From the NCBI RefSeq assembly GCF_024300625.1, contig NZ_CP101322.1, forward strand, positions 3,237,992 through 3,301,991: a stretch of 64,000 nt of DNA, given 5' to 3'. Position numbers and translations under genes: made by a program. Positions 1-64,000 of this stretch are shown here, one piece after another. The stretch comes from Halovivax gelatinilyticus (lineage in GTDB: Archaea > Halobacteriota > Halobacteria > Halobacteriales > Natrialbaceae). Each line of letters opens with the position of its first letter. Position 1 is the first letter of the stretch. The notes beneath the pieces were generated by a model. The model was not told the DNA's origin, made no database searches, and was given only the letters and a program-made list of their open reading frames with translations.

Positions 1-225
1 GGTCTTCGTTCCGACGAGTACGTCGTCGCCGATCGTGGTTCCCTCGCGGACGAGAACGTCGTGTCCGGTACGGAAATTCCGACCGATCGTGACGTCACCG
101 TAGATGATGCTGCCGGCTCTAATCGTACACGCGTCGCCGAGACGGGTCGGCTCATCGAACTCGCCGTAGCCGATCGTCACGTCGTCGTCGATCGAACAAT
201 CGCTACCGTCGACGACCCGCGTCAT
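1..225 (-). CDS. Hexapeptide-repeat (left-handed beta-helix) acyltransferase, C-terminal part outside the window
   Basis: The gene reads leftwards off the window, so only the first 75 residues are seen. They contain the imperfect hexapeptide pattern of left-handed beta-helix acetyltransferases (for example VTIGYG, IIYGDVTIG, TTIGDDVLVG). The His in the FRTGHDVLV stretch resembles the active-site region of sugar O- and N-acetyltransferases. Such enzymes usually acetylate nucleotide sugars or surface glycans from acetyl-CoA, but the acceptor cannot be told. The ATG at 225 is chosen because an AT-rich TATA-like element lies 35-40 bases upstream and no hexapeptide pattern precedes it. A polysaccharide or glycosylation role would fit the DUF1616 gene nearby, but this is inference. 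Confidence 0.8.
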   Translation of the reverse strand, partial: MTRVVDGSDCSIDDDVTIGYGEFDEPTRLGDACTIRAGSIIYGDVTIGRNFRTGHDVLVREGTTIGDDVLVGTKT

Positions 226-600
226 GTCGATACACCCGTGTTGGATCGTACAGGATGGTTATATTTCATGATCGACTGCACAACTCGGTTGCAATCAGGC
301 GAAACCAACCGGTAATCACGCTTTGTTATCCCGCACTTGCACGACCGGTAGCCTTGCGCTACGAACGATACCGGTTACGGTTCGAGGTCAGCCGTTCGGA
401 GGGATCTAGCGGCCGGATTCGGACGATTCAGGGTACGACATTTCGAAGTTACTGTCCGTCACGCGGCGAAACTGGTACAATCACCTTTCGCGGGGGTAGC
501 CGACTGATAGTAAAGCCACTCTCCATCCCAGAAAGTGGCGTGAGGTATCCGATTCGCACCGTTACGGCCCAAACCGAGACGAACGATGGAGGCCCCACGG
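226..600. other. Intergenic region between divergent genes
   Basis: I see no credible gene here. Open frames on both strands lack the acidic composition of the neighbouring proteins. The left end carries the TATA-like element of the acyltransferase. The right end holds the leader of the DUF7344 gene, including GGAGG at 588-592. Confidence 0.6.
258..266 (-). promoter_or_regulatory. TATA-like element for the acyltransferase
   Basis: On the minus strand this reads AAATATAAC, about 35-40 bases before the ATG at 225. The expected transcript would have a leader of roughly ten bases. It is called from composition and spacing only. Confidence 0.45.
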
Positions 601-1110
601 ATGGCTGAAGCCGAGCTCACCAGAGCGAAGCTATTCGACGTGTTCAGTAACGCACGCCGCCGTATGGCGGTTCGGTTCCTCACGGAACAAAACGGCACGT
701 GCGATCTGACGCCGCTCGTCGAGTACGTCGCGGCCGAGGAAAACGACGTCACGAGAGACGACGTCACGCGAGCTCAGCGCCGACGTGTGTACATCTCCCT
801 CTACCAGACTCACCTCCCGATGCTCGACGAACACGAAATAATCGAGTGGGAGCCAGAAGCCCATCGGATCGAGCTATTGATGGACGAACATCGGTTTGAA
901 CCGTATCTCGCGAGCGACCTCGATGACGACCGCGAGTGGTACCGCGCCTACTCCGCACTTTCACTGTGTGGACTCGTCGGGCTGGCTGTCGTCTTCGTCG
1001 TCTCCGGCTCGATTTCCACGTCGCTCGCACCGATTCTCGCCGTCGTGCTCGCAACCTTGTTTTTGACCCTCGCGGTCGTCCACCGCCTCTCACGTGATGG
1101 GTGGCGGTGA
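601..1110 (+). CDS. DUF7344 winged-helix protein with two C-terminal membrane segments
   Basis: The protein has 169 residues. Residues 1-95 match the haloarchaeal DUF7344 pattern: an N-terminal LFDVFSNARRRMAVRFL helix, a middle region ending in RRRVYISLYQTHLPML, then a short acidic wing. This is a winged-helix fold expected to bind DNA. Residues 120-165 form two hydrophobic segments, so the protein is probably anchored in the membrane with its DNA-binding head in the cytoplasm. An ATG also exists at 586, but GGAGG at 588-592 sits eight bases before the ATG at 601, which makes 601 the likely start. A paralogue lies at 4697. The target genes are unknown. Confidence 0.85.
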   Translation: MAEAELTRAKLFDVFSNARRRMAVRFLTEQNGTCDLTPLVEYVAAEENDVTRDDVTRAQRRRVYISLYQTHLPMLDEHEIIEWEPEAHRIELLMDEHRFEPYLASDLDDDREWYRAYSALSLCGLVGLAVVFVVSGSISTSLAPILAVVLATLFLTLAVVHRLSRDGWR

Positions 1111-1483
1111 CGCGAGCTCCGGCGGCTACTAACCGGTGTGCATTACTGCCACGTCGACGAGACGGTGCGTAACGGGGTCAGTATCGCGACCTCAGAGACG
1201 TACTGGGATAGGTGACCTTCGAGCGGAACCCGAACCGACGCTGACGACGTGCGACCGCTCGTGGCGCCCAATGGTTTCGGCTCGTTACTCGGTAGTTCGT
1301 TCAGAACGTACTGTCAGTGACTCGTAGCGAGGACTCTCTGCATAAGTGGTCTGAGTTCCTGTTCGGCGGTTCGACCGCCGATAGAGGGTTTCGTTAGGAT
1401 CGGGTCCCCATAGGATCGAGTTTTTCGCTAGAATCGAGGGTCCAGATGGAACCCACGACGAGATCGGCGGGTACGAACCGCGA
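1111..1483. other. Convergent intergenic region
   Basis: This lies between the 3' ends of the DUF7344 and DUF1616 genes. I see no supported gene, tRNA or repeat. No strong hairpin followed by a T-tract was found. Confidence 0.55.
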
Positions 1484-2518
1484 TCAATCGACGACGATCG
1501 TTCCGTCGTCGTCGGGATCTTCGGTGAGTGTGATCCAGAAGTAAAGCGACTGATCGGCGTTGTCCAGCGTCGGTTCGTCCGGTACGACGCCGTCGTCGGT
1601 TTCGTAGAGCAACACGACGATTCGCACCGGTTCGTCGAGCGGAGCTTGCGGAGCGATCGTCGCATCTTCGATACTCGAACTCGATGGATCGACCTGGTAC
1701 TCGAGTCTCGTCGATTCGGTTCGATCGATTACCTCCCCGTCGTCTACCGTCTGTTGCTGGATAACGGCGGTGTACGGGCGCGTTTCGTCGTGGTTGTTCG
1801 TTACTTCGACGCCGACTGACACCGATCCGTTCGGTTCGATAGCCGCCGGAATCGCACCGATTTCGTATTCTCCGTCGGAGTCCTCGCCGTACAGGGCGAT
1901 TTCCGTGTAGGATGCGGCGGCGGGTGGCGAGGCGATGGCGAACAGAAGCACGCCGACCGAAAGAACGACCGCCCCGACGAGGACGCCAGCCGTGGCGGTA
2001 GCGTATCGCGCATCTTCGCCAGTCAAACGCCTGAACTGGTCAACCGGGCTGAGAACGAACCGGTCTGCGATCGGTACGCGACTCCTCCGCCACGCACCCG
2101 CTTGGGCGGCGACGACGGTTAGCCCTCCGATTGCCGTCGTCGCGGACGTCGCCGAGAGGTCGAATCCGACGAGGACGATCAGTGTCGAGACTACCGGTAA
2201 CAGGGCGATAGAAATGCCGAACGAGAGCCCCAATCGCTCGGCGAGATCGATCCCGCGGGCCTGTCTCGGTGTCTCACGCTGGGTCGGTCGTCTCTGGGCC
2301 GCCCCCGGGAACAGAATTGAGACGACGGCGTACCCCGGAAGGGCGAGCAAGAGCGGAACGGTGGCGGCGATCCGCAGCCGACTTCCCGGCGGGAGGGACG
2401 TGACGGCGTACCAGCACCCGACCGTGATCGCCGTACAGGCCAACAGATCGCCCGGATACGACCGTACTACACCGAGCCACGACCGATGCGTGGTTTCCGA
2501 ACTCATCGTCGTAGGCAT
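1484..2518 (-). CDS. DUF1616 membrane protein
   Basis: The protein has 344 residues. The N-terminal part has four to five hydrophobic helices (about residues 22-60, 95-150 and 175-200), including LLALPGYAVVSILFPG, which is typical of the DUF1616 family. Residues 205-344 form an acidic, beta-rich domain rich in Asn and Ser, expected outside the cell (SVGVEVTNNHDETRPYTAVIQQQ). Some haloarchaeal DUF1616 genes lie in surface-polysaccharide or S-layer glycosylation loci, and here an acyltransferase fragment is 1.3 kb away. No enzymatic activity can be read from the sequence. The start MPTT at 2518 is followed four codons later by another Met (2506), so either is possible. Confidence 0.85.
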   Translation of the reverse strand: MPTTMSSETTHRSWLGVVRSYPGDLLACTAITVGCWYAVTSLPPGSRLRIAATVPLLLALPGYAVVSILFPGAAQRRPTQRETPRQARGIDLAERLGLSFGISIALLPVVSTLIVLVGFDLSATSATTAIGGLTVVAAQAGAWRRSRVPIADRFVLSPVDQFRRLTGEDARYATATAGVLVGAVVLSVGVLLFAIASPPAAASYTEIALYGEDSDGEYEIGAIPAAIEPNGSVSVGVEVTNNHDETRPYTAVIQQQTVDDGEVIDRTESTRLEYQVDPSSSSIEDATIAPQAPLDEPVRIVVLLYETDDGVVPDEPTLDNADQSLYFWITLTEDPDDDGTIVVD

Positions 2519-2764
2519 CCGATCGAACGGGTACTCGATCGCGATGACTCGTTCACTCGACGTCGCTTCGTAGTCGATCCGCTATTCATGTGTCGCCGGA
2601 ACGTGTGGCCCCCAGGAGGTTTGTTACGACGGTATTACTTCCTCGCCAGCTTGATGATGCACAGCCGCTCTGCTGTAAGGCAGGGATGGTGGGACGGTTG
2701 CCCGTGACGTTCGATCGATTGAGCGGATTCCGAACGATCCGACAGGTAACCAGCGTCAGCTCTC

Positions 2765-3040
2765 TCAGACCGAGACGTACTGAGATTCCCACTGCCGGCG
2801 ACGTTCGATGGTTTCTCTCCCTTCGTCACTGATAGAGTAGTAGTTGGTCCGTCTGTCGAGCTGGCCTTTCTCGACCAGTGCTTTGTTCACGAGCGTATCG
2901 AGATTCGGGTAGAGCCTACCGTGGTTGATCTCCGCCTCATAGTACTCTTCTACCTCGTCTTTTACCGTCTGTCCGGACGGTTGGTCTGCACCCGCGATGA
3001 CGTACAACAGGTCACGCTGGAAGCCGGTCAGATCGTACAT
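2765..3040 (-). CDS. PadR-family transcriptional regulator
   Basis: The protein has 91 residues, the usual size of single-domain PadR regulators. The winged helix runs from FQRDLLYVIAGAD (helix 1) through HGRLYPNLDTLVNKALVEKG, which contains the recognition helix and the family pattern G.LYP.L..L...GL. It ends with the wing RRTNYYSISDEGRE. PadR proteins bind operators as dimers and commonly repress a transporter or membrane-protein gene. No neighbour stands out as the target. A TATA-like TTTATC element 20-27 bases upstream suggests a leaderless transcript. Confidence 0.92.
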   Translation of the reverse strand: MYDLTGFQRDLLYVIAGADQPSGQTVKDEVEEYYEAEINHGRLYPNLDTLVNKALVEKGQLDRRTNYYSISDEGRETIERRRQWESQYVSV

Positions 3041-3058
3041 TGTTCACTCTCACTGAGC

Positions 3059-3067
3059 GTTTTATCG
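3059..3067 (-). promoter_or_regulatory. TATA-like element for the PadR gene
   Basis: The minus strand reads CGATAAAAC, centred about 23 bases before the ATG at 3040. This is the spacing expected for a leaderless haloarchaeal gene. Confidence 0.5.
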
Positions 3068-3365
3068 TGTGGCGGTTTGTTATTCACCGCATACGCACGG
3101 TAGTGGTCTGTTCGACGGTGGACTGAGAGCAACCCCGCCGAACGCTCTGATTCGGACGAACCGGCGGTAGTTGTCAACAAACTGATGATGTCTCTACTGT
3201 TCGATCGGTCCACGAACGTCGATTTCCGAGAAGTACATCGAAGGCGTACTGCAATATAGTCGATCGTCCGTCACGAAGTCCTTTCGCAGTGTCCGAATGG
3301 CGATCACTGCACGCGTTTCTCGATCTCCCATCCACGTCGACGCCGAACGTCTCTTCGACGCGGTA
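3068..3365. other. Intergenic region between the PadR gene and the winged-helix gene
   Basis: About 300 bases contain only open frames of unnatural composition. I see no gene, repeat array or RNA. The region holds the 3' flank of the winged-helix gene and the upstream DNA of the PadR gene. Confidence 0.5.
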
Positions 3366-3716
3366 CTACTGGGTCGTTCGCGCGATTGAAACCGCAATTC
3401 CGTCCGTATCGAACGAAATCGAGAGCTCCTCAACCGTGGCCCGATAGGCAGTGGTGTGAGAGCCGCCGGCGTCGAACCGGATACACTCTTCGATCAGATC
3501 GCTCGCGAGCAAGTCATTGATCCGCCTGTAAACGGTGGCTGACGAGCTATCGGTCCGCTCGGTTAGTTCCTTCGCGGTACGCGGGCCCTCCTGGGTCGCG
3601 ACGAGGATAGTGCGAGAGCACTCGTTACCGAGGACGTCGAGTTGCTTCGCTGGGTTATCACTCACTTCGACTGTTCTGTCGGACGTTCTACCGGTTTGGC
3701 TGAATTCGCTAGACAT
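3366..3716 (-). CDS. Winged-helix DNA-binding protein (ArsR-like)
   Basis: The protein has 116 residues. After a disordered 20-residue start, residues 25-95 form a winged helix: LDVLGNECSRTILVAT (helix 1), GPRTAKELTERTD (helix 2), SSATVYRRINDLLASDLIEE (recognition helix) and a beta wing with a His-Thr-Thr turn. This layout is common in haloarchaeal regulators that sit beside signalling or transport genes. No ligand-binding domain is present, so it may act alone or dock with another sensor. There is no clear Shine-Dalgarno sequence or TATA box immediately upstream. The effector is unknown. Confidence 0.8.
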   Translation of the reverse strand: MSSEFSQTGRTSDRTVEVSDNPAKQLDVLGNECSRTILVATQEGPRTAKELTERTDSSSATVYRRINDLLASDLIEECIRFDAGGSHTTAYRATVEELSISFDTDGIAVSIARTTQ

Positions 3717-4256
3717 CGGTTCGGGGGGTGGGTGTCGGGTGTCGTTTCAGCACCGACGGGTGCGTTCGGGACAGTGTGACGCTCGGTCTCGACTGATGAA
3801 CCATCTACGCTACACGTTCTCGAAGGGTATACTTGATAACGGACAACGTTCCACGACAAAACTTGAAACTAATATTTCGAAATACGGTATTATGGCCGTA
3901 AATCTCCCATTTCCGGGAGAGTCCCGGACGAGTATTAGGGTCGATTGCGAAGTAAATTGCCTGAAGTGGCGTTAACTGACCGACGTTCTCACTCGTTGGT
4001 CGATCAATAGCGAACGGCTTTGACGCCCCTCTCACGCCCTCTACTGTCTGATCTCGCCATTTTTCGACCGTAATGGCGTGATACAGCGCCAGATCCGATG
4101 AACGGACTGGCGACTTTATTCGGTCTCCGACGACTTGGTAGGCTGATGCCTGCCCGTGATCGGTTCGACGCCACGGAGACGTGGTTCGGAACGGAGGATC
4201 GGATAGGTACGGTGATCACGCACGTTGCGCTTGATCGCACGGTACGGTGATACATC
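3717..4256. other. Long intergenic region, AT-rich in the middle
   Basis: No open frame of normal haloarchaeal composition was found in 540 bases. The part from about 3830 to 3970 is noticeably AT-rich and holds several inverted repeats, listed separately. The right end has an 11-base direct repeat, GGTACGGTGAT, at 4206-4216 and 4241-4251; the second copy includes the likely ribosome site of the next gene. Confidence 0.6.
3873..3920. promoter_or_regulatory. Cluster of three inverted repeats in an AT-rich patch
   Basis: Reading left to right there are three inverted repeats. First is a perfect 12-base palindrome TATTTCGAAATA at 3873-3884. Next are five-base arms TACGG/CCGTA over an eight-base spacer (3883-3900). 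Last are six-base arms TCTCCC/GGGAGA over a six-base spacer (3903-3920). They overlap or abut within 48 bases of a gene-free region. They may be an operator cluster or a small structured RNA; no function is shown. Confidence 0.4.
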
Positions 4257-4451
4257 ATGGATACGAACTCACGCAACTGGACCCCTATGGAATCGTCGTC
4301 GACCGGAACGCGCTGTCGAAAATGTGGGACGCACGTCACCCAGCAGTTCGCACGCGTCTTCGGTGATAACGGGGACATCGTCCACGGCTGTCCGTCGTGT
4401 ACAACGTACCGAGAGATGCAAGCAGGAGATCACCTGACCGGGCACAAGTGA
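4257..4451 (+). CDS. Small zinc-binding protein, DUF7563 type
   Basis: The protein has 64 residues. Residues 20-50 carry the pattern CRKCGTHVTQQFARVFGDN and then HGCPSC, giving two Cys-x-x-Cys pairs that should bind one zinc ion. This matches the small haloarchaeal DUF7563 family, whose function is unknown; small size and zinc knuckle suggest nucleic-acid or protein binding. GGTGA six to seven bases before the ATG at 4257 supports that start, although a second Met at 4287 lies nearer to the conserved core. Confidence 0.82.
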   Translation: MDTNSRNWTPMESSSTGTRCRKCGTHVTQQFARVFGDNGDIVHGCPSCTTYREMQAGDHLTGHK

Positions 4452-4578
4452 GCCCGTGTCAGTGGAAACCTGGCCTACGTTGACCTGTATCGGCGATCGA
4501 ATTTGATCCAGCAGTGACTGGTCTGGTGACGGTACAAATTTCCTTAGCGTCCAGATCGGTTCGTCTCGAGTAAATTCA

Positions 4579-4605
4579 CTACGTTAAAGAGTTACCCGAA
4601 CGTAG
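4579..4605. promoter_or_regulatory. Perfect seven-base inverted repeat upstream of the second DUF7344 gene
   Basis: CTACGTT at 4579-4585 and AACGTAG at 4599-4605 flank a 13-base spacer. A TATA-like TTACTAATG follows at about 4611-4619, and the gene starts at 4697. The position just before a TATA element suits an operator or activator site. The sequence alone cannot name the bound protein. Confidence 0.4.
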
Positions 4606-4696
4606 ACGTTGTTACTAATGCGCATTCGATTCGGGTCGGGGGCCAGTCTCGATTCTGTCCGAGCAGGTACGTCAAACGAACAGGTGAATCGGGACG

Positions 4697-5203
4697 ATGT
4701 TAGAACGTACTGAGAAAGAAACCGGGCTCGCTGAGAGCGACATCTTTCACATCCTCGGCAACGATAGACGTCGGGCGATCGTCTCCGAATTAGCGGCCAG
4801 ACCGGATACCGTCGAAGTGTCGACGATCGCGACCGCCGTAGCCACTCGTGAAGCCGACTCGGAGGAGGACGTACCGAACAATCTCTACAAAAGCGTCTAT
4901 GTCTCACTCCAACAGACTCACCTACCGCAACTCGAATCGGACGAGGTGATCTCGTACGATCCGGACGAGAAAACGATCCGGCACGGGCCACAGTTCGACC
5001 ACGTTCGAACGTACCTGTCGAGAACGGACCACTCCGGCGATCGAATGGTCGTACTCTCGTTGGCGGTCGCTATCACGGGGCTTCTCACGATCGTGCTGAG
5101 TGGAATCGGTGTTCCGATTTTCGACAGCGTCGAACCCGTCGTCTGGGGCACCCTCTCACTTCTGATCGTCTCACTGGGTTGTCTGTACCAGCTATTCGCT
5201 TGA
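4697..5203 (+). CDS. DUF7344 winged-helix protein with membrane tail
   Basis: The protein has 168 residues and is a paralogue of the protein at 601. It shares the core IFHILGNDRRRAIVSEL, the segment VYVSLQQTHLPQLESDEVI and the length. Residues 118-166 form two hydrophobic helices ending at the C-terminus. The head should be a winged-helix DNA-binding domain kept at the membrane. A weak AGGTGA lies about 11 bases before the start. The last 12 bases overlap the 3' end of the convergent HTH gene. The stimulus and targets are unknown. Confidence 0.85.
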   Translation: MLERTEKETGLAESDIFHILGNDRRRAIVSELAARPDTVEVSTIATAVATREADSEEDVPNNLYKSVYVSLQQTHLPQLESDEVISYDPDEKTIRHGPQFDHVRTYLSRTDHSGDRMVVLSLAVAITGLLTIVLSGIGVPIFDSVEPVVWGTLSLLIVSLGCLYQLFA

Positions 5204-5680
5204 TCGCGTTTCTTCGCTCCGTTCGCCGAATCGATCCGAGGACGGGTTCGGGTCCGGACGGGCAGAGCGTGAGGCGGCCGGCTCGTTCCCGGGCCGGCAA
5301 ATGAGGTTCTCTCGACCGAGGCGGAGTTTGATGATGTCTTCGTTGGATTCGAGGTCCGCGAGAAGCCGGCTCACTTTCGCTTTGGACCACTCTACCGAAT
5401 CGACGATTTCGGTCTGTTTCATGCGACCGCCATTGGCGTCGACGAGTTCGAGGACGCGTTCACGATCGGTCAAAATTGGTTGATCGGCCCTCGAAAATGA
5501 TTGTTCGTGGGCCGTATCCTGTGGCGACGATTGCCTGGTTCGTAACACGAGCGCGGCGATCAGGATGACGACGATCGCGGAAACCGCCACGACGATCGAA
5601 ACGTCGATCGTGTCGATCACAACGGGCGCGTCCGTCCGAACGCGTGCCGGTAGATTCCACTGGCTCAAAGGAGGTATCAT
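5192..5680 (-). CDS. Membrane-anchored helix-turn-helix regulator
   Basis: The protein has 162 residues. Residues 22-48 form one transmembrane helix (VSIVVAVSAIVVILIAALVL). A short linker leads to a winged helix at about 70-125: DRERVLELVDANGGRMKQTEIV, then WSKAKVSRLLADLESNEDI as recognition helix. The acidic C-terminal tail is probably disordered. Haloarchaea have many such TM-HTH proteins, and some sense surface or redox conditions, but no sensor domain is visible here. The minus-strand sequence AAAGGTGATC just before the ATG at 5680 is a plausible ribosome site. The gene is convergent with the DUF7344 gene. Confidence 0.85.
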   Translation of the reverse strand: MIPPLSQWNLPARVRTDAPVVIDTIDVSIVVAVSAIVVILIAALVLRTRQSSPQDTAHEQSFSRADQPILTDRERVLELVDANGGRMKQTEIVDSVEWSKAKVSRLLADLESNEDIIKLRLGRENLICRPGNEPAASRSARPDPNPSSDRFGERSEETRSSE

Positions 5681-5872
5681 GCGATCACCTTTCAGTCGCT
5701 GAATAACCCGACGTCACGCTCACACAGACAGCAGCCGGTAGTAAAGCACTTTTTCAGCGAGCTGTGTGATACAGCGTTGGCATTTTTTCAATCCGTTTGA
5801 CTCGTTTTCCGCTGCAGCCGATCGAGACGGCCCTTGCGGGAAGTATCAAGTACCGTTTTTCACCTTCGATAC

Positions 5873-6226
5873 CTACGTTCCAGGAACCCCGACCGCTTCG
5901 AAATCGGTGACACCCAGGAACGCGAGGATGTAGAGTACCACGAGTACCGAGATCCACGCGAGTAGTGTGATCCCCGCAGCCTGCACCCACCCACCCGGAT
6001 ACCGCCAGTTGACGACGGCGAGATACGATAGTAACACGAGCGCCGGACCGAGCAGCGGAATCCACCCGAAGAAGAATCCAACGACGGCCCAGACGACCGC
6101 ACCGACGAGCGCCGTGACGATCGCGTAGGTATAGTCTTCGACGTCGACGATGACTTTCGCTCCCACGTAAATTCCCAGCGCGCCGATCAGGAGACTGATG
6201 GCGAACACGATGAGTGATCCGATCAT
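5873..6226 (-). CDS. Four-helix membrane protein of unknown function
   Basis: The protein has 117 residues, nearly all hydrophobic, with four predicted helices (about 2-22, 33-55, 58-75 and 82-108). Glycines and aromatic residues lie between them (FFFGWIPLLGPAL, NWRYPGGW). No charged residues that would suggest transport or catalysis lie within the helices. GGAGG about 13 bases before the ATG and a TATA-like GATAACTAA further upstream support the start. I do not recognise a characterised family. Confidence 0.75.
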   Translation of the reverse strand: MIGSLIVFAISLLIGALGIYVGAKVIVDVEDYTYAIVTALVGAVVWAVVGFFFGWIPLLGPALVLLSYLAVVNWRYPGGWVQAAGITLLAWISVLVVLYILAFLGVTDFEAVGVPGT

Positions 6227-6494
6227 ACTGGAGCCGTTTCCTCCGACGGCGTTAGTTATCTTTCACGTACACGGACCGATTTTCGTCGGTCCGATTTCCT
6301 CCGATTTAGTCAGTTGCATCGGCTCTGGGCGCCAATACACAATGGGCGAATACCCGAAACGCCGGCTGAGAATCTAGCCATGCAGGTCCAGCACACCTGT
6401 GGATCGGACATCTAAAACTATGCAGCGGCGACCGAACTGTCGATCCTCTGATTATTCGGTACCTGACCGTAACGCGCCATAATTGTCGGCAGTA
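6227..6494. other. Upstream region of the amidohydrolase gene
   Basis: This gene-free stretch separates two divergent genes. Its left end carries the ribosome site and TATA-like element of the membrane-protein gene at 6226. Nothing else is supported until the inverted repeat and TATA box at 6495-6521. Confidence 0.5.
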
Positions 6495-6521
6495 GACGGT
6501 TACGACCGTCAGTGTATATAT
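6495..6521 (+). promoter_or_regulatory. Inverted repeat directly before a TATA box
   Basis: GACGGT at 6495-6500 and ACCGTC at 6505-6510 form a perfect six-base inverted repeat over a four-base spacer. TATATAT begins at 6514, only four bases after the repeat, so a bound repressor would block TBP/TFB. The start codon at 6616 leaves an unusually long leader of about 75 bases for this kind of genome. Confidence 0.55.
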
Positions 6522-6615
6522 GCGAATTCGACGGTGCGGACGGATACTCGTTTCCGTCAACGGGCCGGCGGACGTCTTCCGAAGCTACTTTGCCGGGGCG
6601 ACGAAACTCGATGTG

Positions 6616-7980
6616 ATGACTGTCGACCTCGTCGTAAAACACGCTACGGTCGTGACGCCGGACGGCAAGGTTCCGGATGCCGGAATCGCGATCGACGACG
6701 GAACGATCGTGAGCCTCGGCCGGTCTGGGCAGCTTCCCGATGCCGAACGCACCATTGACGCGAACGGGTCCGTCGTCGTCCCGGGCGTAATCGACACCCA
6801 CATCCACAATCGCGAGCCAGGTCTCGAGTACAAAGGAGATTGGGAGTCGGCGACTCGTGCCGCCGCAGCGGGCGGGGTGACGACCGTCGTCGGGATGCCG
6901 AACACCGATCCCGTGATCGACCGGCCCGAAGCGCTCGAACTCAAGTTCGAGCGGGGCGAGGCGGCCGCCCACGTAGACTTTCAGAGCTACGCCGTCGTTA
7001 CGTCCGAGAACGTCGACAGAATCCCCGCCCTCGATGCTGCCGGCGCACTCGGATTCAAGATTTTCCTCGGCTCTACGGTCGGCGACGTTCCGGCACCCAC
7101 CGACGGCGAGATTCTAGACGCGATGACGGCGATCCGGGAGACCGGAAAGCGACTCGGCTTTCACGAGGAAAACGGCGAAATCATCGATCACTACGAGCGG
7201 CAGTACAGGGCCGCCGGAAAAAACAGGCCAATCGATCATGCTCACTCCCGTCCGGTACTTGCCGAGCGCGAGGCTGTCGAGCGAATGATCACCTTCGCGT
7301 CGGATCGTGACGTTCCAATACACATGTTCCACGTCTCTTCCGGCGACGCGGCGGATGCGGTCGCTCGCGGGAAAGAACGTGGCGTGGACGTGACGGCCGA
7401 AACGGCGCCGCACTATCTCTGGTTTACCGAATCCGTTCTGGAGGAGAAAGGAAACGTTGCACGCGTCCAGCCCCCGATTCGATCGACCGACCAGCACGAG
7501 CGCCTCTGGGAACAGTTTTCGGCGGGCGTCATCGATTGCATCGCGACCGATCACGCTCCGCACACTGACGAAGAGAAACTGGTCGACGATCCGTTCGGTG
7601 ACACCTGGGCCGCTATCTCCGGCTTCGTCGGTCTCGAAACGCAAGTGCCGGCGATGTTGACCTTCGTCGACGAAGGTCGCCTGGAACTCGAAGAGTGGGT
7701 TTATCACCACTCGACCCGACCCGCTCAGGTCTGGGGGATGTATCCGCAGAAAGGCTCGCTCAGGATCGGCACAGACGCGGACCTCACAATCGTCGATACG
7801 GACGAGGCGTGGACGCTAGAGGACCGTCACGCGCTTCACTCGAAAAACACCGTCACCCCGTTCGAAGGGGAGTCCTTCGTCGGCCGTGCTCACACGACGA
7901 TCGTCCGCGGTCAGGTGGTTTACGAGGACGGACGCGTCACCGGCGAACCCGGCGACGGAACGCGCGTCGACGTCGATTGA
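6616..7980 (+). CDS. Dihydroorotase-family cyclic amidohydrolase
   Basis: The protein has 454 residues and belongs to the amidohydrolase superfamily that hydrolyses cyclic amides. Metal-site residues are visible: H62 and H64 (DTHIHNREPG), a probable carbamylated K148 (GFKIFLGS), H183, H239 (HMFHVSS) and D312 (IATDHAPHT). GVTTVVGMPNTDP and TPFEGESFVGRAHTTIVRG are shared with dihydroorotases and allantoinases. HEENGEII instead of the usual dihydroorotase H-C-E-D motif leans toward hydantoinase or allantoinase. The convergent neighbour is pyrD, the next pyrimidine step, which supports dihydroorotase. The ATG at 6520 would add 32 residues before the conserved beginning, so 6616 is preferred. Confidence 0.85.
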   Translation: MTVDLVVKHATVVTPDGKVPDAGIAIDDGTIVSLGRSGQLPDAERTIDANGSVVVPGVIDTHIHNREPGLEYKGDWESATRAAAAGGVTTVVGMPNTDPVIDRPEALELKFERGEAAAHVDFQSYAVVTSENVDRIPALDAAGALGFKIFLGSTVGDVPAPTDGEILDAMTAIRETGKRLGFHEENGEIIDHYERQYRAAGKNRPIDHAHSRPVLAEREAVERMITFASDRDVPIHMFHVSSGDAADAVARGKERGVDVTAETAPHYLWFTESVLEEKGNVARVQPPIRSTDQHERLWEQFSAGVIDCIATDHAPHTDEEKLVDDPFGDTWAAISGFVGLETQVPAMLTFVDEGRLELEEWVYHHSTRPAQVWGMYPQKGSLRIGTDADLTIVDTDEAWTLEDRHALHSKNTVTPFEGESFVGRAHTTIVRGQVVYEDGRVTGEPGDGTRVDVD

Positions 7981-8045
7981 ACCGGCCACTCCGGCTCGAA
8001 AGACCGTGCCGGTCCTCAAGTTTCACCAACATTCATACCAGACGG

Positions 8046-9110
8046 TCACGCCAGATCCGCTCCGACGGCATCCTCGATCGAGTCGAAGCCGTCTCGCTGA
8101 AGTAACTCGACGAGTCCTTCGTTTATCTCGCGGGCGGTGGAGGGACCGTTGTAGACGAATCCGGTATATAGCTGGACGAGCGAGGCTCCCGCTTTGATCT
8201 TATCGTAGGCGCTCTGGGCCGAGTCTACCCCGCCGACGCCGATGATCGGGAGCTCCGTGTTCTCGGCGAGCGTCCGCACGACCTCGGTCGATCGAGATTC
8301 GAGCGGCTTTCCGCTGAGTCCACCCCACTCGGTTCGATCGCTCGAGGTGAGATCGTCGCGACGGGTAGTCGTATTGGTCGCTACCAGACCATCTAGGTCG
8401 AACGCTTCGACGATATCGACGAGTTCGAGTAACGATTCGGTCGGCGACTCCGGTCCGATCTTTACCAGTATCGGTTTCCCGCGATCGTTTTCCGCCGTCA
8501 GGACCTCGAATATCGAACGAAGGTGTTCCGGGTCGTCTTCGTCGAATTCGTCGGGCGTATTCGGACACGAGACGTTGACGACGAAGTAGTCGCCGTGGGG
8601 ACGGAGTCGGGAGAAGACGCGTCGGTAATCTTCGAGCGCTTCGGACTCGTCCGACGTATTCATTTTTCCGATATTGATGCCGAGGGGCGTCTCGGACGGT
8701 GGTCGCGACTCGAGTCGTCTGCGTACTGCTTCCATTCCGTCGCCGTTGAACCCCATCCGATTGATCATCGCCTCGTCGTTCCGTAAGCGAAACAGCCGAG
8801 GTCGTGAATTTCCCTCCTGTGGGTACGGGGTGACGGTTCCCGCTTCGACGAAGCCAAAGCCCAGATCGGAGAGAGCCCTGAGGACTTCTGCGTTCTTATC
8901 GAAACCAGCGGCGACGCCGATCGGATTCGGGAACGTCGTTCCGAACCGGTCGATCGAGAGTGACGGGTGGCGATACTGGTATCGCCATCGAACCGCCGCG
9001 CGGGTCGGACCGGTCGACTGGAGGCCACCCAAGATGCGTTTACCGATAGTGTGTGCCGTCTCCGGTGGCAGTTTGAACGCGAGCGGACGTACCTGCCTGT
9101 AGAGACTCAT
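8046..9110 (-). CDS. pyrD: Dihydroorotate dehydrogenase (quinone), class 2
   Basis: This enzyme oxidises dihydroorotate to orotate with FMN and passes electrons to membrane quinone. At 354 residues it has the length of class 2 enzymes, including the N-terminal helices of the quinone tunnel (residues 1-40). Family motifs are clear: NPIGVAAGFDKNAE, GTVTPYPQEGNSRPRLFRL, NRMGFNG, and NVSCPNTP with the class 2 catalytic base S181. The C-terminal FMN phosphate site is IIGVGGVDS...GASLVQLYTGF. The gene is convergent with the amidohydrolase, 65 bases away. A TATA-like TTTACGTAG lies 26-33 bases upstream, indicating a leaderless mRNA. Confidence 0.97.
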   Translation of the reverse strand: MSLYRQVRPLAFKLPPETAHTIGKRILGGLQSTGPTRAAVRWRYQYRHPSLSIDRFGTTFPNPIGVAAGFDKNAEVLRALSDLGFGFVEAGTVTPYPQEGNSRPRLFRLRNDEAMINRMGFNGDGMEAVRRRLESRPPSETPLGINIGKMNTSDESEALEDYRRVFSRLRPHGDYFVVNVSCPNTPDEFDEDDPEHLRSIFEVLTAENDRGKPILVKIGPESPTESLLELVDIVEAFDLDGLVATNTTTRRDDLTSSDRTEWGGLSGKPLESRSTEVVRTLAENTELPIIGVGGVDSAQSAYDKIKAGASLVQLYTGFVYNGPSTAREINEGLVELLQRDGFDSIEDAVGADLA

Positions 9111-9135
9111 CGATGTTCGTTCGGGTGAACGCTAC

Positions 9136-9144
9136 GTAAACCCC
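9136..9144 (-). promoter_or_regulatory. TATA-like element for pyrD
   Basis: The minus strand reads TTTACGTAG, about 26-34 bases before the ATG at 9110, consistent with transcription starting at or next to the start codon. Confidence 0.45.
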
Positions 9145-9310
9145 TCGAAACACCCCTTGGACGGTGATCGGACCGCGTGGTCGAGGATCCTCTCGAACGG
9201 ATGACGAAATCTGGCGTCTGACGGCTGCGTTCTACGGTTGCCACTGGATAACGAAATGGTTTTCCTACGGGTGGCGCTTGAGTCGACTACCAACACCCGA
9301 GTCATGTCCT

Positions 9311-9320
9311 GGATACTTTG
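9311..9320 (+). promoter_or_regulatory. TATA-like element of the mrp operon
   Basis: GGATACTTTG is centred about 26 bases before the ATG at 9341, which fits a leaderless transcript. It is the best candidate promoter for the eight genes that follow, since they are nearly all overlapping. Confidence 0.5.
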
Positions 9321-9340
9321 TTCCGACGCCGGTGGTGACG

Positions 9341-10375
9341 ATGGCGGCTGAGACCGTTCTCGTCCCCGTCTCCGACTCAGTGACGATCCGTCAGACGATC
9401 GCGTACGCCGTTTCCGAACTGGCGGACGGCGATCGCTCCAGCGAACTCCACCTGGTCGTCGCGGTTCCGTACGACGCGGCCGTTCCGGAGGGTGAAAAGG
9501 CCGTTTCTGAGTTAGAAGACGTCCTCACTCGGGCGACGCTGTGGGCGACCGAAGACGTCGGCACTGCGGCGGATATCTCGGTCGAAACGGCGACGATCGG
9601 AACCGAGGAGTACCTCTTCGGGCCACGAGATTACGCCGATCGGTTCGCCGCGTACGCCGAGGCGAACGACGTCGATCGACTCATCCTCGACCCGGAGTAC
9701 CATCCCGGGGGCACCGTTCCGCTGTTACAACCGCTCGAACGCGAACTGACCGACGTCGGCCTCGCTACTGAGACGGCGCCGGTCGAGCGAGCCGCCACGC
9801 ACGGGCGCCTGGTCGGGAAAGCCACCTTCGACCGGGTCTTTGCGCTCTTCTGGATATCCTACGGATTCTATCTCATTCTCGGCGACCCGACCTACTGGTT
9901 CGATCTGGTGACGGGAGCGGCGGTCGCGGGGATCGTTTCGCTGACGCTCGCCCAGATTACATTTTCGACGCCGCCACACCGCGTACACTCGCCGCTCCGG
10001 GTCGTCCGCTTCTCGCTTTACATTCCGTACCTCATCTACGAGATCGTCAAGGCGAACGTGCTGATTTCGGCGGTCATCTTGCGGCCGTCGATGCCGATCG
10101 AACCGAGGTTGACGCGAGTGAATGCGCGCGTCAGAAGCGGCCTTCCGTTGCTCGCACTGGCAAACAGCATCACGCTCACGCCCGGAACGCTGACTGTTCG
10201 GGCAAACGACCAACGACTTCTCGTCCACACGCTCATTCCCGACGCGCGCGAAGACCTCTTCGAGGGGCGTCTCGAACGGGCCGTCCGCTTCGTCTTCTAC
10301 GGGCGGCGGGCCGCGCGTATCGCGACGCCGCGCGAACGCGGCGATACGGAAATCGTCGGAGGTGACCATCGATGA
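9341..10375 (+). CDS. mrpE: Mrp Na+/H+ antiporter subunit E with N-terminal Usp-like domain
   Basis: The protein has 344 residues, about twice the bacterial MrpE. Residues 1-145 resemble a universal-stress-protein fold (TVLVPVSDSVTIRQTIAYAV, LHLVVAVP, DVDRLILDPEYHPGG). Residues 165-320 are MrpE proper: two or three membrane helices, the pattern YLIYEIVKANVLISAVILRP, and LANSITLTPGTLTV. Subunit E belongs to the complex that exchanges Na+ for H+ and helps salt and pH tolerance. The ATG at 9341 is preferred because upstream codons lack similarity and a TATA-like element lies 26 bases before it. The stop overlaps mrpF by four bases. Confidence 0.93.
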   Translation: MAAETVLVPVSDSVTIRQTIAYAVSELADGDRSSELHLVVAVPYDAAVPEGEKAVSELEDVLTRATLWATEDVGTAADISVETATIGTEEYLFGPRDYADRFAAYAEANDVDRLILDPEYHPGGTVPLLQPLERELTDVGLATETAPVERAATHGRLVGKATFDRVFALFWISYGFYLILGDPTYWFDLVTGAAVAGIVSLTLAQITFSTPPHRVHSPLRVVRFSLYIPYLIYEIVKANVLISAVILRPSMPIEPRLTRVNARVRSGLPLLALANSITLTPGTLTVRANDQRLLVHTLIPDAREDLFEGRLERAVRFVFYGRRAARIATPRERGDTEIVGGDHR

Positions 10376-10659
10376 CGCCGACGTGGCTCTCCGTCGAGGA
10401 GGTCTTTCTCGTGGCCGCGGCCCTGTTCGTCGTCCTGGCGATCGCGATGTTCTATCGCGCGGTCAAAGGACCGACGACGCAGGACCGACTGCTCGCGGTC
10501 AACGTCCTCGGGACGAACACCGTCGTCATCCTGGCGCTGCTCGCGGCCGGGCTCGACGAACCGTGGTTTCTCGACGTGGCGCTCATTTACGCGCTGCTCA
10601 ACTTCCTGATGGCCGTTGCGATCTCTAAGTTCACGGTCGAGCGAGGCGGTGTGCTGTGA
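10372..10659 (+). CDS. mrpF: Mrp antiporter subunit F
   Basis: The protein has 95 residues and three membrane helices. The family pattern is present: FYRAVKGPTTQDRLLAVNVLGTN between helices 1 and 2, then FLDVALIYALLNFLMAVAISKF. The length matches bacterial MrpF. It is a small structural subunit next to subunits E and G in the membrane arm. It overlaps mrpE by four bases (ATGA) and mrpG by four, so translation is likely coupled. Confidence 0.95.
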   Translation: MTPTWLSVEEVFLVAAALFVVLAIAMFYRAVKGPTTQDRLLAVNVLGTNTVVILALLAAGLDEPWFLDVALIYALLNFLMAVAISKFTVERGGVL

Positions 10660-11069
10660 TCGAACTACCCGGTATCGCCGAGGAGATTCGCTTCTGGGCG
10701 ATCATGGTCCTGATCGGACTCGGCCTGTTCTTCACGTTCGTCTCAGCAGTCGGCGTGATTCGCCTGCCCGACGTCTACTCGCGAGCGCACACGGCCTCAC
10801 AGACGGACACGCTCGGCGCCGGCATGGCCCTCGCCGCGGTCGCGCTCGCGCTCGGGTGGCAAAACGCCACGATTTACACCGTCCTGTTGCTCTTCTTCGT
10901 GTTCATCACGAACCCGACCGCCGCACACGCGATCGTTCGCTCTGCCTCCGAGTCGGGTATCGATCCCTGGACGCCGGAGACCGACGCGGACGCCGGAGTC
11001 GGCGATCCCGACACCGAAGGGGCGCCAGAGCAGTACGACGAATCGGACGACGGAGGTGCGTCACGATGA
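10656..11069 (+). CDS. mrpG: Mrp antiporter subunit G
   Basis: The protein has 137 residues. Three membrane helices cover about 15-90 and carry the MrpG signature VGVIRLPDVYSRAHTASQTDTLG. Residues 100-137 form an acidic, probably disordered tail not found in short bacterial MrpG proteins. The start is a GTG at 10656 that overlaps the mrpF stop; no other start would keep the first helix. The end overlaps the next gene by four bases. Confidence 0.95.
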   Translation: MIELPGIAEEIRFWAIMVLIGLGLFFTFVSAVGVIRLPDVYSRAHTASQTDTLGAGMALAAVALALGWQNATIYTVLLLFFVFITNPTAAHAIVRSASESGIDPWTPETDADAGVGDPDTEGAPEQYDESDDGGASR

Positions 11070-11608
11070 CGTTCGCAGTTGCCTACACGTTGGCGTTCTT
11101 CGTCATCATCACGGCCGTCGCGACGGCGATGTTCCGGGACGTCCTCTCCGCGATCGTCGTGTTCGGAGCCTACAGCCTGGGAATGGCGATCATCTACACG
11201 TTCTTGCTGGCTCCCGACGTCGCGATGACCGAGGCGGCCATCGGCGCGGGCGTCACGACGATACTGCTGTTGTTGACGATCGCCCGGACCACGCGTCCGA
11301 CGTCCGATCGGACGTTCGAGCGAGTGAACCTGCCCGCGGTCGCTGTCGTCGGCGGGTTTCTCGTCGTAGCGCTCGTCGGGATCTTACCCGAGATGTACGA
11401 AATCGGCGATCCCGGCGCGCCGGTCTGGGACAACGCGCAGGTCACCCAGTACTACCTCCACAACACCTACAGCGACACGGGCGTACAAAACGCCGTGACG
11501 GCGGTTCTGGCGGCCTACCGTGGATTCGACACGTTCGGAGAGGCGGTCGTCGTCTTCGCCGCCGGGATCTCGGTTCTGATCGTGCTCAAACGGGAGGTGT
11601 TCGCCTGA
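11066..11608 (+). CDS. Mrp subunit equal to the C-terminal part of MrpA (DUF4040/MbhD plus MbhE)
   Basis: The protein has 180 residues. Residues 5-75 match DUF4040/MbhD (MFRDVLSAIVVFGAYSLGMAI, LLAPDVAMTEAAIGAG), with the conserved membrane Glu in DVAMTEA. Residues 140-178 match MbhE (NAVTAVLAAYRGFDTFGEAVVVFAAGI). In Bacillus these domains form the C-terminal extension of MrpA; here they are a separate polypeptide. GGAGGTG about 10 bases before the ATG at 11066 fixes the start. The stop shares one base with the next start. Confidence 0.92.
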   Translation: MTFAVAYTLAFFVIITAVATAMFRDVLSAIVVFGAYSLGMAIIYTFLLAPDVAMTEAAIGAGVTTILLLLTIARTTRPTSDRTFERVNLPAVAVVGGFLVVALVGILPEMYEIGDPGAPVWDNAQVTQYYLHNTYSDTGVQNAVTAVLAAYRGFDTFGEAVVVFAAGISVLIVLKREVFA

Positions 11609-12165
11609 TGGCGGATCCCGTCGATGACACCTACACGGAGAGTCAGGTGATCATGACCGCGGTGAAGATCATCGCCCCGTTTACGCTAACCTACGGACTC
11701 TTTATGACATTCCACGGCGCGGACACGCCCGGCGGTAGTTTCCAGGGCGGTGCGATTATCGGGGTGACGATCCTGATGCTCGCGTTCGCGTTCGGTATCG
11801 AACCGACTCGTCAGTGGCTCAAGAACTCGGTTCTGGTCGGACTCGTCGCGGGCGGCGTCGCGGTCTTCGTCGGTGTCGGACTCGCTGCGATCGCGCTGGG
11901 GGGTAATTTCCTCCAGTACGACCGGTTCGAGACGGTTCTCGGGATTCCTGACGGAACGAAGTGGGGCATGGAGGCGATCGAAATCGGTGGTATCGCCCTC
12001 ATCGTCGCCGGCGTGGTCGTGACGCTGTTCTTCGCCACCGCGGCCGGCTTCCCGCCGAAACTGAGAGAGCACAACGGTCACTCGAGAAGAAACGGTCCGA
12101 GTGACGGATCAGGTGGAGTGGCGACCGATGCCGGTCCCGACTCGGTAGACGGAGGTGACGACTGA
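11608..12165 (+). CDS. mrpB: Mrp antiporter subunit B
   Basis: The protein has 185 residues. It has the MrpB (MnhB) signature: ITPFTLTYGLFMTFHG-like entry (here IIAPFTLTYGLFMTFHG), PGGSFQGGAIIG and a final GGIALIVAGVVVTLFFATA helix. It has four to five membrane helices and a 35-residue acidic tail. It works next to the MrpA C-terminal part. The ATG overlaps the previous stop by one base; the stop overlaps the mrpC start in the same way. Confidence 0.95.
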   Translation: MADPVDDTYTESQVIMTAVKIIAPFTLTYGLFMTFHGADTPGGSFQGGAIIGVTILMLAFAFGIEPTRQWLKNSVLVGLVAGGVAVFVGVGLAAIALGGNFLQYDRFETVLGIPDGTKWGMEAIEIGGIALIVAGVVVTLFFATAAGFPPKLREHNGHSRRNGPSDGSGGVATDAGPDSVDGGDD

Positions 12166-12539
12166 TGGCGCTCGAGCTGTTGACGGGCACGTTCGCCTAT
12201 GCGACGATGTTCGTCCTGCTCGCGGTCGGACTCTACATGATGATCGCGAACGAGAACCTCGTCAAGAAGATCATCGGGGTAAACCTCTTCCAGACGGCCA
12301 TCTTCCTGTTCTTCGTCTCGGTCGCCTACGTCGAGGAGGGCTCCTCGCCAGTCGTGCCGGCGGAGGCCGATCCCGAGGGTCTCGTCCTCGCCAGTCCGCT
12401 CCCGCACGTGATCGTGCTCACCGCCATCGTCGTCGGCGTCGCGCTGACGGCGGTCGGCCTGGCGCTGGTGGTTAGAATCTACGCGGAGTACGGAACGCTT
12501 CGCGAGGACACGCTCCGGGAGGTGCGTACCGATGAGTGA
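12165..12539 (+). CDS. mrpC: Mrp antiporter subunit C (NuoK-like)
   Basis: The protein has 124 residues and three membrane helices. NENLVKKIIGVNLFQTAIFLFFVSVAY and PLPHVIVLTAIVVGVALTAVGLALVVRIY match MrpC and its relative NuoK of complex I. The family size is about 110 residues. Its membrane Glu and Lys residues are thought to belong to the proton path in this family. GGAGGTGACG just upstream is the ribosome site. It overlaps the following gene by eight bases. Confidence 0.95.
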   Translation: MALELLTGTFAYATMFVLLAVGLYMMIANENLVKKIIGVNLFQTAIFLFFVSVAYVEEGSSPVVPAEADPEGLVLASPLPHVIVLTAIVVGVALTAVGLALVVRIYAEYGTLREDTLREVRTDE

Positions 12540-14199
12540 CGGATTTGCGTCGATTGCGGGGCTGCTGGCACCGTTGCTTACCGATCCCGGGGCCATCCTC
12601 GACCTCACCTTCGAGGTCGAACTGCTCCCGGCGCTGCTCGTGGCCGTCCCGATTCTGGCCGCCGCCGTGCCGATCGTGCTCGGATTGCGATTCGATCGGA
12701 CGGGGTGGTCTGTTGCACTCCTGACGTCTCTGGGACTGTTCGCCGGTACGATCGCGATCGCTCGCGAAGTGTACGCAACGGGCGGGTACACCCAGGTCAT
12801 CCACGAAGTCGGCGGCTATCCGGCCCCCTACGGGATCGAACTCGTCGCCGACGAGTTCTCGACGATCATCGCCCTGCTGGTCACCGGATCCGCCGTCGGC
12901 GTCCTGGCGTACACGCGAGTGGGCGGACCGCGTGGATCCACATTTTACGCAGCCTACCTGCTCCTCACCGGCGGTTTGCTCGGCCTCTCGTTCACCGGTG
13001 ACGCGTTCAACATGTTCGTCTTCCTGGAGATCGTCGGGCTCGCGACGTACGGGTTGATCGCCAGGGGCGACAGCGCGGAGTCGGCCGTGGCGGCGTTGAA
13101 ATACCTCGTCCTCGGAACGCTCGGCGCGTCGCTCTACCTGCTCGGGGTGGGCCTGCTCTTCATGGCGACCGGCCACCTCAACATGGAATTCATCAATAGC
13201 GAGTTGTACGACGGCGCGCTGGTCGAAAACGAGACGCTCGTCCGCGCGTCGTTCGCGTTCGTCTTCGTCGGCTTCGCCATCAAAGTCGCCCAGTGGCCAC
13301 TTCACACCTGGCAGCCGGACGCCTACCAGCGGGCGCCGGACGGAATCACCCCGTTGATCGCCGCCCTCGTCTCGACGGTTTCTGCCTACGCCCTCGGGCG
13401 GATTCTCTTTACGGTCTACGGCGTCGAGTTCGTCACTGCGACGCCCTACGTCCAGGAGATCATCCTCACGGTCGGCATCGCGAGCGTGATGGCCGGCTCG
13501 ATTCTCGCCGTCACCCAGACCGACGTCAAGCGAATGCTCGCGTACTCGTCGGTCTCGCAGTTCGGCCTGATCGTCGCCGCGTACGGACTCGCGACGCCGC
13601 TCGCGCTCGTCGGTGCGATCGTCCACCTGGTCGGTCACGGGCTAATGAAAGCGGGTCTCTTCCTCGGTGCGGGCGTCGTCGCCGCAGGATACGGGGCGCG
13701 ACGCGTCAGGGAGTTCGCCGGCCTCGCCGAACACCGGCCGGTCGCCGCGGCCTCGATCGCCGTACTCGCGATCTCGCTGGTCGGCATTCCGCCGTCGATC
13801 GGCTTTATCGGAAAGTGGTACATCGCGGTCGGCGCCATCCAGGCCGAAGCGTGGACGGTCGCGGCCGTCATCTTCCTGTCGACCATGTTGACGCTGCTGT
13901 ACGTCGCCCGGTTGCTGGAGACGATGTACTTCACACCCGCCTCGGCGCGTTCGTCCGGCCACGCCGTCACCGGCGAGTCGGGCCACGGCGATGCGGTCGC
14001 AACCGACGGTGGCGAAGAAGCGAACGAATCGTTCGGTGACCGCCGGTCGGCGGACTCCAGTCGACGACGGCGCGTGTCGGTCGGCATGCTCGCGATCGTC
14101 GCGGTGTTCGCGGTACTGACTGTTGGACTCGGCTTCGCCGGTGATGTGCTCTACGAGGCGATCGAGCCGTTTGCAGAGGAGGTGTTCGACGATGGTTGA
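12532..14199 (+). CDS. mrpD: Mrp antiporter subunit D, first of three NuoL/M/N-like proteins
   Basis: The protein has 555 residues and about 14 membrane helices. The two charges of the ion path are present: E166 in FLEIVGLATYGLIA (TM5) and K251 in FAIKVAQWPLHTWQPDAY (TM7). Further signatures are RMLAYSSVSQFGLI and HGLMKAGLFLGAG. Residues 480-520 are a soluble, acidic, Arg-containing linker before the last helix. Together with the next two genes it provides the proton- or Na+-conducting modules. It overlaps the next gene by eight bases. Confidence 0.93.
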   Translation: MSDGFASIAGLLAPLLTDPGAILDLTFEVELLPALLVAVPILAAAVPIVLGLRFDRTGWSVALLTSLGLFAGTIAIAREVYATGGYTQVIHEVGGYPAPYGIELVADEFSTIIALLVTGSAVGVLAYTRVGGPRGSTFYAAYLLLTGGLLGLSFTGDAFNMFVFLEIVGLATYGLIARGDSAESAVAALKYLVLGTLGASLYLLGVGLLFMATGHLNMEFINSELYDGALVENETLVRASFAFVFVGFAIKVAQWPLHTWQPDAYQRAPDGITPLIAALVSTVSAYALGRILFTVYGVEFVTATPYVQEIILTVGIASVMAGSILAVTQTDVKRMLAYSSVSQFGLIVAAYGLATPLALVGAIVHLVGHGLMKAGLFLGAGVVAAGYGARRVREFAGLAEHRPVAAASIAVLAISLVGIPPSIGFIGKWYIAVGAIQAEAWTVAAVIFLSTMLTLLYVARLLETMYFTPASARSSGHAVTGESGHGDAVATDGGEEANESFGDRRSADSSRRRRVSVGMLAIVAVFAVLTVGLGFAGDVLYEAIEPFAEEVFDDG

Positions 14200-16135
14200 A
14201 GCCACAATGGATCCGCGTCCGCTGGCAGCCGTACTGATATCGGCGTTCGCGGTCGTACTGATAGTCGCGTCGTATCGCTACCCGAACGTTCGAGAGGGCT
14301 GGTCCGTCCTCGCCGCGCTGGGGAAGTTCGCCATTGTCGTCAGCATGCTCCCCGGCGTCATGGACGGCGAGGTCTATTACTGGAGTCTGGAGGAAACCAC
14401 GGGTTACACGTTCGTCTTCGGCGCAGACTTCGCGCTCAGAGCGGATCCCCTGGGGATGCTCTTCGCGTTACTGGCGAGCTTCCTCTGGATATTCACGTCG
14501 TTCTACGCGGCGGGGTACATGCGAGGGTTAAACGAACACGCCCAGACGCGATTTTTCGCCGCGTTCGCCGCCAGCCTCTCGACGGCGATCGGAATCGCCT
14601 TCGCCTCGAACCTGCTCACCATCTTCATCTTCTACGAGCTGCTATCGCTCGTCACGTACCCGCTCGTCGCCCACAACGAAGACGACGAGGCGCGCATCGC
14701 GGGGCGAAAGTACCTCGCGTATACCTTCTTCGGCGGCGGAGTGTTCCTGCTGGCCGGGACGGTGTTAGTGTACTGGCTCAACACGGGTCCCGGCGGGGTT
14801 GACCCGGACGCAGCAGATCCGCTCGCGTTCGAAACCGGCGGAATGTCCGCGCTCGCAGACGCCGCGGCGGCCGATCCGGGATTCGCCCAGGCCGCGTTCT
14901 TCCTGCTGATCGCCGGGTTCGGGGTGAAAGCGGCGGTCATGCCGCTTCACTCCTGGCTGGCAGACGCGATGGTCGCGCCGACGCCCGTCTCGGGCTTGCT
15001 GCACGCGGTGGCTGTCGTCAAATCCGGCGCGTTCGGCGTCGCGCGGGTCTACCTGGACACGTTCGGCACCGACACGATCCGGGAGATCCCGCTTTCGGTT
15101 CCGTGGGTCGGCGACGTCGGGATCAACGTCCCCGTCGCGATTCTGGCCGCGTTCACGCTGACCGCGGCGAGCATCATCGCCCTTCGGAAAGATCACTTAA
15201 AGCGCCGGCTGGCGTTCTCGACGACGGCCCAGCTGTCGTACATCGTGCTGGGTCTCTCGATGCTCAACCCGTTCGCGATGCTCGGGGCGCTGTTGCACAT
15301 CCCGGCTCACGCGTTCGGCAAGCTCACGCTGTTCTTCTGTGCGGGGGCAGTTCACGTCGAAACCCACACCGACTACGTCAGCGAGATGGCCGGCGTCGGA
15401 AAGCGCATGCCGATGACGATGAGCGCGTTCGCCATCGGATCGGCCGGCATGGCCGGCATCCCCCTGGTTGCCGGATTCGTGAGCAAGTTCTACCTGCTGA
15501 TCGGTGCCGGTGGCGCCGCGGACGTTCACGCGGGCTACTGGCTGTTCGCTACCGCGCTGATCGTCTCCGGCGTGCTCAACATCGCCTACCTCTGGCCGGT
15601 CGTCTACACCGCGTTCTTCGAGAGCGAGGACCGCCACGACGCGAAACCGCTGCTCGAGTTCCCGCCCGGCGGCGAGCGACGCTCCTACGGCGTCCTGAAC
15701 GGAGAGCGCACGTCTGATGCGCAACCGCGTACCGACGGCGGCGCCCCGCAACCGGCGGACGACGACGAGGGAGAAACCGAGGGGAAGGGCGCCGGAACGC
15801 CACTCGATGATGAACCGGAGTACGCCGTCGACGAACACCCGAGCGACGTCGACGTTCCGTACGGACCCGGAGATGCACGGGCGGGGGACCGAACCCACCC
15901 GGATCACGCCGACGACCACCACGATCACGGCGATCACCACCACGGCGGACCGCCTCAGGGCGGCTGGGAGCGACGCACGCCGTTCACCGAGAGTTCGTGG
16001 CTCGTCGCGATGCCGATCGCAGTCATCGCGACCGGCGCCGTCGTCCTCGGCGTCGTCCCGGACTACGCCGTCTTCCTCGAACTGGCCGATTATATCGTCG
16101 AACTGGTCGAGGGTGAGGGGGTGATCGACCGATGA
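14192..16135 (+). CDS. Mrp antiporter NuoL-like subunit with His-rich cytoplasmic loop
   Basis: The protein has 647 residues and is of the NuoL/MrpA type. E149 (FYELLSLVTYPLVAHNED) and K246 (FGVKAAVMPLHSWLADAM) mark the two charged sites, and PTPVSGLLHAVAVVKSG follows. It is a likely equivalent of the N-terminal half of bacterial MrpA, whose C-terminal half is encoded at 11066. Residues about 495-590 form a long acidic loop ending in a His cluster (HPDHADDHHDHGDHHHGG, residues 569-586), followed by a last membrane helix. AGAGGAGGTG eight bases before the ATG at 14192 confirms the start. Confidence 0.9.
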   Translation: MVEATMDPRPLAAVLISAFAVVLIVASYRYPNVREGWSVLAALGKFAIVVSMLPGVMDGEVYYWSLEETTGYTFVFGADFALRADPLGMLFALLASFLWIFTSFYAAGYMRGLNEHAQTRFFAAFAASLSTAIGIAFASNLLTIFIFYELLSLVTYPLVAHNEDDEARIAGRKYLAYTFFGGGVFLLAGTVLVYWLNTGPGGVDPDAADPLAFETGGMSALADAAAADPGFAQAAFFLLIAGFGVKAAVMPLHSWLADAMVAPTPVSGLLHAVAVVKSGAFGVARVYLDTFGTDTIREIPLSVPWVGDVGINVPVAILAAFTLTAASIIALRKDHLKRRLAFSTTAQLSYIVLGLSMLNPFAMLGALLHIPAHAFGKLTLFFCAGAVHVETHTDYVSEMAGVGKRMPMTMSAFAIGSAGMAGIPLVAGFVSKFYLLIGAGGAADVHAGYWLFATALIVSGVLNIAYLWPVVYTAFFESEDRHDAKPLLEFPPGGERRSYGVLNGERTSDAQPRTDGGAPQPADDDEGETEGKGAGTPLDDEPEYAVDEHPSDVDVPYGPGDARAGDRTHPDHADDHHDHGDHHHGGPPQGGWERRTPFTESSWLVAMPIAVIATGAVVLGVVPDYAVFLELADYIVELVEGEGVIDR

Positions 16136-17988
16136 TCGAGGATCTCGCGACGACGATCTATCCGCCCGCGGTGATCCTCGCGGCAGCGGTGGTCGCATTC
16201 TTCGCTCCGCGAATCGTCGGCTTCGCCGTCGGCGCGCTGAGTCTCCTGTGGGTCATCGTCGTCGCCTGGTTCGCCCCGGTCGGAACGAGCGTCAGCGCGA
16301 CCTTTCTCGGATTCTCGGTTCAGCCGTTCCTCGTCGACGAGTACACGCGGTTCGTCGCGCTCGGTCTCGGCTTCCTCGGGCTGTTCGCGGTGATCTACGC
16401 CTATTCGAGCGAGTCCCCGCGCGCCCAGCTCGCCATCGCGCTCACCTACGTGGGCTCGACGATCGCAGCCGTCTTCGCCGGCGACTGGCTCGTGCTCGTC
16501 TTCGCCTGGGAACTGATGGCTATCACGAGTACCGTGCTCGTCTGGCAGTACGGCGGCGACGCCGTCCGGGCGGGCTATCGCTACGCCATCGCTCACGGGA
16601 TCGGCGGCAGTCTCCTGCTGTTCGCCGTGATCGCTCACTACGCCGCAGCGGAATCGTTCGTCTTCGGCGAGGGCGTCGGCTATGACGGCGTCATCACCGG
16701 CGGCATCTCGAGCGCGTTCGGCGGCCTCCCGATGATCCTCGCCGTGCTCGGTATCGGCGTCAACGTCGCGTTCGTCGGATTTCACACCTGGCTGCCGGAC
16801 ACCTACCCGCGGCCACACTTTGCAGCCTCGGTGTTCCTGGCAGCGTTCACCACGAAGACGAGCGCGTACGTGCTTCTCCGGGCCGTTCCGGAGGGTAACC
16901 TCTACCTCGCCTATATGGGCGGACTGATGGCCGTCTACGGCGTCGTCTTCGCGCTGTTACAACACGATATGCGGGCGCTGCTGTCCTATCACATCCAGGC
17001 CCAGCTGGGGTACATGGTCGCCGGTATCGGGATCGGCACGGCCATCGGAGCGGCGGGTGCGATGGGACACCTGTTCAACAACGTGCTCTACAAGAGCCTA
17101 CTGTTCATGGCCGTCGGCGTCGTCATCTACCGGACCGGCGAGAACGACCTCTACGAGCTGGGCGGTCTCTGGCGTGAGATGCCCATCACGGCCATCGCGT
17201 TCGCGATCGGTGCGCTTTCGATCACGGCCGTCCCCGGCTTCAGCGGCTTCATCAGCAAGGGCATGATCCTCGATGCGGCCGATCCCGGATACCACGGTGC
17301 ACCCGAGTACCAGGCGCTCTACTGGTTGCTCTTCATCGGCGCGATCGGAACGTTCCTCTCGTTCATCAAACTCGGCTACTACGTGTTCTTACACGGACCG
17401 AGCGAACGATCCGTGCTCGACTCGAAGCCCGGTCAGAGCGTCTCGATGCTCTCGGTCGGTGGCGCGTGTGTCGTTCTGGGTCTGCCGTTTCTCGGATGGC
17501 CCTACTTCACTGACCTGCTCCCGCTGGTCGACGGGGTCGAGATTCCGACGGCCGGTATCGACCTCGATCCGTACAGCCCCGGTCACTTACAGGACGCCCT
17601 CGTACTGATCGTCGTCTCCGTCGTCGGCTTCAAGCTCATTCGGAAGCCGCTCTCGAAGATCGACTATCCGGACCCGGCGTTCGCGTTCGCCCCGGCCACG
17701 TTCTACGTCGGTCGGTGGAGCATGCTCGCAGTTACGGAACTGTACGCTGCCGTCGATCGCGCTGTCGTCGGCCTGGTCGTGGGTTGCTACTGGATCGGGA
17801 ACAATCCGGTCCTGGCCGCAGAGCGCGTCGTGCGAAACGTCCCGGGTGTCTCGGTTACTCAGAACGGCGCCAGACCGACCGACGGCGGCGCGCCATCCCG
17901 GCTGTATCTCAGAGCAACCATCGGGCTTACGGTCCTGTACGTGACCGTTATCCTCACGCTGGTTCTGGTCCTGGTGCTTTACGGCTGA
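16132..17988 (+). CDS. Mrp antiporter MrpD-like subunit lacking the TM7 lysine
   Basis: The protein has 618 residues and about 14 membrane helices; it is the last gene of the operon. E127 is kept in TM5 (FAWELMAITSTVLVW). The Lys expected in TM7 is replaced by N211 in GIGVNVAFVGFHTWLPDTYP, and the codon at 16762 is AAC. Other family motifs are normal: HDMRALLSYHIQAQLGYM, LFNNVLYKSLLFMAVG and PGFSGFISKG. The start overlaps the previous stop by four bases. It may therefore play a structural or altered transport role. Confidence 0.9.
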   Translation: MIEDLATTIYPPAVILAAAVVAFFAPRIVGFAVGALSLLWVIVVAWFAPVGTSVSATFLGFSVQPFLVDEYTRFVALGLGFLGLFAVIYAYSSESPRAQLAIALTYVGSTIAAVFAGDWLVLVFAWELMAITSTVLVWQYGGDAVRAGYRYAIAHGIGGSLLLFAVIAHYAAAESFVFGEGVGYDGVITGGISSAFGGLPMILAVLGIGVNVAFVGFHTWLPDTYPRPHFAASVFLAAFTTKTSAYVLLRAVPEGNLYLAYMGGLMAVYGVVFALLQHDMRALLSYHIQAQLGYMVAGIGIGTAIGAAGAMGHLFNNVLYKSLLFMAVGVVIYRTGENDLYELGGLWREMPITAIAFAIGALSITAVPGFSGFISKGMILDAADPGYHGAPEYQALYWLLFIGAIGTFLSFIKLGYYVFLHGPSERSVLDSKPGQSVSMLSVGGACVVLGLPFLGWPYFTDLLPLVDGVEIPTAGIDLDPYSPGHLQDALVLIVVSVVGFKLIRKPLSKIDYPDPAFAFAPATFYVGRWSMLAVTELYAAVDRAVVGLVVGCYWIGNNPVLAAERVVRNVPGVSVTQNGARPTDGGAPSRLYLRATIGLTVLYVTVILTLVLVLVLYG

Positions 17989-18485
17989 TCGGATCGGTCC
18001 CGGCAATCGAGTCCGATCACGTTCCGAATCCGTCGAAATCAAACAGTGAATGTTCGCCTGATCGGTGGACGACGTCCGTCTCGCATAAGTCGAACCTACC
18101 GCGTATCCGGTGTCCGTAACGCTGGAAAAGGCGGCACCGACGGGGAAGACGTGATGGCCTCCCGTGGGGTTCGGACTGGCGCATCGGTACGGTGGGCTAC
18201 GGGAGTCGATGTTCGTTACGGTCGTCGAGTCCATCAATCGACGCGTATTCTGAACCGACGCTCTGGGCTGACCGTTCCGACAGGTGAGATGTTTTGGGCC
18301 CGTTCGGCAATCGAACTATCGCCGGCGTCTGAGACACAAAGGTCGAGAATAACAATGCGGAGCCACGCTGTTCGTGAGATAGATGATCGAGTGTGGAAGA
18401 ACGGTGCGAGTGGACGGGTTGGGAGTATGCGCTCGAACGTATTCCACGCACCAGAACGTGGTCGACCGAGGTCTCTGACCGAACC
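17989..18485. other. Intergenic region after the mrp operon
   Basis: In nearly 500 bases I see no gene with haloarchaeal codon use on either strand. A weak AATAAC element near 18347 is the only TATA-like sequence, more than 130 bases before the GT2 gene. No clear terminator hairpin with a T-tract was found after the mrp operon. Confidence 0.5.
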
Positions 18486-19598
18486 ATGTACCGAGATCAC
18501 TCCGTCGCCGTCGTGGTTCCGGCCTACAACGAGTCGGGGCTCGTCGGCGATGTCCTGGAGACGGTTCCTGACTTCGTCGATCGGGTGTACGCCGTCGACG
18601 ATCGTTCGACCGACGGAACCTGGAACGAGATTCGACGGGTCGCCTCAGACCGGCTCGACGCATCGCAGACTACCGCCGACGGCGTTGGGGGTCCGGTGAC
18701 GCCGTCCGACGGTGACGGACGAACCGCAATTCCGGTGACCGATCGACGAGCTGACGGGGGAACGACCGTCGAGCGTCCCGTTATCGTTCCGATACGCCAC
18801 GAGGCAAATCGCGGCGTCGGCGCGGCGATAACGACGGGCTATCGACGGGCGCTCGACGATGGAATGGAAATCACGGCCGTGATGGCCGGCGACGGGCAGA
18901 TGGATCCGAACGAACTCGACCGGCTGCTAGACCCGATCGTCGAGGGTCGGGCGGCGTACACGAAGGGAAACCGCCTCCGCGGTCGCGAGTTCCACGATTC
19001 GATGTCGTCGTTTCGTCTCTTTGGGAACGTCTTGCTCTCGCTGTTGACCAAAGTTTCGAGCGGCTACTGGCAGATGGTCGATCCGCAGAACGGCTATACG
19101 GCTATCTCGAAGGAGGCACTCGAGGCCCTCGATCTCGACTCGCTGTACGAGCAGTACGGGTTCTCGAACGACGTCCTCGTCGCGCTCAACACCAGGGAGT
19201 TTCCGATCGCCGACGTCTCGATGCCGGCGGTGTACGGCGACGAAGAGAGCCACATCGACTACACCACGTTCGTACCGAAGCTCTCGTGGTTGCTGTTTCG
19301 CCGGTTTATCAGACGGCTGGGGGATCGATACGTGATTCGCGACTTTCACCCGCTGGTGGGACTGTACGCCCTGGGCGCACTCGGATTAGCGGTGACGATC
19401 GGGATTCTCGGCCGAATACTCACGGGTCGAGACGAGACGTCCGGAACGGACGAAGCCGCTCGTCCATCCGCCACCGATGCCCGTCTCACGCTCGCGCTCT
19501 CGACCGTGACTGCGATGCTGTGTTCGGCGATGACCGTTCTACTCGCGATGGTGTTCGACCGACAGGCCAACGAAGGACTGGTGGTGGTCGACGAATGA
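18486..19598 (+). CDS. Family 2 glycosyltransferase with C-terminal membrane helices
   Basis: The protein has 370 residues. The N-terminal GT-A domain begins VAVVVPAYNESGLVGDVLETV and contains the DDRSTDG nucleotide-binding region, HEANRGVGAAITTGY and MAGDGQMDPNEL, whose Asp residues bind the metal and nucleotide sugar. A 45-residue polar insert (about 57-100) separates the first two motifs. Two helices at 285-306 and 330-358 anchor it to the membrane. Dolichol-phosphate-mannose synthase-like enzymes have this design. The stop overlaps the DUF354 gene by four bases, so the two likely act on the same glycan. The substrate is not identifiable. Confidence 0.9.
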   Translation: MYRDHSVAVVVPAYNESGLVGDVLETVPDFVDRVYAVDDRSTDGTWNEIRRVASDRLDASQTTADGVGGPVTPSDGDGRTAIPVTDRRADGGTTVERPVIVPIRHEANRGVGAAITTGYRRALDDGMEITAVMAGDGQMDPNELDRLLDPIVEGRAAYTKGNRLRGREFHDSMSSFRLFGNVLLSLLTKVSSGYWQMVDPQNGYTAISKEALEALDLDSLYEQYGFSNDVLVALNTREFPIADVSMPAVYGDEESHIDYTTFVPKLSWLLFRRFIRRLGDRYVIRDFHPLVGLYALGALGLAVTIGILGRILTGRDETSGTDEAARPSATDARLTLALSTVTAMLCSAMTVLLAMVFDRQANEGLVVVDE

Positions 19599-20671
19599 AG
19601 GTCGTCGTCACCATCCAGCACCCGGCGCACGTTCACTTCTACCGCCACGCGATCGACGAACTCCGCGAGGACGGTCACGACGTGTTCGTCTTCGCTCGGG
19701 AGAACGATCTCGCCGTTCCGTTACTGGAGGCCTACGACATCGAACACGAGGTACTGGCCGGCCCGCAGCAGTCGCTGCTCGGATTGGTTCGCGTGCAGGC
19801 GACCTACGAGTACCGACTGTTCCGTCGGGCCCGCCGAATCGAACCCGATGTGATGACGGCGATCGGCGGCGTGGCCGTCTCGCACGTCGCACCGCTCGTC
19901 GGCGCCAGGAGCGTCGTGTTCGTCGACAACGAGGGAGTCACCTCTCATCGACTCGTCGCACCGTTCGCCGACGTGATCGCGACGCCGAGTAATTTCAGAG
20001 ACGATTTCGGCGACGGACACGTCAGGTACGAGAGTTTCCACGAACTGGCCTACCTTCACTCCGACCGCTTCGAACCGTCGCCGGATCGCCTCCGCGCGTA
20101 CGGCGTCGAACCGACGGAACCATACTACTTCTGTCGCTTTCGAACGTGGGACGCGTTGCACGACGTCGGCGAGGCCGGTCTCTCGAGGAAGGGAAAGCGC
20201 GAGCTCGTCTCTACGTTCGACGAGAAGGGTACCGTCTACATATCGAGTTCGGATCCGCTGCCAGCGGACCTCAGCGGCTACCGCTCGCCGGTCCCGCCGA
20301 CGGCCGTACACGATCTGCTGTATCACGCGAACGGCTACGCCGGCGACTCGGGGACGATGGCCACGGAAGCGGCGCTGCTCGGGACGCCAGCAGTTCGTAT
20401 CCAGTCGTTCGCCACGGACGCCGAATCCGATATGAGCAACTTCGTGGTTCTCGAACGGGAGTTCGACCTCCTTCGCTCGACGGCCGACGAGGATCGGGCG
20501 ATCGAGCTCGTCGAAGCAATGCTCGCCGATCCGTCGACACCAGCCCGATGGAAACGCCGTAGAGAACGGGTGATGGCGGAGAAACGAGACGGGACCGACG
20601 TTCTCGTCGAACTGCTCACCGAGACGGACGCGTCGCGACAGACTCGCGAGGTCCGATCGGTACGGAGTTGA
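19595..20671 (+). CDS. DUF354 protein, GT-B-like
   Basis: The protein has 358 residues. The start MKVVVTIQHPAHVHFYRHAIDELREDGHDV is typical of DUF354, which resembles UDP-GlcNAc 2-epimerases and GT-B glycosyltransferases. A later glycine-rich region, YHANGYAGDSGTMATEAALLGTPAVRI, corresponds to the nucleotide-sugar site. No membrane segment is present. Translational coupling to the GT2 gene (ATGA overlap) suggests a shared role in surface-glycan or N-glycan synthesis. Its reaction is not established for the family. The gene ends 12 bases from the convergent integrase gene. Confidence 0.85.
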   Translation: MKVVVTIQHPAHVHFYRHAIDELREDGHDVFVFARENDLAVPLLEAYDIEHEVLAGPQQSLLGLVRVQATYEYRLFRRARRIEPDVMTAIGGVAVSHVAPLVGARSVVFVDNEGVTSHRLVAPFADVIATPSNFRDDFGDGHVRYESFHELAYLHSDRFEPSPDRLRAYGVEPTEPYYFCRFRTWDALHDVGEAGLSRKGKRELVSTFDEKGTVYISSSDPLPADLSGYRSPVPPTAVHDLLYHANGYAGDSGTMATEAALLGTPAVRIQSFATDAESDMSNFVVLEREFDLLRSTADEDRAIELVEAMLADPSTPARWKRRRERVMAEKRDGTDVLVELLTETDASRQTREVRSVRS

Positions 20672-20683
20672 GAGGGGTGTTCG

Positions 20684-21766
20684 TCAGTTTTCTGTTCCAG
20701 TCGATTCGTCCTCGTCGACGGTGACGAGCGATTGTTCGAGAACGCTCGTTCGCAGCCCACCGCTTACCCCGCTTGCAACGGTACGCGGCGCGTCCGGTTC
20801 GAACGCTCGCCTCGCTCCCACGGGTTTGAGGTAGTCGCCGCCGACGTCGACGTCTGCCTCCTCACAGAGTCGTTTGAGTATCGTTCGGGCCCCTTCGGTC
20901 GTGATCGCCGCGGGGGAGATCGCGTGCTCGTGTGCCAGTTCGATCGCGGTGTGGTCGTCGAAGAGCGCGTCTATCTCGTTCGATCCGTACCCGCGCTCTG
21001 TGAGTTTCGTACGGACGGTAGAAGCGATCGATGGGGCGTGTCGGGTCGGAAAGAGCGGCCAGTCGTTCGTCGGCGGATCGAGCGCGATCCGATAGCGTCG
21101 AAGGGGCGTCCGCGCGGCCGCCGGAAGCGGAACGTCCTCGAATTGCTGTGAGGTGCCTAGAACCTGAATCGTTCCCGCGTAGAAGTCGACGTCGTCCCAC
21201 GTCGCACCCGTCCGACGGTCGTCTTCGGGAACGCGAAAGAGCTCCCCACCTCGAAGCCCAGCGTGTGCGAGTAACGCGACCATCGCGTACTCCCGTAGTC
21301 TGGCGAGACGGTCGTCCGTTCCTTCTTCCGCTTCGCTCGCTCGGGTTTCGACGTACGATTCTAGTTCGCGCCTGGCGTCGGCCGACCAGTGCTGTGACAG
21401 CGTCGTGTCGGACACCTCGGGGAGCGCGTCGACGACGACCGCCGCTTCAGCCGGGTTCTCGCGAATCACCGCTTCGTCGACACACCAGGAGAGAAACGCG
21501 CGAACGACGGCGAAATAGGTATGGGCACTCGAGGCGGCGTACTCCCCACGACGCGTCCTGTCGTTCAGTTCTCGGGCGTAAGCGCCACAGTGGGCTGTTT
21601 CGAGTTCCGCGACGGTCGTGACGTCGTACTCACGATCGAGCCACTCCGTCCACCGAGTGAGGATCGAACTGGCGTTCGACGCGTACGTCCCGGCACCCGC
21701 GCCATCGCTGGAGCCGACGGATTTGCGCTCCAGGTACCGTTCGATCAAGGCGTCGAGTGGAATCAC
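20684..21766 (-). CDS. Divergent integrase-like protein without a catalytic tyrosine
   Basis: The protein has 360 residues. Residues 1-110 look like the SAM-like core-binding domain of phage/Xer integrases (ALIERYLERKSVG, SSAHTYFAVVRAFLSWCVDEAVIRENPAE). Residues 155-180 keep the first catalytic region with R172 (LLAHAGLRGGELFRV). The second box, normally H-x-x-R, reads KPVGARR, and no Tyr occurs in the last 48 residues, so strand cleavage seems impossible. The GTG at 21766 is preferred; the longer frame from 22018 would overlap the MATE gene and has no integrase similarity. It may be a DNA-binding relic or a repurposed protein. Confidence 0.75.
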   Translation of the reverse strand: MIPLDALIERYLERKSVGSSDGAGAGTYASNASSILTRWTEWLDREYDVTTVAELETAHCGAYARELNDRTRRGEYAASSAHTYFAVVRAFLSWCVDEAVIRENPAEAAVVVDALPEVSDTTLSQHWSADARRELESYVETRASEAEEGTDDRLARLREYAMVALLAHAGLRGGELFRVPEDDRRTGATWDDVDFYAGTIQVLGTSQQFEDVPLPAAARTPLRRYRIALDPPTNDWPLFPTRHAPSIASTVRTKLTERGYGSNEIDALFDDHTAIELAHEHAISPAAITTEGARTILKRLCEEADVDVGGDYLKPVGARRAFEPDAPRTVASGVSGGLRTSVLEQSLVTVDEDESTGTEN

Positions 21767-21963
21767 GACCGAACCACCCGCTCGCCCCGGCGGTGCCTGG
21801 GGCCGAGTGCTACCGCGATTACATCGCCTTTCGGTGGCGGCTGGTTGACCATCTGTGCCGACTGACGAATCCCACTCGTGTAAATCTGACCCCGCGCGTC
21901 CGGCCCGTTCACGAGTGAGATCGTGCGCCGGTGCGTTCGATCTATCGGGGCCAAATCGCCGGC

Positions 21964-23412
21964 TCACTCTCCGCTGTCCGTTCCGCCGGGACGGTAGGAT
22001 CTGCTGATCGCCTTCCACCGTCCGGTACCGAACCGGTAGTAATTAATCGAAGCCGGAATCGCCGTCTCGGCGACGAACGCCAGGTAGAGGCCGTAGAGAC
22101 CGAGTGGAGTCGTCGCACCGATGTAGGTGAGCGGGATGGCGCCCGCGAACATACCCAGCGCCTGGGCGTAGAACGGCCAGCGCGTGTCGCCGGCGGCGTT
22201 GAGCGCACCCTCGGTCGTTCCGGAGATCCCCTGAAAGAGGATCGCGACGCAGGCGACCTGCACCAGCGTGACGGCGACGGGAACCGAGAGTTCGGCGGGG
22301 TCGTCGACGAACACGAGCGTGATCGGTTCCGCGAATACGAAGACGATGGCGGCCGATACGGCGTAGACGGCGATCGAAAAGCGAATAATCTCTCTGCCGT
22401 ACCGGTCGGCCGTACGCTCGGCTCCGGTTCCCAGTTCCTGGCCGACCAGACTCGAGGCGGCGAGTCCGAAGCCCCAGCCGGGAGTGTTCATGAGCGCCCA
22501 GATCCGTCGGGCGACGATGTACGCCGACGCCACGTCGGTGCCAAAGAGGTCGACGATCGAGAGCAACGGTATCTCGGCGACCGTCCACACCAGGTTCCGG
22601 CCGAACACCGGGAGGCCGATCGTGATTAGCGACCTGATGACCTCGCCGTCCACGTACGTCCCGAACGGATCGACGGTCATCTCGGCTTCTGGAACCCCGG
22701 GCAGGCGACCGAAGACGAGCAAGATGGCGAACGCGAGGGTAACGAAAACGTTTGCGAGCACCGTTCCGAGGGCGGCGCCGACGACGCCCATTCCGAGGCC
22801 GAAGATGAGAAACGCGTTGAAGGCGATGTTCGCGACGGCCCCGCCGGCTCTGATCACCATCGGCGTCCAGGCGTCGTCCATCCCGACGAACGCCCGACTT
22901 CCGATGAGATTGAGGCCGGCGAACGGCATCCCGAACGCGACGACGGCGAGGTAGGCCGACCCGAGTTCGATCACCTCCGGATCGTCGCTGATGATCGAGA
23001 TGAGTTCCGACGCGAAGATGCTGAACGCGATGGTGAACGGGACGCTGATGAGTACGACGAGCAACACGCTCGATCGGATCGATTGTCCTACTTGCCCGAA
23101 TCGCCGAGCACCGTATCGCTGGGAGACCAGCGCGATCGTTCCGCCGGCCACGCCGCCGCCGATCGTGAACGCGAGCCCCCAGAACGGCGTCGCGTATCCG
23201 ACACCGGCGATCGCGGCTCCGCCGACGGCGATGCCCACCATCGCGATGTCGACGGCGCTCTTGGACATGCGAGCGAGGCCGGTGACGATTCGCGGCCAGG
23301 CAAGGTCGGTCGTCCGTCTCGCTCGCTCCCGGTCGATCAGACCCAGTCTCGCCAGTCCGATCCCGATCCACAGGATCAACAGGCGAATCGGGTTCGGTAC
23401 GCGAGAGGCCAC
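21964..23412 (-). CDS. MATE-family multidrug/toxin efflux transporter
   Basis: The protein has 482 residues and 12 expected membrane helices arranged as two MatE repeats (about 45-210 and 265-430). Characteristic stretches are AVDIAMVGIAVGGAAIAGVGYATPFW, GGVAGGTIALVSQRYGA, GLNLIGSRAFVGMDDAWTPM and SSLVGQELGTGAERTADRYGREI. MATE proteins export cationic drugs or metabolites using Na+ or H+; the substrate is unknown. The short basic start (LLILWIGIGLARLGLIDRERARR) is kept because ATG at 23412 begins a plausible helix. It lies upstream of the integrase-like gene, with a 197-base gap. Confidence 0.93.
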   Translation of the reverse strand: MASRVPNPIRLLILWIGIGLARLGLIDRERARRTTDLAWPRIVTGLARMSKSAVDIAMVGIAVGGAAIAGVGYATPFWGLAFTIGGGVAGGTIALVSQRYGARRFGQVGQSIRSSVLLVVLISVPFTIAFSIFASELISIISDDPEVIELGSAYLAVVAFGMPFAGLNLIGSRAFVGMDDAWTPMVIRAGGAVANIAFNAFLIFGLGMGVVGAALGTVLANVFVTLAFAILLVFGRLPGVPEAEMTVDPFGTYVDGEVIRSLITIGLPVFGRNLVWTVAEIPLLSIVDLFGTDVASAYIVARRIWALMNTPGWGFGLAASSLVGQELGTGAERTADRYGREIIRFSIAVYAVSAAIVFVFAEPITLVFVDDPAELSVPVAVTLVQVACVAILFQGISGTTEGALNAAGDTRWPFYAQALGMFAGAIPLTYIGATTPLGLYGLYLAFVAETAIPASINYYRFGTGRWKAISRSYRPGGTDSGE

Positions 23413-23557
23413 GAGAATCTGTCTACGTCTTACGACGGTCGGCCTAAATGGTTTCTCTACGCGGCAGCGACCACCGGGTTCGGGGTGATCGGCGGAGCAT
23501 CGCTCTCAACGGCTTAGTCGATACGCCCAAGACCAGTGAGTCAATCGACGGGCGTCA

Positions 23558-24058
23558 TTAGAATCCGGATACACTCCCACCAACCAGGACGACGCATCCG
23601 GCGATCAGGAGGGCCCAGTTTACCATCGGATTCTTCGATCTGACGAGGCGGAGCGATACGGATGTCGCTGCAACTGGTTCGAACGGACGGATCCCCATCG
23701 GTGTTAGCGCATCGAGAAACACGTGTGACGTGAGCGAGATGCCGACTGCCCCACCGACGGCGAGAACGCCGATTAAGACGGAGACGTCGAACGTCGGTGC
23801 GAGAAGACCGCCGACGAGAGAGCCAACTACGATCGAGCCGGCGAGGAACCAGACCGTGTGCGTCGGCCCCCGGTGGGGGACGGGTAACGCGGTATCGATG
23901 TCGGGAAGCGGTGCACAAGCGACCGCGACGAGGAGACCGAACAGGGCGAGCGTCGTCGATTCGGTGGCGATCCAGAGGTACAACGGCGTATACCACAGGA
24001 TCGCCGTCCCGACGTGGCCCTTCCAGTACACGGACGGAGAGAGCGTGACCGTCCCCAT
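23558..24058 (-). CDS. Membrane-bound metal-dependent hydrolase (YdjM/DUF457 type)
   Basis: The protein has 166 residues and four to five membrane helices. It has the YdjM/DUF457 layout: WKGHVGTAILWYTPLY, a polar motif LPDIDTALPVPHRGPTHTVW, and SLTSHVFLDALTPMGIRPFEP. The His and Asp residues in these motifs are the proposed metal ligands of the family; the natural substrate is unknown. The frame is open to 24250, but the added residues are translated from a 38-base tandem repeat whose period is not a multiple of three. The ATG at 24058 is therefore taken as the start. Confidence 0.85.
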   Translation of the reverse strand: MGTVTLSPSVYWKGHVGTAILWYTPLYLWIATESTTLALFGLLVAVACAPLPDIDTALPVPHRGPTHTVWFLAGSIVVGSLVGGLLAPTFDVSVLIGVLAVGGAVGISLTSHVFLDALTPMGIRPFEPVAATSVSLRLVRSKNPMVNWALLIAGCVVLVGGSVSGF

Positions 24059-24071
24059 CAAGCTTCTGCCG

Positions 24072-24185
24072 TCCGTGGTCGGGATAACATCGGCTTGTGG
24101 GCGGAAGCGTCCGTGGTCGGGATCGCATGGGCTCGAGTCCGGAAGCGTCCGTGGTCGGGACGAAGCGAGATCGTGTCCGAACCTC
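24072..24185. repeat. 38-base tandem repeat, three copies
   Basis: The core GTCCGTGGTCGGGA occurs at 24072-24085, 24110-24123 and 24148-24161, exactly 38 bases apart. Copies 1 and 2 also share GGAAGC at their ends and CAT..GGCT in the middle; copy 3 diverges after the core. The array fills the space between two divergent genes (hydrolase start 24058, thiE start 24241). It could be a set of regulator sites or a slipped-strand expansion. Confidence 0.85.
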
Positions 24186-24240
24186 ACAAGTTCTGGCTCT
24201 CGGTCGAAGTCGATTTGTGGCCGCTCACCATAGTAGCCCT

Positions 24241-24876
24241 GTGAATCCATCGAACTGGCGGACCTACCTCGTAACCCAGGAATCGCTCTCCGCTGGTCGC
24301 TCGACGCCAGAAATCGTCGAGGCCGCGATCGACGGCGGCGTCGACGTCGTGCAACTGCGCGAGAAGGACCGATCGGCGCGCGACCGGTACGACCTCGGAC
24401 GAACGCTTCGCGATCTCACAGACGAGGCGGATATCCCGCTCATCGTGAACGATCGTATCGATCTCGCGCGGGCGATCGACGCGGACGGCGTTCACCTCGG
24501 TCAGTCGGATCTCCCGATTTCGATCGCGCGCGACCAACTCGGCGCTGATGCGATCGTCGGCTGTTCTGCGTTCCGGGTCGAGGATGCGCTGGCGGCCGAA
24601 CGCGACGGAGCTGACTACCTCGGAACCGGAGCCGTCTACGGCACGTCCTCGAAGGACGTCGATCCGGCGAAAGACGGCATCGGCCCCGAGGGAATTTCGG
24701 CGGTCGCCGAAGCTGTGTCGATTCCCGTCATCGCCATTGGGGCCATTACGGCTGAGAACGCCGGCCCCGTGTTCGAGGCCGGTGCCGCCGGCGTCGCGGT
24801 CATCAGCGAGATCACGAGTGCGGACGATCCGGCCGACGCGACGCGCCGTCTTGGAGAGGTGATCGCGCGTGTCTGA
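24241..24876 (+). CDS. thiE: Thiamine-phosphate synthase
   Basis: ThiE joins the pyrimidine (HMP-PP) and thiazole (THZ-P) halves into thiamine phosphate. The protein has 211 residues, a full-length TIM barrel: YLVTQESLS, GGVDVVQLREKD, PLIVNDRIDLA, DGVHLGQSDLP, YLGTGAVYGTSSK, IPVIAIGAI and GVAVISEI. These cover the pyrophosphate and phosphate sites. The GTG at 24241 gives the normal N-terminus NPSNWRTYLVTQ; upstream codons come from repeat DNA. The stop overlaps thiM by eight bases, so the two are an operon. No TPP riboswitch was recognised upstream. Confidence 0.96.
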   Translation: MNPSNWRTYLVTQESLSAGRSTPEIVEAAIDGGVDVVQLREKDRSARDRYDLGRTLRDLTDEADIPLIVNDRIDLARAIDADGVHLGQSDLPISIARDQLGADAIVGCSAFRVEDALAAERDGADYLGTGAVYGTSSKDVDPAKDGIGPEGISAVAEAVSIPVIAIGAITAENAGPVFEAGAAGVAVISEITSADDPADATRRLGEVIARV

Positions 24877-25702
24877 TTCGCCGGTCCTCGACGCAGCAGG
24901 TCTCGCCGCGGCCCGCCGTGCGATCGACGAGTCGACGCCGTTGATCCAGCACCTGACCAACCGGGTAACGATGAACGACGTCGCTCAGGTGACCCTCCAC
25001 TGGGGCGGCCTCCCGGTGATGGCGGATACGCCGGGAGACGCAGAAGAGATGGCGGCTGGTGCGAGTGCGATACTCTTCAATATCGGCACCGCCTCGCCGC
25101 GGGAGGTCGAGACGATGATCGACGTCGGAACGGTTGCCAACGACCGCGGCGTTCCCGTCGTGTTCGACCCCGTTGGCGTGGGTGCGACACCGACGCGGGA
25201 CCAGAACGCCGAGAAACTGCTCTCGTCGGTGGAGTTCGCGGCGATCAAGGGGAACTACGGTGAGGTGAGTGCGCTGGCCGGCGTCGAGGCCGAGGTGGCC
25301 GGCGTCGAGTCGATCGGCGAGTACGATGAGATAGACGAGACGGCGCGTGCGCTGGCCGCCTCGACCGGGGCGATCGTCGTCGCCTCCGGTGTCACGGACG
25401 TCGTCGCCGACGGATCGTCCGCCTTCGAGGTCGACGCGGGAGACGAGCGGATGGGGCAGGTCGTCGGCACGGGCTGTCTCCTCGGGGCGACGCTCGCGAC
25501 CTATCACGCGGCCGTGGAGGACCCGCTCGATGCGTCGCTTTACGCCACGCTAGGCTTCGACCTCGCGGGAGAGCGAGCGGCTGAAATGGCCCACGACGGA
25601 CCGGCCAGCTATCGGGTGAACTTCCTGGATAGTGTCGCGACGTTCGATCCCACCGTCGCGTCCGATCGATCGCCGGCGGCGCGCGTCGACCGACTCGAGT
25701 GA
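24869..25702 (+). CDS. thiM: Hydroxyethylthiazole kinase
   Basis: ThiM phosphorylates 4-methyl-5-(2-hydroxyethyl)thiazole with ATP, salvaging the thiazole that ThiE uses. The protein has 277 residues with the ribokinase-like fold: HLTNRVTMNDVAQVTLHWGGLPVMA, VVFDPVGVGATPTR, IKGNYGEVSAL and GTGCLLGATLATY, which contains the catalytic Cys and anion hole. The GTG at 24869 overlaps the thiE stop by eight bases. The last 15 residues are an acidic/basic extension beyond the usual length. Confidence 0.96.
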   Translation: MSDSPVLDAAGLAAARRAIDESTPLIQHLTNRVTMNDVAQVTLHWGGLPVMADTPGDAEEMAAGASAILFNIGTASPREVETMIDVGTVANDRGVPVVFDPVGVGATPTRDQNAEKLLSSVEFAAIKGNYGEVSALAGVEAEVAGVESIGEYDEIDETARALAASTGAIVVASGVTDVVADGSSAFEVDAGDERMGQVVGTGCLLGATLATYHAAVEDPLDASLYATLGFDLAGERAAEMAHDGPASYRVNFLDSVATFDPTVASDRSPAARVDRLE

Positions 25703-25720
25703 GCCGTCGATTTCCACCTG

Positions 25721-26140
25721 ATGACCCATTCCACTCACCTCCCCGATCGTGTTCGCTCACACCTGCAGACGGAGTACCGGTCGCTCCTCGACGGCGTCGA
25801 GTCGTGCGCCGACACCGTCGTCGACACCTGGGACGAAGACGGCGTTTCGGATCGACGAGCGGTGACCGAACCGTTCGAACGGTTCCTTCGAGACGCGGAT
25901 ATTCTGGACGTACTGCCCACCGTTCTCGATTCGACCGTCTCCCAACTGGGATACGAGCTTGCCGCACCGCCCGTGGCGGCCCCGCCGTACGTCGTCGTGA
26001 CCAGCCGAGGGCTCGTTCTCCGTGCGACGATCCCGCCCGGTCGATTAGTGGTAGAAATCGAGTGCTTCGGTCTCACTCGCGGCGAGCGACTCACGTACGA
26101 TCGTCTCGATGACAGGCGTCTCGGAGTACAGCTCCGGTAA
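25721..26140 (+). CDS. Uncharacterised haloarchaeal protein
   Basis: The protein has 139 residues; I do not recognise a characterised family. It is soluble and acidic, with a helical first half (DRVRSHLQTEYRSLLDGVESCADTVVDTW). The second half is beta-rich and ends PPYVVVTSRGLVLRATIPPGRLVVEIECFGL. Composition and codon use are normal for the neighbourhood, which supports a real gene. It starts 18 bases after thiM and might be co-transcribed, but nothing in it suggests thiamine metabolism. Confidence 0.75.
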   Translation: MTHSTHLPDRVRSHLQTEYRSLLDGVESCADTVVDTWDEDGVSDRRAVTEPFERFLRDADILDVLPTVLDSTVSQLGYELAAPPVAAPPYVVVTSRGLVLRATIPPGRLVVEIECFGLTRGERLTYDRLDDRRLGVQLR

Positions 26141-26245
26141 GAACCGACTCGGCCGTATCCGTCCAGCGAAGATAGCGGCGTGGGAGCAGGGATCGACGGT
26201 GTAGCCACCGATGCATTTTCGACCGATCGGCCAAACGTGGTACCA

Positions 26246-26722
26246 ATGCACGAGCGTGCGAAAGAGTTCACGGAATGCGCGGCCGCTCGGTACGACATCG
26301 AGCCGGACGTCGTGGAGTTCGAGGAGGGAACGAAAACCGCGGCCGACGCCGCGTCCGCGATCGGCTGTGAGACGGCCCAGATCGCGAGTTCGCTGGTGTT
26401 CACCGTCGACAACGAGCTCGTCGTTTCGGTGACCAGCGGTGCCAATCGCGTCGATGAAACCGTGCTCGCTGAATCCTTCGGCGCTGATTCGGCAGCCGTC
26501 GAAATGGCCGATCCGGATCGGATTCGGGAGACGCTCGGCTGGGTCATCGGGGGCGTCCCGCCGATCTGTCACGAGACGTCCGTCCCGATGGTCATGGATC
26601 GGACGCTCCTCTCGTTCGACGAGGTCTGGGCGGCGGCCGGAACGCCCACGTCCGTCTTTCCGATCGATCCCGAGACATTACATGCGTTGACGGGTTCGTC
26701 GCTGGTTACGTTCGATCGGTAA
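26246..26722 (+). CDS. YbaK/ProX-type aminoacyl-tRNA deacylase domain protein
   Basis: The protein has 158 residues, the normal size of free-standing YbaK domains. These remove wrongly attached amino acids from tRNA (for example Ala- or Cys-tRNAPro). Visible features are KTAADAASAIGCETAQIASSLVF, where the conserved Lys is replaced by other residues near the start, then GANRVDE, GWVIGGVPPICHET and VMDRTLLSFDEVWAAAGTP. The ATG at 26246 is chosen over 26180 because the domain begins there. The exact tRNA substrate cannot be read. Confidence 0.9.
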   Translation: MHERAKEFTECAAARYDIEPDVVEFEEGTKTAADAASAIGCETAQIASSLVFTVDNELVVSVTSGANRVDETVLAESFGADSAAVEMADPDRIRETLGWVIGGVPPICHETSVPMVMDRTLLSFDEVWAAAGTPTSVFPIDPETLHALTGSSLVTFDR

Positions 26723-26874
26723 TCGATCGTGACCTCGGATATCAGACGGAGTAGGGGTTCGTACCGAACGTTGGAGTCGACGCACGCCGTAATATGACTG
26801 TTCGAGAGGCGTTTTAACAACTTCAACCCCATTACTTGGTCCAGGTTAATAACTAGGTCACTTTGGATAATAAC

Positions 26875-26883
26875 ACTTATACC
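26875..26883 (+). promoter_or_regulatory. Promoter of the zinc locus lipoprotein
   Basis: ACTTATACC is centred about 26 bases before the ATG at 26905, suggesting a leaderless mRNA. Just upstream, GTTAATAAC (26845-26853) is a small inverted repeat with a one-base centre inside an AT-rich stretch, a possible site for a metal-responsive repressor. Confidence 0.5.
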
Positions 26884-26904
26884 GACGAGACCGAACGTTC
26901 GTGT

Positions 26905-27783
26905 ATGGATCGAACACGACGCGCAGTGCTCGCAGGTGGTGCAGCGATGATGATCTCAGTTTCCGGTTGTCTCGGCGGCGATGACGACGACGGTGAGCCG
27001 GTACCGGATTCGATCGATGCATCCGAGTTCGAGGTGCTCGACCGCGACGACGAATCGGTGACCGTCTACGTCCACGACGATCACTGGGACCATGGTCCAC
27101 TCGTCGTTCCCCTCGATGATATCCGCTCAGTCGGTGCCTACGTCGAGGACGAAGATGGGGACGAGGTTGAACTCGGTGAAGACATCCGACTCGACGCGAC
27201 GCTGGTCGACGGCGCACAGGACATCGTCTCGATCGAATCACACGGTGATCACATCCACTTCCAGGGCGACGAAACGGGATTGACCGACGTCGTTATCCAG
27301 CTGATTCACGACGAGGCCGACGGCCCGTTGTACGAGACTCCCGTCCTCTCCGTCGAGATTGCCGACGACCACGATCACGACGACGATCACGGCCACGACC
27401 ACGAATCGGTCGATACCCTCCGTATTTTCGATCGAGGTCCCGATCCGCACGAAGAAGTCGCAGACGTCCACGGCGACCACTGGCACGGCGAACTCCCGCA
27501 CATTCACGTCGGAGAGAACATCTCGCTGGGCGGCGAGTTCGAAGACGATGACGGCCACACCATCCCGATCGGATCGGACGAGGAGTACGAACTCGGTGTC
27601 GCGGTCGCCGAGGATGCGCCGGAGGGTATCGTTTCGATCGACCCTGACGGGGACTTCCACGGCGATCACGTGCACGTCCACGGCGAGCAGGAAGGCGAGA
27701 CGGAACTCGTCTTTTCGCTCTGGCACGACGACCACGCCGATTGGGAGTCGCCGCCGATCGCCGTCGAAGTCGAGGATCACTGA
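26905..27783 (+). CDS. His-rich lipoprotein with two copies of a metal-binding module
   Basis: The protein has 292 residues. RTRRAVLAGGAAMM is a twin-arginine signal and SVSGC is the lipobox, with lipidated C22. Two related modules follow, at about 41-153 and 171-290. Each begins with a His/Trp motif (HDDHWDHG at 58-64, HGDHWHGELP at 189-198) and continues with an acidic beta-rich part ending IVSI...HGDHIHF or HGDHVHVHG. A His/Asp linker (DDHDHDDDHGHDHE) joins them. The next gene encodes a ZnuA-like protein holding a third copy. It is most likely an extracellular zinc-binding protein that feeds or buffers the transporter. The start at 26905 is fixed by the signal peptide. Confidence 0.88.
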   Translation: MDRTRRAVLAGGAAMMISVSGCLGGDDDDGEPVPDSIDASEFEVLDRDDESVTVYVHDDHWDHGPLVVPLDDIRSVGAYVEDEDGDEVELGEDIRLDATLVDGAQDIVSIESHGDHIHFQGDETGLTDVVIQLIHDEADGPLYETPVLSVEIADDHDHDDDHGHDHESVDTLRIFDRGPDPHEEVADVHGDHWHGELPHIHVGENISLGGEFEDDDGHTIPIGSDEEYELGVAVAEDAPEGIVSIDPDGDFHGDHVHVHGEQEGETELVFSLWHDDHADWESPPIAVEVEDH

Positions 27784-27837
27784 TTACCCGCAATCCGACG
27801 CCCGGACTCGAACAATCTCCGGAAAGTGACCCTACGA

Positions 27838-27898
27838 TTCGAGCAACACTCGAACAGTTACTAGAACACCCTCGCTATAGCGCGAGAATTATTAATAC
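27838..27898 (+). promoter_or_regulatory. Two inverted repeats and an internal promoter before znuA
   Basis: TTCGAG (27838-27843) and CTCGAA (27849-27854) form a perfect six-base inverted repeat over five bases. CTCGC and GCGAG (27871-27886) form a second one. The TATA-like ATTAATACA at 27890-27898 comes right after. The znuA ATG is at 27948. The gene may thus be transcribed on its own besides reading through from the lipoprotein. Confidence 0.45.
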
Positions 27899-27947
27899 AC
27901 AGATGAGAAATAGCAACACGTTTTGTCCAGCAGGCCGAACGGACGGT

Positions 27948-29345
27948 ATGGAACTGACGCGACGATCCGTCCTCTCCGCTGCGGCTGGCACCGGCGCGGC
28001 ATCTCTCGTCGCCGGCTGTCTCAGCGACCCGCCCGGGTTCGGTTCAGACCCGGAGGGGGGATACGCCGCGTTCTACGCCCTCTGGGACTGGGCCGAACAG
28101 GTCTCTGGTGACGAGATGTCCTTCGAAAACCCGGTCGACGTCGGCGAGATGGGCCACGGCTGGGAACCGAGCGCCAGCCTCCCGGCGGACGTCGCTCAGT
28201 CTGCGGCGTTCATCTATCTCGACACACCCGAGTTTTCCTGGGCGCAGGATCTGGCTCGCGAGCTAGAAACCGATCACGAGGATGTCGCCCTGATCGACGT
28301 GATGGAGGGACTCGAGCCCCAGCTGTTGGTGATGGACGAAGACGACGGCGCCGACCGTGAGGCGGATCCGGAATCGGCGTTCGATCCGGAGCACCTGACG
28401 GTCGATGATTTTGACGTCTACGATACGCGATCAGGCGAACGGATCATGTACTGGCACGACGGCCACTGGCACGGTGGTGTCCCGTCCATCGAAGTGGATT
28501 CGTCTGTCACCGTCGAACCGGTCGTGATCGACGAATCTGATCGGGTACTACCGCTCGACGACGACTCCGCGTTCGAACTCGATGCAGTCGTCGCCGACGG
28601 CGCCCAGGAGGGTATCGTCGACATCGAAGCGAGTGACGGTCGGATCACCTTCAGCGGTACGAACAAGGGTTTAACGCGCATCTACTATCGGGTACTCCAC
28701 GACGGATCGGTCATCTGGGATACGAGCAACGATCTGGCGAGCGTCGAGGTAGTCGCCGAACTCGAAGCGACTGACCGACCGAGTTTCTACGATCCGCACG
28801 TCTGGGTCGACCCGGTACTCGCCGAGCAGATGGTCGAAACCATCGCCGACGGCCTCTCCGAGGTCGATCCCGACAACGAGGGGACGTACCGAGAGAACGC
28901 GGAGGACTACCAATCCCGAGTCGCTGACGTTCACGATCAGTTCAAGGCGCTCGAAACGGAGGCCACCCGCGATGTGGCGCTGTTTATCGGACACGATTCG
29001 TTCGGGTACATCGACGCACGGTACGACTTCGACATTCACACGTCCGTCGGCATCTCGGCCGACGCCGACGAAACCGGGGCCGACGTCGCTGAACTCGTCG
29101 AGCTGATCGAAACGCATGACATCGAGACTGTGCTGTACGACCCGTTCGAAACGCCGAATCCAGATACCGACGTTCCGGACGCCGTCGAGGTCATCCTCGA
29201 GAGTTCGGAGGCGACGAACTACGAACCGCTCACGCCGGTCGAAGGGACGACTCCGGAGTGGAACGACGCCGGCTACGGCTGGGTCGAGCAGATGGAACAG
29301 GTAAATCTGCCATCACTTAGAAAAGCCCTCGGGGTGAAACAGTGA
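27948..29345 (+). CDS. znuA: ZnuA-like metal ABC transporter substrate-binding lipoprotein with inserted module
   Basis: The protein has 465 residues, far longer than the usual 300 or so. The signal is LTRRSVLSAAAG with lipobox LVAGC (C24). The cluster A-I binding-protein core supplies the expected metal ligands: H70 (GHGWEPS), H284 (DPHVWVDP), H349 (GHDSFGY) and the acidic D398 region (YDPFETPNPDTD). Residues about 152-270 are a foreign module with WHDGHWHGGVP, closely resembling both modules of the upstream lipoprotein. It sits where ordinary ZnuA has its His-rich loop. An upstream Met at 27903 is possible, but the signal peptide indicates 27948. It delivers zinc (or manganese) to the ABC transporter downstream. 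Confidence 0.92.
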   Translation: MELTRRSVLSAAAGTGAASLVAGCLSDPPGFGSDPEGGYAAFYALWDWAEQVSGDEMSFENPVDVGEMGHGWEPSASLPADVAQSAAFIYLDTPEFSWAQDLARELETDHEDVALIDVMEGLEPQLLVMDEDDGADREADPESAFDPEHLTVDDFDVYDTRSGERIMYWHDGHWHGGVPSIEVDSSVTVEPVVIDESDRVLPLDDDSAFELDAVVADGAQEGIVDIEASDGRITFSGTNKGLTRIYYRVLHDGSVIWDTSNDLASVEVVAELEATDRPSFYDPHVWVDPVLAEQMVETIADGLSEVDPDNEGTYRENAEDYQSRVADVHDQFKALETEATRDVALFIGHDSFGYIDARYDFDIHTSVGISADADETGADVAELVELIETHDIETVLYDPFETPNPDTDVPDAVEVILESSEATNYEPLTPVEGTTPEWNDAGYGWVEQMEQVNLPSLRKALGVKQ

Positions 29346-29465
29346 TATCCGCGTTCGATACCCGTGGTCGGTCTGGACGGCATACGCCGGACCTAGTATC
29401 CGATCGGAGTGATTCGACGTGATAGGAAAAGTACCTCAGCCGACGCATCTAGCGGTGATGGACTC

Positions 29466-30206
29466 GTGAGCGCGATCGTCGAGGTGGAAAACGTCTCGTA
29501 CGCCTACGGCGGACAGCCCGCCGTCAGCGACGTCTCGCTCACGATAGAGGCGGGCGACTTTCTCGGCCTGATCGGGCCCAACGGTTCCGGGAAAACCACC
29601 CTCTTACAGCTCATTCTCGGACTTCTCGAACCCGACGAAGGATCGATCAGACTGTTCGGCCAGCCCGTCGACTCGTTCGACGACGGCGAGCGAATCGGGT
29701 ACGTCTCGCAGGCAGCGACCGACCGCGACGGAACGATGCCGGTCACGGTCGACGAGTGCGTTCGGATGGGACGCTACGCCCACGTCGGGTTCGGCTCGCT
29801 CTCGGGGCACGATCTAGATGTCGTCGACCGCGCGATGGAGACGGTCGGTATCACCGACCTCGCTGATCGACGCGTCAGCCGACTCTCCGGCGGCCAGCGC
29901 CAGCGGGCTTTCATCGCCCGGGCGCTCGCCTCCGAAGCGGAACTTCTGGCACTCGACGAACCGACCGTCGGCGTCGACGCGGAATCGCGCGACGCGTTTT
30001 ACTCCCTGCTCGACTCGCTCAACGACGACGGGATCACCATCGTTCTCATCGAACACGACATCGGCGTCGTCACGGATCGGGCCGATCGAATCGCGTGTCT
30101 GAACACCCGTCTCTTCCACCACGGCGATACGGACTCGTTCGTCGAGAGCGACGCCCTGGAAGAGGCCTACGGACAGACCGGACAGATCGTCCACCACCAT
30201 CACTGA
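29466..30206 (+). CDS. znuC: Metal ABC transporter ATP-binding protein (ZnuC-like)
   Basis: The protein has 246 residues. Walker A is GPNGSGKTT, the signature is RLSGGQRQRAFIARALA, Walker B is LLALDEPTVGVD, and the switch His is in IEHDIG. The sequence is closest in style to ZnuC/MntB ATPases. It ends GQIVHHHH, a natural His cluster that might bind zinc. The GTG at 29466 is preferred because the domain starts immediately; a GTG at 29409 would add 19 unrelated residues. The stop overlaps the permease start by one base. Confidence 0.92.
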   Translation: MSAIVEVENVSYAYGGQPAVSDVSLTIEAGDFLGLIGPNGSGKTTLLQLILGLLEPDEGSIRLFGQPVDSFDDGERIGYVSQAATDRDGTMPVTVDECVRMGRYAHVGFGSLSGHDLDVVDRAMETVGITDLADRRVSRLSGGQRQRAFIARALASEAELLALDEPTVGVDAESRDAFYSLLDSLNDDGITIVLIEHDIGVVTDRADRIACLNTRLFHHGDTDSFVESDALEEAYGQTGQIVHHHH

Positions 30207-31534
30207 TGTCAGAAGACGAGCTAAACGCAAACGACGAATCCGCCGGTACTGAACCGGCCTGCTCCGACTCCGATATCGAACCGACCGATGGAGAGTCCGG
30301 TGAAACGAGCCCGGATCCGGTCGGTGCCGACGGGGGTGTCGAGATACCGGAAACGGAGACGAACGGTGGACCCGTCGAATCGAACGATGACCGGGCGACT
30401 CGAGACGCTCGGTCTCCGATCGGTTTCGGCCGAATCGGAAGCGTCACGTTCCTCGCGAAACCGGCCGACCGTCGCGGCTGGATCGTCAGTGCGGGTATCG
30501 GCGTCACGGCAACGCTCGCCGTGTTCATGCTCGGGTTCATCGCGCTCGATTGGCTCAGACACTACCCCCTCGCCGAGAGCGTTCCGGTCGTCGAATCGAT
30601 CTATCAGACCCTCGGTATCGATCCGTACGCGGAGCGACTCTTCGGGCAGTTTCTGATCGCCGGTGCGTGGCTCGATTACGCGCTCGGAACCGACATCTTC
30701 CGCTTTGCGTTTTACTGGCGCTCGCTCGCGACGGGCGTGCTGATCGGGATCGTCGCGCCGCTCGTCGGCGCCTTCGTCGTTCATCGACAGATGGCCCTCA
30801 TCGGCGAGACGCTCGCACACACGGCGTTCGCCGGCATCGCGGTCGGACTCGTGCTCGCGGGTCTGTTCGAGTGGTGGGGCGCTCCGCTGATGCTCGTCGC
30901 GCTGGTGGTCGGCGTCCTCGGTGCGGTCGGCGTCCAGTGGCTGACCGATCGAACCGACACCTACGGCGACGTTCCGATCGCGATCATGCTCGTCGGCAGC
31001 TTCGCCGTCGGGACGCTACTCATCGAGTGGGCACGCGGGATCGGCACCGTGACGATCGACATCGAGGCGTACCTGTTCGGGAACATCACGATCGTTCCGG
31101 CCGGAAGCGCCCGGTTGATGGCGGTCCTCAGCCTCGGCGTTCTCGCCGTGGTCGCGTTCACCTACAAGCAGTTACTGTTCATCACGTTCGACGAGCAGGC
31201 CGCCCGCGTTGCACAGCTCGACGTCGGCCGGTACAACACGATACTGATCGTCATGACGGCCGTGGTCGTCGTCGGATCGATGCAGATTCTCGGGGTGATA
31301 CTCGTCGCCGCCATGCTGGTCGTCCCAGTCGCAGCTGCCTCCCAGATCGCGCGGAGCTTTCGCGAGATGGTACTGCTCTCGATTTGCTTCGGGGAGGTAG
31401 CGATCGTCGCCGGCTTCGCGTTCGCGTTCTCGGCGGATCTCCCACCCGGCGGTTCGATCGTCGTCGCCGCTATCGCCCTCTACGTGCTCACCGTCGTCCG
31501 AACGACGCACGCGACGAGTCTTTCGACGCACTGA
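30206..31534 (+). CDS. znuB: Metal ABC transporter permease (ZnuB-like)
   Basis: The protein has 442 residues. Residues 1-85 form an acidic, disordered N-terminal extension not seen in bacterial ZnuB. Eight to nine membrane helices follow from residue 95. Family motifs include YWRSLATGVLIGIVAPLVGAFVVHRQMALIGETLAHTAFAGIAVG and FDEQAARVAQLDVGRYN, and the late SMQILGVILVAAMLVVPVAAASQIAR. It forms the membrane channel with the ATPase before it. The start overlaps the znuC stop (TGATG). Confidence 0.93.
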   Translation: MSEDELNANDESAGTEPACSDSDIEPTDGESGETSPDPVGADGGVEIPETETNGGPVESNDDRATRDARSPIGFGRIGSVTFLAKPADRRGWIVSAGIGVTATLAVFMLGFIALDWLRHYPLAESVPVVESIYQTLGIDPYAERLFGQFLIAGAWLDYALGTDIFRFAFYWRSLATGVLIGIVAPLVGAFVVHRQMALIGETLAHTAFAGIAVGLVLAGLFEWWGAPLMLVALVVGVLGAVGVQWLTDRTDTYGDVPIAIMLVGSFAVGTLLIEWARGIGTVTIDIEAYLFGNITIVPAGSARLMAVLSLGVLAVVAFTYKQLLFITFDEQAARVAQLDVGRYNTILIVMTAVVVVGSMQILGVILVAAMLVVPVAAASQIARSFREMVLLSICFGEVAIVAGFAFAFSADLPPGGSIVVAAIALYVLTVVRTTHATSLSTH

Positions 31535-31656
31535 TCTGATCGCGGGGGGCGGGTTTCGCGATCGGAAGAACGGGTCACCCGTAGACGAACGTAGTCGTAG
31601 TCACGCGTAGGCGCACGGAGTCACGGTCGGCGATCGTTCGTCGGGAACCACCTCCA

Positions 31657-31666
31657 GAATTTATCA
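31657..31666 (+). promoter_or_regulatory. TATA-like element of the acyl-CoA synthetase operon
   Basis: GAATTTATCA is centred about 30 bases before the ATG at 31691, pointing to a leaderless transcript. Confidence 0.5.
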
Positions 31667-31690
31667 CACCTCCGCCCGACGTCCTACGTG

Positions 31691-33787
31691 ATGGGGGATC
31701 TGTCACCGTTGTTCGACCCGGATGCGGTTGCCGTGATCGGAGCGACCGACCGCGACGGATCGGTCGGCAGAGCGATCACGGAGAACCTGCAGGACGAGTT
31801 CGACGGTGCCGTCGTTCCCGTCAATCCGTCGCGGGAGGAAGTTCTCGGATTACCGTGCGTTCAGTCACTCGAGGCCGGACCTCCCGTCGATCTGGCCGTC
31901 GTCGTCGTCCCGCCGGACGCGGCGGTCGATGCCGTTCGCGATGCGGGTAGGGCCGGGGTCGAAAACGTGGTCGTCATCACGGCTGGATTCGGCGAAACGG
32001 GCAGTGAAGGGGCGAACCGAGAGCGTCGTTTGCGCGAACTAGCGGCGGAGTACGAGTTGAGTCTCGTCGGGCCGAACAGCCTCGGTATCATGAGCACGCC
32101 CGCAGGTCTCAACGCGACGTTCGGTCCCGAGATCGCCCGAGAGGGGTCGATCTCGCTCATGAGCCAGTCGGGCGCGTTCATCACGGCCGTCCTCGACTGG
32201 GCGAGCGAACAGGACGTCGGGTTTCGTCACGTCGTCTCACTCGGTAACAAGGCCGTTCTCGACGAATCCGATTTCGTCCGCGCCTGGGGTTCGGACCCGG
32301 AGACGGACGTCGTGATCGGCTACCTGGAGAGTATCGTAGACGGGGAGTCGTTCCTCGAAGCGACCCGCGAAGTGACGACCGACACGCCGGTAGTCATCGT
32401 GAAGGCGGGCCGAACCGCGGCCGGTGCGAAGGCGGCATCGTCACACACCGGCGCGATCGCCGGCAGCGAGCGAGCCTACCGTGCCGGGTTGGCTCAAGCA
32501 GGCGTCATCAGGGCCGAATCGGTCCAGGAACTGTTCGATGCGGCGCGGGCGCTCTCCGGACTCACGCCCCCCGATTCGGACGGCGTTGCCGTCGTGACGA
32601 ACGCCGGGGGTCCGGGCGTGTTGACGACCGACGCCGTCGGCGACGCGGATCTCTCGATCGCCCGGTTTACGGACGAGACGTCGGCGGCACTCGAGGCGTC
32701 GATGCCGGCCGAGGCGAACACGCACAACCCGATCGACGTGATCGGCGATGCGACCGTCGAACGGTTCGAAACGGCGCTCGACCTGGCACTCGCCGATCCG
32801 AACGTGGGCAGCGCAGTGGTCGTCAGCGCCCCGACGGCTGTGCTGGCGTACGAGGATCTCGCGGCGGCGATCGTCGACTGCCAGCGTCGCCACGGGAAAC
32901 CGATCGTCACCAGTCTCATGGGCGGTTCCAGAACGGGGGCTGCAGATCGCGTTCTCCGCGAGGCGGGCATTCCGAATTACTTCGATCCGGCCCGCGCGGT
33001 GGGCGGCCTCGACGCACTGTCGACGTTCGGCCGGACTCGAAAGCGTACGCTGGACGAACCGACCAGGTTCGACGTCGACGAGGAGCGGGCCCGCGAGATA
33101 CTGAACCGGGCGACGGAGCGATCGGGGACACAACTCGGCGTCGAGTCGATGGACTTGCTGGAGGCCTACGGTATTCCGACACCACCGGGGTCGGTCGTGA
33201 CCGGGCCCGACGAGGCCCTGGCCGTGGCGAGCGAGCTGGGCGAGGAGGTCGTCATGAAACTCGTCAGTCCGGATATCAGTCACAAGTCGGACATCGGCGG
33301 TGTCGCCGTTGGCGTAGCGCTGGAGGACGTCCCCGACACGTACGAGACGCTCCTGACGCGAGCAAGGAACTACCAGCCCGACGCGACCGTGCTGGGCGTG
33401 CAGGTCCAGGAACAGCTCGACCTCGACGATTCGACCGAGACGATCGTCGGCGTGAATCGCGACCCGCAGTTCGGTCCGTTGCTCGTCTTCGGTCTCGGCG
33501 GTATTTTCGTCGAAGTGCTGGACGATACGGCGGTTCGCGTCGCACCGATCGGACGAGACGAGGCGGCGTCCATGGTCGAGGAGATCCGAGCCAACCCGCT
33601 GTTGCGTGGCGCCAGGGGTCGAGAGCCGGCAGACATCGACGCGATCGTCGAGACGATCCAGCGTCTGTCACAACTGGTGACGACGTTCCCGGCGATCCTC
33701 GAACTCGACGTCAATCCCCTGGTTGCGGGTCCGGACGGCGTGCAAGCGATCGACCTCAGAGTAACCGTAGACACGGAGAAGCTATGA
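31691..33787 (+). CDS. acd: ADP-forming acetate/acyl-CoA synthetase, fused alpha and beta parts
   Basis: This enzyme turns acyl-CoA, ADP and phosphate into acid, CoA and ATP, giving substrate-level ATP in archaea. The protein has 698 residues. Residues 1-125 bind CoA (VAVIGATDRDGSVGRAI), and 140-290 contain the phosphorylated H252 in SSHTGAIAG. Residues about 460-690 are an ATP-grasp domain (VVMKLVSPDISHKSDIGGVAVG, GVNRDPQFGPLLVFGLGGIFVE). The alpha-beta fusion is the common haloarchaeal form. A GTG codon directly before the ATG is less likely as start. It overlaps the next gene by four bases. Confidence 0.94.
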   Translation: MGDLSPLFDPDAVAVIGATDRDGSVGRAITENLQDEFDGAVVPVNPSREEVLGLPCVQSLEAGPPVDLAVVVVPPDAAVDAVRDAGRAGVENVVVITAGFGETGSEGANRERRLRELAAEYELSLVGPNSLGIMSTPAGLNATFGPEIAREGSISLMSQSGAFITAVLDWASEQDVGFRHVVSLGNKAVLDESDFVRAWGSDPETDVVIGYLESIVDGESFLEATREVTTDTPVVIVKAGRTAAGAKAASSHTGAIAGSERAYRAGLAQAGVIRAESVQELFDAARALSGLTPPDSDGVAVVTNAGGPGVLTTDAVGDADLSIARFTDETSAALEASMPAEANTHNPIDVIGDATVERFETALDLALADPNVGSAVVVSAPTAVLAYEDLAAAIVDCQRRHGKPIVTSLMGGSRTGAADRVLREAGIPNYFDPARAVGGLDALSTFGRTRKRTLDEPTRFDVDEERAREILNRATERSGTQLGVESMDLLEAYGIPTPPGSVVTGPDEALAVASELGEEVVMKLVSPDISHKSDIGGVAVGVALEDVPDTYETLLTRARNYQPDATVLGVQVQEQLDLDDSTETIVGVNRDPQFGPLLVFGLGGIFVEVLDDTAVRVAPIGRDEAASMVEEIRANPLLRGARGREPADIDAIVETIQRLSQLVTTFPAILELDVNPLVAGPDGVQAIDLRVTVDTEKL

Positions 33788-34851
33788 CAGAAACCGATAC
33801 CATCCTGGTGTGTTCGCTCGATGAAAGTACCGGCAAGACGGCCATCGCCATCGCTCTCGGGCGACGTTCGATCGAGCGCGGCGAGAGCGCCGGCTACATG
33901 AAACCTAAAGGAACCAGGCTCCAGAGCGTCGTCGGGAAGACGCTCGACGAGGATCCGAAACTGGCCAGGGCGCTCATGGACGTGGACGCCGACATGGCCC
34001 TGCTCGAACCGATCGTCTACTCGCCGACGTTCGTCGAAGGGGCGATTGCCGGAACGGTGGACGTCGACGAACTGCACGATACCGTTCGCGAGTCGTTCGA
34101 AACGCTCGCAGCCGACCACGACCGGATGATCGTCGAAGGGGGCGGACGGATCGACCTCGGCGGGGCGATCGAGTTGTCCGACGTCGATCTCGCGTCGTTG
34201 CTCGACGCTCGCGTCGTTCTCGTCGCGGGCTACGAAGACGTCTACGATGTCGATTCCGTCCTCGCCGCGGCTGATCGATTCGGCGACCGATTCGCCGGGG
34301 TCTGTTTCAACGCCGTGCGATCGACGGACGCATCCACGCTCGAAACGGACGGAATCTCGTTTCTCGAATCAAGAGGAGTGCCCGTTCTCGGCGTCGTTCC
34401 ACGAGACGAACGCCTGGCCGGTGTCACCGTCGACGAACTGGCGAGCGAGATCGGTGGCGAGTTGCTCGTCGAGTCCGGAACCGATCGAACGGTCGAACGA
34501 TTCAGCGTCGGCGCGATGGGTGCCGACAGCGCGTTACGACACTTCAGACGCTACACGAACACCGCCGTCGTCACCGGTGGCGATCGTTCGGAGATACAAA
34601 CCGCCGCGCTCGAAGCGCCCGGAATCACCTGTCTCATCCTCACCGGCGGACATCGTACGTCAGGGGCGGTGCTGGGCAAAGCCGCGGACGAGTCGGTCCC
34701 GATCGTTTCCGTTCGGACGGACACCCTCACGGCGGTCGAACGGGCAGAAGCGGTCGTCAGGAGCGGGCGCAGTCGCGACGAAGAGACGATCGAACGGATG
34801 GAGTCGTTGCTCGCAGACTTCGTCGACGTCGATCGAATGTTCGAGCGATAA
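33784..34851 (+). CDS. Phosphotransacetylase-family protein: BioD-like P-loop domain plus DRTGG domain
   Basis: The protein has 355 residues. Residues 5-210 resemble the dethiobiotin-synthetase-like N-terminal domain of long Pta proteins, with a P-loop-like CSLDESTGKTAIAIAL and IVEGGGRIDLGG. Residues 225-335 are a DRTGG domain (SVGAMGADSALRHFRRYTNTAVVTGGDR, LILTGG). The catalytic Pta domain itself is absent, so direct acetyl transfer is unlikely. The ATGA overlap with the acyl-CoA synthetase implies a joint role, perhaps sensing acetyl metabolites or nucleotides. That role is inference. Confidence 0.88.
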   Translation: MTETDTILVCSLDESTGKTAIAIALGRRSIERGESAGYMKPKGTRLQSVVGKTLDEDPKLARALMDVDADMALLEPIVYSPTFVEGAIAGTVDVDELHDTVRESFETLAADHDRMIVEGGGRIDLGGAIELSDVDLASLLDARVVLVAGYEDVYDVDSVLAAADRFGDRFAGVCFNAVRSTDASTLETDGISFLESRGVPVLGVVPRDERLAGVTVDELASEIGGELLVESGTDRTVERFSVGAMGADSALRHFRRYTNTAVVTGGDRSEIQTAALEAPGITCLILTGGHRTSGAVLGKAADESVPIVSVRTDTLTAVERAEAVVRSGRSRDEETIERMESLLADFVDVDRMFER

Positions 34852-34928
34852 TCACGTCAACCACCGCACAGTCGAGCGAATTCGTCTCGTGTGAAAAGGT
34901 TGATTCCTCCGGCGACCAGAGACGAGGT

Positions 34929-35522
34929 ATGCGAACGCTCGACGAAACGGATCTCGAGATTCTCCGGTTGCTGGTAGAGGACGCCCGCCGGCCTTACAGC
35001 GAAATCGCAGAGCGAGTCGGCCTCTCTCCGCCGGCCGTCTCGGATCGGGTCGATCGACTCGAAGCGCAGGGGATCGTTCGCGGCTTCACGGTCGACCTCG
35101 ACCGACGGAAGCTCAAAAACCGCATCCCGGTGTTGATTACGCTCAAAGCGGCCCCGGGAGACGTCGACCGTATATACGAGTCTATTCGAAGACTCGACGG
35201 CGTCGAACACGTCTTCAAGCAGTTCGACGGGACCGTCAGAGCCCACGCGAACGCTCCCGATCGGAACGTCGACGGCTGGCTGACGGAGGCGCTCGACCTG
35301 GACGGGGTGATCAGCCGAGACGTCGCGCTACTTTCGGACGTCGACTGGGCGATCCAGGTAGCGGCCTCGGACTTTTCGCTCACGTGTCCGGTCTGTGACA
35401 CGGAGGTGACGGGAAGCGGGGAAACGGCCCGGGTCGGCGACGAGGTCCACGTCTTTTGCTGTCCGACCTGCGAATCCGAGTACCGGAGCGAGTACGAGCG
35501 CCACAGTCGCAAAGCCGAGTGA
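34929..35522 (+). CDS. Lrp/AsnC-type regulator with C-terminal TRASH-like zinc domain
   Basis: The protein has 197 residues. Residues 1-55 form the Lrp helix-turn-helix (LDETDLEILRLLVEDARRPYSEIAERVGLSPPAVSDRVDRLEAQGIV). Residues 65-140 are an effector/oligomerisation region. Residues 152-190 hold two Cys pairs (CPVCDTEVTG, CCPTCESEYRSEY) in the layout of a TRASH metal-sensing domain. Haloarchaeal proteins of this design often sit beside copper P-type ATPases; no such gene is seen here. It probably senses a metal ion such as copper. Confidence 0.9.
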   Translation: MRTLDETDLEILRLLVEDARRPYSEIAERVGLSPPAVSDRVDRLEAQGIVRGFTVDLDRRKLKNRIPVLITLKAAPGDVDRIYESIRRLDGVEHVFKQFDGTVRAHANAPDRNVDGWLTEALDLDGVISRDVALLSDVDWAIQVAASDFSLTCPVCDTEVTGSGETARVGDEVHVFCCPTCESEYRSEYERHSRKAE

Positions 35523-35636
35523 GATCGGTCGGGACAGTTACCGGCCATACCCGCTCGTGCTCACGCCGATTCTCGGTTGGTGTGTCGTCCAATTCTATCG
35601 CCAACCTACTTGCACGCGTGAGTTAAAACGAGGTAT

Positions 35637-36326
35637 ATGGTCGAGAACGAGCAGCCGTCAGATCGCCACCGTAACACGCCAGGCCGGGGGAAGATACCGA
35701 CCGCAGCGTCCATCGAAGCGAGCGCACCGGACGAATTCGGACTCGTTCAGGTCTGGTGGGGCGATGGAAAGGGGAAGACGACGGCGACGCTCGGCATGGG
35801 CATGCGCGCCGTCGGTCACGGCTTTCGAGTTCACTTGCTACAGTTCATGAAAGGCGGTGCGGCGAGCGTCGAATCGGTTCGTGGCGAGTACAACGCGATC
35901 GCCGAGTTGCCGGGGTTCACCTACGAAAATCTGGGCCACTACGGCTGGCACGGGATGGCCGACGGGACAGACGAAGCCGATCACGAGGCCGGCGCGCAAG
36001 CCGGTCTCGAGCGGGCTCGGGCCGTGATCGACGGATGTGCCGACGCGGTTCTGACGACCTCGTTCGAACCGGATAGCCCGCCCGAAGCGGGTGTTCATAT
36101 GCTGATTCTAGACGAAATTCTCTACGCGGCTGGGCGCGAGTTGATCGAACCGGCGACCGTCCTCGATCTGGTGGAGACCAAACCGGACGGACTCGAACTC
36201 GTCCTCACGGGAAGTCACGAACGTCCGGCGTATCTGGAACCGGTCGCGGACTTGATTACGAACGTAGGCAAGGAGCGACACCCGATGGACGCCGGCCAGC
36301 GGGCTAGAAAGGGAACCGAATACTGA
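35637..36326 (+). CDS. cobO: Cob(I)yrinic acid a,c-diamide adenosyltransferase
   Basis: The enzyme adds the adenosyl group to the corrinoid cobalt, a step of cobalamin synthesis and salvage. The protein has 229 residues. The P-loop is WWGDGKGKTTATLG (residues 41-54), followed by GHGFRVHLLQFMKGG, a later LLILDEILYA-like strand (MLILDEILYAAG), and GLELVLTGSHERPAYLEPVADLITNVGKERHP, all typical of CobA/CobO. The first 30 residues are a variable polar arm. cbiP, another cobalamin gene, lies 2.4 kb downstream. Confidence 0.95.
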   Translation: MVENEQPSDRHRNTPGRGKIPTAASIEASAPDEFGLVQVWWGDGKGKTTATLGMGMRAVGHGFRVHLLQFMKGGAASVESVRGEYNAIAELPGFTYENLGHYGWHGMADGTDEADHEAGAQAGLERARAVIDGCADAVLTTSFEPDSPPEAGVHMLILDEILYAAGRELIEPATVLDLVETKPDGLELVLTGSHERPAYLEPVADLITNVGKERHPMDAGQRARKGTEY

Positions 36327-36438
36327 CTCTGGCGGTAGAAATGCTGATTAGAGCGTGTTACGTCGTTTCTCACATCGCCACCATCGATCACCGCTGCCAC
36401 CATCGTTATGTCGGTCGGGTGAGAACGAAAACCGACTG

Positions 36439-37179
36439 ATGGCCGTGGTACAGGTGCGGAATCTGGAGAAATCGTTCGCCGGAGTCGACGCCGTCTCCGG
36501 GATGAGTTTCGACGTCGAGTCGGGCGAACTGTACGGATTTTTGGGCCCGAACGGAGCCGGGAAGACGACGACGATACGGATACTGACCGGTCAACTCCGG
36601 CCGGATAGTGGATCGGTGTCGGTCGACGGAACGGATCCATCGATCGATCCGATCGAAACCCGCCGGCGCGTCGGGATCCTTCCGGAAGACGGGATGCCGC
36701 CGAGTTTCTTCACCCCGCGTGAGTACTTTCAGTACGTCGGACGACTTCGCGGCCTCGACGATGACGACGTCTCAGAGACAACACTCCAGTTAGCCGACCG
36801 ACTCGGCCTCGAACGCAGACTCGATACGTTACACACGGACCTGTCGCGCGGCCAACAACAGAAAGTGATGCTGGTCCAGGCGTTTCTCCACGACCCGGAC
36901 GTCGTGTTCATCGACGAACCGCTGGCGAATCTCGATCCGCTGGTTCAGGAGCAGGTAAAATCGTATCTTTCGGCGTACGTCGACGACGGGAACACCGTCT
37001 TCGCCTCGACGCACAATATCGACGTCGCCGAGACGCTCTGTACCCGCGTCGGGATCGTTGCCGACGGCACGCTTATCGCCGAGGAAGACCTCAACGAGAC
37101 GACCGACCCGTTACTGGAGGTGTTCCTCTCGACCGTGACCGACGCGAAGCCACGCGACGTACCCAGGCTCGAGCGATGA
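36439..37179 (+). CDS. ABC transporter ATP-binding protein (ABC-2 type exporter)
   Basis: The protein has 246 residues. Walker A is GPNGAGKTTTIRILTG, the signature DLSRGQQQKVMLVQAF, Walker B VVFIDEPLANLDP, and the switch region STHNIDVAE. The sequence resembles ATPases of ABC-2 exporters, including the loop after Walker A (RRRVGILPEDGMPPSFFTPREYFQYVGRLRG). It overlaps the permease gene by four bases. The ATG at 36439 begins the domain directly, so the upstream open frame is ignored. The transported substrate is unknown. Confidence 0.93.
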   Translation: MAVVQVRNLEKSFAGVDAVSGMSFDVESGELYGFLGPNGAGKTTTIRILTGQLRPDSGSVSVDGTDPSIDPIETRRRVGILPEDGMPPSFFTPREYFQYVGRLRGLDDDDVSETTLQLADRLGLERRLDTLHTDLSRGQQQKVMLVQAFLHDPDVVFIDEPLANLDPLVQEQVKSYLSAYVDDGNTVFASTHNIDVAETLCTRVGIVADGTLIAEEDLNETTDPLLEVFLSTVTDAKPRDVPRLER

Positions 37180-38681
37180 CGACCGAACCATCCGGCGACC
37201 CGCGGACCGATTCTCCCACATCGAAAACGGCCCCGCAGTCGGCTCCGCCGACGCTTCGCTCACAGATCGCAACGGTAGCCGTGGCGCTGGGCCGCGAGGA
37301 ATGGCGCGTCCACGTGCGGCTGTTCGGCGGATTCAGGTTTTTGGCGATCCCACTCGTGCTCGGAGCCTTCGCGTTCGGAACGGCCGTTGCACTCACCGAG
37401 ACGGGGACCACGACCGACGGAGTCGTTCTCGGTCTGCACGTGTTCGCACTCGGATTCGGTCTGTACGCGGGAACGGCGGGCTTTGCGGGATCGGACATGC
37501 TCGAAGACGTATTCGGTCCCCACAGTTTCTTGCTCGGATCGGCCCCGTGGCTCCCCGTTTCCAGGCGGCTGTTTCTCGGTCTGTTCCTGGTCAAAGATGC
37601 GATCTTCTACGGACTCTTCTTCGTCGGACCGATGGCGTTCGCGTTCGTCGGACTCGACGGGCTCTCGGCCTCGACCGGAGGTACGGTGCTCGTCCAGTGG
37701 TTCTCACTCTGGCTCGCGTTCGTACTCGGGATGGCGGTCACCGTCTCTGCGATCTCGATACGGACGCGTGGTGTTCCCGCATGGGTGATCGCGCTCGGTG
37801 TCGGGGTCTTCCTCGTCGGTACCTGGACCAGCGGCTCGCTCTGGACGACGTTCGGACGGCTATCGGCGACGACGCCGAGTTCGATGCTCGCCGTCGGTTC
37901 GCTCTCGATCGTCGTCGGCGCGGTCGCACTCGCGGTCTACGACCCGACACACGTCACCCCGGCCAGGACGTCACCAGGGCGATACGAACTGATTCGCTCG
38001 ATCGTCCCCGGACGCGATCCGCTAGTCGCGAAATCGGTCCTGGACCTGGGCCGTAGCAGCGGCGGCTACGCGAAACCGCTCGTGTCGGTGACGATCTTGC
38101 TCGTCCTCGTCGCCGGCCTGGTTGGCGTCGTCGAGTCGATCACCAGTGTGGCTCCGGCACCCGGACTCTTCTTCGGCGGCGTGCTCGGACTGAGCGCATT
38201 CACGACGTACAACTGGTTGACCCAGTTCGACGACGTCGACGCCTATCGGATCCACCCGATCTCGGTCGACGAACTGTTCCGGGCGAAACGACTCGCGTTC
38301 GTCCTCATCGGTGGCCCCGTCGTCGCGGTGCCGTACGTCCTCGCGATCGTCTGGTTCGACGCGACGCTCTTAGACGCAGTCGTCGGCGGGGCGGTGCTGG
38401 CCGGATACGCGATCTACTACTACGGATTGACGGTCGCGCTCGCCGGGTTCGCTCCGAACGAATTTCTCTTCGATGGAGTCCGGTTCGGAGCGTTCGGGCT
38501 GGGGGTCGCGATCGTGCTCGTTCCGACGCTCGTCGTCTCGTTCGCGTTCACACCCCTGGGGACGACCGAAGGCATCGTTCTCGTGGCCGCGAGCGTCCTG
38601 CTCGCCGGGATCGGAATCGTTCTCTCCGACTGGGCGGCTGGCTACTGGACTGAGCGCTATCTGAACGGAACGATTCGGTGA
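37176..38681 (+). CDS. ABC exporter membrane protein
   Basis: The protein has 501 residues. After about 45 polar residues it has 12 or so membrane helices in two blocks (about 48-265 and 305-490), separated by a soluble loop with [29 protein letters not shown]. This is a large ABC-2-like permease with no clear characterised relative. The neighbouring ATPase overlaps it by four bases and should energise it. It lies between cobO and cbiP, but nothing in the sequence ties it to corrinoids. Confidence 0.85.
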
Positions 38682-38717
38682 TCGGCACCAGCGTCGATCC
38701 GGTCGGCAGGTGGATCG

Positions 38718-38725
38718 GTATATCG
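38718..38725 (+). promoter_or_regulatory. TATA box for cbiP
   Basis: GTATATCG is centred about 36 bases before the ATG at 38758, giving an expected leader of around ten bases. Confidence 0.45.
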
Positions 38726-38757
38726 AAGTCGCCCGAGGGGAACGTTGTACACGAGCG

Positions 38758-40338
38758 ATGACGGAGACGATCCTCGTAGCGGGAACCGCGAGCCACGTCG
38801 GTAAGTCGACCGTCGCGGCCGGACTCTGTCGCGCACTCGCCGATCGAGGACTGACCGTGGCGCCGTTCAAAGCGCAGAACATGAGCAATAACGCGCGCGT
38901 CGTCCTCCGGTCTGGTGGCACCGATGGCGATAACACCGATGGGCTCGACACGAACGCGACCGACGTCGAGTGGGGAGAAATCGGCGTCTCGCAGTTCGTT
39001 CAGGCTCACGCTGCACGGCAGACGCCGACGACCGACCACAACCCGGTCCTGCTCAAACCCACCGGAGACGGGGAGAGCCAACTCGTCGTCGACGGCCGCG
39101 CAATTGCGCGCCTGTCCGCCGGTTCCTACTACGAGGAGTACTGGGAATTCGCGATTGAAGCCGTCGAAGACGCCTACGAACGACTCGCCAGGGAGGCGGA
39201 CGTGATCGTCGCCGAGGGGGCCGGGAGTATCGCCGAAATAAACTTACACGATCGAGATCTGGCCAACGTCGAGACGGCTCACATCGCCGATGCGTCCATC
39301 GTCGTCTGCGTCGACATCGAACGTGGCGGTGCGTTCGCGAGCCTGTACGGAACGATCGAATTGCTGCCGGCCTCGATCCGAAATCGGGTCGTCGGGGCGA
39401 TTATCACGAAATTCCGAGGGGACGAATCCCTGTTGACGCCGGGTATCGAAGAGATAGAGGCGCGTACGGGCGTCCCGATACTCGGCGTGATCCCGCACGC
39501 AGATCCCGGGTTACCAGAAGAAGACAGCGTCTCGCTCCCCGACTCCGACGCGACCGCGACGAGAGGGGCCGACGATGGTATCCCCGACGAGCGCTCGGTC
39601 ACCGTCGGTGTCGTTCGTCACCCACACATTTCCAACGCGACCGACGTCGAATCGCTGGTGACGGTTCCCGGGGTTCGGGTCGAGTACGTGCCGACGACCG
39701 AAGCCGGAGGTTCGATCCTCGCTCGCGTGGACGCTCTCGTGATACCGGGGACGAAGAACACGGTCGACGACTGTCTCACACTGCGTGCGGCCGGTCTCGA
39801 CGAGCAGATACGGGCGTTCGACGGCCCGATCGTCGGTATCTGTGGGGGCTATCAGATGCTCGGCGAACGGATCAGAAACGCCCATCGGGAAGGAAGCGGC
39901 GATCGCCGGACCATCGATGCGATCGGGCTGTTACCCGTCGAGACGCGATTTTCGACGGACAAACGACTCTCGCGGACGACCGTCGCCGTCGACGGAACCG
40001 GCCCGATCGCCGGCGCCAGCGGGACCGTCTCGGGCTACGAGATACACGCGGGCGAACCGGTCCACCTCGAACCCGTCGAGACGCCGCTGGAACCGGATAG
40101 CGCGGCCGTCGGCTCCGTCCTCGGGACCTACCTTCACGGGCTCTTCGAGAACGCGTCGGTTCGAGACGCGTTCGTCGATTCGGTCTACCGGTCGGCCGGC
40201 ATCGAACGGGGTGTAGACGACGGTAAAGGCGGGACGGCCGATCGACCGTCGCTGCCGACCGATCCGTACGACAGAGCCGCGACGCTCGTCTCGGATCACG
40301 TGGCGATCGAGCGACTCGGCCTTGGTGACGTGTTGTAG
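38758..40338 (+). CDS. cbiP: Cobyric acid synthase (glutamine-hydrolysing)
   Basis: The enzyme amidates four carboxyl groups of adenosylcobyrinic acid a,c-diamide using glutamine and ATP. The protein has 526 residues. The synthetase domain starts [22 protein letters not shown] (P-loop) and contains [14 protein letters not shown] and [20 protein letters not shown]. The triad glutaminase domain has C362 in [10 protein letters not shown] and a His in [10 protein letters not shown] near residue 460. A 20-residue polar insert (about 51-71) lies in the region between NNARVV and GEIGVSQF. It follows the exporter pair by 76 bases with its own TATA box. Confidence 0.96.
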
Positions 40339-40541
40339 GATCGACTGACCCACGCGTTGTGTGTGAGTGTGTATGTATCGTTCTAATACGGGTAGCAGAT
40401 TGTGAGTCGAGTCGACGGTGTGAATCGTGTCCGAGAGTGTACGATCGACATCGCCATGGGCCCGACTCGGCGTTCGATTCGACGCTCGAAACCGGCCGAA
40501 CGTTAATGGTGGTTTCCTCGAAGGCTACGGTAGTTACCCGT

Positions 40542-41234
40542 ATGATCGGAACCACCCCCGCGTTACTCTTCGATGGCGTTCCGTGGTGGATCGCGGCCCC
40601 GATCCTCTATCTCGGGCTGCTCTGCGTCGGTATGGCCCTGGACGAAACGTACGTCAATCGAACCACCGTTCTCGCGGGGTCGCTCGCGCTCGCCGTTCAC
40701 AGCCTCGTGACCGGCGGTCTGTGGCTCCCGTTGTCGCTGTACTTAGACGTCGGTCTCGTCGTCGGTGCGTACGGCTTGTACGCCTACGTCGTCGACGGCT
40801 ACGTCGGCGACTGGTTCCGACTGCTCGCCTACCTGCTGTACTCGCCGCTTACGATCGTACTCGTGTTGCTCTTTCCGGACATCCTGTTCATCCTCGCTCT
40901 CGTCATCGCGGGATACGCGAACTTGCAGCTTCTCGCGACGTTACATCCCGTCGAACCGTACTACTTCGGACCCGAGTCACCGGACGAGTACGCGGACGTC
41001 GCAAGCGAGACCGGCAATCCCGAACCGATTGAACGTACCGACAAAGAGCCAGGAGCCGGACTCTCCGAGACGGTGTCGGCGGCTGCCGTGACGAACGCGA
41101 TCAGTGAACGGACCGCAACCGGCGATGAGGGATCCAGTCCCGGACGTTCGTCCGTCGAGTCCCCGGACGACCGGCCCCCGGGTGAGGAACCGTCGGACCG
41201 CGGCGTCCTTCCGGGCTTTATGCGACGCGTCTAA
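40542..41234 (+). CDS. Membrane protein of unknown function with acidic tail
   Basis: The protein has 230 residues. Four or five membrane helices lie within residues 8-145 (WWIAAPILYLGLLCVGMALDETYVNRTTVLAGSLALAVHSLV, SLYLDVGLVVGAYGLYAYVVDGYVGDW, PLTIVLVLLFPDILFILALVIAGYANLQLL). The last 80 residues are acidic, Ser-, Glu- and Pro-rich and end RGVLPGFMRRV. No catalytic or transport motif is recognised. A start at 40506 would add 12 residues (MVVSSKATVVTR) and cannot be excluded. Confidence 0.72.
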   Translation: MIGTTPALLFDGVPWWIAAPILYLGLLCVGMALDETYVNRTTVLAGSLALAVHSLVTGGLWLPLSLYLDVGLVVGAYGLYAYVVDGYVGDWFRLLAYLLYSPLTIVLVLLFPDILFILALVIAGYANLQLLATLHPVEPYYFGPESPDEYADVASETGNPEPIERTDKEPGAGLSETVSAAAVTNAISERTATGDEGSSPGRSSVESPDDRPPGEEPSDRGVLPGFMRRV

Positions 41235-41424
41235 GCAATCGGTGAAGGCGGATCTAGCACGAACCGATTGATGTGTGACCTATCCGAACCCCTTGCGGAG
41301 ACCGGGCTCTGGCAGTACCGATCGGTTGCCTACAGAGACGGCCGTATGTGGCGTTTGAGTGACCGAGTTCCGTACATCTCCTGGCGATCCGGTTTCTCTC
41401 AGACAGTCGATTCAACTACCTCAA

Positions 41425-41440
41425 AATTTATTATTTATGC
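41425..41440 (+). promoter_or_regulatory. Strong TATA region for the MTH865-like gene
   Basis: The AT-rich AATTTATTATTTATG lies about 20-35 bases before the ATG at 41460, so a leaderless transcript is likely. It is one of the most AT-rich promoter stretches in the window. Confidence 0.55.
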
Positions 41441-41459
41441 GAACGAAGGGACCGTTGCA

Positions 41460-41714
41460 ATGACTGATGAAGCCGAACTCCGCGAGCAATTCACCGAGGC
41501 GTTCGAGAACGCCGACTACCCGATCTCAAACCCCATGGACCTCGTTCCCGCGCTCCCGAACGGTCCAGGGACGAAGTTCGAGTCGGGCGACTTTTCGATG
41601 ACGGCGATGGAGCTGAACTCGAAAGCCGCCGGGAAGGCTGACTTCCCGTACGAGTCCGTCGACGGGCTGGTCGACGACCTGATCGCGGGACTGAAAGAAG
41701 ACGACCACATCTAG
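41460..41714 (+). CDS. MTH865-like family protein
   Basis: The protein has 84 residues. The whole chain matches the small archaeal MTH865-like family: a helical start (AELREQFTEAFENADYPI), the central NPMDLVPALPNGPGTKFESGDFSMTAMEL, and a C-terminal VDGLVDDLIAGL helix. A structure is known for the Methanothermobacter family member, but its function is not. The longer open frame begins at 41268; the conserved start and the TATA box just upstream fix 41460. Confidence 0.92.
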   Translation: MTDEAELREQFTEAFENADYPISNPMDLVPALPNGPGTKFESGDFSMTAMELNSKAAGKADFPYESVDGLVDDLIAGLKEDDHI

Positions 41715-41826
41715 CGCCGCTCGGAACGCGTTTTATCAGGACTCTTCGTCCGGTGAGCACCCGCTACAATACCGATTGTCTGGAGTGGTTTCGATCGGGT
41801 TGATCACTCGCTCTCTGCTCGCCTTC

Positions 41827-41973
41827 TCACCGCGTCGAGTGTCTGACGATGTCCGTTCCGTCGCAGGTGGGACAGCTGTCACCACCGGAATCGACGGTTG
41901 TCCCACAGCGACGACACTCGTAGACGGCGTCTCCATCCCCCCGAAAGAGGAGCGAGGTTACAGCTTCTATCAT
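41827..41973 (-). CDS. 48-residue zinc-ribbon protein
   Basis: Translation from the ATG at 41973 to TGA at 41827 gives 48 residues. Two Cys pairs, YECRRCG (C20, C23) and DSCPTCDG (C34, C37), form a minimal zinc ribbon. The N-terminal ten residues are hydrophobic (IEAVTSLLFR) and the C-terminus is basic. Haloarchaea carry many such ribbon proteins of unknown function. Codon use is normal, and the other reading frames here look artificial. A TATA-like AAAGATACTT lies about 40-50 bases upstream. Confidence 0.78.
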   Translation of the reverse strand: MIEAVTSLLFRGDGDAVYECRRCGTTVDSGGDSCPTCDGTDIVRHSTR

Positions 41974-42277
41974 CCCATTCCCTGTCGGAGGCTGTCACGC
42001 CCACCACGAAGTATCTTTCTGGATTATTCACGATTGGAAGAGACAAAGTTTCTGTGGCCCGAACGTTCGTTATTGGATCCCGACCCGGACGTCGACGTTC
42101 CTATCTCGTAATACTGGTTGCTTGTTCACGAGAAAAATTAGCGAATCTGCGTTACAGGGACGAACGAATCGGCTACCGCGGCGGTCTTCTCGTCTCCATC
42201 GAGTGTGGGGTACGTAATGCGTTCACTTTCACCGGGATCCGGGAACGTTTTTGGTCTCCCTGACCGAACTCCCGGTG
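41974..42277. other. Divergent promoter region between the zinc-ribbon gene and the RPA operon
   Basis: No gene is supported in these 304 bases. AT-rich patches at about 42010-42050 and 42125-42145 may hold promoters in both directions. The last bases before 42278 contain GGTG, a weak ribosome site. Confidence 0.5.
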
Positions 42278-43549
42278 ATGGACTTAGACAGCCACGCCGA
42301 GGAACTCGCCTCCGCCCTCGGCGTCGACAACGAGGAGGTCAAATCCGACCTGGCGAACCTGGTGGAGTACAGCGTTCCGATAGACGAGGCCAAACAGAGT
42401 CTGCGACGCAAGTACGGTGACGGGGAGAGTCGATCGACCGGCCCCACGTCGAAGTCGATCGGCGACATCTCGCCGAACGACGGCAGCGTATCCGTGGCTT
42501 GCGTCGTCCTCACCGCTGGCGAGCGATCGATACGATACCAGGGAGACGATCACGTGATCGTCGAAGGTGAACTGGCCGACGAAACCGGGACCATCGATTA
42601 CACTGCCTGGGAGGATTTCGGCCTCGAAGCCGGTCAGACGCTCACGATCGGCAACGCAGGCGTCCGCGAGTGGGATGGCGAGCCCGAACTCAACCTGGGC
42701 GAACACACCTCGATCAGTCCGGGTTCCGACGACATCGACGTTCCGTACGACGTCGGCGGCGAGGCGACCCTCGCCGATGTCGAGACCGGTGATCGAGCGG
42801 TCACACTCGAGGTGACCGTCCTGGAGAGCGAGCGACGAACGATCGACGGCCGCGACGGCGAGACGGAGATCTTGAGCGGCGTGCTCGGCGACGAGTCCGG
42901 TCGGCTTCCGTTCACCTGCTGGGATCCCCATCCGGCGATCGAACCGGAGGCGTCGATCAGGGTCGAAAACGCCTACGTTCGAGAGTTCCGGGGCGTGCCG
43001 GAGGTCAACGTCTCCGAATTCTCGACCGTCGACCCGATCGACCGTTCGATCGAGGTCGGGACGGACGCACGGACGATGGGTATCGGTGAAGCCGTCGCAA
43101 GCGGTGGCGTCTACGACGTCGAACTCACCGGTAACCTCCTGGAGGTGCGTGACGGCTCCGGTCTCATCCAGCGCTGTCCGGACTGTGGGCGCGTCATCCA
43201 GAAGAACCAGTGTCGGACACACGGCGACGTCGACGGTGTCGACGACCTTCGCGTGAAGGCGATCCTCGACGACGGGACCGGCACCGTCACGGTCGTCCTG
43301 GACGACGAACTGACCGAGATGGTCTACGGCGGCGACCTCGACGATGCGCGCGAACAGGCACGAGACGCGATGGACCAGGAAGTCGTCGCGGAGACGATAC
43401 GCGATCGGATCGTCGGCCGCGAGTATCGCGTTCGTGGTCACCTCTCCGTCGACGAGTACGGTGCGAATTTCGACGCGATCTCGTTCGACGAACGAGACGA
43501 TGAACCGGCCGAACTGGCGACCGCCTTTCTCACGGAGGTGGACGCGTGA
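42278..43549 (+). CDS. rpa: Replication protein A (single-stranded DNA-binding protein) with zinc finger
   Basis: RPA coats single-stranded DNA in replication and repair. The protein has 423 residues. Residues 1-50 form an N-terminal helical domain. At least three OB folds follow (about 70-160, 175-275 and 285-400), with strands such as VIVEGELADETGTIDYTAWEDFGL and LSGVLGDESGRLPFTCWD. A zinc finger with CPDCGRVIQKNQCRTHG interrupts the third. Length and finger match the longer Haloferax RPA. Gene order RPA, RPA-associated protein, phosphoesterase is that of RPA operons studied in Haloferax volcanii. The ATG at 42278 starts the conserved MDLDSHAEELA. Confidence 0.94.
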   Translation: MDLDSHAEELASALGVDNEEVKSDLANLVEYSVPIDEAKQSLRRKYGDGESRSTGPTSKSIGDISPNDGSVSVACVVLTAGERSIRYQGDDHVIVEGELADETGTIDYTAWEDFGLEAGQTLTIGNAGVREWDGEPELNLGEHTSISPGSDDIDVPYDVGGEATLADVETGDRAVTLEVTVLESERRTIDGRDGETEILSGVLGDESGRLPFTCWDPHPAIEPEASIRVENAYVREFRGVPEVNVSEFSTVDPIDRSIEVGTDARTMGIGEAVASGGVYDVELTGNLLEVRDGSGLIQRCPDCGRVIQKNQCRTHGDVDGVDDLRVKAILDDGTGTVTVVLDDELTEMVYGGDLDDAREQARDAMDQEVVAETIRDRIVGREYRVRGHLSVDEYGANFDAISFDERDDEPAELATAFLTEVDA

Positions 43550-45135
43550 GCCAACAGGGATCCGGACCGGCGGGCGATCGACCCGGACGGGAGGTCGCCC
43601 ACCGTCTGTTCGCGACGGAGTTCGACGACGCGTCGGTGTCCTACACGGAGAGCGACGAGGAGCGCGCCCCGAACTACGTTATCTCGCCGACCGGCGCTCG
43701 CCTCAATCGACTCTTCGTCGTCGGGACGCTCACCGAGGTGACGGACGTGAACGAGGAGATGGTCCGCGCCCGGATCGTGGATCCGACCGGCGCGTTCGTC
43801 GTCTACGCCGGTCAGTACCAGCCCGACGCACTCGCCTTCCTCGAACGTGCCGAACCGCCGTCGTTCGTAGCCGTCACCGGAAAAGCGCGCACGTTCGAAC
43901 CCGAAGACGGTGACCGCGTCTACACGTCGATTCGCCCGGAGAGCCTCGCCGTGGTCGACGCGGACACCAGGGATCGCTGGGTCGTCGACACGGCCGAACA
44001 TACGCTCGATCGCATCGCCACGTTCGCGGCCGCGACGACGCTCGGTGTGGAAAGCTCTGATCTCACCGAAGCGCTCCGCGCTAACGGTCTCTCCGACGGG
44101 TTCGCGGAGGGAATCGATCTCGCCCTCTCGTCGTACGAAACGAGCCCGTCGTATCTCTCTGATCTTCGCCAGGTCGCCCTCGAAGCCGTTCGGGTCGTCG
44201 CCGGCGAGCAGTCCCAGGTGACGTCCTCGACGCCTTCCCCGAGCGCTCGGCGCGATGATGAACCCGGTTACGAGGTATTCGCCGCCGACGGGCCGTCACT
44301 GTCGCTGCCTGAACGCCTGCGTGAAACCGATACCGAATCGGACGCGATCGAGGAGCCGACCGCGTCGGAGCCCGATCCCGCGGCGGGTGCCGCGATCGGA
44401 ACGGCCAACGCCAGCGCGGAGGACTCCGAGCCGTCCGATGTCGACCCGACTGTCGACGAAGCATCGGCGGTCGATTCGGACGAACCCGACGATACGTCCC
44501 GTGAGGAATCCGACGACGCGGACGCGTCTGAACCGACCGAGTCTCAAGCCGACGAAGCGTCGGCGGACGAAATGGCCGATACGGACGATCTCGATGAGTC
44601 CAACGGGTCGGATGACGGTACTGACGATCTCGACGCGTTCGACGAAGGTGACGTCGATACCGAGCAACCGGACGACCTCGGAGATTTCGACGCGGACGAC
44701 GGGATGTACGAGTTCGACGACGAAGAGCGAGAGGCTATCGAAGAGGAGTACGGCGCTGAGTTCACCACGGGTGCCGAAGTCGACGAGCCTGGCGAAGCCG
44801 GGATCGACGTGCCGGACGACGAACCGACCGAGGAGGAATCGACCGACGACCCCGCAGCGAGCGACGCGAACGAACCTGCTACCGACGACTCCTCAGTCGA
44901 CGAATCGGCGGACTCGGGCGGTGACACGGCTACCGACGACGTCGATCTACAGGAACGTGTGGTCGACGTGATGGACGAACTCGACGACGGTGAGGGGGCG
45001 GACCGAACCGCGGTCGTCGACGCCGTCGCTGACGAGACCGGCGCGGCCGCGGCTGACGTCGAACAGGCGATCCAGGACGCGCTCATGGGCGGCGAGTGCT
45101 TCGAGCCGTCGGAGGATCGGCTGCAGGCGATCTGA
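43546..45135 (+). CDS. RPA-associated protein (RPAP) with long acidic linker
   Basis: The protein has 529 residues. Residues 15-210 hold the conserved RPAP core: an OB fold (VTDVNEEMVRARIVDPTGAFVVYAGQYQPDALAFLE) plus a helical part. Residues about 240-465 are a very acidic, low-complexity stretch of Asp, Glu, Ser and Thr, surely disordered. The last 60 residues resemble a winged helix (LQERVVDVMDELDDGEGADRTAVVDAVADETGAAAADVEQAIQDALMGGECFEP). RPAPs bind their cognate RPA. The GTG at 43546 overlaps the RPA stop by four bases. Confidence 0.9.
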   Translation: MSQQGSGPAGDRPGREVAHRLFATEFDDASVSYTESDEERAPNYVISPTGARLNRLFVVGTLTEVTDVNEEMVRARIVDPTGAFVVYAGQYQPDALAFLERAEPPSFVAVTGKARTFEPEDGDRVYTSIRPESLAVVDADTRDRWVVDTAEHTLDRIATFAAATTLGVESSDLTEALRANGLSDGFAEGIDLALSSYETSPSYLSDLRQVALEAVRVVAGEQSQVTSSTPSPSARRDDEPGYEVFAADGPSLSLPERLRETDTESDAIEEPTASEPDPAAGAAIGTANASAEDSEPSDVDPTVDEASAVDSDEPDDTSREESDDADASEPTESQADEASADEMADTDDLDESNGSDDGTDDLDAFDEGDVDTEQPDDLGDFDADDGMYEFDDEEREAIEEEYGAEFTTGAEVDEPGEAGIDVPDDEPTEEESTDDPAASDANEPATDDSSVDESADSGGDTATDDVDLQERVVDVMDELDDGEGADRTAVVDAVADETGAAAADVEQAIQDALMGGECFEPSEDRLQAI

Positions 45136-45137
45136 GT

Positions 45138-45962
45138 ATGGCCCGACTCGAGCCGGTTCCCGGCGAGCGGGCCGCGCTCGCGACGATCGACGGCGAGCGG
45201 GCGCTGCTGATCGCCGATTATCACGCTGGCGTCGAGGCGGGGTTGCGCTACGAACGAGGAATCGAGGTTCCGAGTCGGGCGGCCGAGCGACGCGAACGAC
45301 TTCGAGCGGCGATCGATCGAACGGACGCCGATCGGTTAGTCATCCTCGGCGATCTCATGCACTCTATCGGCGAGCCGGGCGGAGCCGAACGGGGCGAGCT
45401 CGAAGTGCTGTTCGAGACACTGGCGCCGGTGGCGGTCACGTTGGTGAAGGGAAACCACGACGGAGCCATCGAATCGTGGCTGTACGAGTCGATCGACGAG
45501 TCGGGAACCGCCGGCGCGACGTCGCTCTCGGTCAGTCCGGGCGAAGGTACGTTGTTGGGAGAGATCGGCGTTTGTCACGGTCACAGCTGGCCGTCTGCGG
45601 ACGCGCTCGACGGGTCCGTCCTCTGCATGGGTCACGAACACCCGTGCGTCCGACTCGAAGACGAGGTCGGCGGGAGTCGTATCGAGCCGGTGTGGCTCCG
45701 CGGGTCCCTGGACCGGTCGTGGCTGGGAAGCCAGATACCAACTGGTAGCTCGGCCGAACGGCTTGAGTACGAGGAGTCGACATCGCCCGACGACGGTGGG
45801 ACTGAACTCGTCGTCCTCCCGGCGTTCAACGAACTGGTCGGTGGAACGTGGGTGAACGTCGCCGGTCAGTCGTTTCTCTCGCCGATGCTCCCGCGGGCGC
45901 TAGTCGACGGCGAGGCGTACCTCGTAGACGGGACGAGACTCGGGCCGTACGATTCGATCTGA
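45138..45962 (+). CDS. Calcineurin-like metallophosphoesterase of the RPA operon
   Basis: The protein has 274 residues. Two-metal-site motifs are in order: IADYHAG (D and H), ILGDLMHS, GNHDG, CHGH and MGHEHP. This is the family found as third gene of some haloarchaeal RPA operons; its substrate is not established, but a nuclease or phosphatase acting with RPA is plausible. A polar 25-residue stretch (about 205-230) is extra compared with short relatives. It starts two bases after the RPAP stop. Confidence 0.92.
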   Translation: MARLEPVPGERAALATIDGERALLIADYHAGVEAGLRYERGIEVPSRAAERRERLRAAIDRTDADRLVILGDLMHSIGEPGGAERGELEVLFETLAPVAVTLVKGNHDGAIESWLYESIDESGTAGATSLSVSPGEGTLLGEIGVCHGHSWPSADALDGSVLCMGHEHPCVRLEDEVGGSRIEPVWLRGSLDRSWLGSQIPTGSSAERLEYEESTSPDDGGTELVVLPAFNELVGGTWVNVAGQSFLSPMLPRALVDGEAYLVDGTRLGPYDSI

Positions 45963-46029
45963 TCAGACTGGCCCACGCCGACGGACCCAGAGCAACGTGC
46001 TTATGCGCCGGAGTGCCCTACGGCCGTCG

Positions 46030-48894
46030 ATGACTGACGGGGACGCGGCGGCGTTCACCCACCTTGGACCTGCCGTCCGCGATGCCCTCTCCGAACGCGG
46101 ATTTTCGACGCCGACGCCGCCACAACGTCTTGCGATTCCGCCACTCGCCGCCGGAGAGGATACGCTCGTGATCGCGCCGACCGGGAGTGGCAAGACCGAG
46201 ACGGCGATGCTCCCCGTCTTCGACGCGATCGTCGAAGCGCGATCGGACGACCGATCCGGCGACGCCAGGGCTGACGACGAGGTCGACGGCTTTCGAGCAC
46301 TCTACGTGACGCCGCTTCGGGCGCTCAATCGCGATATGCTCGATCGGCTGGAGTGGTGGGGCGAGTATCTGGACGTCACGGTCGACGTCCGCCACGGCGA
46401 TACCACGCAGTACCAGCGGTCGAAACAGGCGAGAGAGCCGCCCGACGTTCTGATCACGACTCCGGAAACGATTCAGGCGATGCTCACCGGCGAGCGGCTG
46501 AGAGAGGCGTTCGGGTCGCTCTCACACGTCGTCGTCGACGAGGTTCACGAACTCGCCGCGTCGAAACGCGGGGCCCAACTCGCGGTCGGACTCGAACGTC
46601 TCGTCGAACTGTCCGGTCCGTTTCAGCGAATCGGCCTCTCGGCGACCGTGGGCGACCCGGACGAGGTCGGTCGCTTTCTCACCGGGGACAGACCCTGTGC
46701 CGTCCGCGAGATCGACGTCGGAAGTAACGTGGACGTCAGCGTTCGCGAACCGACCGTAACCGACGAGGACCGAAACCTCGCTGGATCGCTGATGACGGAG
46801 GTGTCGACCGCGAGCCACGTCCGGCTGATCCGCGACATCGTGGCGGCAAACGAATCGACGCTCATTTTCGTCAACACGCGTCAGACGGCGGAGGCGATCG
46901 GGTCACGCTTTCGCGAACTCGAGTTGCCGATCGGCGTCCACCACGGCTCGCTCTCGAAGTCTGCGCGGATCGACGTCGAGGACGCGTTCAAAGCGGGCGA
47001 ACTCGACGCGTTGCTCTGTACGTCCTCGATGGAACTCGGCATCGACGTCGGTCGCGTCGACCACGTCGTGCAGTATCAGAGTCCCCGGCAGGTGTCGAGA
47101 TTCCTCCAGCGAATCGGTCGTGCCGGCCACCGGCTGGACGAGACGTCGTCGGGGACGATCGTGACCACGCGCGCCGACGACACGTTCGAAGCGCTCGCGA
47201 TCGCGCGTCGTGCAGGGATGGGCGAGGTCGAATCCGCCGGCATACACGAGGGAAGTCTCGACGTGGTCGCGAATCAGATTCCCGCTATCGTCCGCAGTTC
47301 GGGGCCGACGTTCGTCGACGACGCCTACGACATTGTCAGGCGGGCTTACCCGTTCCGAACGCTCCCCAGAGAGACGTTCGTCGAGGTACTCTCCGAACTT
47401 CACCGAAACCGCATCGTCTGGTACGACGAGGCCGACGAACGCATCGAATCGAGCGGGAACACCTGGCAGTACGTGTATTCGAATCTCTCGATGATTCCCG
47501 ACGAGGAGACGTACGAGGTTCATGACATCGCCTCGGGGGGACAGATCGGCACGCTCGACGAACGCTTCGTCGTCAACTTCGCCTCTCCTGGCGAGATATT
47601 CATCCAGCGGGGTGAGATGTGGCGGATCGCCGAGGTGGACGACGATGACGGCGTCGTGAAGGTGAGCCCGATCGAGAACCCCGCGGGCGAGGTCCCATCC
47701 TGGATCGGCCAGGAGATTCCGGTTCCGTACGACGTCGCCCAGGAGGTCGGAGAGATTCGATCGGTGGCCGAACCCCAGTTCGCAGACGGCGCGGACGAGA
47801 TCGCTGTCGCCCGTGAACTGGAGACGCGTTATCCGAGCGATCACGAGACGCTCACCTCGGCGATCTCCCAGCTCGAACGGCAGGTAGCGGCCGACCAACC
47901 GATGCCGACCGCCGATCGCATCGTCGTCGAACGGCAGGGCCGAACCGTCGTCGTAAACGCTGCTCTGGGTCACCGAACGAACGAGACGCTGGGGCGTGTA
48001 CTCACGTCACTCCTCGGCCAGCAGTCCGGCTCTTCGATCGGCCTCGACGTCGACCCGTATCGGATCGAACTCGAGGTGCCGACCGCCGTCGCGACGAGCG
48101 ACATCGTCTCGGTTATCGAAGAGACGGATCCGGCTCACGTCGAGACGATCGTCGAACTCGGACTCAAGAACTCCGACGCGCTCGCGTTTCGGCTGGCGCA
48201 GGTTTCCGGTAAGTTCGGCGCACTCAAGCGGTGGCAGGGCTCTGGTCGGATGTCGAACGAGCGACTGCTCGCTGCGCTCGAAGGGACGCCGATGTACGAG
48301 GAGTCGATTCGCGAGGTGTTCCACGAGGACCTCGATCCGGAATCGGCCGCCTCGGTCCTGGAATCGATCCAGTCGGGATCGATCGAACTACAAACCGTCC
48401 GGGGCCGGACGTCGGTCGGCTCCGGTGGTCGCTCGTCGGGTAAGGAACTGCTCGCACCCGAAAACGCTGACGCCAGCATCATCGAGACGGTCAAAGAGCG
48501 AATTCAGAACGATCGCATCATCCTCCTCTGTACGCACTGTACGGAGTGGCTCTCCCGGACGAAGGTTAGACGCGTTTCGGACCAGCCCACGTGTCCCGAG
48601 TGCGGGTCGACGCGCATCGCGGCGTTGAACCCGTGGGCGGACGAGGTGGTAGACGCCGTTCGGGCCGGACAGAAAGACGACGAACAACACGAGATGACCC
48701 AGCGGGCCTTCCACGCCGCCAGCCTCGTCCAGAGCCACGGAAAGAAAGCGGTGATAGCGCTGGCCGCCCGCGGGGTCGGTCCGCACAACGCCGCCCGCAT
48801 CATCAACAAACTTCGCGAAGACGAGGCGGCGTTCTACCGGGATATTCTCTCTCAGGAGAGACAGTACGCGCGCACGCAGTCCTTTTGGGATTGA
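46030..48894 (+). CDS. lhr: Lhr-type DEAD/DEAH helicase
   Basis: The protein has 954 residues and is a superfamily 2 helicase of the large helicase-related type, acting on DNA or RNA-DNA forks in repair. Motifs include APTGSGKTET (about residue 49), the Walker B box VVVDEVHELA, SATVGDP, HHGSLSK and QRIGRAGHR. The C-terminal third holds a Zn finger-like pair (CTHCTEWL, CPECGS) and an HhH-like end (ALAARGVGPHNAARIINKL). The ATG at 46030 is chosen because the upstream Met codons lack the helicase Q-like beginning. A TATA-like TTATGCG about 30 bases upstream suggests a separate promoter from the RPA operon. Confidence 0.95.
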   Translation: MTDGDAAAFTHLGPAVRDALSERGFSTPTPPQRLAIPPLAAGEDTLVIAPTGSGKTETAMLPVFDAIVEARSDDRSGDARADDEVDGFRALYVTPLRALNRDMLDRLEWWGEYLDVTVDVRHGDTTQYQRSKQAREPPDVLITTPETIQAMLTGERLREAFGSLSHVVVDEVHELAASKRGAQLAVGLERLVELSGPFQRIGLSATVGDPDEVGRFLTGDRPCAVREIDVGSNVDVSVREPTVTDEDRNLAGSLMTEVSTASHVRLIRDIVAANESTLIFVNTRQTAEAIGSRFRELELPIGVHHGSLSKSARIDVEDAFKAGELDALLCTSSMELGIDVGRVDHVVQYQSPRQVSRFLQRIGRAGHRLDETSSGTIVTTRADDTFEALAIARRAGMGEVESAGIHEGSLDVVANQIPAIVRSSGPTFVDDAYDIVRRAYPFRTLPRETFVEVLSELHRNRIVWYDEADERIESSGNTWQYVYSNLSMIPDEETYEVHDIASGGQIGTLDERFVVNFASPGEIFIQRGEMWRIAEVDDDDGVVKVSPIENPAGEVPSWIGQEIPVPYDVAQEVGEIRSVAEPQFADGADEIAVARELETRYPSDHETLTSAISQLERQVAADQPMPTADRIVVERQGRTVVVNAALGHRTNETLGRVLTSLLGQQSGSSIGLDVDPYRIELEVPTAVATSDIVSVIEETDPAHVETIVELGLKNSDALAFRLAQVSGKFGALKRWQGSGRMSNERLLAALEGTPMYEESIREVFHEDLDPESAASVLESIQSGSIELQTVRGRTSVGSGGRSSGKELLAPENADASIIETVKERIQNDRIILLCTHCTEWLSRTKVRRVSDQPTCPECGSTRIAALNPWADEVVDAVRAGQKDDEQHEMTQRAFHAASLVQSHGKKAVIALAARGVGPHNAARIINKLREDEAAFYRDILSQERQYARTQSFWD

Positions 48895-49031
48895 CACGCG
48901 ACGAGCATTTCATCGGTGCAAACCATCGCCCGATCATGGTCTCAACCGAGACGAACTGATCGCCCGATCGATGTCGCCGAACAAGCGTGCCGTTCGAGGG
49001 TGTGACCACTCACGTCCGATCGAGAGCGACG

Positions 49032-49043
49032 AAACTATCAAAC
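49032..49043 (+). promoter_or_regulatory. TATA-like element of the decarboxylase gene
   Basis: AAACTATCAAAC is centred about 30 bases before the ATG at 49067, compatible with a leaderless mRNA. Confidence 0.45.
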
Positions 49044-49066
49044 GCGGGCCGGTCGAACGTTCGGGT

Positions 49067-49819
49067 ATGAACGTCGCTCCCGGGGCCTGGCGATACGCGA
49101 TCTGGCCGCTCGTCGCGGCCCCCTTCGCCCTCCTCATCAGCCTCCCCGCCGCAGCCGTGCTCCTCGCCGGGCTGGGCGGTTTCGTCCTCTGGTTCTTCCG
49201 TGATCCGGACCGAACGCCGCCCGCATCGGGGATCGTCGCTCCGGCTGACGGGAAAGTCTCCGTGCTCCGTACCGAAGGCGAAACGGTCCGCGTGGGGATC
49301 TTCATGAACGTCTGGAACGTTCACGTCATTCGCTCGCCGGCCGACGGACGCGTCGTTGACGTCGAACATACCCCCGGTGCACATCGGCCGGCGTTTTCGA
49401 AAGAGTCGGACCGAAACGAGCGGGTTCACGTCCGATTCAGTGGATCATCTACCGACGGGTCGACCGCAAACCCTCCGACGGACGCTTCGCTGCTCGATCC
49501 CGAGCAAACGGACGCTCGCGTTTCCGCTCCGATTGAAGAAGTTACGCTGATCGCCGGCGCGTTTGCCCGCCGAATCACGCCGTACGTCGATACAGCCGAA
49601 CGCGTTCACCGGGGCGACCGAATCGGCCACATCGCGTTCGGCAGTCGCGTCGACGTCGTCTTCGGACCGGACGTCTCGATCGATGACGTGGCGGTCGATC
49701 CGGGGGAGAAGACGCGCTCCGGCGAAACGCAATTGCTCGAACCGGAAGCCATCGACGCGAACCTTCCGCTGATAGACGAGGAGACGGTTCCGACCGAGAA
49801 CGTAGAAGAGGACGGCTGA
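49067..49819 (+). CDS. asd: Archaetidylserine decarboxylase (phosphatidylserine decarboxylase family)
   Basis: The enzyme makes the ethanolamine head group of archaeal lipids. The protein has 250 residues. Residues 10-45 hold two membrane segments. VAPADGKVSVLRTEGE and GIFMNVWNVHVIRSPADGRV are family motifs; the His in NVHVIRSP is catalytic. The pro-enzyme self-cleaves at G-S within HIAFGSRVDVV (S193) to form the pyruvoyl group. A 25-residue polar insert (about 126-152) is unusual. It is convergent with the Cdc48 gene, 21 bases away. No archaetidylserine synthase gene is next to it. Confidence 0.92.
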   Translation: MNVAPGAWRYAIWPLVAAPFALLISLPAAAVLLAGLGGFVLWFFRDPDRTPPASGIVAPADGKVSVLRTEGETVRVGIFMNVWNVHVIRSPADGRVVDVEHTPGAHRPAFSKESDRNERVHVRFSGSSTDGSTANPPTDASLLDPEQTDARVSAPIEEVTLIAGAFARRITPYVDTAERVHRGDRIGHIAFGSRVDVVFGPDVSIDDVAVDPGEKTRSGETQLLEPEAIDANLPLIDEETVPTENVEEDG

Positions 49820-49840
49820 GTACCGGGTACGCGTTCGAGG

Positions 49841-52024
49841 TTATTCGTGGGCGGCGATCGCACGGTCAATGTGGTCGCGTTCGATGACGATCTCGTCCGC
49901 TCGCTCGTTGGCCTCGGCGGGTTCGTGTGCCTCCGCAACCTCGCGGATCGCCTTCATCGACGCGTCGCGGACGATTGCCTCGATGTCAGCGCCTGTTTTT
50001 CCGTCGAGTTTGGCGGCGATCGACGTGAGATCGACGTCATCTGCCAGGGGTTTTCCGCGGGTATGCACCTCGAGAATCTTCTCACGAGCGTCCGCGTCCG
50101 GTTCGGGCAACAGCACGTGCGTGTCCAGTCGGCCGGGCCGAAGGAGCGCCGGGTCGATGTCGTCTTTGCGGTTGGTCGCGGCGAGGACGACGAGGTTCGG
50201 ATTCTCTCGCATTCCATCCAGTTCGGTGAGCAGTTGCGAGACGACGCGTTCGGTCACTTCGTGACTGTCGCCGCGTCTCCCGACCAGAGCGTCGATCTCG
50301 TCGATGAAAACGATCGACGGGGCGGCCTGCCTCGCGCGTTCGAATATTTTTCGAATAGCCCGCTCGCTCTCACCGACGTACCGATCTAGCACTTCCGGTC
50401 CGTCGACGCGAACGAAATTGACGTCGGTCTCGCCGGCGAGCGCGCGAGCGAGCAGCGTTTTACCCGTCCCCGGCGGGCCGTAGAGCAGGACGCCTGACGG
50501 CGGATCGGTATCGGTTCGTTCGAAGAGGCGATCGTAGGTGAGCGGCCACTCGACGGATTCCGTGAGCGTCTGTTTAGGCCCGTCGAGACCACCGACGTCC
50601 TCGAAATCGGTATCTGGTGATTCGGCCACGTACTCGCGCATCGCGGAGGGTTCGACGGAGGCCAGCGCGTCGTCGAAATCGGCTTTCGTCACCGAGGGAT
50701 CTCGGTTCCACGTCGCGCGTTCGGACTCTTCGGTCGGACGCCGTCGGATCGCGGCCATCGCGGCCTCGCTGGCGACCGAGTCGAGGTCGGCCCCAACGAA
50801 TCCGTGCGTTCGCGCTGCGAGGGTCTCGAGCGAGACGTCCTCGGCAAGGGGCATCCCACGCGTGTGTACCTCCAGAATTTCGCGCCGACCGGTTTCGTCG
50901 GGGACGCCGATCTGTATCTCTCTGTCGAAGCGCCCACCGCGTCTGAGCGCCGGATCGAGCGCGTCGACGCGGTTGGTCGCCCCGATGACGATCACCTCGC
51001 CGCGGCCGTCGAGGCCGTCCATCAACGTGAGTAACTGGCCGACGACGCGGCTCTCTGCGTCAGCATCGTCGTCGCGGGCGCTCGCGATCGAGTCGATCTC
51101 GTCGAAGAAGACGATCGACGGGGCGTTTTCGCGAGCACGAGCGAACGCTTCCCGAAGTTTCTCCTCTGATTCGCCCTTGTACTTGGACATGATCTCCGGG
51201 CCGGATATCGAGATGAAGTCTGCGTCGACCTCGTTCGCGACCGCGCGTGCGATCAGCGTTTTCCCGGTTCCCGGCGGACCGTAGAGTAAGACGCCGGAGG
51301 GCGGATCGACGCCGAGTCGCCCGAAGAGTTCGGACTCCGACAGGGGCAACTCGATCATCTCTCTGACCAGTTCCAGTTCCTCGTCGAGGCCGCCGATATC
51401 TTCGTACGTGACGCCGGACGGTCGACTCGACTGGGCCGATTCCTCTCGGGGACGCCCCGCGGTCTCCGATTCAGATTCCGAGAGCCGAGAAGAGGCCGTC
51501 GCAGCCGTCACCGTCGACGAGACCCGGATATCCGTCGAACTCGTGATTCTGACATCGCCCGAGGGTTCGGTCTCGACGACGCGAAACGGCTCCGAGGCGA
51601 TTCCCTCGATACGGATCTGTTCGTTCGTTCGAACCGGACGATTTCTGAGTTTCTGATTCGCCACGCGTTCTGTAAGCTTCGTCTCCGCGTCGTTCGCCGA
51701 TTCGGGCGGGGCGAGAACGACGTGGGTCGCTTCGGGGACCGTCGTCCCGTCGAGCGATCTGACGGTAACGCTGTCACCGACGTGAACGCCGGCGTTGGCG
51801 CGCGAGTCCGCGTCGATCTGGACGACAGTCTCTTCGACGGAGGAGTCTGCCGGCCACATCTTCGCGACGGTCGACTTCGTCCCCTCGATGACGACCGTAT
51901 CGCCGCTCAAGACGCCGAGTTTCCGGCGTGCGCGTTCTGGAATTCTGGCGACGCCGCGACCGGCGTCTCGTTTCTCGGCCGCCCGAACCGAGAGGCGAAC
52001 GCCGTCCGAATCCGACTCACTCAT
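49841..52024 (-). CDS. cdc48: Cdc48/VAT-type AAA ATPase
   Basis: This is a hexameric unfoldase that feeds proteins to the archaeal proteasome. The protein has 727 residues. Residues 10-105 form the Cdc48 N-domain (double-psi barrel and beta-clam, AGRGVARIPERARRKLGVLSGD). Two AAA domains follow: Walker A at 249-256 and 516-523 (both GPPGTGKT), and Walker B FFDEIDS and FIDEIDA. The second region of homology is complete in both. The start MSESDSDG at 52024 is preferred over an ATG at 52105; a TATA-like element lies about 30 bases upstream. A polar linker (about 170-205) precedes the first AAA domain. Confidence 0.95.
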   Translation of the reverse strand: MSESDSDGVRLSVRAAEKRDAGRGVARIPERARRKLGVLSGDTVVIEGTKSTVAKMWPADSSVEETVVQIDADSRANAGVHVGDSVTVRSLDGTTVPEATHVVLAPPESANDAETKLTERVANQKLRNRPVRTNEQIRIEGIASEPFRVVETEPSGDVRITSSTDIRVSSTVTAATASSRLSESESETAGRPREESAQSSRPSGVTYEDIGGLDEELELVREMIELPLSESELFGRLGVDPPSGVLLYGPPGTGKTLIARAVANEVDADFISISGPEIMSKYKGESEEKLREAFARARENAPSIVFFDEIDSIASARDDDADAESRVVGQLLTLMDGLDGRGEVIVIGATNRVDALDPALRRGGRFDREIQIGVPDETGRREILEVHTRGMPLAEDVSLETLAARTHGFVGADLDSVASEAAMAAIRRRPTEESERATWNRDPSVTKADFDDALASVEPSAMREYVAESPDTDFEDVGGLDGPKQTLTESVEWPLTYDRLFERTDTDPPSGVLLYGPPGTGKTLLARALAGETDVNFVRVDGPEVLDRYVGESERAIRKIFERARQAAPSIVFIDEIDALVGRRGDSHEVTERVVSQLLTELDGMRENPNLVVLAATNRKDDIDPALLRPGRLDTHVLLPEPDADAREKILEVHTRGKPLADDVDLTSIAAKLDGKTGADIEAIVRDASMKAIREVAEAHEPAEANERADEIVIERDHIDRAIAAHE

Positions 52025-52052
52025 ACCGGTCTCTATCGCGGGCGTCACCTTG

Positions 52053-52062
52053 AGAATTATCC
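52053..52062 (-). promoter_or_regulatory. TATA-like element of the Cdc48 gene
   Basis: The minus strand reads GGATAATTC, centred about 33 bases before the ATG at 52024. Confidence 0.45.
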
Positions 52063-52137
52063 TCGCCGGGCGAATACATCCCGACCTATTGGCTTCGGTG
52101 CACAATAGCTATTGAACTAGCGACCGTCGATCAGGAT

Positions 52138-52272
52138 ATGGTGGTCGAAACGGAACGAGACGGTACGACCTGGTACGAGTGTGAGACGTGCGGTCTCCTG
52201 TTCGACGAGTTCCAGGACGCTCGAACCCACGAGTCCAATTGCGACGACGACGAGCCGTCGTACATTCAGTGA
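52138..52272 (+). CDS. Small zinc-binding protein, DUF7128 type
   Basis: Translation from the ATG at 52138 gives 44 residues. They contain WYECETCGLLFDEFQDARTHESNC, a C-x2-C...H-x4-C zinc finger, and end SYIQ. This closely resembles the haloarchaeal DUF7128 family from memory, including the ending. The function is unknown. A TATA-like GCTATTG about 30 bases upstream suits a leaderless transcript. It is divergent from the Cdc48 gene and followed by the convergent DUF5796 gene. Confidence 0.88.
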   Translation: MVVETERDGTTWYECETCGLLFDEFQDARTHESNCDDDEPSYIQ

Positions 52273-52324
52273 GATACTCGCGTTCAGTGGACTACTCGTA
52301 TTCCGGGCCTTCGCACTCAGCACC

Positions 52325-52759
52325 CTACTCGTCGTCCGCCGAAACGAGTTCGTATGCGTGTTCGCTGACCTCATCTTCGGCGAAAACGAAAACCCGGCCG
52401 TCGACGACGTCGAGGTCGGCCGAGACGGTCACCGAATATCCCTCGACTTCGGCGGTCACCCCGGAAAACAGCTCGCTCTCTTCGTTGCGGTCCAGCAGAA
52501 CACGGCCCACACCGCTCGATTCGAGGATGGCCGAATCGGTCTTCAGATCGTTGACGTACGTCATGATACCTTCGAATCCGTCGGGATCGGTCACCAGCAC
52601 GTGTACCTCCTTTCCGGGGGGCGTCGTCACCGAATTGACGACCGGCTTGGGCGGCCCGTGGTAGAACGCTTCGCGACCGTCTAGATACCGAACGACGATC
52701 CCGCCGTCTACGAAGTCTACCTCCAGCGTGCTCGGGGCGACGTTCGATCGGGTGCTCAT
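52325..52759 (-). CDS. DUF5796 family protein
   Basis: The protein has 144 residues. The start SNVAPSTLEVDFVDGGIVVRYLDGREAFYHGPPKPV and the central SVTTPPGKEVHVLVTDPDGFEGIMTYVNDLKT match the haloarchaeal DUF5796 family. The fold appears all-beta and acidic, with no membrane segment. Its function is unknown. It is convergent with the DUF7128 gene, 52 bases apart. Confidence 0.9.
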   Translation of the reverse strand: MSTRSNVAPSTLEVDFVDGGIVVRYLDGREAFYHGPPKPVVNSVTTPPGKEVHVLVTDPDGFEGIMTYVNDLKTDSAILESSGVGRVLLDRNEESELFSGVTAEVEGYSVTVSADLDVVDGRVFVFAEDEVSEHAYELVSADDE

Positions 52760-53080
52760 AGGAGACGCTTACGCCGTTACGGACAAAAAGCTGTGTTCTG
52801 CCAATCGATTTATCTGGCGGATACACGCGTGAGATTCGGGTGTTCTATCGGATCGCGTACCGACGGACGACGATCGGAGGGATTACTGACCGTAAGGCGA
52901 TGACCGCGAACTATTATTGAGAGCCGGTCAGCCGACGGTTCCCGGACCACGAGATTAATACCGAATTCCCGACAGGCGTGTTCGATTCGGTTACCGACGG
53001 TCTCCCCCTGAGTATGGACGACCGTCATCCGCTATTTTACGGATAACAATTCGACACCACCATCTCGAATAGGGTGTGTG
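52760..53080. other. Divergent intergenic region
   Basis: A 72-residue minus-strand frame fills part of it, but its codon use is unlike the neighbours and it is not called. TATTTTAC at 53033-53040 lies about 45 bases before the ATG at 53081 and may be the promoter of that gene. Confidence 0.5.
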
Positions 53081-54373
53081 ATGGACCGACGGGAATACCT
53101 CTCGATGGCGGTCGTAACGAGCTGTCTTTCGGTGGTAGGTTGTACGGGGACCGGCGAGACGGAAGCCGAATCGACCACTGAAACTGAGAATCCAGATCTC
53201 GATCGGCCAACGCTGGACCCCGACGAAACGCGAGATGAGACGGACGAAGACGAGGACGAGGACGAGACCGAGGAACCGGACGACGTGCATCCGCTCGTCG
53301 GGACGTACGACGACTTCGAATCGCTCGATCACTGGATCGAGTATCTGGGGACGATGGGGCCCGATCGTGACCGCTCGTCGCTCGGTTCGCAGTCGGTGTT
53401 GATGAGACCGAACGACGAACGTACGGCGCGTCTTCGGTGGGAACTGGACGAACCGATCGACGTCCGAGGGGTCACTCCGGGTATCGCGGTAACGGCGGAC
53501 GGTCCGGGGTGGACGATGATCCAGCTACAAGATGCGGATAACAACTACAACGAGTTCGGTCAATTCGTTCCCGGCGGGACGCCGTTCGTCCGGAAAAATT
53601 TCGGTCTGACCCGAGTCCGTGGCGATCCGGATCCGAGTCGTGTTACCGTTATTCAATTCGTTCGCTGGTACGTCGGAGATTCGTCTCGGTTCTGGGTGGA
53701 CGACCTTCACTTCGTCCCCCGGCCCGATCATTCGGCCGTGGCGCTGATTTTCCGTGGCGGCCACGAATCTCACCACCAACACGCACTGTCGCTTCTCGAG
53801 TCGAACGGGCTGGACGCCACGGCGCTCGTACCGACCGAACGGATCGGTGCGGGTGGGGCGATGATGACCGCCGATCAGGTCGGTGATCTCGATCGGTCGG
53901 GGTGGACCGTCGGAAGTTACGGCGCGACCGGACGAGCGCTCGTCGGGCTGGGTGACGGTCAACTGGATCGGGAGATCGACCAGTCCGCCGCCTGGCTCGA
54001 TGAACGCGGCTTCGCCGGTGGACCCAGCGTCGTCGGGTTTCCGGACGGACGGTACGACGCGGCGTCCTACGAGCGCGTAACCTCTGCCTACGACCTGGGG
54101 TTCGCCGCACGGTCTCGTTCGCAGGGATACGCCGGAAACCCACACCTCTGGACCGTCGCCGAGTCGCCGTCGAATGCCGAAGACGCGATAGAACTGGTCG
54201 ACTGGGCGGCGGATATCGGCGGGATCACCGCGATTCCGTTCGATGCGTTACCCGGGGACTCGCTCGCGGCGCTTGAAGCGACGATTGCTCGCGTGACAGA
54301 GCGAGTGACCGCCGGTGATCTCGAGGTGATCACGCCCGCGGACATGGTCGATCAGTACGTTTCACCGACGTAA
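53081..54373 (+). CDS. Lipoprotein with polysaccharide-deacetylase-like (NodB) domain lacking metal ligands
   Basis: The protein has 430 residues. RREYLSMAVVTSCLSVVGC is a signal with lipobox Cys (C21), followed by an acidic linker to about residue 70. Residues 75-205 form a beta-sandwich resembling carbohydrate-binding modules (DDFESLDHWIEYLG, DDLHFVPRPD). Residues 210-425 keep the NodB outline (ALIFRGGHESHHQHALSLLESNGLDATALV, VGFPDGRYDAASY). The usual metal-binding DDG and HxxxH motifs read RGG and YGATG, so hydrolysis is unlikely. It may bind cell-surface sugars. GTG at 53078 directly precedes the ATG. Confidence 0.8.
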   Translation: MDRREYLSMAVVTSCLSVVGCTGTGETEAESTTETENPDLDRPTLDPDETRDETDEDEDEDETEEPDDVHPLVGTYDDFESLDHWIEYLGTMGPDRDRSSLGSQSVLMRPNDERTARLRWELDEPIDVRGVTPGIAVTADGPGWTMIQLQDADNNYNEFGQFVPGGTPFVRKNFGLTRVRGDPDPSRVTVIQFVRWYVGDSSRFWVDDLHFVPRPDHSAVALIFRGGHESHHQHALSLLESNGLDATALVPTERIGAGGAMMTADQVGDLDRSGWTVGSYGATGRALVGLGDGQLDREIDQSAAWLDERGFAGGPSVVGFPDGRYDAASYERVTSAYDLGFAARSRSQGYAGNPHLWTVAESPSNAEDAIELVDWAADIGGITAIPFDALPGDSLAALEATIARVTERVTAGDLEVITPADMVDQYVSPT

Positions 54374-54430
54374 ACTCGGTCGGACAGTGTGCCTGGTTCG
54401 CTGGCGTCACATCTGCCATCACCGCCAGCC

Positions 54431-54438
54431 GTAAGTAG
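54431..54438 (+). promoter_or_regulatory. TATA-like element of aroK
   Basis: GTAAGTAG is centred about 24 bases before the ATG at 54459, fitting a leaderless operon. Confidence 0.4.
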
Positions 54439-54458
54439 TCGGTGACCGGAGTACGGCT

Positions 54459-55331
54459 ATGGAAGGTCGGGCAGTCGCTCCGGGTGCCGGAACGATCGTC
54501 AACGCGCTGGCGACCGAACGCGGATCGGCGTTCGCGATCGACGTAGAGACCGTTGCGACCGTCGAACTGACCGACGACGGAACGGTGTCCTCGGAAATCG
54601 CCGATGCGCCGTCGGCCGACACCACGCTGATCGAGCGAACCGCGCGGCTCGCGATCGATCGGTTCGGTGCGGACGCAGGGATGGACGTCGACTCGATCGG
54701 ATTTCGCGTTCGGACCGAAAGCGACGTTCCGATCGCTTCCGGGTTGAAGAGTTCGAGCGCAGCGGCGAACGCGACCGTCCTCGCGACGCTAGACGCACTC
54801 GGCGTCACAGCCGATGTCGATCCGGTCGATGCGGCCAGACTGGGTGTCGAGGCAGCGAGGGACGCCGGTGTGACGGTGACCGGAGCGTTCGACGACGCGT
54901 CGGCGAGCATGCTCGGCGGAGTGACCGTAACGGACAACCGGTCCGACGAACTGCTCTCTCGCGAGACCGTCGACTGGGAGGTCTGTCTCTACACGCCGCC
55001 AGAGCGCGCCTACAGCGTAGACGTCGATGCGGACGCCTGCGATTCGATCGTCTCGATGGCCGAGTTGAGTACGGAACTCGCGCTAGACGCTCGATACGGT
55101 GAGGCGATGACGGTCAACGGATTCGCCTACTGCGGGGCACTCGAGTACCCCACGGGACCGCTAATCGACGCGCTTCCACAGGCGGATGGTGTCTCCCTCT
55201 CGGGAACCGGGCCGAGTTACGTGGCCATCGGTGGACCCGACGCGCTCGATTCGATCGAAACCGCGTGGGGAGAGCGACCGGGAACCGTCAGGCGAACGAA
55301 GACGAGAACGGACGGTGCCACAGTAGTATGA
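54459..55331 (+). CDS. aroK: Archaeal shikimate kinase (GHMP family)
   Basis: The enzyme phosphorylates shikimate with ATP in aromatic amino acid synthesis. Archaea use a GHMP-kinase fold rather than the bacterial P-loop type. The protein has 290 residues; PIASGLKSSSAAANAT (residues 91-106) is the phosphate-binding loop. VTGAFDDASASMLGG and SLSGTGPSYVAIGG are the second and third GHMP motifs. The start codon is placed by a TATA-like element. Chorismate mutase follows with a four-base overlap, joining two steps of the same pathway. Confidence 0.95.
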   Translation: MEGRAVAPGAGTIVNALATERGSAFAIDVETVATVELTDDGTVSSEIADAPSADTTLIERTARLAIDRFGADAGMDVDSIGFRVRTESDVPIASGLKSSSAAANATVLATLDALGVTADVDPVDAARLGVEAARDAGVTVTGAFDDASASMLGGVTVTDNRSDELLSRETVDWEVCLYTPPERAYSVDVDADACDSIVSMAELSTELALDARYGEAMTVNGFAYCGALEYPTGPLIDALPQADGVSLSGTGPSYVAIGGPDALDSIETAWGERPGTVRRTKTRTDGATVV

Positions 55332-55636
55332 CAGAATCTACCGACCAGTACGAATTGAACACGGCCGATATGAGTTTAGACGAACTGAGAGCGGAGATCG
55401 AAGAGATCGATCGGGAACTCGTTCAGTTGATCGCGAGACGAACGTACGTCGCAGACACCATCGCTCGCGTCAAAGATCAGGAGGGACTCCCGACCACGGA
55501 CGAAGCCCAGGAAGCGCGCGTGATGGATCGAGCGGGAGAAAACGCCGATCGGTTCGACGTCGATTCGAACCTCGTCAAGGCGATCTTCCGGTTACTGATC
55601 GAACTCAACAAGGTTGAGCAGCGCGAAAACCGGTGA
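55328..55636 (+). CDS. Chorismate mutase (AroQ type)
   Basis: The enzyme turns chorismate into prephenate for Phe and Tyr. The protein has 102 residues, all helical. The first helix has LDELRAEIEEIDRELVQLIARRTYVADTIARVK, carrying the Arg and Lys residues that bind the substrate, then a helix with VMDRAGENA and IFRLLIELNKVEQ. It is a stand-alone domain, not fused to prephenate dehydratase or dehydrogenase. The ATGA overlap with aroK indicates coupled translation. Confidence 0.94.
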   Translation: MTESTDQYELNTADMSLDELRAEIEEIDRELVQLIARRTYVADTIARVKDQEGLPTTDEAQEARVMDRAGENADRFDVDSNLVKAIFRLLIELNKVEQRENR

Positions 55637-55703
55637 CTGTGACGGTATCGTCGGATAGTGCTCCACGTTGCTCAAATGTTGTTCGATAGTTCATTGCCTC
55701 CGC

Positions 55704-55774
55704 GATGATAATATGTCATCTCTGCATAGTTTTACCCACATTCACGGGCAGATAGGAACAGAAAGATTTAATTC
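55704..55774 (+). promoter_or_regulatory. Inverted repeat and TATA element before the disordered-protein gene
   Basis: GATGA (55704-55708) and TCATC (55716-55720) flank seven AT-rich bases; the arms extend to seven with one mismatch. The TATA-like GATTTAATTC follows at 55765-55774, about 35 bases before the ATG at 55804. Confidence 0.4.
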
Positions 55775-55803
55775 AAAGAAGGTTCAATGTATTTTGAAGG
55801 GCA

Positions 55804-56814
55804 ATGGGAGGGAGCGTTTCGAGCCAGAAAACCGAAGTGAACGATGCTGAGGAACGTTCACGGTCTGAGCGACGATCGAACTCGACGACGTCGATACCGC
55901 CCGGGATGGAATCGAACGAGGTGCAATCGGTATCTTCCGTCACGGATTGTACCGCCTCCGACGTGTTCGCCGAGCTTTCGGCGAGCGAAACGAGCGTCGA
56001 TACCGACGCGATCTTAGACGGTGAGAGTCCCTCCGATATCATCGAGCGAGCCGACGAACCGACCGTCGAAACCTCGGCCCCCGACGATCTGTTCGACGAC
56101 GAAGCGTTCGAGGCAAACATCCTCCCTGACCGACGCCCAGACGGCGAATTCCTCTGGATCGAAGTCGACGAACCGGCGTCGACTCCCGACGAATCTCCCT
56201 CTATCCAGCAAACTGAGATGACCAGTGCAGCTCTCTCTGGTGAACCGGCTGTCGACCGTGTCGAAAACGACGAATTGGCTGCGGCGATCGAAACGTTTCG
56301 TTCAGTGCGGTCGAAATCCAACGCCGACGACGGATCGGACGTGCCAGAAGTTTCGGCCGAAAAAACCGATACCGCGTCAACTGCGACTGTTCGCGAGCGG
56401 ACATCTCCGTCAGAATCAGCCGGAACCGTGCGAACACGGACGGCCGCCACCGACACAGACTCGATCACCGACGAGTTCGACTCGGTGACGTCCCCTGGAA
56501 GCGGAAAAGTTCCCACGACGGAGAAACCTCCGTCGCGAATCTCGAGCGAAACGACGCCGGACCCGGACCCGGAGACGGACTCTGGATCGACGGCGGAGTC
56601 GAAGACGGCGACCGAATCCTCGGCTTCGGCCACTTCGCACGAATCGGCGACCGCTCTCGACGGAGCGTCGCCCACCGACGACGAATCTGCGACGAGCGAG
56701 ATTCGAACGAGAATCGATACGTTCGACCGTCACTACACCGATCCCGAACCCGAGCGCCGTGTCACGGGACTGCGCGACCTCGTCTGTAAACTCACGCCGT
56801 TTCGTACTCGGTAG
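55804..56814 (+). CDS. Acidic, largely disordered protein of unknown function
   Basis: The protein has 336 residues; I do not recognise a family. Residues 45-125 are the most ordered part (TASDVFAELSASETSVDTDAILDGESPSDIIERAD, LFDDEAFEANILPDRRPDGEFLWIEVD). Residues 130-305 are rich in Ser, Thr, Asp and Glu with Pro, without hydrophobic cores. The basic end (VTGLRDLVCKLTPFRTR) may be a docking or membrane-association segment. There are no transmembrane helices. It stands alone between aromatic-synthesis genes and sucCD, with its own promoter. Confidence 0.72.
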   Translation: MGGSVSSQKTEVNDAEERSRSERRSNSTTSIPPGMESNEVQSVSSVTDCTASDVFAELSASETSVDTDAILDGESPSDIIERADEPTVETSAPDDLFDDEAFEANILPDRRPDGEFLWIEVDEPASTPDESPSIQQTEMTSAALSGEPAVDRVENDELAAAIETFRSVRSKSNADDGSDVPEVSAEKTDTASTATVRERTSPSESAGTVRTRTAATDTDSITDEFDSVTSPGSGKVPTTEKPPSRISSETTPDPDPETDSGSTAESKTATESSASATSHESATALDGASPTDDESATSEIRTRIDTFDRHYTDPEPERRVTGLRDLVCKLTPFRTR

Positions 56815-56977
56815 GAGTCGACACCGGTAGGTCACGGCCACTCTGTGGCGGTCGATCGGTTGTCGAACAGCGTCTCCGATACAGTATCGTTCGTTGCGGT
56901 GACCGAACACCAGCGTTCCACGTGTTCAGAACGGAAACCAACCCTCAAAACGGTAGGAAAAGTCGTCTACCGACGGG

Positions 56978-57847
56978 CTAGAGCAGTTCTTCGACCGAGT
57001 CGGCGACCTCTTCGGGCGTGTCTCCGACGGGGACTCCCGCCTCGTTGAGTGCGTCGATCTTGCTCTCTGCCGTGCCGGTTCCGGATCCGGAGACGATCGC
57101 CCCGGCGTGACCCATGCGCTTGCCCGGCGGTGCCGTGCGGCCGGCGATGAAACCGACGACCGGCGTGTCGACGTGCTCTGCGATGTACGCGGCGGCCTCC
57201 TCTTCGTCTTCACCGCCGATCTCTCCGCACATGACGATCACTTCGGTTTCTGGATCGTCCTCGAACGCGGAGAGGGCGTCGATGAAGTCGGTACCGATGA
57301 TCGGGTCGCCGCCGATTCCGATCGCCGTCGTTTGACCGATGTCCCGGTTGGTCAGGTTGTCGACGACCTGGTAGGTGAGCGTTCCGGAGCGAGAGACGAG
57401 GCCGACGGAACCGGGCGAGAAGATGTTACCCGGGAGGATGCCGAGTTTCGACTCGCCGGGGGTGATGATTCCCGGACAGTTGGGGCCGATGAGACGGGTG
57501 TCGGTCTCGGACAATCGCTTTTTCACGCGGGCCATGTCCTGGGTCGGCACACCTTCGGTGATGGCGACAGCGAGATCGAGGTCGGTATCGAGCGCCTCGA
57601 AGATGGCGTCGCCGGCGAACGCCGGCGGAACGAAGATGACGGACGCGTCGGCGTCTTCCGCCCGAACGGCTTCGTCGACCGTATCGTAGACCGGGACGCC
57701 GTGGATCTCCTGGCCGCCTTTTCCGGGGACGGCGCCCGCGACCACGTTCGTTCCGTACTCGATCATCTGGCCGGTGTGGAACTTCCCTTCACCACCGGTG
57801 ATTCCCTGTACGACGACGCGCGTGTTTTCGTCGACGAGGACGCTCAT
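56978..57847 (-). CDS. sucD: Succinyl-CoA synthetase, alpha subunit
   Basis: With SucC it makes ATP or GTP from succinyl-CoA in the TCA cycle. The protein has 289 residues. The CoA-binding Rossmann domain starts [18 protein letters not shown]. The ligase part contains [17 protein letters not shown] and the phosphorylated H247 in [11 protein letters not shown]. The length is normal. The start ATG at 57847 overlaps the sucC stop by four bases. Confidence 0.97.
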
Positions 57848-58992
57848 GCGCTCACCTCGTCTGCGTATTCGACCGACCGTTGCACGGCGTCTTCGAGCGT
57901 CTGTTCGACCGTCACGAGTTCTTCGTTTAGAATCTCCATCCCTTCTTCCCAGTTCGTACCGGCGAGTCTGACGACGACGGGTTTCGGAATGTCGTCGAAC
58001 TGTTCGAGCGCTTCGTTGATTCCCTTTGCCACCTCGTCGCCACGGGTAATGCCGCCGAAGATGTTGAACACGACGCTATCGACGTTGTCGTCCGAGAAGA
58101 CCATGTCCAGGGCGTTCGCGATCCGTTCTGCTTTCGCGCCGCCGCCGACGTCGAGGAAGTTCGCCGGCGATCCCCCGTAGTAGTCGACGAGGTCGAGTGT
58201 CGTCATGACGAGGCCGGCACCGTTACCGATGATGCCGACGGAACCGTCGAGCCGGACGTAGTCGAACCCGTACTCGTCGGCCTTCCGTTCGAGGTCGTCG
58301 CCGCCGCCCGCTTCGTCGCCCATCTCCGCCAGTTCGGGCTGGCGAAAGAGGGCGTCTTCGTCGATGTTCATGACCGCGTCCGCGGCGATGACCTCGTCGT
58401 CAGCCGTCACCATCAGCGGGTTGATCTCCGCATCGGCTCCGTCTTTCGCGTCCCACAGGTCGTAGAGCGTCGATAGAACGCCGGCCACATCGCGGGCGAT
58501 CGATTGATCGACGCCCGCGTCGTAGACGGCTTTTCGCGCCTGATAGGGGTGCATTCCGAACGAGGGATCGACGTGTACTCGGGCGATCGCGTCTGGGTCT
58601 TCCTCGGCGACCTCCTCGATGTTGACCCCGCCGCGAGTCGAGACCATCGCGACCGGCTTCCCCGCAGCGCGATCCATCGTCACGCCGACGTAGAGCTCGT
58701 CGGTAAAGTCGACGGCTCCCTCAACCAGTACGGATTCGACGCGAATGCCTTTTAGATCCATCCCGAGGATTCGATCGGCTGCCTCTCGAGCCTCGTCTGC
58801 GTTCTCGACGAGTTCGATGCCGCCCGCCTTGCCGCGGCCACCGACCTGTACCTGCGCTTTGATCGCCACCGGGTATCCGACTTCCTCGGCGGCCTCCAGT
58901 ACGCCGTCGACGTCGGATGCCAGTGCGGAGTCCGGCGTCGGAATCCCCGCATCGGCGAACACCTGCTTCGCCTGATACTCGTGCAACTTCAT
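57844..58992 (-). CDS. sucC: Succinyl-CoA synthetase, beta subunit
   Basis: The protein has 382 residues. The ATP-grasp domain begins [20 protein letters not shown], with [18 protein letters not shown] as nucleotide-binding part. [25 protein letters not shown] binds magnesium, and the C-terminal domain carries [17 protein letters not shown]. The ATG at 58992 gives the standard N-terminus; the nine residues before it in the open frame are unrelated. The upstream minus strand has an AT-rich GAATTTTTCT about 15-22 bases before the ATG. sucC and sucD form an operon. Confidence 0.97.
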
Positions 58993-59170
58993 TGTGAACT
59001 CATAGAAAAATTCGAGCAAGGCCGAGTTAGTACTGTCGAAAGGACTCGAATCCGGCCCACGACGAAATTTCGGCGAATGTCTACAATCCTACTGGATCGA
59101 GGCCGACCACCGAACGTTCGATCCCGGCGATATGGACTCAAATTGCGTGCTCGGTTCGCACGCACCAGTA

Positions 59171-59180
59171 CCTTAAAACC
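59171..59180 (+). promoter_or_regulatory. TATA-like element of the UbiA gene
   Basis: CCTTAAAACC is centred about 36 bases before the ATG at 59212, predicting a leader of roughly ten bases. Confidence 0.4.
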
Positions 59181-59211
59181 GTCCAATCGCGAGGTTGCAG
59201 GCGTAGCGAAC

Positions 59212-60084
59212 ATGGACGAAGACGGTTCTTGGACGGGCGGTGAGAGCACGTCGTTCTGGGAAAAAGTCGCACTCGCGCTCGTCCACAGTAACGTCTTCAT
59301 CTCACTCGCCGCGACGAGCTGGGTCGTGACGACCGTCGTGCTCGCGGAGCTTCCGTTCGATCCGATCCCGTTGTTTATCGTCTTCGTCGTAACGTTGTTC
59401 GTCTACAGTCTGAATCGATTCACGGACATCGACGAGGACGAGTTCAACGTTCCCGGAAGAGCGACGTTCACGAGACGGTACGGTCGATTTGTGCTGGCCG
59501 TTGGCTCCATTGGCTACCTACTCGCCGCGGGGCTCGCACTCCTATTAGACGTCCCGCGCGCGGAGCTGCTGTTCGCCCCAGTCGTCGTCATCGGTCTGTA
59601 CTCCGTCGTCGGATTGAAGGAGTATCTGCTCGTCAAGAACGTCCTCGTCGGGGTCGCCTGGGCGGGTATCCCGCTCGGTACCGGCGTCTACTACGGGGTT
59701 GCGGGACGGACAACGATTCTGTTTCTCACCGGGTTCGTCTTCTGCATGCTGACGATTGCGGCGGTGGTTTTCGACGTGAAGGATATCGTCGGGGATCGGC
59801 GAGAAGGCATCACGACGATTCCCCGGGTTGTCGGAACCGAACGAACCCGGTACGGGTGTGCTGGCGCAACCGTCCTCGTCGCCGCAGCTGTCGTCGGATC
59901 CGTCCTGATCGACCGTGTCTCCCCTCGATATCTCGTGTTACTGAGTTTGTGTGCGTACGTATTCGCCTACTCCATCCGCGCAGATACAGACGCCGGTCCG
60001 CTGTTTTACGGATTCGTCGTCGACGGTGAGCACCTCTTTCTCGCGACGGTGGTTGTCGTACTCGCCGCCACGGGCGTCCTCTAA
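59212..60084 (+). CDS. UbiA-family prenyltransferase
   Basis: The protein has 290 residues and eight to nine membrane helices. The two Asp-rich motifs that bind Mg-prenyl-diphosphate are present: NRFTDIDEDEFNVPGR (about residue 75) and DVKDIVGDRREGITT (about 190). UbiA enzymes attach isoprenoid chains to acceptors in quinone, ether-lipid or heme synthesis; the acceptor cannot be inferred. The first motif reads NRxxD where most relatives have NDxxD. The ATG at 59212 follows a TATA-like element. Confidence 0.9.
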   Translation: MDEDGSWTGGESTSFWEKVALALVHSNVFISLAATSWVVTTVVLAELPFDPIPLFIVFVVTLFVYSLNRFTDIDEDEFNVPGRATFTRRYGRFVLAVGSIGYLLAAGLALLLDVPRAELLFAPVVVIGLYSVVGLKEYLLVKNVLVGVAWAGIPLGTGVYYGVAGRTTILFLTGFVFCMLTIAAVVFDVKDIVGDRREGITTIPRVVGTERTRYGCAGATVLVAAAVVGSVLIDRVSPRYLVLLSLCAYVFAYSIRADTDAGPLFYGFVVDGEHLFLATVVVVLAATGVL

Positions 60085-60327
60085 TACTGGGCCTGAACCG
60101 TCGCCTGAAGCAACCGACCGAGAACTAGTGAGCGGACAGTCACCGAAGTCGACAGGCTGTCACCCCGGTTTGAAACCCGTATCGACACCGTTTATCACAA
60201 GTTTGGACCACAATGCGGAATGGGACCGTCCGACGGCAGGGAGTGGATCCCGATACAAATCCTCGTTATCTCCCGATTTCCGTGTTCAAAAGCCACCTGT
60301 GTACGCTTCACTCACAAGAAAAACTGT
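60085..60327. other. Intergenic region left of the tRNA-derived repeats
   Basis: These 243 bases contain no supported gene. They may be remains of older inserted DNA, since tRNA-like repeats start directly after them, but this is a guess. Confidence 0.4.
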
Positions 60328-60592
60328 AGTGCTTCGTCTGGGATTTGAACTACGTCGAGACGATCTCGCTCGCTACGCTCGCGAGCGTGCGACTCGTCTG
60401 ATTCAAATCCCGTCCATGTGCGCTTTTCTTCGCTCCACTCCGCCTCGCGTCGTTCCGCTCGAAAAGTGCTCCGTCTGGGATTTGAACTACGCGAAGACGG
60501 TCCTGCTCGGTCACTTCGTTCCCTGCGCGGGCTGCGACTTCTCTACTTCTAATCCAGGACTGCACTCTCCGCTCACGTTTTGTTCGCGTAGA
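60328..60592. repeat. Two tandem tRNA-Glu-derived repeat units with inverted arms
   Basis: A 23-base stretch identical or nearly so to the tRNA-Glu 3' end (core TCTGGGATTTGAAC) begins at 60328 and 60465, and again at 60593 in the real tRNA. The first copy has one mismatch. Spacing is 137 and 128 bases. After each partial copy comes TACG and a further similar stretch. The first unit ends with an inverted T-arm-like GATTCAAATCCC (60391-60402), making an imperfect inverted repeat with arms of about 35 bases. The second unit has a more decayed counterpart (TTCTAATCCAGG). They look like traces of repeated integration at this tRNA. Confidence 0.8.
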
Positions 60593-60594
60593 AG

Positions 60595-60669
60595 TGCTCC
60601 GTCTGGGATTTGAACCCAGGTCATCGGCTCGAAAGGCCGAAATGATTGGCCGGACTACACCAACGGAGC
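60595..60669 (-). tRNA. tRNA-Glu (UUC)
   Basis: The 75-base minus-strand sequence folds as a cloverleaf. The acceptor stem is GCTCCGT/ACGGAGC with A as discriminator base. The anticodon arm is TCGGC-CTTTCGA-GCCGA, with anticodon TTC at 60631-60633. The T-loop is GTTCAAATC. No intron is needed, and the encoded sequence ends at the discriminator base without CCA. The minus-strand promoter is listed separately. Confidence 0.95.
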
Positions 60670-60702
60670 GTCGATCACTCGACATCGAAGGATTGCCGGG
60701 GC

Positions 60703-60714
60703 CTAGTAAAAAGC
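60703..60714 (-). promoter_or_regulatory. TATA box of tRNA-Glu
   Basis: The minus strand reads GCTTTTTACTA, about 35-45 bases before the tRNA 5' end, the usual spacing for archaeal tRNA genes. Confidence 0.55.
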
Positions 60715-60766
60715 GTTCCGTTCCGGATCAGGCGTGTGAATTCGTGTCACGTTGACGAAGTAGAAC

Positions 60767-60775
60767 GCTTTTACT
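60767..60775 (+). promoter_or_regulatory. TATA-like element of the FAH-family gene
   Basis: GCTTTTACT is centred about 27 bases before the ATG at 60798, fitting a leaderless mRNA. Confidence 0.5.
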
Positions 60776-60797
60776 CGCCCACGGCGAGCGTTCGCGT

Positions 60798-61529
60798 ATG
60801 AAGTACGTACGATTTCGCGATAAAGCGGGCGCCGTTCGGCGTGGAACGTTCGATTCCGGTACCATCTCTTTCGGCGGGACCGAGTACGATCCCGAGACTG
60901 TCGACATACTCCCTCCCTGCGAACCGACGAAGGTCGTCTGCATCGGCAGGAACTACGCGAAACACGCCGAGGAACTCGGAAACGAGGTCCCAAACAGACC
61001 GCTGTTATTTCTCAAGCCGCCGAACACGCTCGCCGGCCACGGCGATACGATCACCGCACCCGCTGGAACCGAGCGCCTGGACGTCGAGGCGGAACTCGGC
61101 GTCGTCATCGGACAGCAGTGTCGTCACGTCGAGGAGTCGAACGCGATGGACGTCGTCGCTGGTTTCACCGCCATCAACGACGTCTCGAATCGCGACGATC
61201 AACGTCAGGAGACGAACTGGGTCCGCGGGAAGGCGTTCGACGGCGCCTGTCCGATGGGACCGGTGCTAGCGACACCCGACGAGGTTCCAAACGACGCGGC
61301 CGTTCGCTCGTCGATCGACGGCGAGCCGGCGCAAAACGGTTCGCTCGACCAACTCATCTTCTCCATCCCTGAACTGATCGCCGAGGTCACGTCCTACCTC
61401 ACGCTCGAACCGGGCGACGTCATCGCGACCGGCACGCCCGAGGGCGTCAGCCCGCTCTCGGATGGCTCGCACGTCCAGATCGAAATTGAAGGGGTTGGAA
61501 CGCTCGAACACACTGTCGAGTGGCCCTGA
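60798..61529 (+). CDS. Fumarylacetoacetate hydrolase-family protein
   Basis: The protein has 243 residues. Motifs are CIGRNYAKHAEELGNEVPNRPLLFLKPPNTL, DVEAELGVVIG (metal-binding Glu residues), FTAINDVSNRDDQ, KAFDGACPMGPVL and VIATGTPEGVSPL. Relatives act as acylpyruvate hydrolases, oxaloacetate decarboxylases or degraders of aromatic ring-cleavage products, so the substrate is uncertain. The N-terminal 45 residues are the usual small cap domain. It is convergent with the aminotransferase gene, 17 bases away. Confidence 0.93.
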   Translation: MKYVRFRDKAGAVRRGTFDSGTISFGGTEYDPETVDILPPCEPTKVVCIGRNYAKHAEELGNEVPNRPLLFLKPPNTLAGHGDTITAPAGTERLDVEAELGVVIGQQCRHVEESNAMDVVAGFTAINDVSNRDDQRQETNWVRGKAFDGACPMGPVLATPDEVPNDAAVRSSIDGEPAQNGSLDQLIFSIPELIAEVTSYLTLEPGDVIATGTPEGVSPLSDGSHVQIEIEGVGTLEHTVEWP

Positions 61530-61546
61530 CCGACTCCGTCTGAACG

Positions 61547-62743
61547 TCACCGAAGCGCCGATTGAACGGCCTCGACGCCCGCGGCGGCGTCGACGTCGGC
61601 ACCGGCGGAGTCCAGAGCCTCACCCAGCGCGGCGACGGTGAGAATAACGTTTTCGGGCCTCGCCGAGTGGCCCATACAGCCAATTCGGAATATCTCACCC
61701 GCGAGATCTCCCAGTCCCGATGCAATCTCGAGGTCGTACCGATCGAGCAGGTCGCTACAGATATCGGCGTCGTTAACACCTTCAGGCACCCGAACGGCGT
61801 TGAGACTCGGCAACCGGGCCGAAGGCGGGGCGTTCATCTCGAGTCCCATCCGTTCGAGACCTGCCTGGAGCGCCCCGGAGAGACGTTCGTGTCGTTTCCA
61901 GCGAGATTCGATCCCCTCCTCGGCGACGAGTCGGAGCGCCTCGCGCAGGGCGTAGACGTTAGTGATCGGCGCCGTGTGGTGGTACGATCGAGCCTCCCCC
62001 CAGTACCCCTCGAGCAACGAGAGATCGAGGTACCAGGATCGTGGCGGCTCGTCACGAGCCAGGACCCGCTCCATCGCTTCGTCGGAGAGCGTCAGCGGAC
62101 TCGCACCTGGTGGGCAGGACAGACACTTTTGTGCGCCGGCGTAGGCGACGTCGATGCCCCATTCGTCGACGCGCAGTTCGACGCCGCCGAGCGACGTGAC
62201 GGTGTCTGCGATGACGAGCGCACCGTTGTCGTGTGCGGCCTCGGTCAACGCCGGAACGTTCGGCTGGCGCACGCCGGTGCTCGTCTCGGCGTGGACGAAT
62301 CCGAAGACGTCGGGGTCGTGTTTCGCGAGCGCTCGTTCGACGTCGTCCGGATCGAGCGGTTCACCCCACGGTGCCTCGATCTCGACGACTGTCCCACCGG
62401 CGCGCGTTGCCATCTGAGCCATCCGTCCGCCGAAGTATCCGTTGGTTGGAACGGCCATCGTGTCGCCCGGTTCGACGAGGTTGGCGATCGCGGCTTCCAT
62501 CGCCGCCGATCCGGTCCCCGAGACGGGTATCGTCCACCGGTTGTCGGTCCTGAACGTGTATCGCAATAGCTCCTGGACCTCGTTCATCAGATCGATGAAC
62601 GCTGGGTCGAGGTGACCGACCAGCGGCGTGCTCATCGCTCTGAGCACGCGAGGGTGGACGTCGCTCGGACCCGGCCCCATCAGTGTTCGATTCGGTGGCG
62701 TGAGTTCGCTCGTCGATGGTGTGTTCGCCGTCTCTCCGTCCAT
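61547..62743 (-). CDS. Class V aminotransferase (alanine/serine-glyoxylate type)
   Basis: The protein has 398 residues. This PLP enzyme transfers the amino group of Ala or Ser to glyoxylate or a similar acceptor. Typical features are LMGPGPSDVHPRVLRAMSTPLVGHLDPAF, TGSAAMEAAIANL, HAETSTGVRQP, D180 in IADTVTSLGG and K206 in YAGAQKCLSCPPG. The C-terminal part has FRIGCMGHSARPENV. The ATG at 62743 begins the variable arm; the residues before it in the open frame are not conserved. Confidence 0.93.
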   Translation of the reverse strand: MDGETANTPSTSELTPPNRTLMGPGPSDVHPRVLRAMSTPLVGHLDPAFIDLMNEVQELLRYTFRTDNRWTIPVSGTGSAAMEAAIANLVEPGDTMAVPTNGYFGGRMAQMATRAGGTVVEIEAPWGEPLDPDDVERALAKHDPDVFGFVHAETSTGVRQPNVPALTEAAHDNGALVIADTVTSLGGVELRVDEWGIDVAYAGAQKCLSCPPGASPLTLSDEAMERVLARDEPPRSWYLDLSLLEGYWGEARSYHHTAPITNVYALREALRLVAEEGIESRWKRHERLSGALQAGLERMGLEMNAPPSARLPSLNAVRVPEGVNDADICSDLLDRYDLEIASGLGDLAGEIFRIGCMGHSARPENVILTVAALGEALDSAGADVDAAAGVEAVQSALR

Positions 62744-62834
62744 AGCGATCTTCCGGGCGCGGGCGAGAAAAACGTTCACGAAGCGGAATCGAGCGGGCTG
62801 GATCGAGTGTGAGCGACGCCGTCACCAGGATCGG

Positions 62835-63704
62835 CTACCGTTCGCCCGATACGACGTAGTATCCGAGGTGGTCACCGAACAACTTCTGACAGTGATACCC
62901 TCCGATCGCGAGGCCGACGAGTCGGTCGTCGACTCGCCCGAGCAGCGATAGCAGTTTGTAGTACGGGTAGCCGTAGAGGCTCATCCGGCCGGCCTCGTCG
63001 ATCGACGGTCTGACCGCGTCACTGATATCCCTGACCGTGACGTTCTCGAATCCCGCGTTCGAGAGCGCGGTCGTGAGTTCGTCGATGGGGTCGTACCGAA
63101 CGTCCCAGGCGTCGTAGAGCTTCTCGAAACGGCTCGCGACCTGCTGGTCCTCGATTTCGGATCGTCGAAACAGATCTGCAAAGACGATCCGACCGCCGCC
63201 GTCCAAGACGCGACTCGAGGCGTCGACCACGGCGTCATCATCTCGAGAGTGACAGAGCGCTTCGACGCCCCAGACGACGTCGACCGACCCGCTGTCGACG
63301 GATTCGAGTTCGTGAAAATCGTCGAATCGAAACGAAATACGATCGGCAGATTCCGTGGCCGCGGCGTGTGACCGCGCTCGCTCTAGCTGTCGGTCGTGTA
63401 CGTTCACACCGACGACCGACACGTCGTACGTCTCGGCGAGCCACAGCGTATCGGAGCCGACGCCGCATCCGAGGTCGAGTACCCGGTCGCCGGATTCGAT
63501 CGCCACGGCGTCGGCCACTACCTCACACATCCGCTCTACGGCGCGGGCCGGGTCGTCGTCTGCCGATTCGTAATAGCCGTGGTGATAGCTCCGGTGTCCT
63601 TCCTGGGACCAGCGTCGCTCGTGCAGGGGAAAGGACTGTTCGTACATGTCGGTCACCGCGTCCGTTCGCAACTCGTCGTCTCGTTTCGTCGTCTTTCGAT
63701 CCAT
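62835..63704 (-). CDS. Class I SAM-dependent methyltransferase
   Basis: The protein has 289 residues. The SAM-binding motif I is VLDLGCGVGSDTLWLAETY, followed by VVGVNVHDRQLERA and a motif IV region SVDVVWGVEALCHSRDD. Size and motif style fit the group that includes sterol, tocopherol and glycine/sarcosine methyltransferases; the substrate is unknown. The C-terminus (YPYYKLLSLLGRVDDRLVGLAIGGYHCQKLFGDHLGYYVV) is aromatic-rich, perhaps a lipid-like acceptor site. It starts one base after the stop of the neighbouring membrane protein gene, so they are likely co-transcribed. Confidence 0.9.
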   Translation of the reverse strand: MDRKTTKRDDELRTDAVTDMYEQSFPLHERRWSQEGHRSYHHGYYESADDDPARAVERMCEVVADAVAIESGDRVLDLGCGVGSDTLWLAETYDVSVVGVNVHDRQLERARSHAAATESADRISFRFDDFHELESVDSGSVDVVWGVEALCHSRDDDAVVDASSRVLDGGGRIVFADLFRRSEIEDQQVASRFEKLYDAWDVRYDPIDELTTALSNAGFENVTVRDISDAVRPSIDEAGRMSLYGYPYYKLLSLLGRVDDRLVGLAIGGYHCQKLFGDHLGYYVVSGER

Positions 63705-63705
63705 G

Positions 63706-64000
63706 TCAGTGGCCGTCGTCCGTCGGTGGTAGCCGCTCACGCTCGGCTTTCCCTGTGGGGTGGGGTTCGTCCGAATCAGCCGGTTCGAACGGTTCGTATT
63801 CTGCGAGCGCTTCGGGAGTGGGAATGTCTCGGTCTCCGTCAGCGTGGGGTTCGGTAACTGACAACCGGGCGATTCCGATAGCCAGTAGTGCGGTAATGAA
63901 CCCGAATAAGGCGATCGCGTCCGCGATCGTTTCGGCGACGATCGCAAATCCGAGCGGAATGGCCGCGACCGTCAGTACGCCACAGATCATCGCGAAGAGC
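63706..64000 (-). CDS. Small membrane protein with acidic tail, runs off the window
   Basis: The minus-strand frame stays open to the edge, so the N-terminus may lie outside; ATG at 63990 is the first in view. There are two hydrophobic helices (ICGVLTVAAIPLGFAIVAETIADAIALFGFITALLAIGIARL) and a 50-residue acidic, Pro-rich tail ending at 63706. No family is recognised. The one-base gap to the methyltransferase suggests an operon. Confidence 0.7.
   Translation of the reverse strand, partial: LFAMICGVLTVAAIPLGFAIVAETIADAIALFGFITALLAIGIARLSVTEPHADGDRDIPTPEALAEYEPFEPADSDEPHPTGKAERERLPPTDDGH

Follow-up and report, generated by a model that had tools for sequence, protein, structure and literature searches.

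A 38-bp tandem repeat between thiE and a divergent YdjM/DUF457 gene of Halovivax gelatinilyticus, probably a species-specific intergenic minisatellite

Does the short direct repeat between thiE and a divergent membrane protein gene of Halovivax gelatinilyticus regulate one of its neighbors, or is it a by-product of tandem duplication? The repeat lies in a stretch of 64,000 nucleotides, analyzed as a whole and hereafter called the window, from a genome of 3.70 Mb in a single contig. The array was found to be real, ordinary in kind and confined to this species among the genomes searched. We regard it as probably a small species-specific intergenic minisatellite that arose by tandem duplication and that thiE does not need for its expression (probability about 0.6), with a modest chance that it is a regulatory array for the DUF457 gene. 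As it stands, its significance is small, as it adds one further short intergenic tandem repeat.

Structure of the array and its position between the two genes

The features of the locus are as follows.

23558..24031, minus strand: gene for a membrane protein of the YdjM/DUF457 family (PF04307), with the GTG start favored by homologues
24056..24067, minus strand: putative TATA/BRE-like element AGAAGCTTGATG of the DUF457 gene, read by eye and assigned from its position
24070..24107, plus strand: repeat unit 1 (38 bp), with its core at 24070-24084; the unit closest to the DUF457 promoter
24108..24145, plus strand: repeat unit 2, core 24108-24122, 31/38 identical to unit 1
24146..24183, plus strand: repeat unit 3, exact core 24146-24160, remainder decayed or non-homologous, 24/38 identical to unit 1
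24205..24219, plus strand: conserved promoter element CGAAGTCGATTTGTG of thiE, which starts at position -36 relative to the start codon
24241..24876, plus strand: thiE, encoding thiamine phosphate synthase (PF02581) and starting with GTG
24869-25702, plus strand: thiM (PF02110), which follows thiE

The 14-mer GTCCGTGGTCGGGA is present exactly on the plus strand at 24071-24084, 24109-24122 and 24147-24160, spaced by 38 bases, and the invariant core extends to 15 bases (CGTCCGTGGTCGGGA, first copy from 24070), identical in all three units. TRF reported the array at 24070-24160 with a period of 38, 2.4 copies, 86% matches and a score of 133, the highest of the 47 TRF rows in the window, whereas the best of 60 dinucleotide-shuffled windows reached 73. 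The array thus consists of head-to-tail copies beyond chance expectation, as in the class of tandem repeats and minisatellites, and the 38-base-spaced repeat described in an earlier note on this DNA was borne out.

Unit 2 was 82% identical to unit 1, and unit 3 63%; units 2 and 3 were alike at 26/38 positions, and the linkers of units 1 and 2 at 16/23. Because unit 3 is only 63% identical to unit 1, it is decayed past its core or not a true copy there, and the array may extend, with a decayed third unit, to 24183. Units 1 and 2 differed at 7 positions, all confined to 16 adjacent columns. In a longest-run permutation test, P was 0.015 when units 1-2 were compared, 0.0097 for units 2-3 and 0.00025 when all three were taken jointly, the latter two values being inflated if unit 3 is merely partial.

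The start of the divergent gene determines the size of the gap. Most of the DUF457 homologues fetched begin with M/V-x-x-x-GH, a pattern that the GTG at 24031 matches but the ATG further upstream, at 24058, does not, indicating an intergenic gap of about 209 bases (24032-24240). The 180-base gap of the earlier note fits the ATG start; its placement of the array between thiE and a divergent membrane protein gene, upstream of both starts, holds for either start codon. The array was accordingly assigned as non-coding: the period, as that note had remarked, is not a multiple of three, and the homologue-chosen starts lie outside the array, through which a stop-free frame of DUF457 continues. RNA folds of the array on both strands were no better than those of shuffled sequences (z of -0.11 and +0.91), and a sigma-70/terminator scan, which does not cover archaeal promoters, returned nothing.

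The array resembles the prokaryotic satellites and minisatellites surveyed by Subirana and Messeguer 2019 (PMC6749651) in its short head-to-tail units, a unit above 30 nt, a short total length and no transposed family seen, and differs in having only 2.4-3 copies. According to that source, the short-repeat satellites of Halobacteria mostly form part of genes and have repeat lengths divisible by three, unlike the present array, which is non-coding with a period of 38.

Distribution of the array and of other tandem repeats

The 126-bp region matched only itself among 61 genomes (its own and 60 relatives, one genome per species; E <= 0.001), with a single place in its own genome. Paired cores at 38-bp spacing, allowing up to three mismatches, were present in 1/125 genomes of the family, namely its own, and the other 124 were without. 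The closest relative by thiE identity (81%), G004, is the sole one of the four other genus genomes in which DUF457 and thiE are adjacent, and its 148-bp gap between the two genes contained no array. A literature search returned nothing on the array or on tandem repeats of the genus among the matches listed.

The window held no excess of the core (29 matches with three mismatches or fewer, versus a shuffled expectation of 26.2). In the whole genome, the 14-mer had 4 exact matches and 3 at one mismatch; including two mismatches, there were 87 in all versus 11 for a reversed control, in which word bias is not preserved. The fourth exact match (55488-55501, minus strand) lies antisense inside an ORF named by eye as chorismate mutase-like; it was read as a coding coincidence and rejected as a related site. 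In a collection of 84,980 species, which may leave out the window's own genome, exact core pairs 15-45 bases apart were found in one stretch, from Actinomycetospora callitridis. This stretch (L072:120-340) contains many 15-bp repeats holding the 14-mer or near copies, read as PTTDL or RSVVG, and they were set aside as probably coding and unrelated to the array.

Other tandem arrays were sampled at a TRF score of at least 85 and classified by a crude gene caller. The 400-kb sample of the own genome gave 10 arrays, 4 of them non-coding; 200 kb of G002 gave 11 (5 non-coding), 200 kb of G004 gave 6 (1 non-coding), and 400 kb from four genomes of four other genera gave 15, with a 5-bp repeat as the only non-coding one. 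The non-coding counts are rough and probably low, because the caller took the upstream extension of DUF457 (23560-24250, minus strand) as coding, chose an antisense frame in place of thiE and failed to call the array at L090 non-coding. The excess of non-coding arrays in the genus over other genera was not significant (P = 0.07) and is suggestive only.

By reading of ORFs, the own genome holds a further non-coding array of 26 bp x 5.6 at L090:3770-3915. Another, with 22/46-bp units (L093:17080-17224), lies between ORFs that are apparently convergent, so that a promoter is not expected there. Among 14 arrays compared with each other, none matched better than E 0.02 except a pair from G002 and G003; the best match of the window's array to any of the others was 13 bases long (E 0.09). 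Similar arrays with unrelated units are therefore present in this genome and in a sister genome, and intergenic minisatellites of about 19-54 bp seem to be a habit of this genome and G002.

Tandem duplication is the simplest account of the array. A 38-bp stretch beside the YdjM/DUF457 promoter would have been duplicated in tandem by replication slippage or unequal recombination, leaving 2.4 to 3 units; the linkers would have diverged afterwards, and the product would be nearly neutral. The remark of the earlier note that slipped replication would give the same appearance as a binding array was right. Two observations count against this interpretation. The core is unchanged in three copies while the differences are clustered, a pattern that uniform neutral decay does not predict, and arrays occupy nearly the same slot before DUF457 paralogues in two sister species.

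A possible operator at the DUF457 promoter

By eye, AGAAGCTTGATG looks like a haloarchaeal-type BRE/TATA, which would give a leaderless DUF457 transcript: the element lies about 25 bases before the GTG at 24031, and the array begins two bases beyond it. Judged from position, any regulatory role would be likelier at this promoter than in thiamine control. The array could be an iterated operator, activating or repressing, in which a regulator binds the core, with unit 1 beside the BRE/TATA and units 2-3 reinforcing. We hold this as a tentative possibility, kept alive by the unchanged core between diverged linkers and by the same-slot arrays of the two sister species.

Those arrays have 19-bp units and lie directly upstream of a paralogous YdjM/DUF457 gene, at L050:1375-1463 in G002 and L051:1991-2056 in G003. 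Relative to the DUF457 start, the arrays occupy -126 to -36 in the own genome, -126 to -38 in G002 and -103 to -32 in G003, with periods of 38, of 19 or 38 (TRF reports both) and of 19, respectively. When the 300 bp upstream of DUF457 were surveyed in 30 loci (the best 30 of 116 genomes with a match), TRF scores of at least 85 were obtained for these three only, that is, for 3/5 genus genomes and 0/25 loci of other genera. No array of this score was found before thiE at the 29 loci other than that of the own genome.

Several results argue against a shared operator. The units are unlike: the core matched the G002 array at 9/15 positions, which 59% of shuffled cores equal, and the 19-bp arrays were rejected as the same unit. 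The window's DUF457 gene and the G002/G003 gene fell into separate supported subgroups of the tree (99/98 and 100/99), the fork joining them being supported at 88/83 and flagged for long branches. G002 and G003 have their array in common by descent (91% identity over 65 bases), so that there were only two array events. No upstream array was found at the DUF457 genes of G004, which belongs to the same subgroup as the window's gene, and of G001. At the sampled rates, an array falls in any given 209-bp gap with a chance of about 1-4% within the genus, and the comparison was made post hoc, after the array had been seen. Scattered weak matches to the 19-bp unit, exceeding a reversed control, were observed in 5/5 genus genomes among the matches listed; they were taken as word bias.

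The spacing argues in the same direction. The earlier note had considered it suited to cooperative regulator binding, but 38/10.5 equals 3.62 turns, which places neighboring copies about 220 degrees apart; they therefore face different sides of the helix, and same-face cooperative binding is not favored. Haloarchaeal upstream activating elements, such as the bop UAS and the GvpE UAS, lie just upstream of BRE/TATA. The array has a like position and differs from them in its lack of a known regulator, its out-of-phase spacing and its lack of conservation; we know of no sequence that it has in common with these elements.

A broader proposal, which we consider unlikely, is that DUF457 promoters of the genus repeatedly gain tandem operator arrays (38-bp here, 19-bp in two sisters), placed immediately before the core promoter, whose copy number tunes expression. 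The array spans 89 bp in G002 but 72 bp in G003, a difference of about one 19-bp unit, indicating that the copy number of such arrays drifts; this difference is taken from the spans, and for G002 TRF also gives a 3.8-copy row and a 38-bp row. If the proposal were true, the arrays would represent tuning by promoter minisatellites in archaea, a rapidly changing form of promoter tuning of which we know few archaeal cases.

Thiamine control and remaining alternatives

The array lies 81-171 bp upstream of the thiE start, and this closeness raises thiamine control of thiE-thiM, for example by ThiR, as a further reading of it as an operator. The genome has a single ThiN-domain match (L075, G000:C1:3094374-3094841, minus strand) whose N-terminus contains a helix-turn-helix-like stretch by eye, and its product is a probable ThiR. 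We nevertheless consider the array very unlikely to be an operator of thiE-thiM. It occurs in no other of the 125 family genomes, although 119/125 have a thiE match (E <= 0.001; two of them weak). Upstream of the own genome's thiC, thi4 and thiR the core was not found, and the best matches there had 4-5 mismatches, equal to background (342/400 random 300-mers give 4-5). Rfam gave no TPP riboswitch over 23900-24500, with a lone weak match to another family, far below the gathering score.

thiE probably has its own promoter downstream of the array, as suggested by the conserved element CGAAGTCGATTTGTG. The consensus of this type (up to 4 mismatches in 15) was present within 60 bp before thiE in 20/30 loci, including 5/5 in the genus, and in 1.8% of random 60-mers, a contrast that is flattering because the consensus was written from the same 30 loci. 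These loci were the best 30 of the 119 genomes with a thiE match, and the assumed start codon was wrong in 2/30 (L018 and L038). Compared with ThiR operators of archaeal thiamine genes, the array likewise lies near a thi operon, but it is missing at the three other thi genes examined, is not conserved before thiE in relatives, and precedes the thiE promoter without overlapping it. The thiamine link drawn by the earlier note was thus not supported, the closest relative also being without the array.

A better candidate for such a site was observed near thiE in other genera. A palindromic element, YACCNNNTGGTA, is located after the TATA-like box and before the thiE start (e.g. L019, L023 and L033), from -18, and is a candidate ThiR operator. 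At up to one mismatch it was present in 17/30 of the fetched thiE loci, 0/5 of this genus and 0.5% of random 60-mers. A similar sequence, ACTACCGGGAGATAAC, was noticed by eye upstream of thi4 in the window's genome.

The direct repeats with more variable linkers also brought a CRISPR-like array or a repeat family, mobile or dispersed, into consideration, and we give this hardly any credence. CRISPR repeats are about 25-40 bp, far above the 15-bp core, and units 1 and 2 have mutually related linkers, unlike the unrelated spacers of CRISPR. The array has a single genomic place and matched no plasmid or phage, and viral contigs contained no exact core pair. Chance similarity, which the biased words of a GC-rich genome might in general produce, is negligible in view of the shuffled windows and the three 14-mers in register.

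Returning to the favored interpretation as a minisatellite, weaker self-similarity of the unit was observed at lag 16 (40/94 positions) and lag 22 (41/88), suggesting that the unit itself may have grown from an older, shorter repeat.

Follow-up and report, generated by a model that had tools for sequence, protein, structure and literature searches.

The 64,000-nucleotide stretch of DNA analysed here (the window) carries a zinc-type transport operon in which a surface lipoprotein has two copies of a domain of about 115 residues and the ZnuA-like binding protein has an internal third; this domain is unnamed and absent from Pfam and NCBIfam. From its setting and from known systems, we think that it probably acts as a surface zinc-capture module that hands zinc to ZnuA, in the manner of PhtD/AdcAII or AztD/AztC with an unrelated domain, and that it has spread among soda-lake microbes. 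With slightly less assurance, the data lean towards a niche-bound zinc-acquisition domain, a common response to scarce zinc in carbonate brines of high pH: horizontal transfer would have taken it through archaea and many phyla of bacteria, and separate ZnuA lineages would independently have received one to three copies at the same loop.

The four genes of the operon lie on the forward strand. The first (26905..27783) encodes a lipoprotein of 292 residues in which a twin-arginine signal and a lipobox ending at C22 precede the two modules; R5, R6, G21 and C22 are invariant among 28 homologues. Module 1 (residues 41-153; 27025..27363; mean model pLDDT 87) contains HDDHWDH (57-63) and HGDHIH (113-118), module 2 (residues 171-292; 27415..27780) contains HGDHWH (189-194) and HGDHVH (252-257), and the His/Asp-rich linker between them, DDHDHDDDHGHDHESVD (27364..27414), is modelled at a pLDDT of about 64-73. 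The second gene (27948..29345) encodes a ZnuA-like lipoprotein of 465 residues, a cluster A-I solute-binding protein (PF01297) with an inserted module. This module 3 (residues 152-270; 28401..28757; pLDDT about 86-96) bears HDGHWH (170-175) and a degenerate second motif, and is followed by the C-terminal lobe (28764..29342), recognised by alignment to YcdH/AdcA. The third and fourth genes encode a zinc-type, ZnuC-like ABC ATPase (29409..30206) and a ZnuB-like ABC permease (30206..31534), whose start codon was inferred, the longest frame running from 30095. The ATPase ends in HHHH (30191-30205), an unusual cytoplasmic histidine tail on a metal importer subunit.

The three modules (113-122 residues each), which are the only copies in the source genome (3.70 Mb), align from end to end. 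Smith-Waterman scores between them are 163, 140 and 143, compared with means of 42, 37 and 34 after shuffling (Z 14.9-16.3), and the best of 1000 shuffles scores 80. The double occurrence in the lipoprotein and the single one in ZnuA, reported in the initial annotation, are thereby confirmed, and the comparison of predicted structures that it had suggested gives strand assignments agreeing over 88-93% of the aligned residues. Its concern that the matches might be limited to low-complexity His/Asp stretches does not hold: such an artefact is ruled out by BLASTP with the low-complexity filter on (E 1e-6 to 3e-13) and by the invariant positions, which include the W and G/T positions of the core. 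Some details of the anatomy required revision. The His/Trp entry motif stands as motif 1, HxDHWH, common to all copies, and a second motif had been missed: HGDHxH, present as HGDHIH or HGDHVH in both lipoprotein copies and as SDGRIT in the window ZnuA copy, which, judged by its sequence, has lost it. The modules had also been taken to end at DGAQ/APEG..IVSI; each goes on for about 45 residues, through HGDHxH..G...GxTxxVF, to a VEV strand, and module 2 reaches residue 292 rather than 290.

This layout is general among 127 haloarchaeal modules, where motif 1 comes first, with its W in 127/127, motif 2 lies about 55 residues downstream, and G...GxTxVVF and a final V-E-V strand are found C-terminal to motif 2. 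H57, H60 and W61 are invariant in the 28 lipoproteins, and HGDH almost so, while HxxHW is invariant in 56/56 module-bearing ZnuAs. The histidines of motif 2 are less evenly kept, with frequencies of 0.78 and 0.82 at the first two positions in haloarchaeal non-ZnuA copies (larger set), 0.79-1.0 in bacteria and 0.41 in haloarchaeal ZnuA copies. A divergent subgroup from Myxococcota, Ignavibacteriota and Gemmatimonadota (L186, L191, L192, L196, L198, L199, L202) keeps HGDHVH[IV]YG and WHGDH or WHxDH and has lost most motif 1 histidines.

The AlphaFold2 model of the lipoprotein (pLDDT 87, pTM 0.53) consists of two beta-sandwiches, whose mutual placement is unsure at this pTM, and an Ig-like beta-sandwich is the predicted fold of the module. 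Structurally, it comes closest to the Ig-like domains found in S-layer proteins, invasins and filamins; with Z reaching at most 9.3 over two domains and 7.1 for a single one (rmsd 2.9, 84 residues), this likeness denotes a fold class and not a family. Searches of Pfam, NCBIfam and PDB sequences with the module gave nothing credible, and the Pfam Big (bacterial Ig-like) family did not match it. The HxxHxH of the streptococcal histidine triad is present (HGDHWH, HDGHWH, HGDHVH); the PF04270 (Strep_his_triad) profile left the window copies unmatched and matched 1/88 modules weakly (E 0.0076). The HxD/HxH domains of Corynebacterium diphtheriae are, we presume, linked to NCBIfam P_ac_wall_RPT (TIGR03769); membership of the module in that family was rejected, with no match in the two proteins, the 88 modules or the genome. 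An AztD-type metallochaperone was likewise rejected, as the lipoprotein model is not a beta-propeller and had no NCBIfam match.

Because Ig-like folds are common in surface protein-protein contacts, the modules could instead serve for docking, binding each other or the permease with no zinc in transit, the His/Trp residues being structural or ligands of a structural zinc. The almost invariant W of motif 1 and the disappearance of motif 2 from many ZnuA copies would suit this; however, HxxHxH and HGDHxH are typical metal motifs whose histidines surpass most of the fold in conservation, and we consider a purely docking role quite unlikely.

The proposal in the initial annotation of one dedicated domain tied to znuABC is supported by a conserved four-gene operon. 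Among 75 haloarchaeal regions surveyed, the order lipoprotein (one or two modules), module-bearing ZnuA, ATPase, permease recurs across genera, and the first gene is a Tat lipoprotein in nearly all of them. Module proteins beside ZnuA also occur in Mycoplasmatota, Spirochaetota, Actinomycetota (Nitriliruptoria) and Thermoplasmatota. Fourteen haloarchaeal single-module proteins and several large ones are located away from znu genes, as are 18/33 bacterial loci within short contig slices.

A genome of the same genus (G208) provides an empty site for the operon. There, the series from a transporter-like gene through thiE, thiM and two small genes to acs and pta is unbroken: on L232, orf180 stops at 13832 and acs begins at 13957. 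The interval between these two genes in the window, 26722-31688, holds the four-gene operon. This points to the gain of the cassette as a block in the window's lineage, and the slightly lower GC of its first two genes (0.57-0.63, compared with 0.62-0.69 in the flanks) lends weak support to gain. G208 has a znuABC with a His-rich loop (L236, 5980-8674) that has no counterpart between the collinear flanks (L242) in the window's genome, where a single PF01297 protein occurs. This second system may have been lost in the window's lineage or gained in G208; from the gene content we read the difference as replacement. The module lipoprotein was not found in PLSDB, where plasmid spread was looked for, nor the module in IMG/VR, where viral spread was looked for. 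An open frame resembling a tyrosine recombinase/integrase lies on the reverse strand (20684-22018), some 5 kb ahead of the gained operon.

The region ahead of the lipoprotein gene (26723..26904, forward strand) contains AT-rich repeats, GTTAATAA and ATAATAACACTTATA, that resemble elements common to sister operons. Across this region and those of 47 related operons, taken ahead of lipoprotein or ZnuA genes, the common words are GTTAATAA and the self-complementary TTASTAA, as in TTAATAATATCGTTAGGTTCATTAGTAA. TTAATAA occurs in 27/48 upstream regions, whereas any 7-mer after shuffling reaches 8 or fewer. These words are possibly a metal-responsive operator or promoter element, or may represent TATA/BRE.

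The binding protein itself is a clear member of its family, scoring 146 bits against PF01297 (gathering cut-off 29, E 1.8e-42). Its model (pLDDT 88, pTM 0.80) aligns by VIA-align with Z of 28.6 to AdcA (7jj8) and 28.9 to AztC (5w57), and the part outside the module matches AdcA, AztC, Lmb and MntC with Z of about 27-29. The predicted ligands are H70 in the N lobe, H284 in DPHVW and H349, plus D398; H70, H284 and H349 align with histidines of YcdH/AdcA, and H70, H349 and D398 are invariant in 56 ZnuA homologues. The protein is thus a candidate high-affinity zinc binder for import. PF01297 includes Mn and Fe binding proteins, and the import of another metal scarce at high pH (Mn, Fe, Ni, Co or Cu) has to be weighed; we judge it improbable, as the three-His site aligns with Zn-binding YcdH/AdcA, the best sequence matches are zinc proteins, and the His-rich loop of module-less relatives points to zinc (PMC7463823).

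The module lies directly N-terminal to DPHxW in the window ZnuA. At this place 12/13 module-less haloarchaeal ZnuAs compared, including that of G208, have a His/Asp-rich loop, which directly supports the earlier placement of the module at the position of the His-rich loop. HDH runs persist next to one, two or three modules in spirochaete ZnuAs and in an Acholeplasmatales genome, and this suggests that modules were inserted into a His-rich loop. Of the module-bearing ZnuAs examined outside Halobacteria, all but one have about 10-50 residues between the end of the internal module and DPHxW. The exception is L156 (Thermoplasmata), with modules C-terminal to the DPHxW lobe; its lobe matches come in reversed order, perhaps reflecting a permuted or mis-scored protein. 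Both L151 and L156, Thermoplasmata MAGs, encode ZnuA-like proteins with C-terminal modules. Compared with classical ZnuA, the fold, metal site and loop position are thus the same, but the flexible His-rich loop is replaced or flanked by one to three folded modules. Natural variants with 0, 1, 2 or 3 modules at one ZnuA loop offer material for testing the role of this loop.

In a tree of the ZnuA lobes only, the window protein falls within a supported set (98) of 33 module-bearing proteins from other genera, the closest by identity being from Natrarchaeobius (65%). A single clade for all module-bearing ZnuAs is rejected marginally (p-AU 0.035, with long branches present), making more than one insertion likely, not certain. 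The module tree has 113 columns and many open forks. In it, most ZnuA modules from Halobacteria (38 rows) fall together in a supported clade (SH-aLRT 95), the lipoprotein copies being placed in other parts, and spirochaete ZnuA modules group with a Trueperaceae non-ZnuA module (99). At least 3 changes of host between ZnuA and other proteins are forced by supported branches, and the full tree requires 12. The idea that the module was traded between two surface proteins therefore stands for these forced changes and has to be narrowed within Halobacteria, where the 38-row clade indicates that swapping is rare.

Two zinc systems in which an accessory protein supplies a ZnuA-family protein provide precedents. 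In Streptococcus pneumoniae, the HxxHxH of PhtD binds Zn2+ and releases zinc to AdcAII; the likeness lies in a surface protein sharing an operon with a ZnuA-family zinc-binding protein and in the repeated HxxHxH (PMC3842936). Pht repeats, however, are short three-strand units, whereas the present unit, of about 115 residues, has two motifs and occurs within the binding protein as well. In Paracoccus denitrificans, AztD donates zinc to AztC via a His loop at the same chain position (PMC6689063, PMC7463823), this loop and its three histidines being essential for taking zinc from AztD (PMC7463823). Unlike the beta-propeller AztD, the putative donor here has the same Ig-like module that replaces or invades the loop of the acceptor. 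With these precedents and the operon, the most economical reading is that the lipoprotein captures zinc and delivers it at the module of ZnuA.

The lipoprotein would accordingly sit outside the membrane and capture scarce Zn2+ with both His motifs of its two modules. Zinc would then pass to ZnuA, whose own module, beside the metal site, may act as a receiving or docking arm, and from there to the H70/H284/H349/D398 site and the ABC permease. The window ZnuA module has no motif 2, which is kept in fewer than half of the haloarchaeal ones, so it may bind zinc weakly or only dock. The four genes would move as one cassette. The domain has spread through archaea and bacteria from brines of high pH and rich in carbonate, a setting in which very little free zinc is expected. 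We infer zinc as the module's ligand, the direction of transfer, contact between modules and zinc scarcity as the selective force.

The nearest conceptual match is with ZnuE, ZnuF and ZnuG of C. diphtheriae, where surface proteins encoded next to znu genes contain a His motif domain, single or in tandem, and the binding protein ZnuA has a related motif, zinc binding there being suggested by thermal shift; the differences are that about 150 residues separate HxD from HxH and that anchoring is transmembrane or by sortase (PMC12445094). Deletion of ZnuF/ZnuG left growth unimpaired and the proteins seemed to sequester zinc; both bind it, and they slow the growth of cells that lack the transporter (PMC12445094). 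These mixed ZnuE/F/G phenotypes keep storage a serious rival, in which the lipoprotein would hold zinc as a surface store or buffer and the ZnuA copy would tune the local concentration with no directed hand-over; the many module proteins outside znu operons suit it as well. We nevertheless hold storage to be unlikely in view of the strict pairing of lipoprotein and module-bearing ZnuA in one operon and the repeated placement of the module at the loop which receives zinc in AztC. A module that senses zinc and signals or regulates uptake, a role also raised in the initial annotation, is scarcely credible: the module proteins scanned contain no signalling domain, regulator or transmembrane partner, and those of the operon are extracellular lipoproteins.

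The distribution of the module leans towards one habitat. Within Halobacteria its presence is patchy: it was found in 51/292 sampled genomes (22/76 genera), with a PF01297 protein in 241, and in 0/4 other genomes of the window's genus. Partial matches in G071, G017, G061 and G339 (E 5e-4 to 3e-3) fall in unrelated-looking proteins and were set aside as chance. The genus of H. alkaliphilum serves as a natural control: roughly 35 of its sampled genomes have a PF01297 protein (hand count), and H. alkaliphilum (G260) alone has a znu-linked module; in another member, G008, the module occurs in an unrelated protein of 717 residues. A wide scan of 84,980 species genomes with an 11-row module query gave at least 75 loci, by record titles at least 42 archaeal, at least 28 bacterial and 5 without assigned rank. 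They belong to Methanobacteriota sensu NCBI, Thermoplasmatota, Bacillota, Mycoplasmatota, Deinococcota, Myxococcota, Spirochaetota, Ignavibacteriota, Actinomycetota and Gemmatimonadota, with at least 8 bacterial phyla in all. The suggested search of archaeal genomes for co-occurrence with znuABC bore out the operon link; so wide a range of phyla and a bias towards soda lakes had not been anticipated.

At least 48 of the 75 loci listed, from about 45 genomes, bear Kulunda sample tags. Most other loci we take to be from haloalkaliphiles (Natronorubrum, Natronococcus, Natrarchaeobius, Halorubrum vacuolatum, H. alkaliphilum, Natroniella); three Ods genomes, B79T1B8 and Methanocalculus chunghsingensis are possible exceptions. 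The tags B1Sed10, T1Sed10, T3Sed10 and CSSed10/11 denote soda lakes (PMC6146748), CSSed16/CSBr16 a soda lake of pH 9.9 (PMC6704655), and Tc-Br11 (pH 9.9) and B1-Br10 (pH 10.2) soda-lake brines (PMC4766312), such brines having a pH of 9.5-10.2 (PMC4766312; PMC6704655). Sampling bias may add to this signal through the halophile-derived query and the numerous soda-lake MAGs. Misbinning of MAGs possibly lies behind bacterial loci; the module in the genome of cultured Natroniella acetigena supports its presence in bacteria. The literature searched did not address zinc acquisition by soda-lake microbes at pH near 10, and the module is a testable candidate for zinc supply at high pH that marks zinc importers of archaeal and bacterial haloalkaliphiles. 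If true, it would be a clear example of habitat, not ancestry, determining where a trait occurs.

Several module proteins have other architectures. In Methanocalculus, including M. chunghsingensis, modules occur without znu genes nearby; L129, L131, L132 and L133 (Methanocalculus or the same genus) have them in membrane-tethered proteins with no module-bearing ZnuA nearby. Some Methanocalculus-type module proteins end in a PGF-CTERM-like tail, and in one class the module follows a conserved 230-residue domain. A Pfam scan of three large module proteins gave no credible domain, with GLUG motifs in one. Large proteins of 868-1049 residues with two or three modules occur at L043:5923-8529, L046:6455-9310, L064:6316-9141, L093:6317-9106 and L150:6143-9292, that of L043 lying next to a module-bearing ZnuA in divergent orientation.
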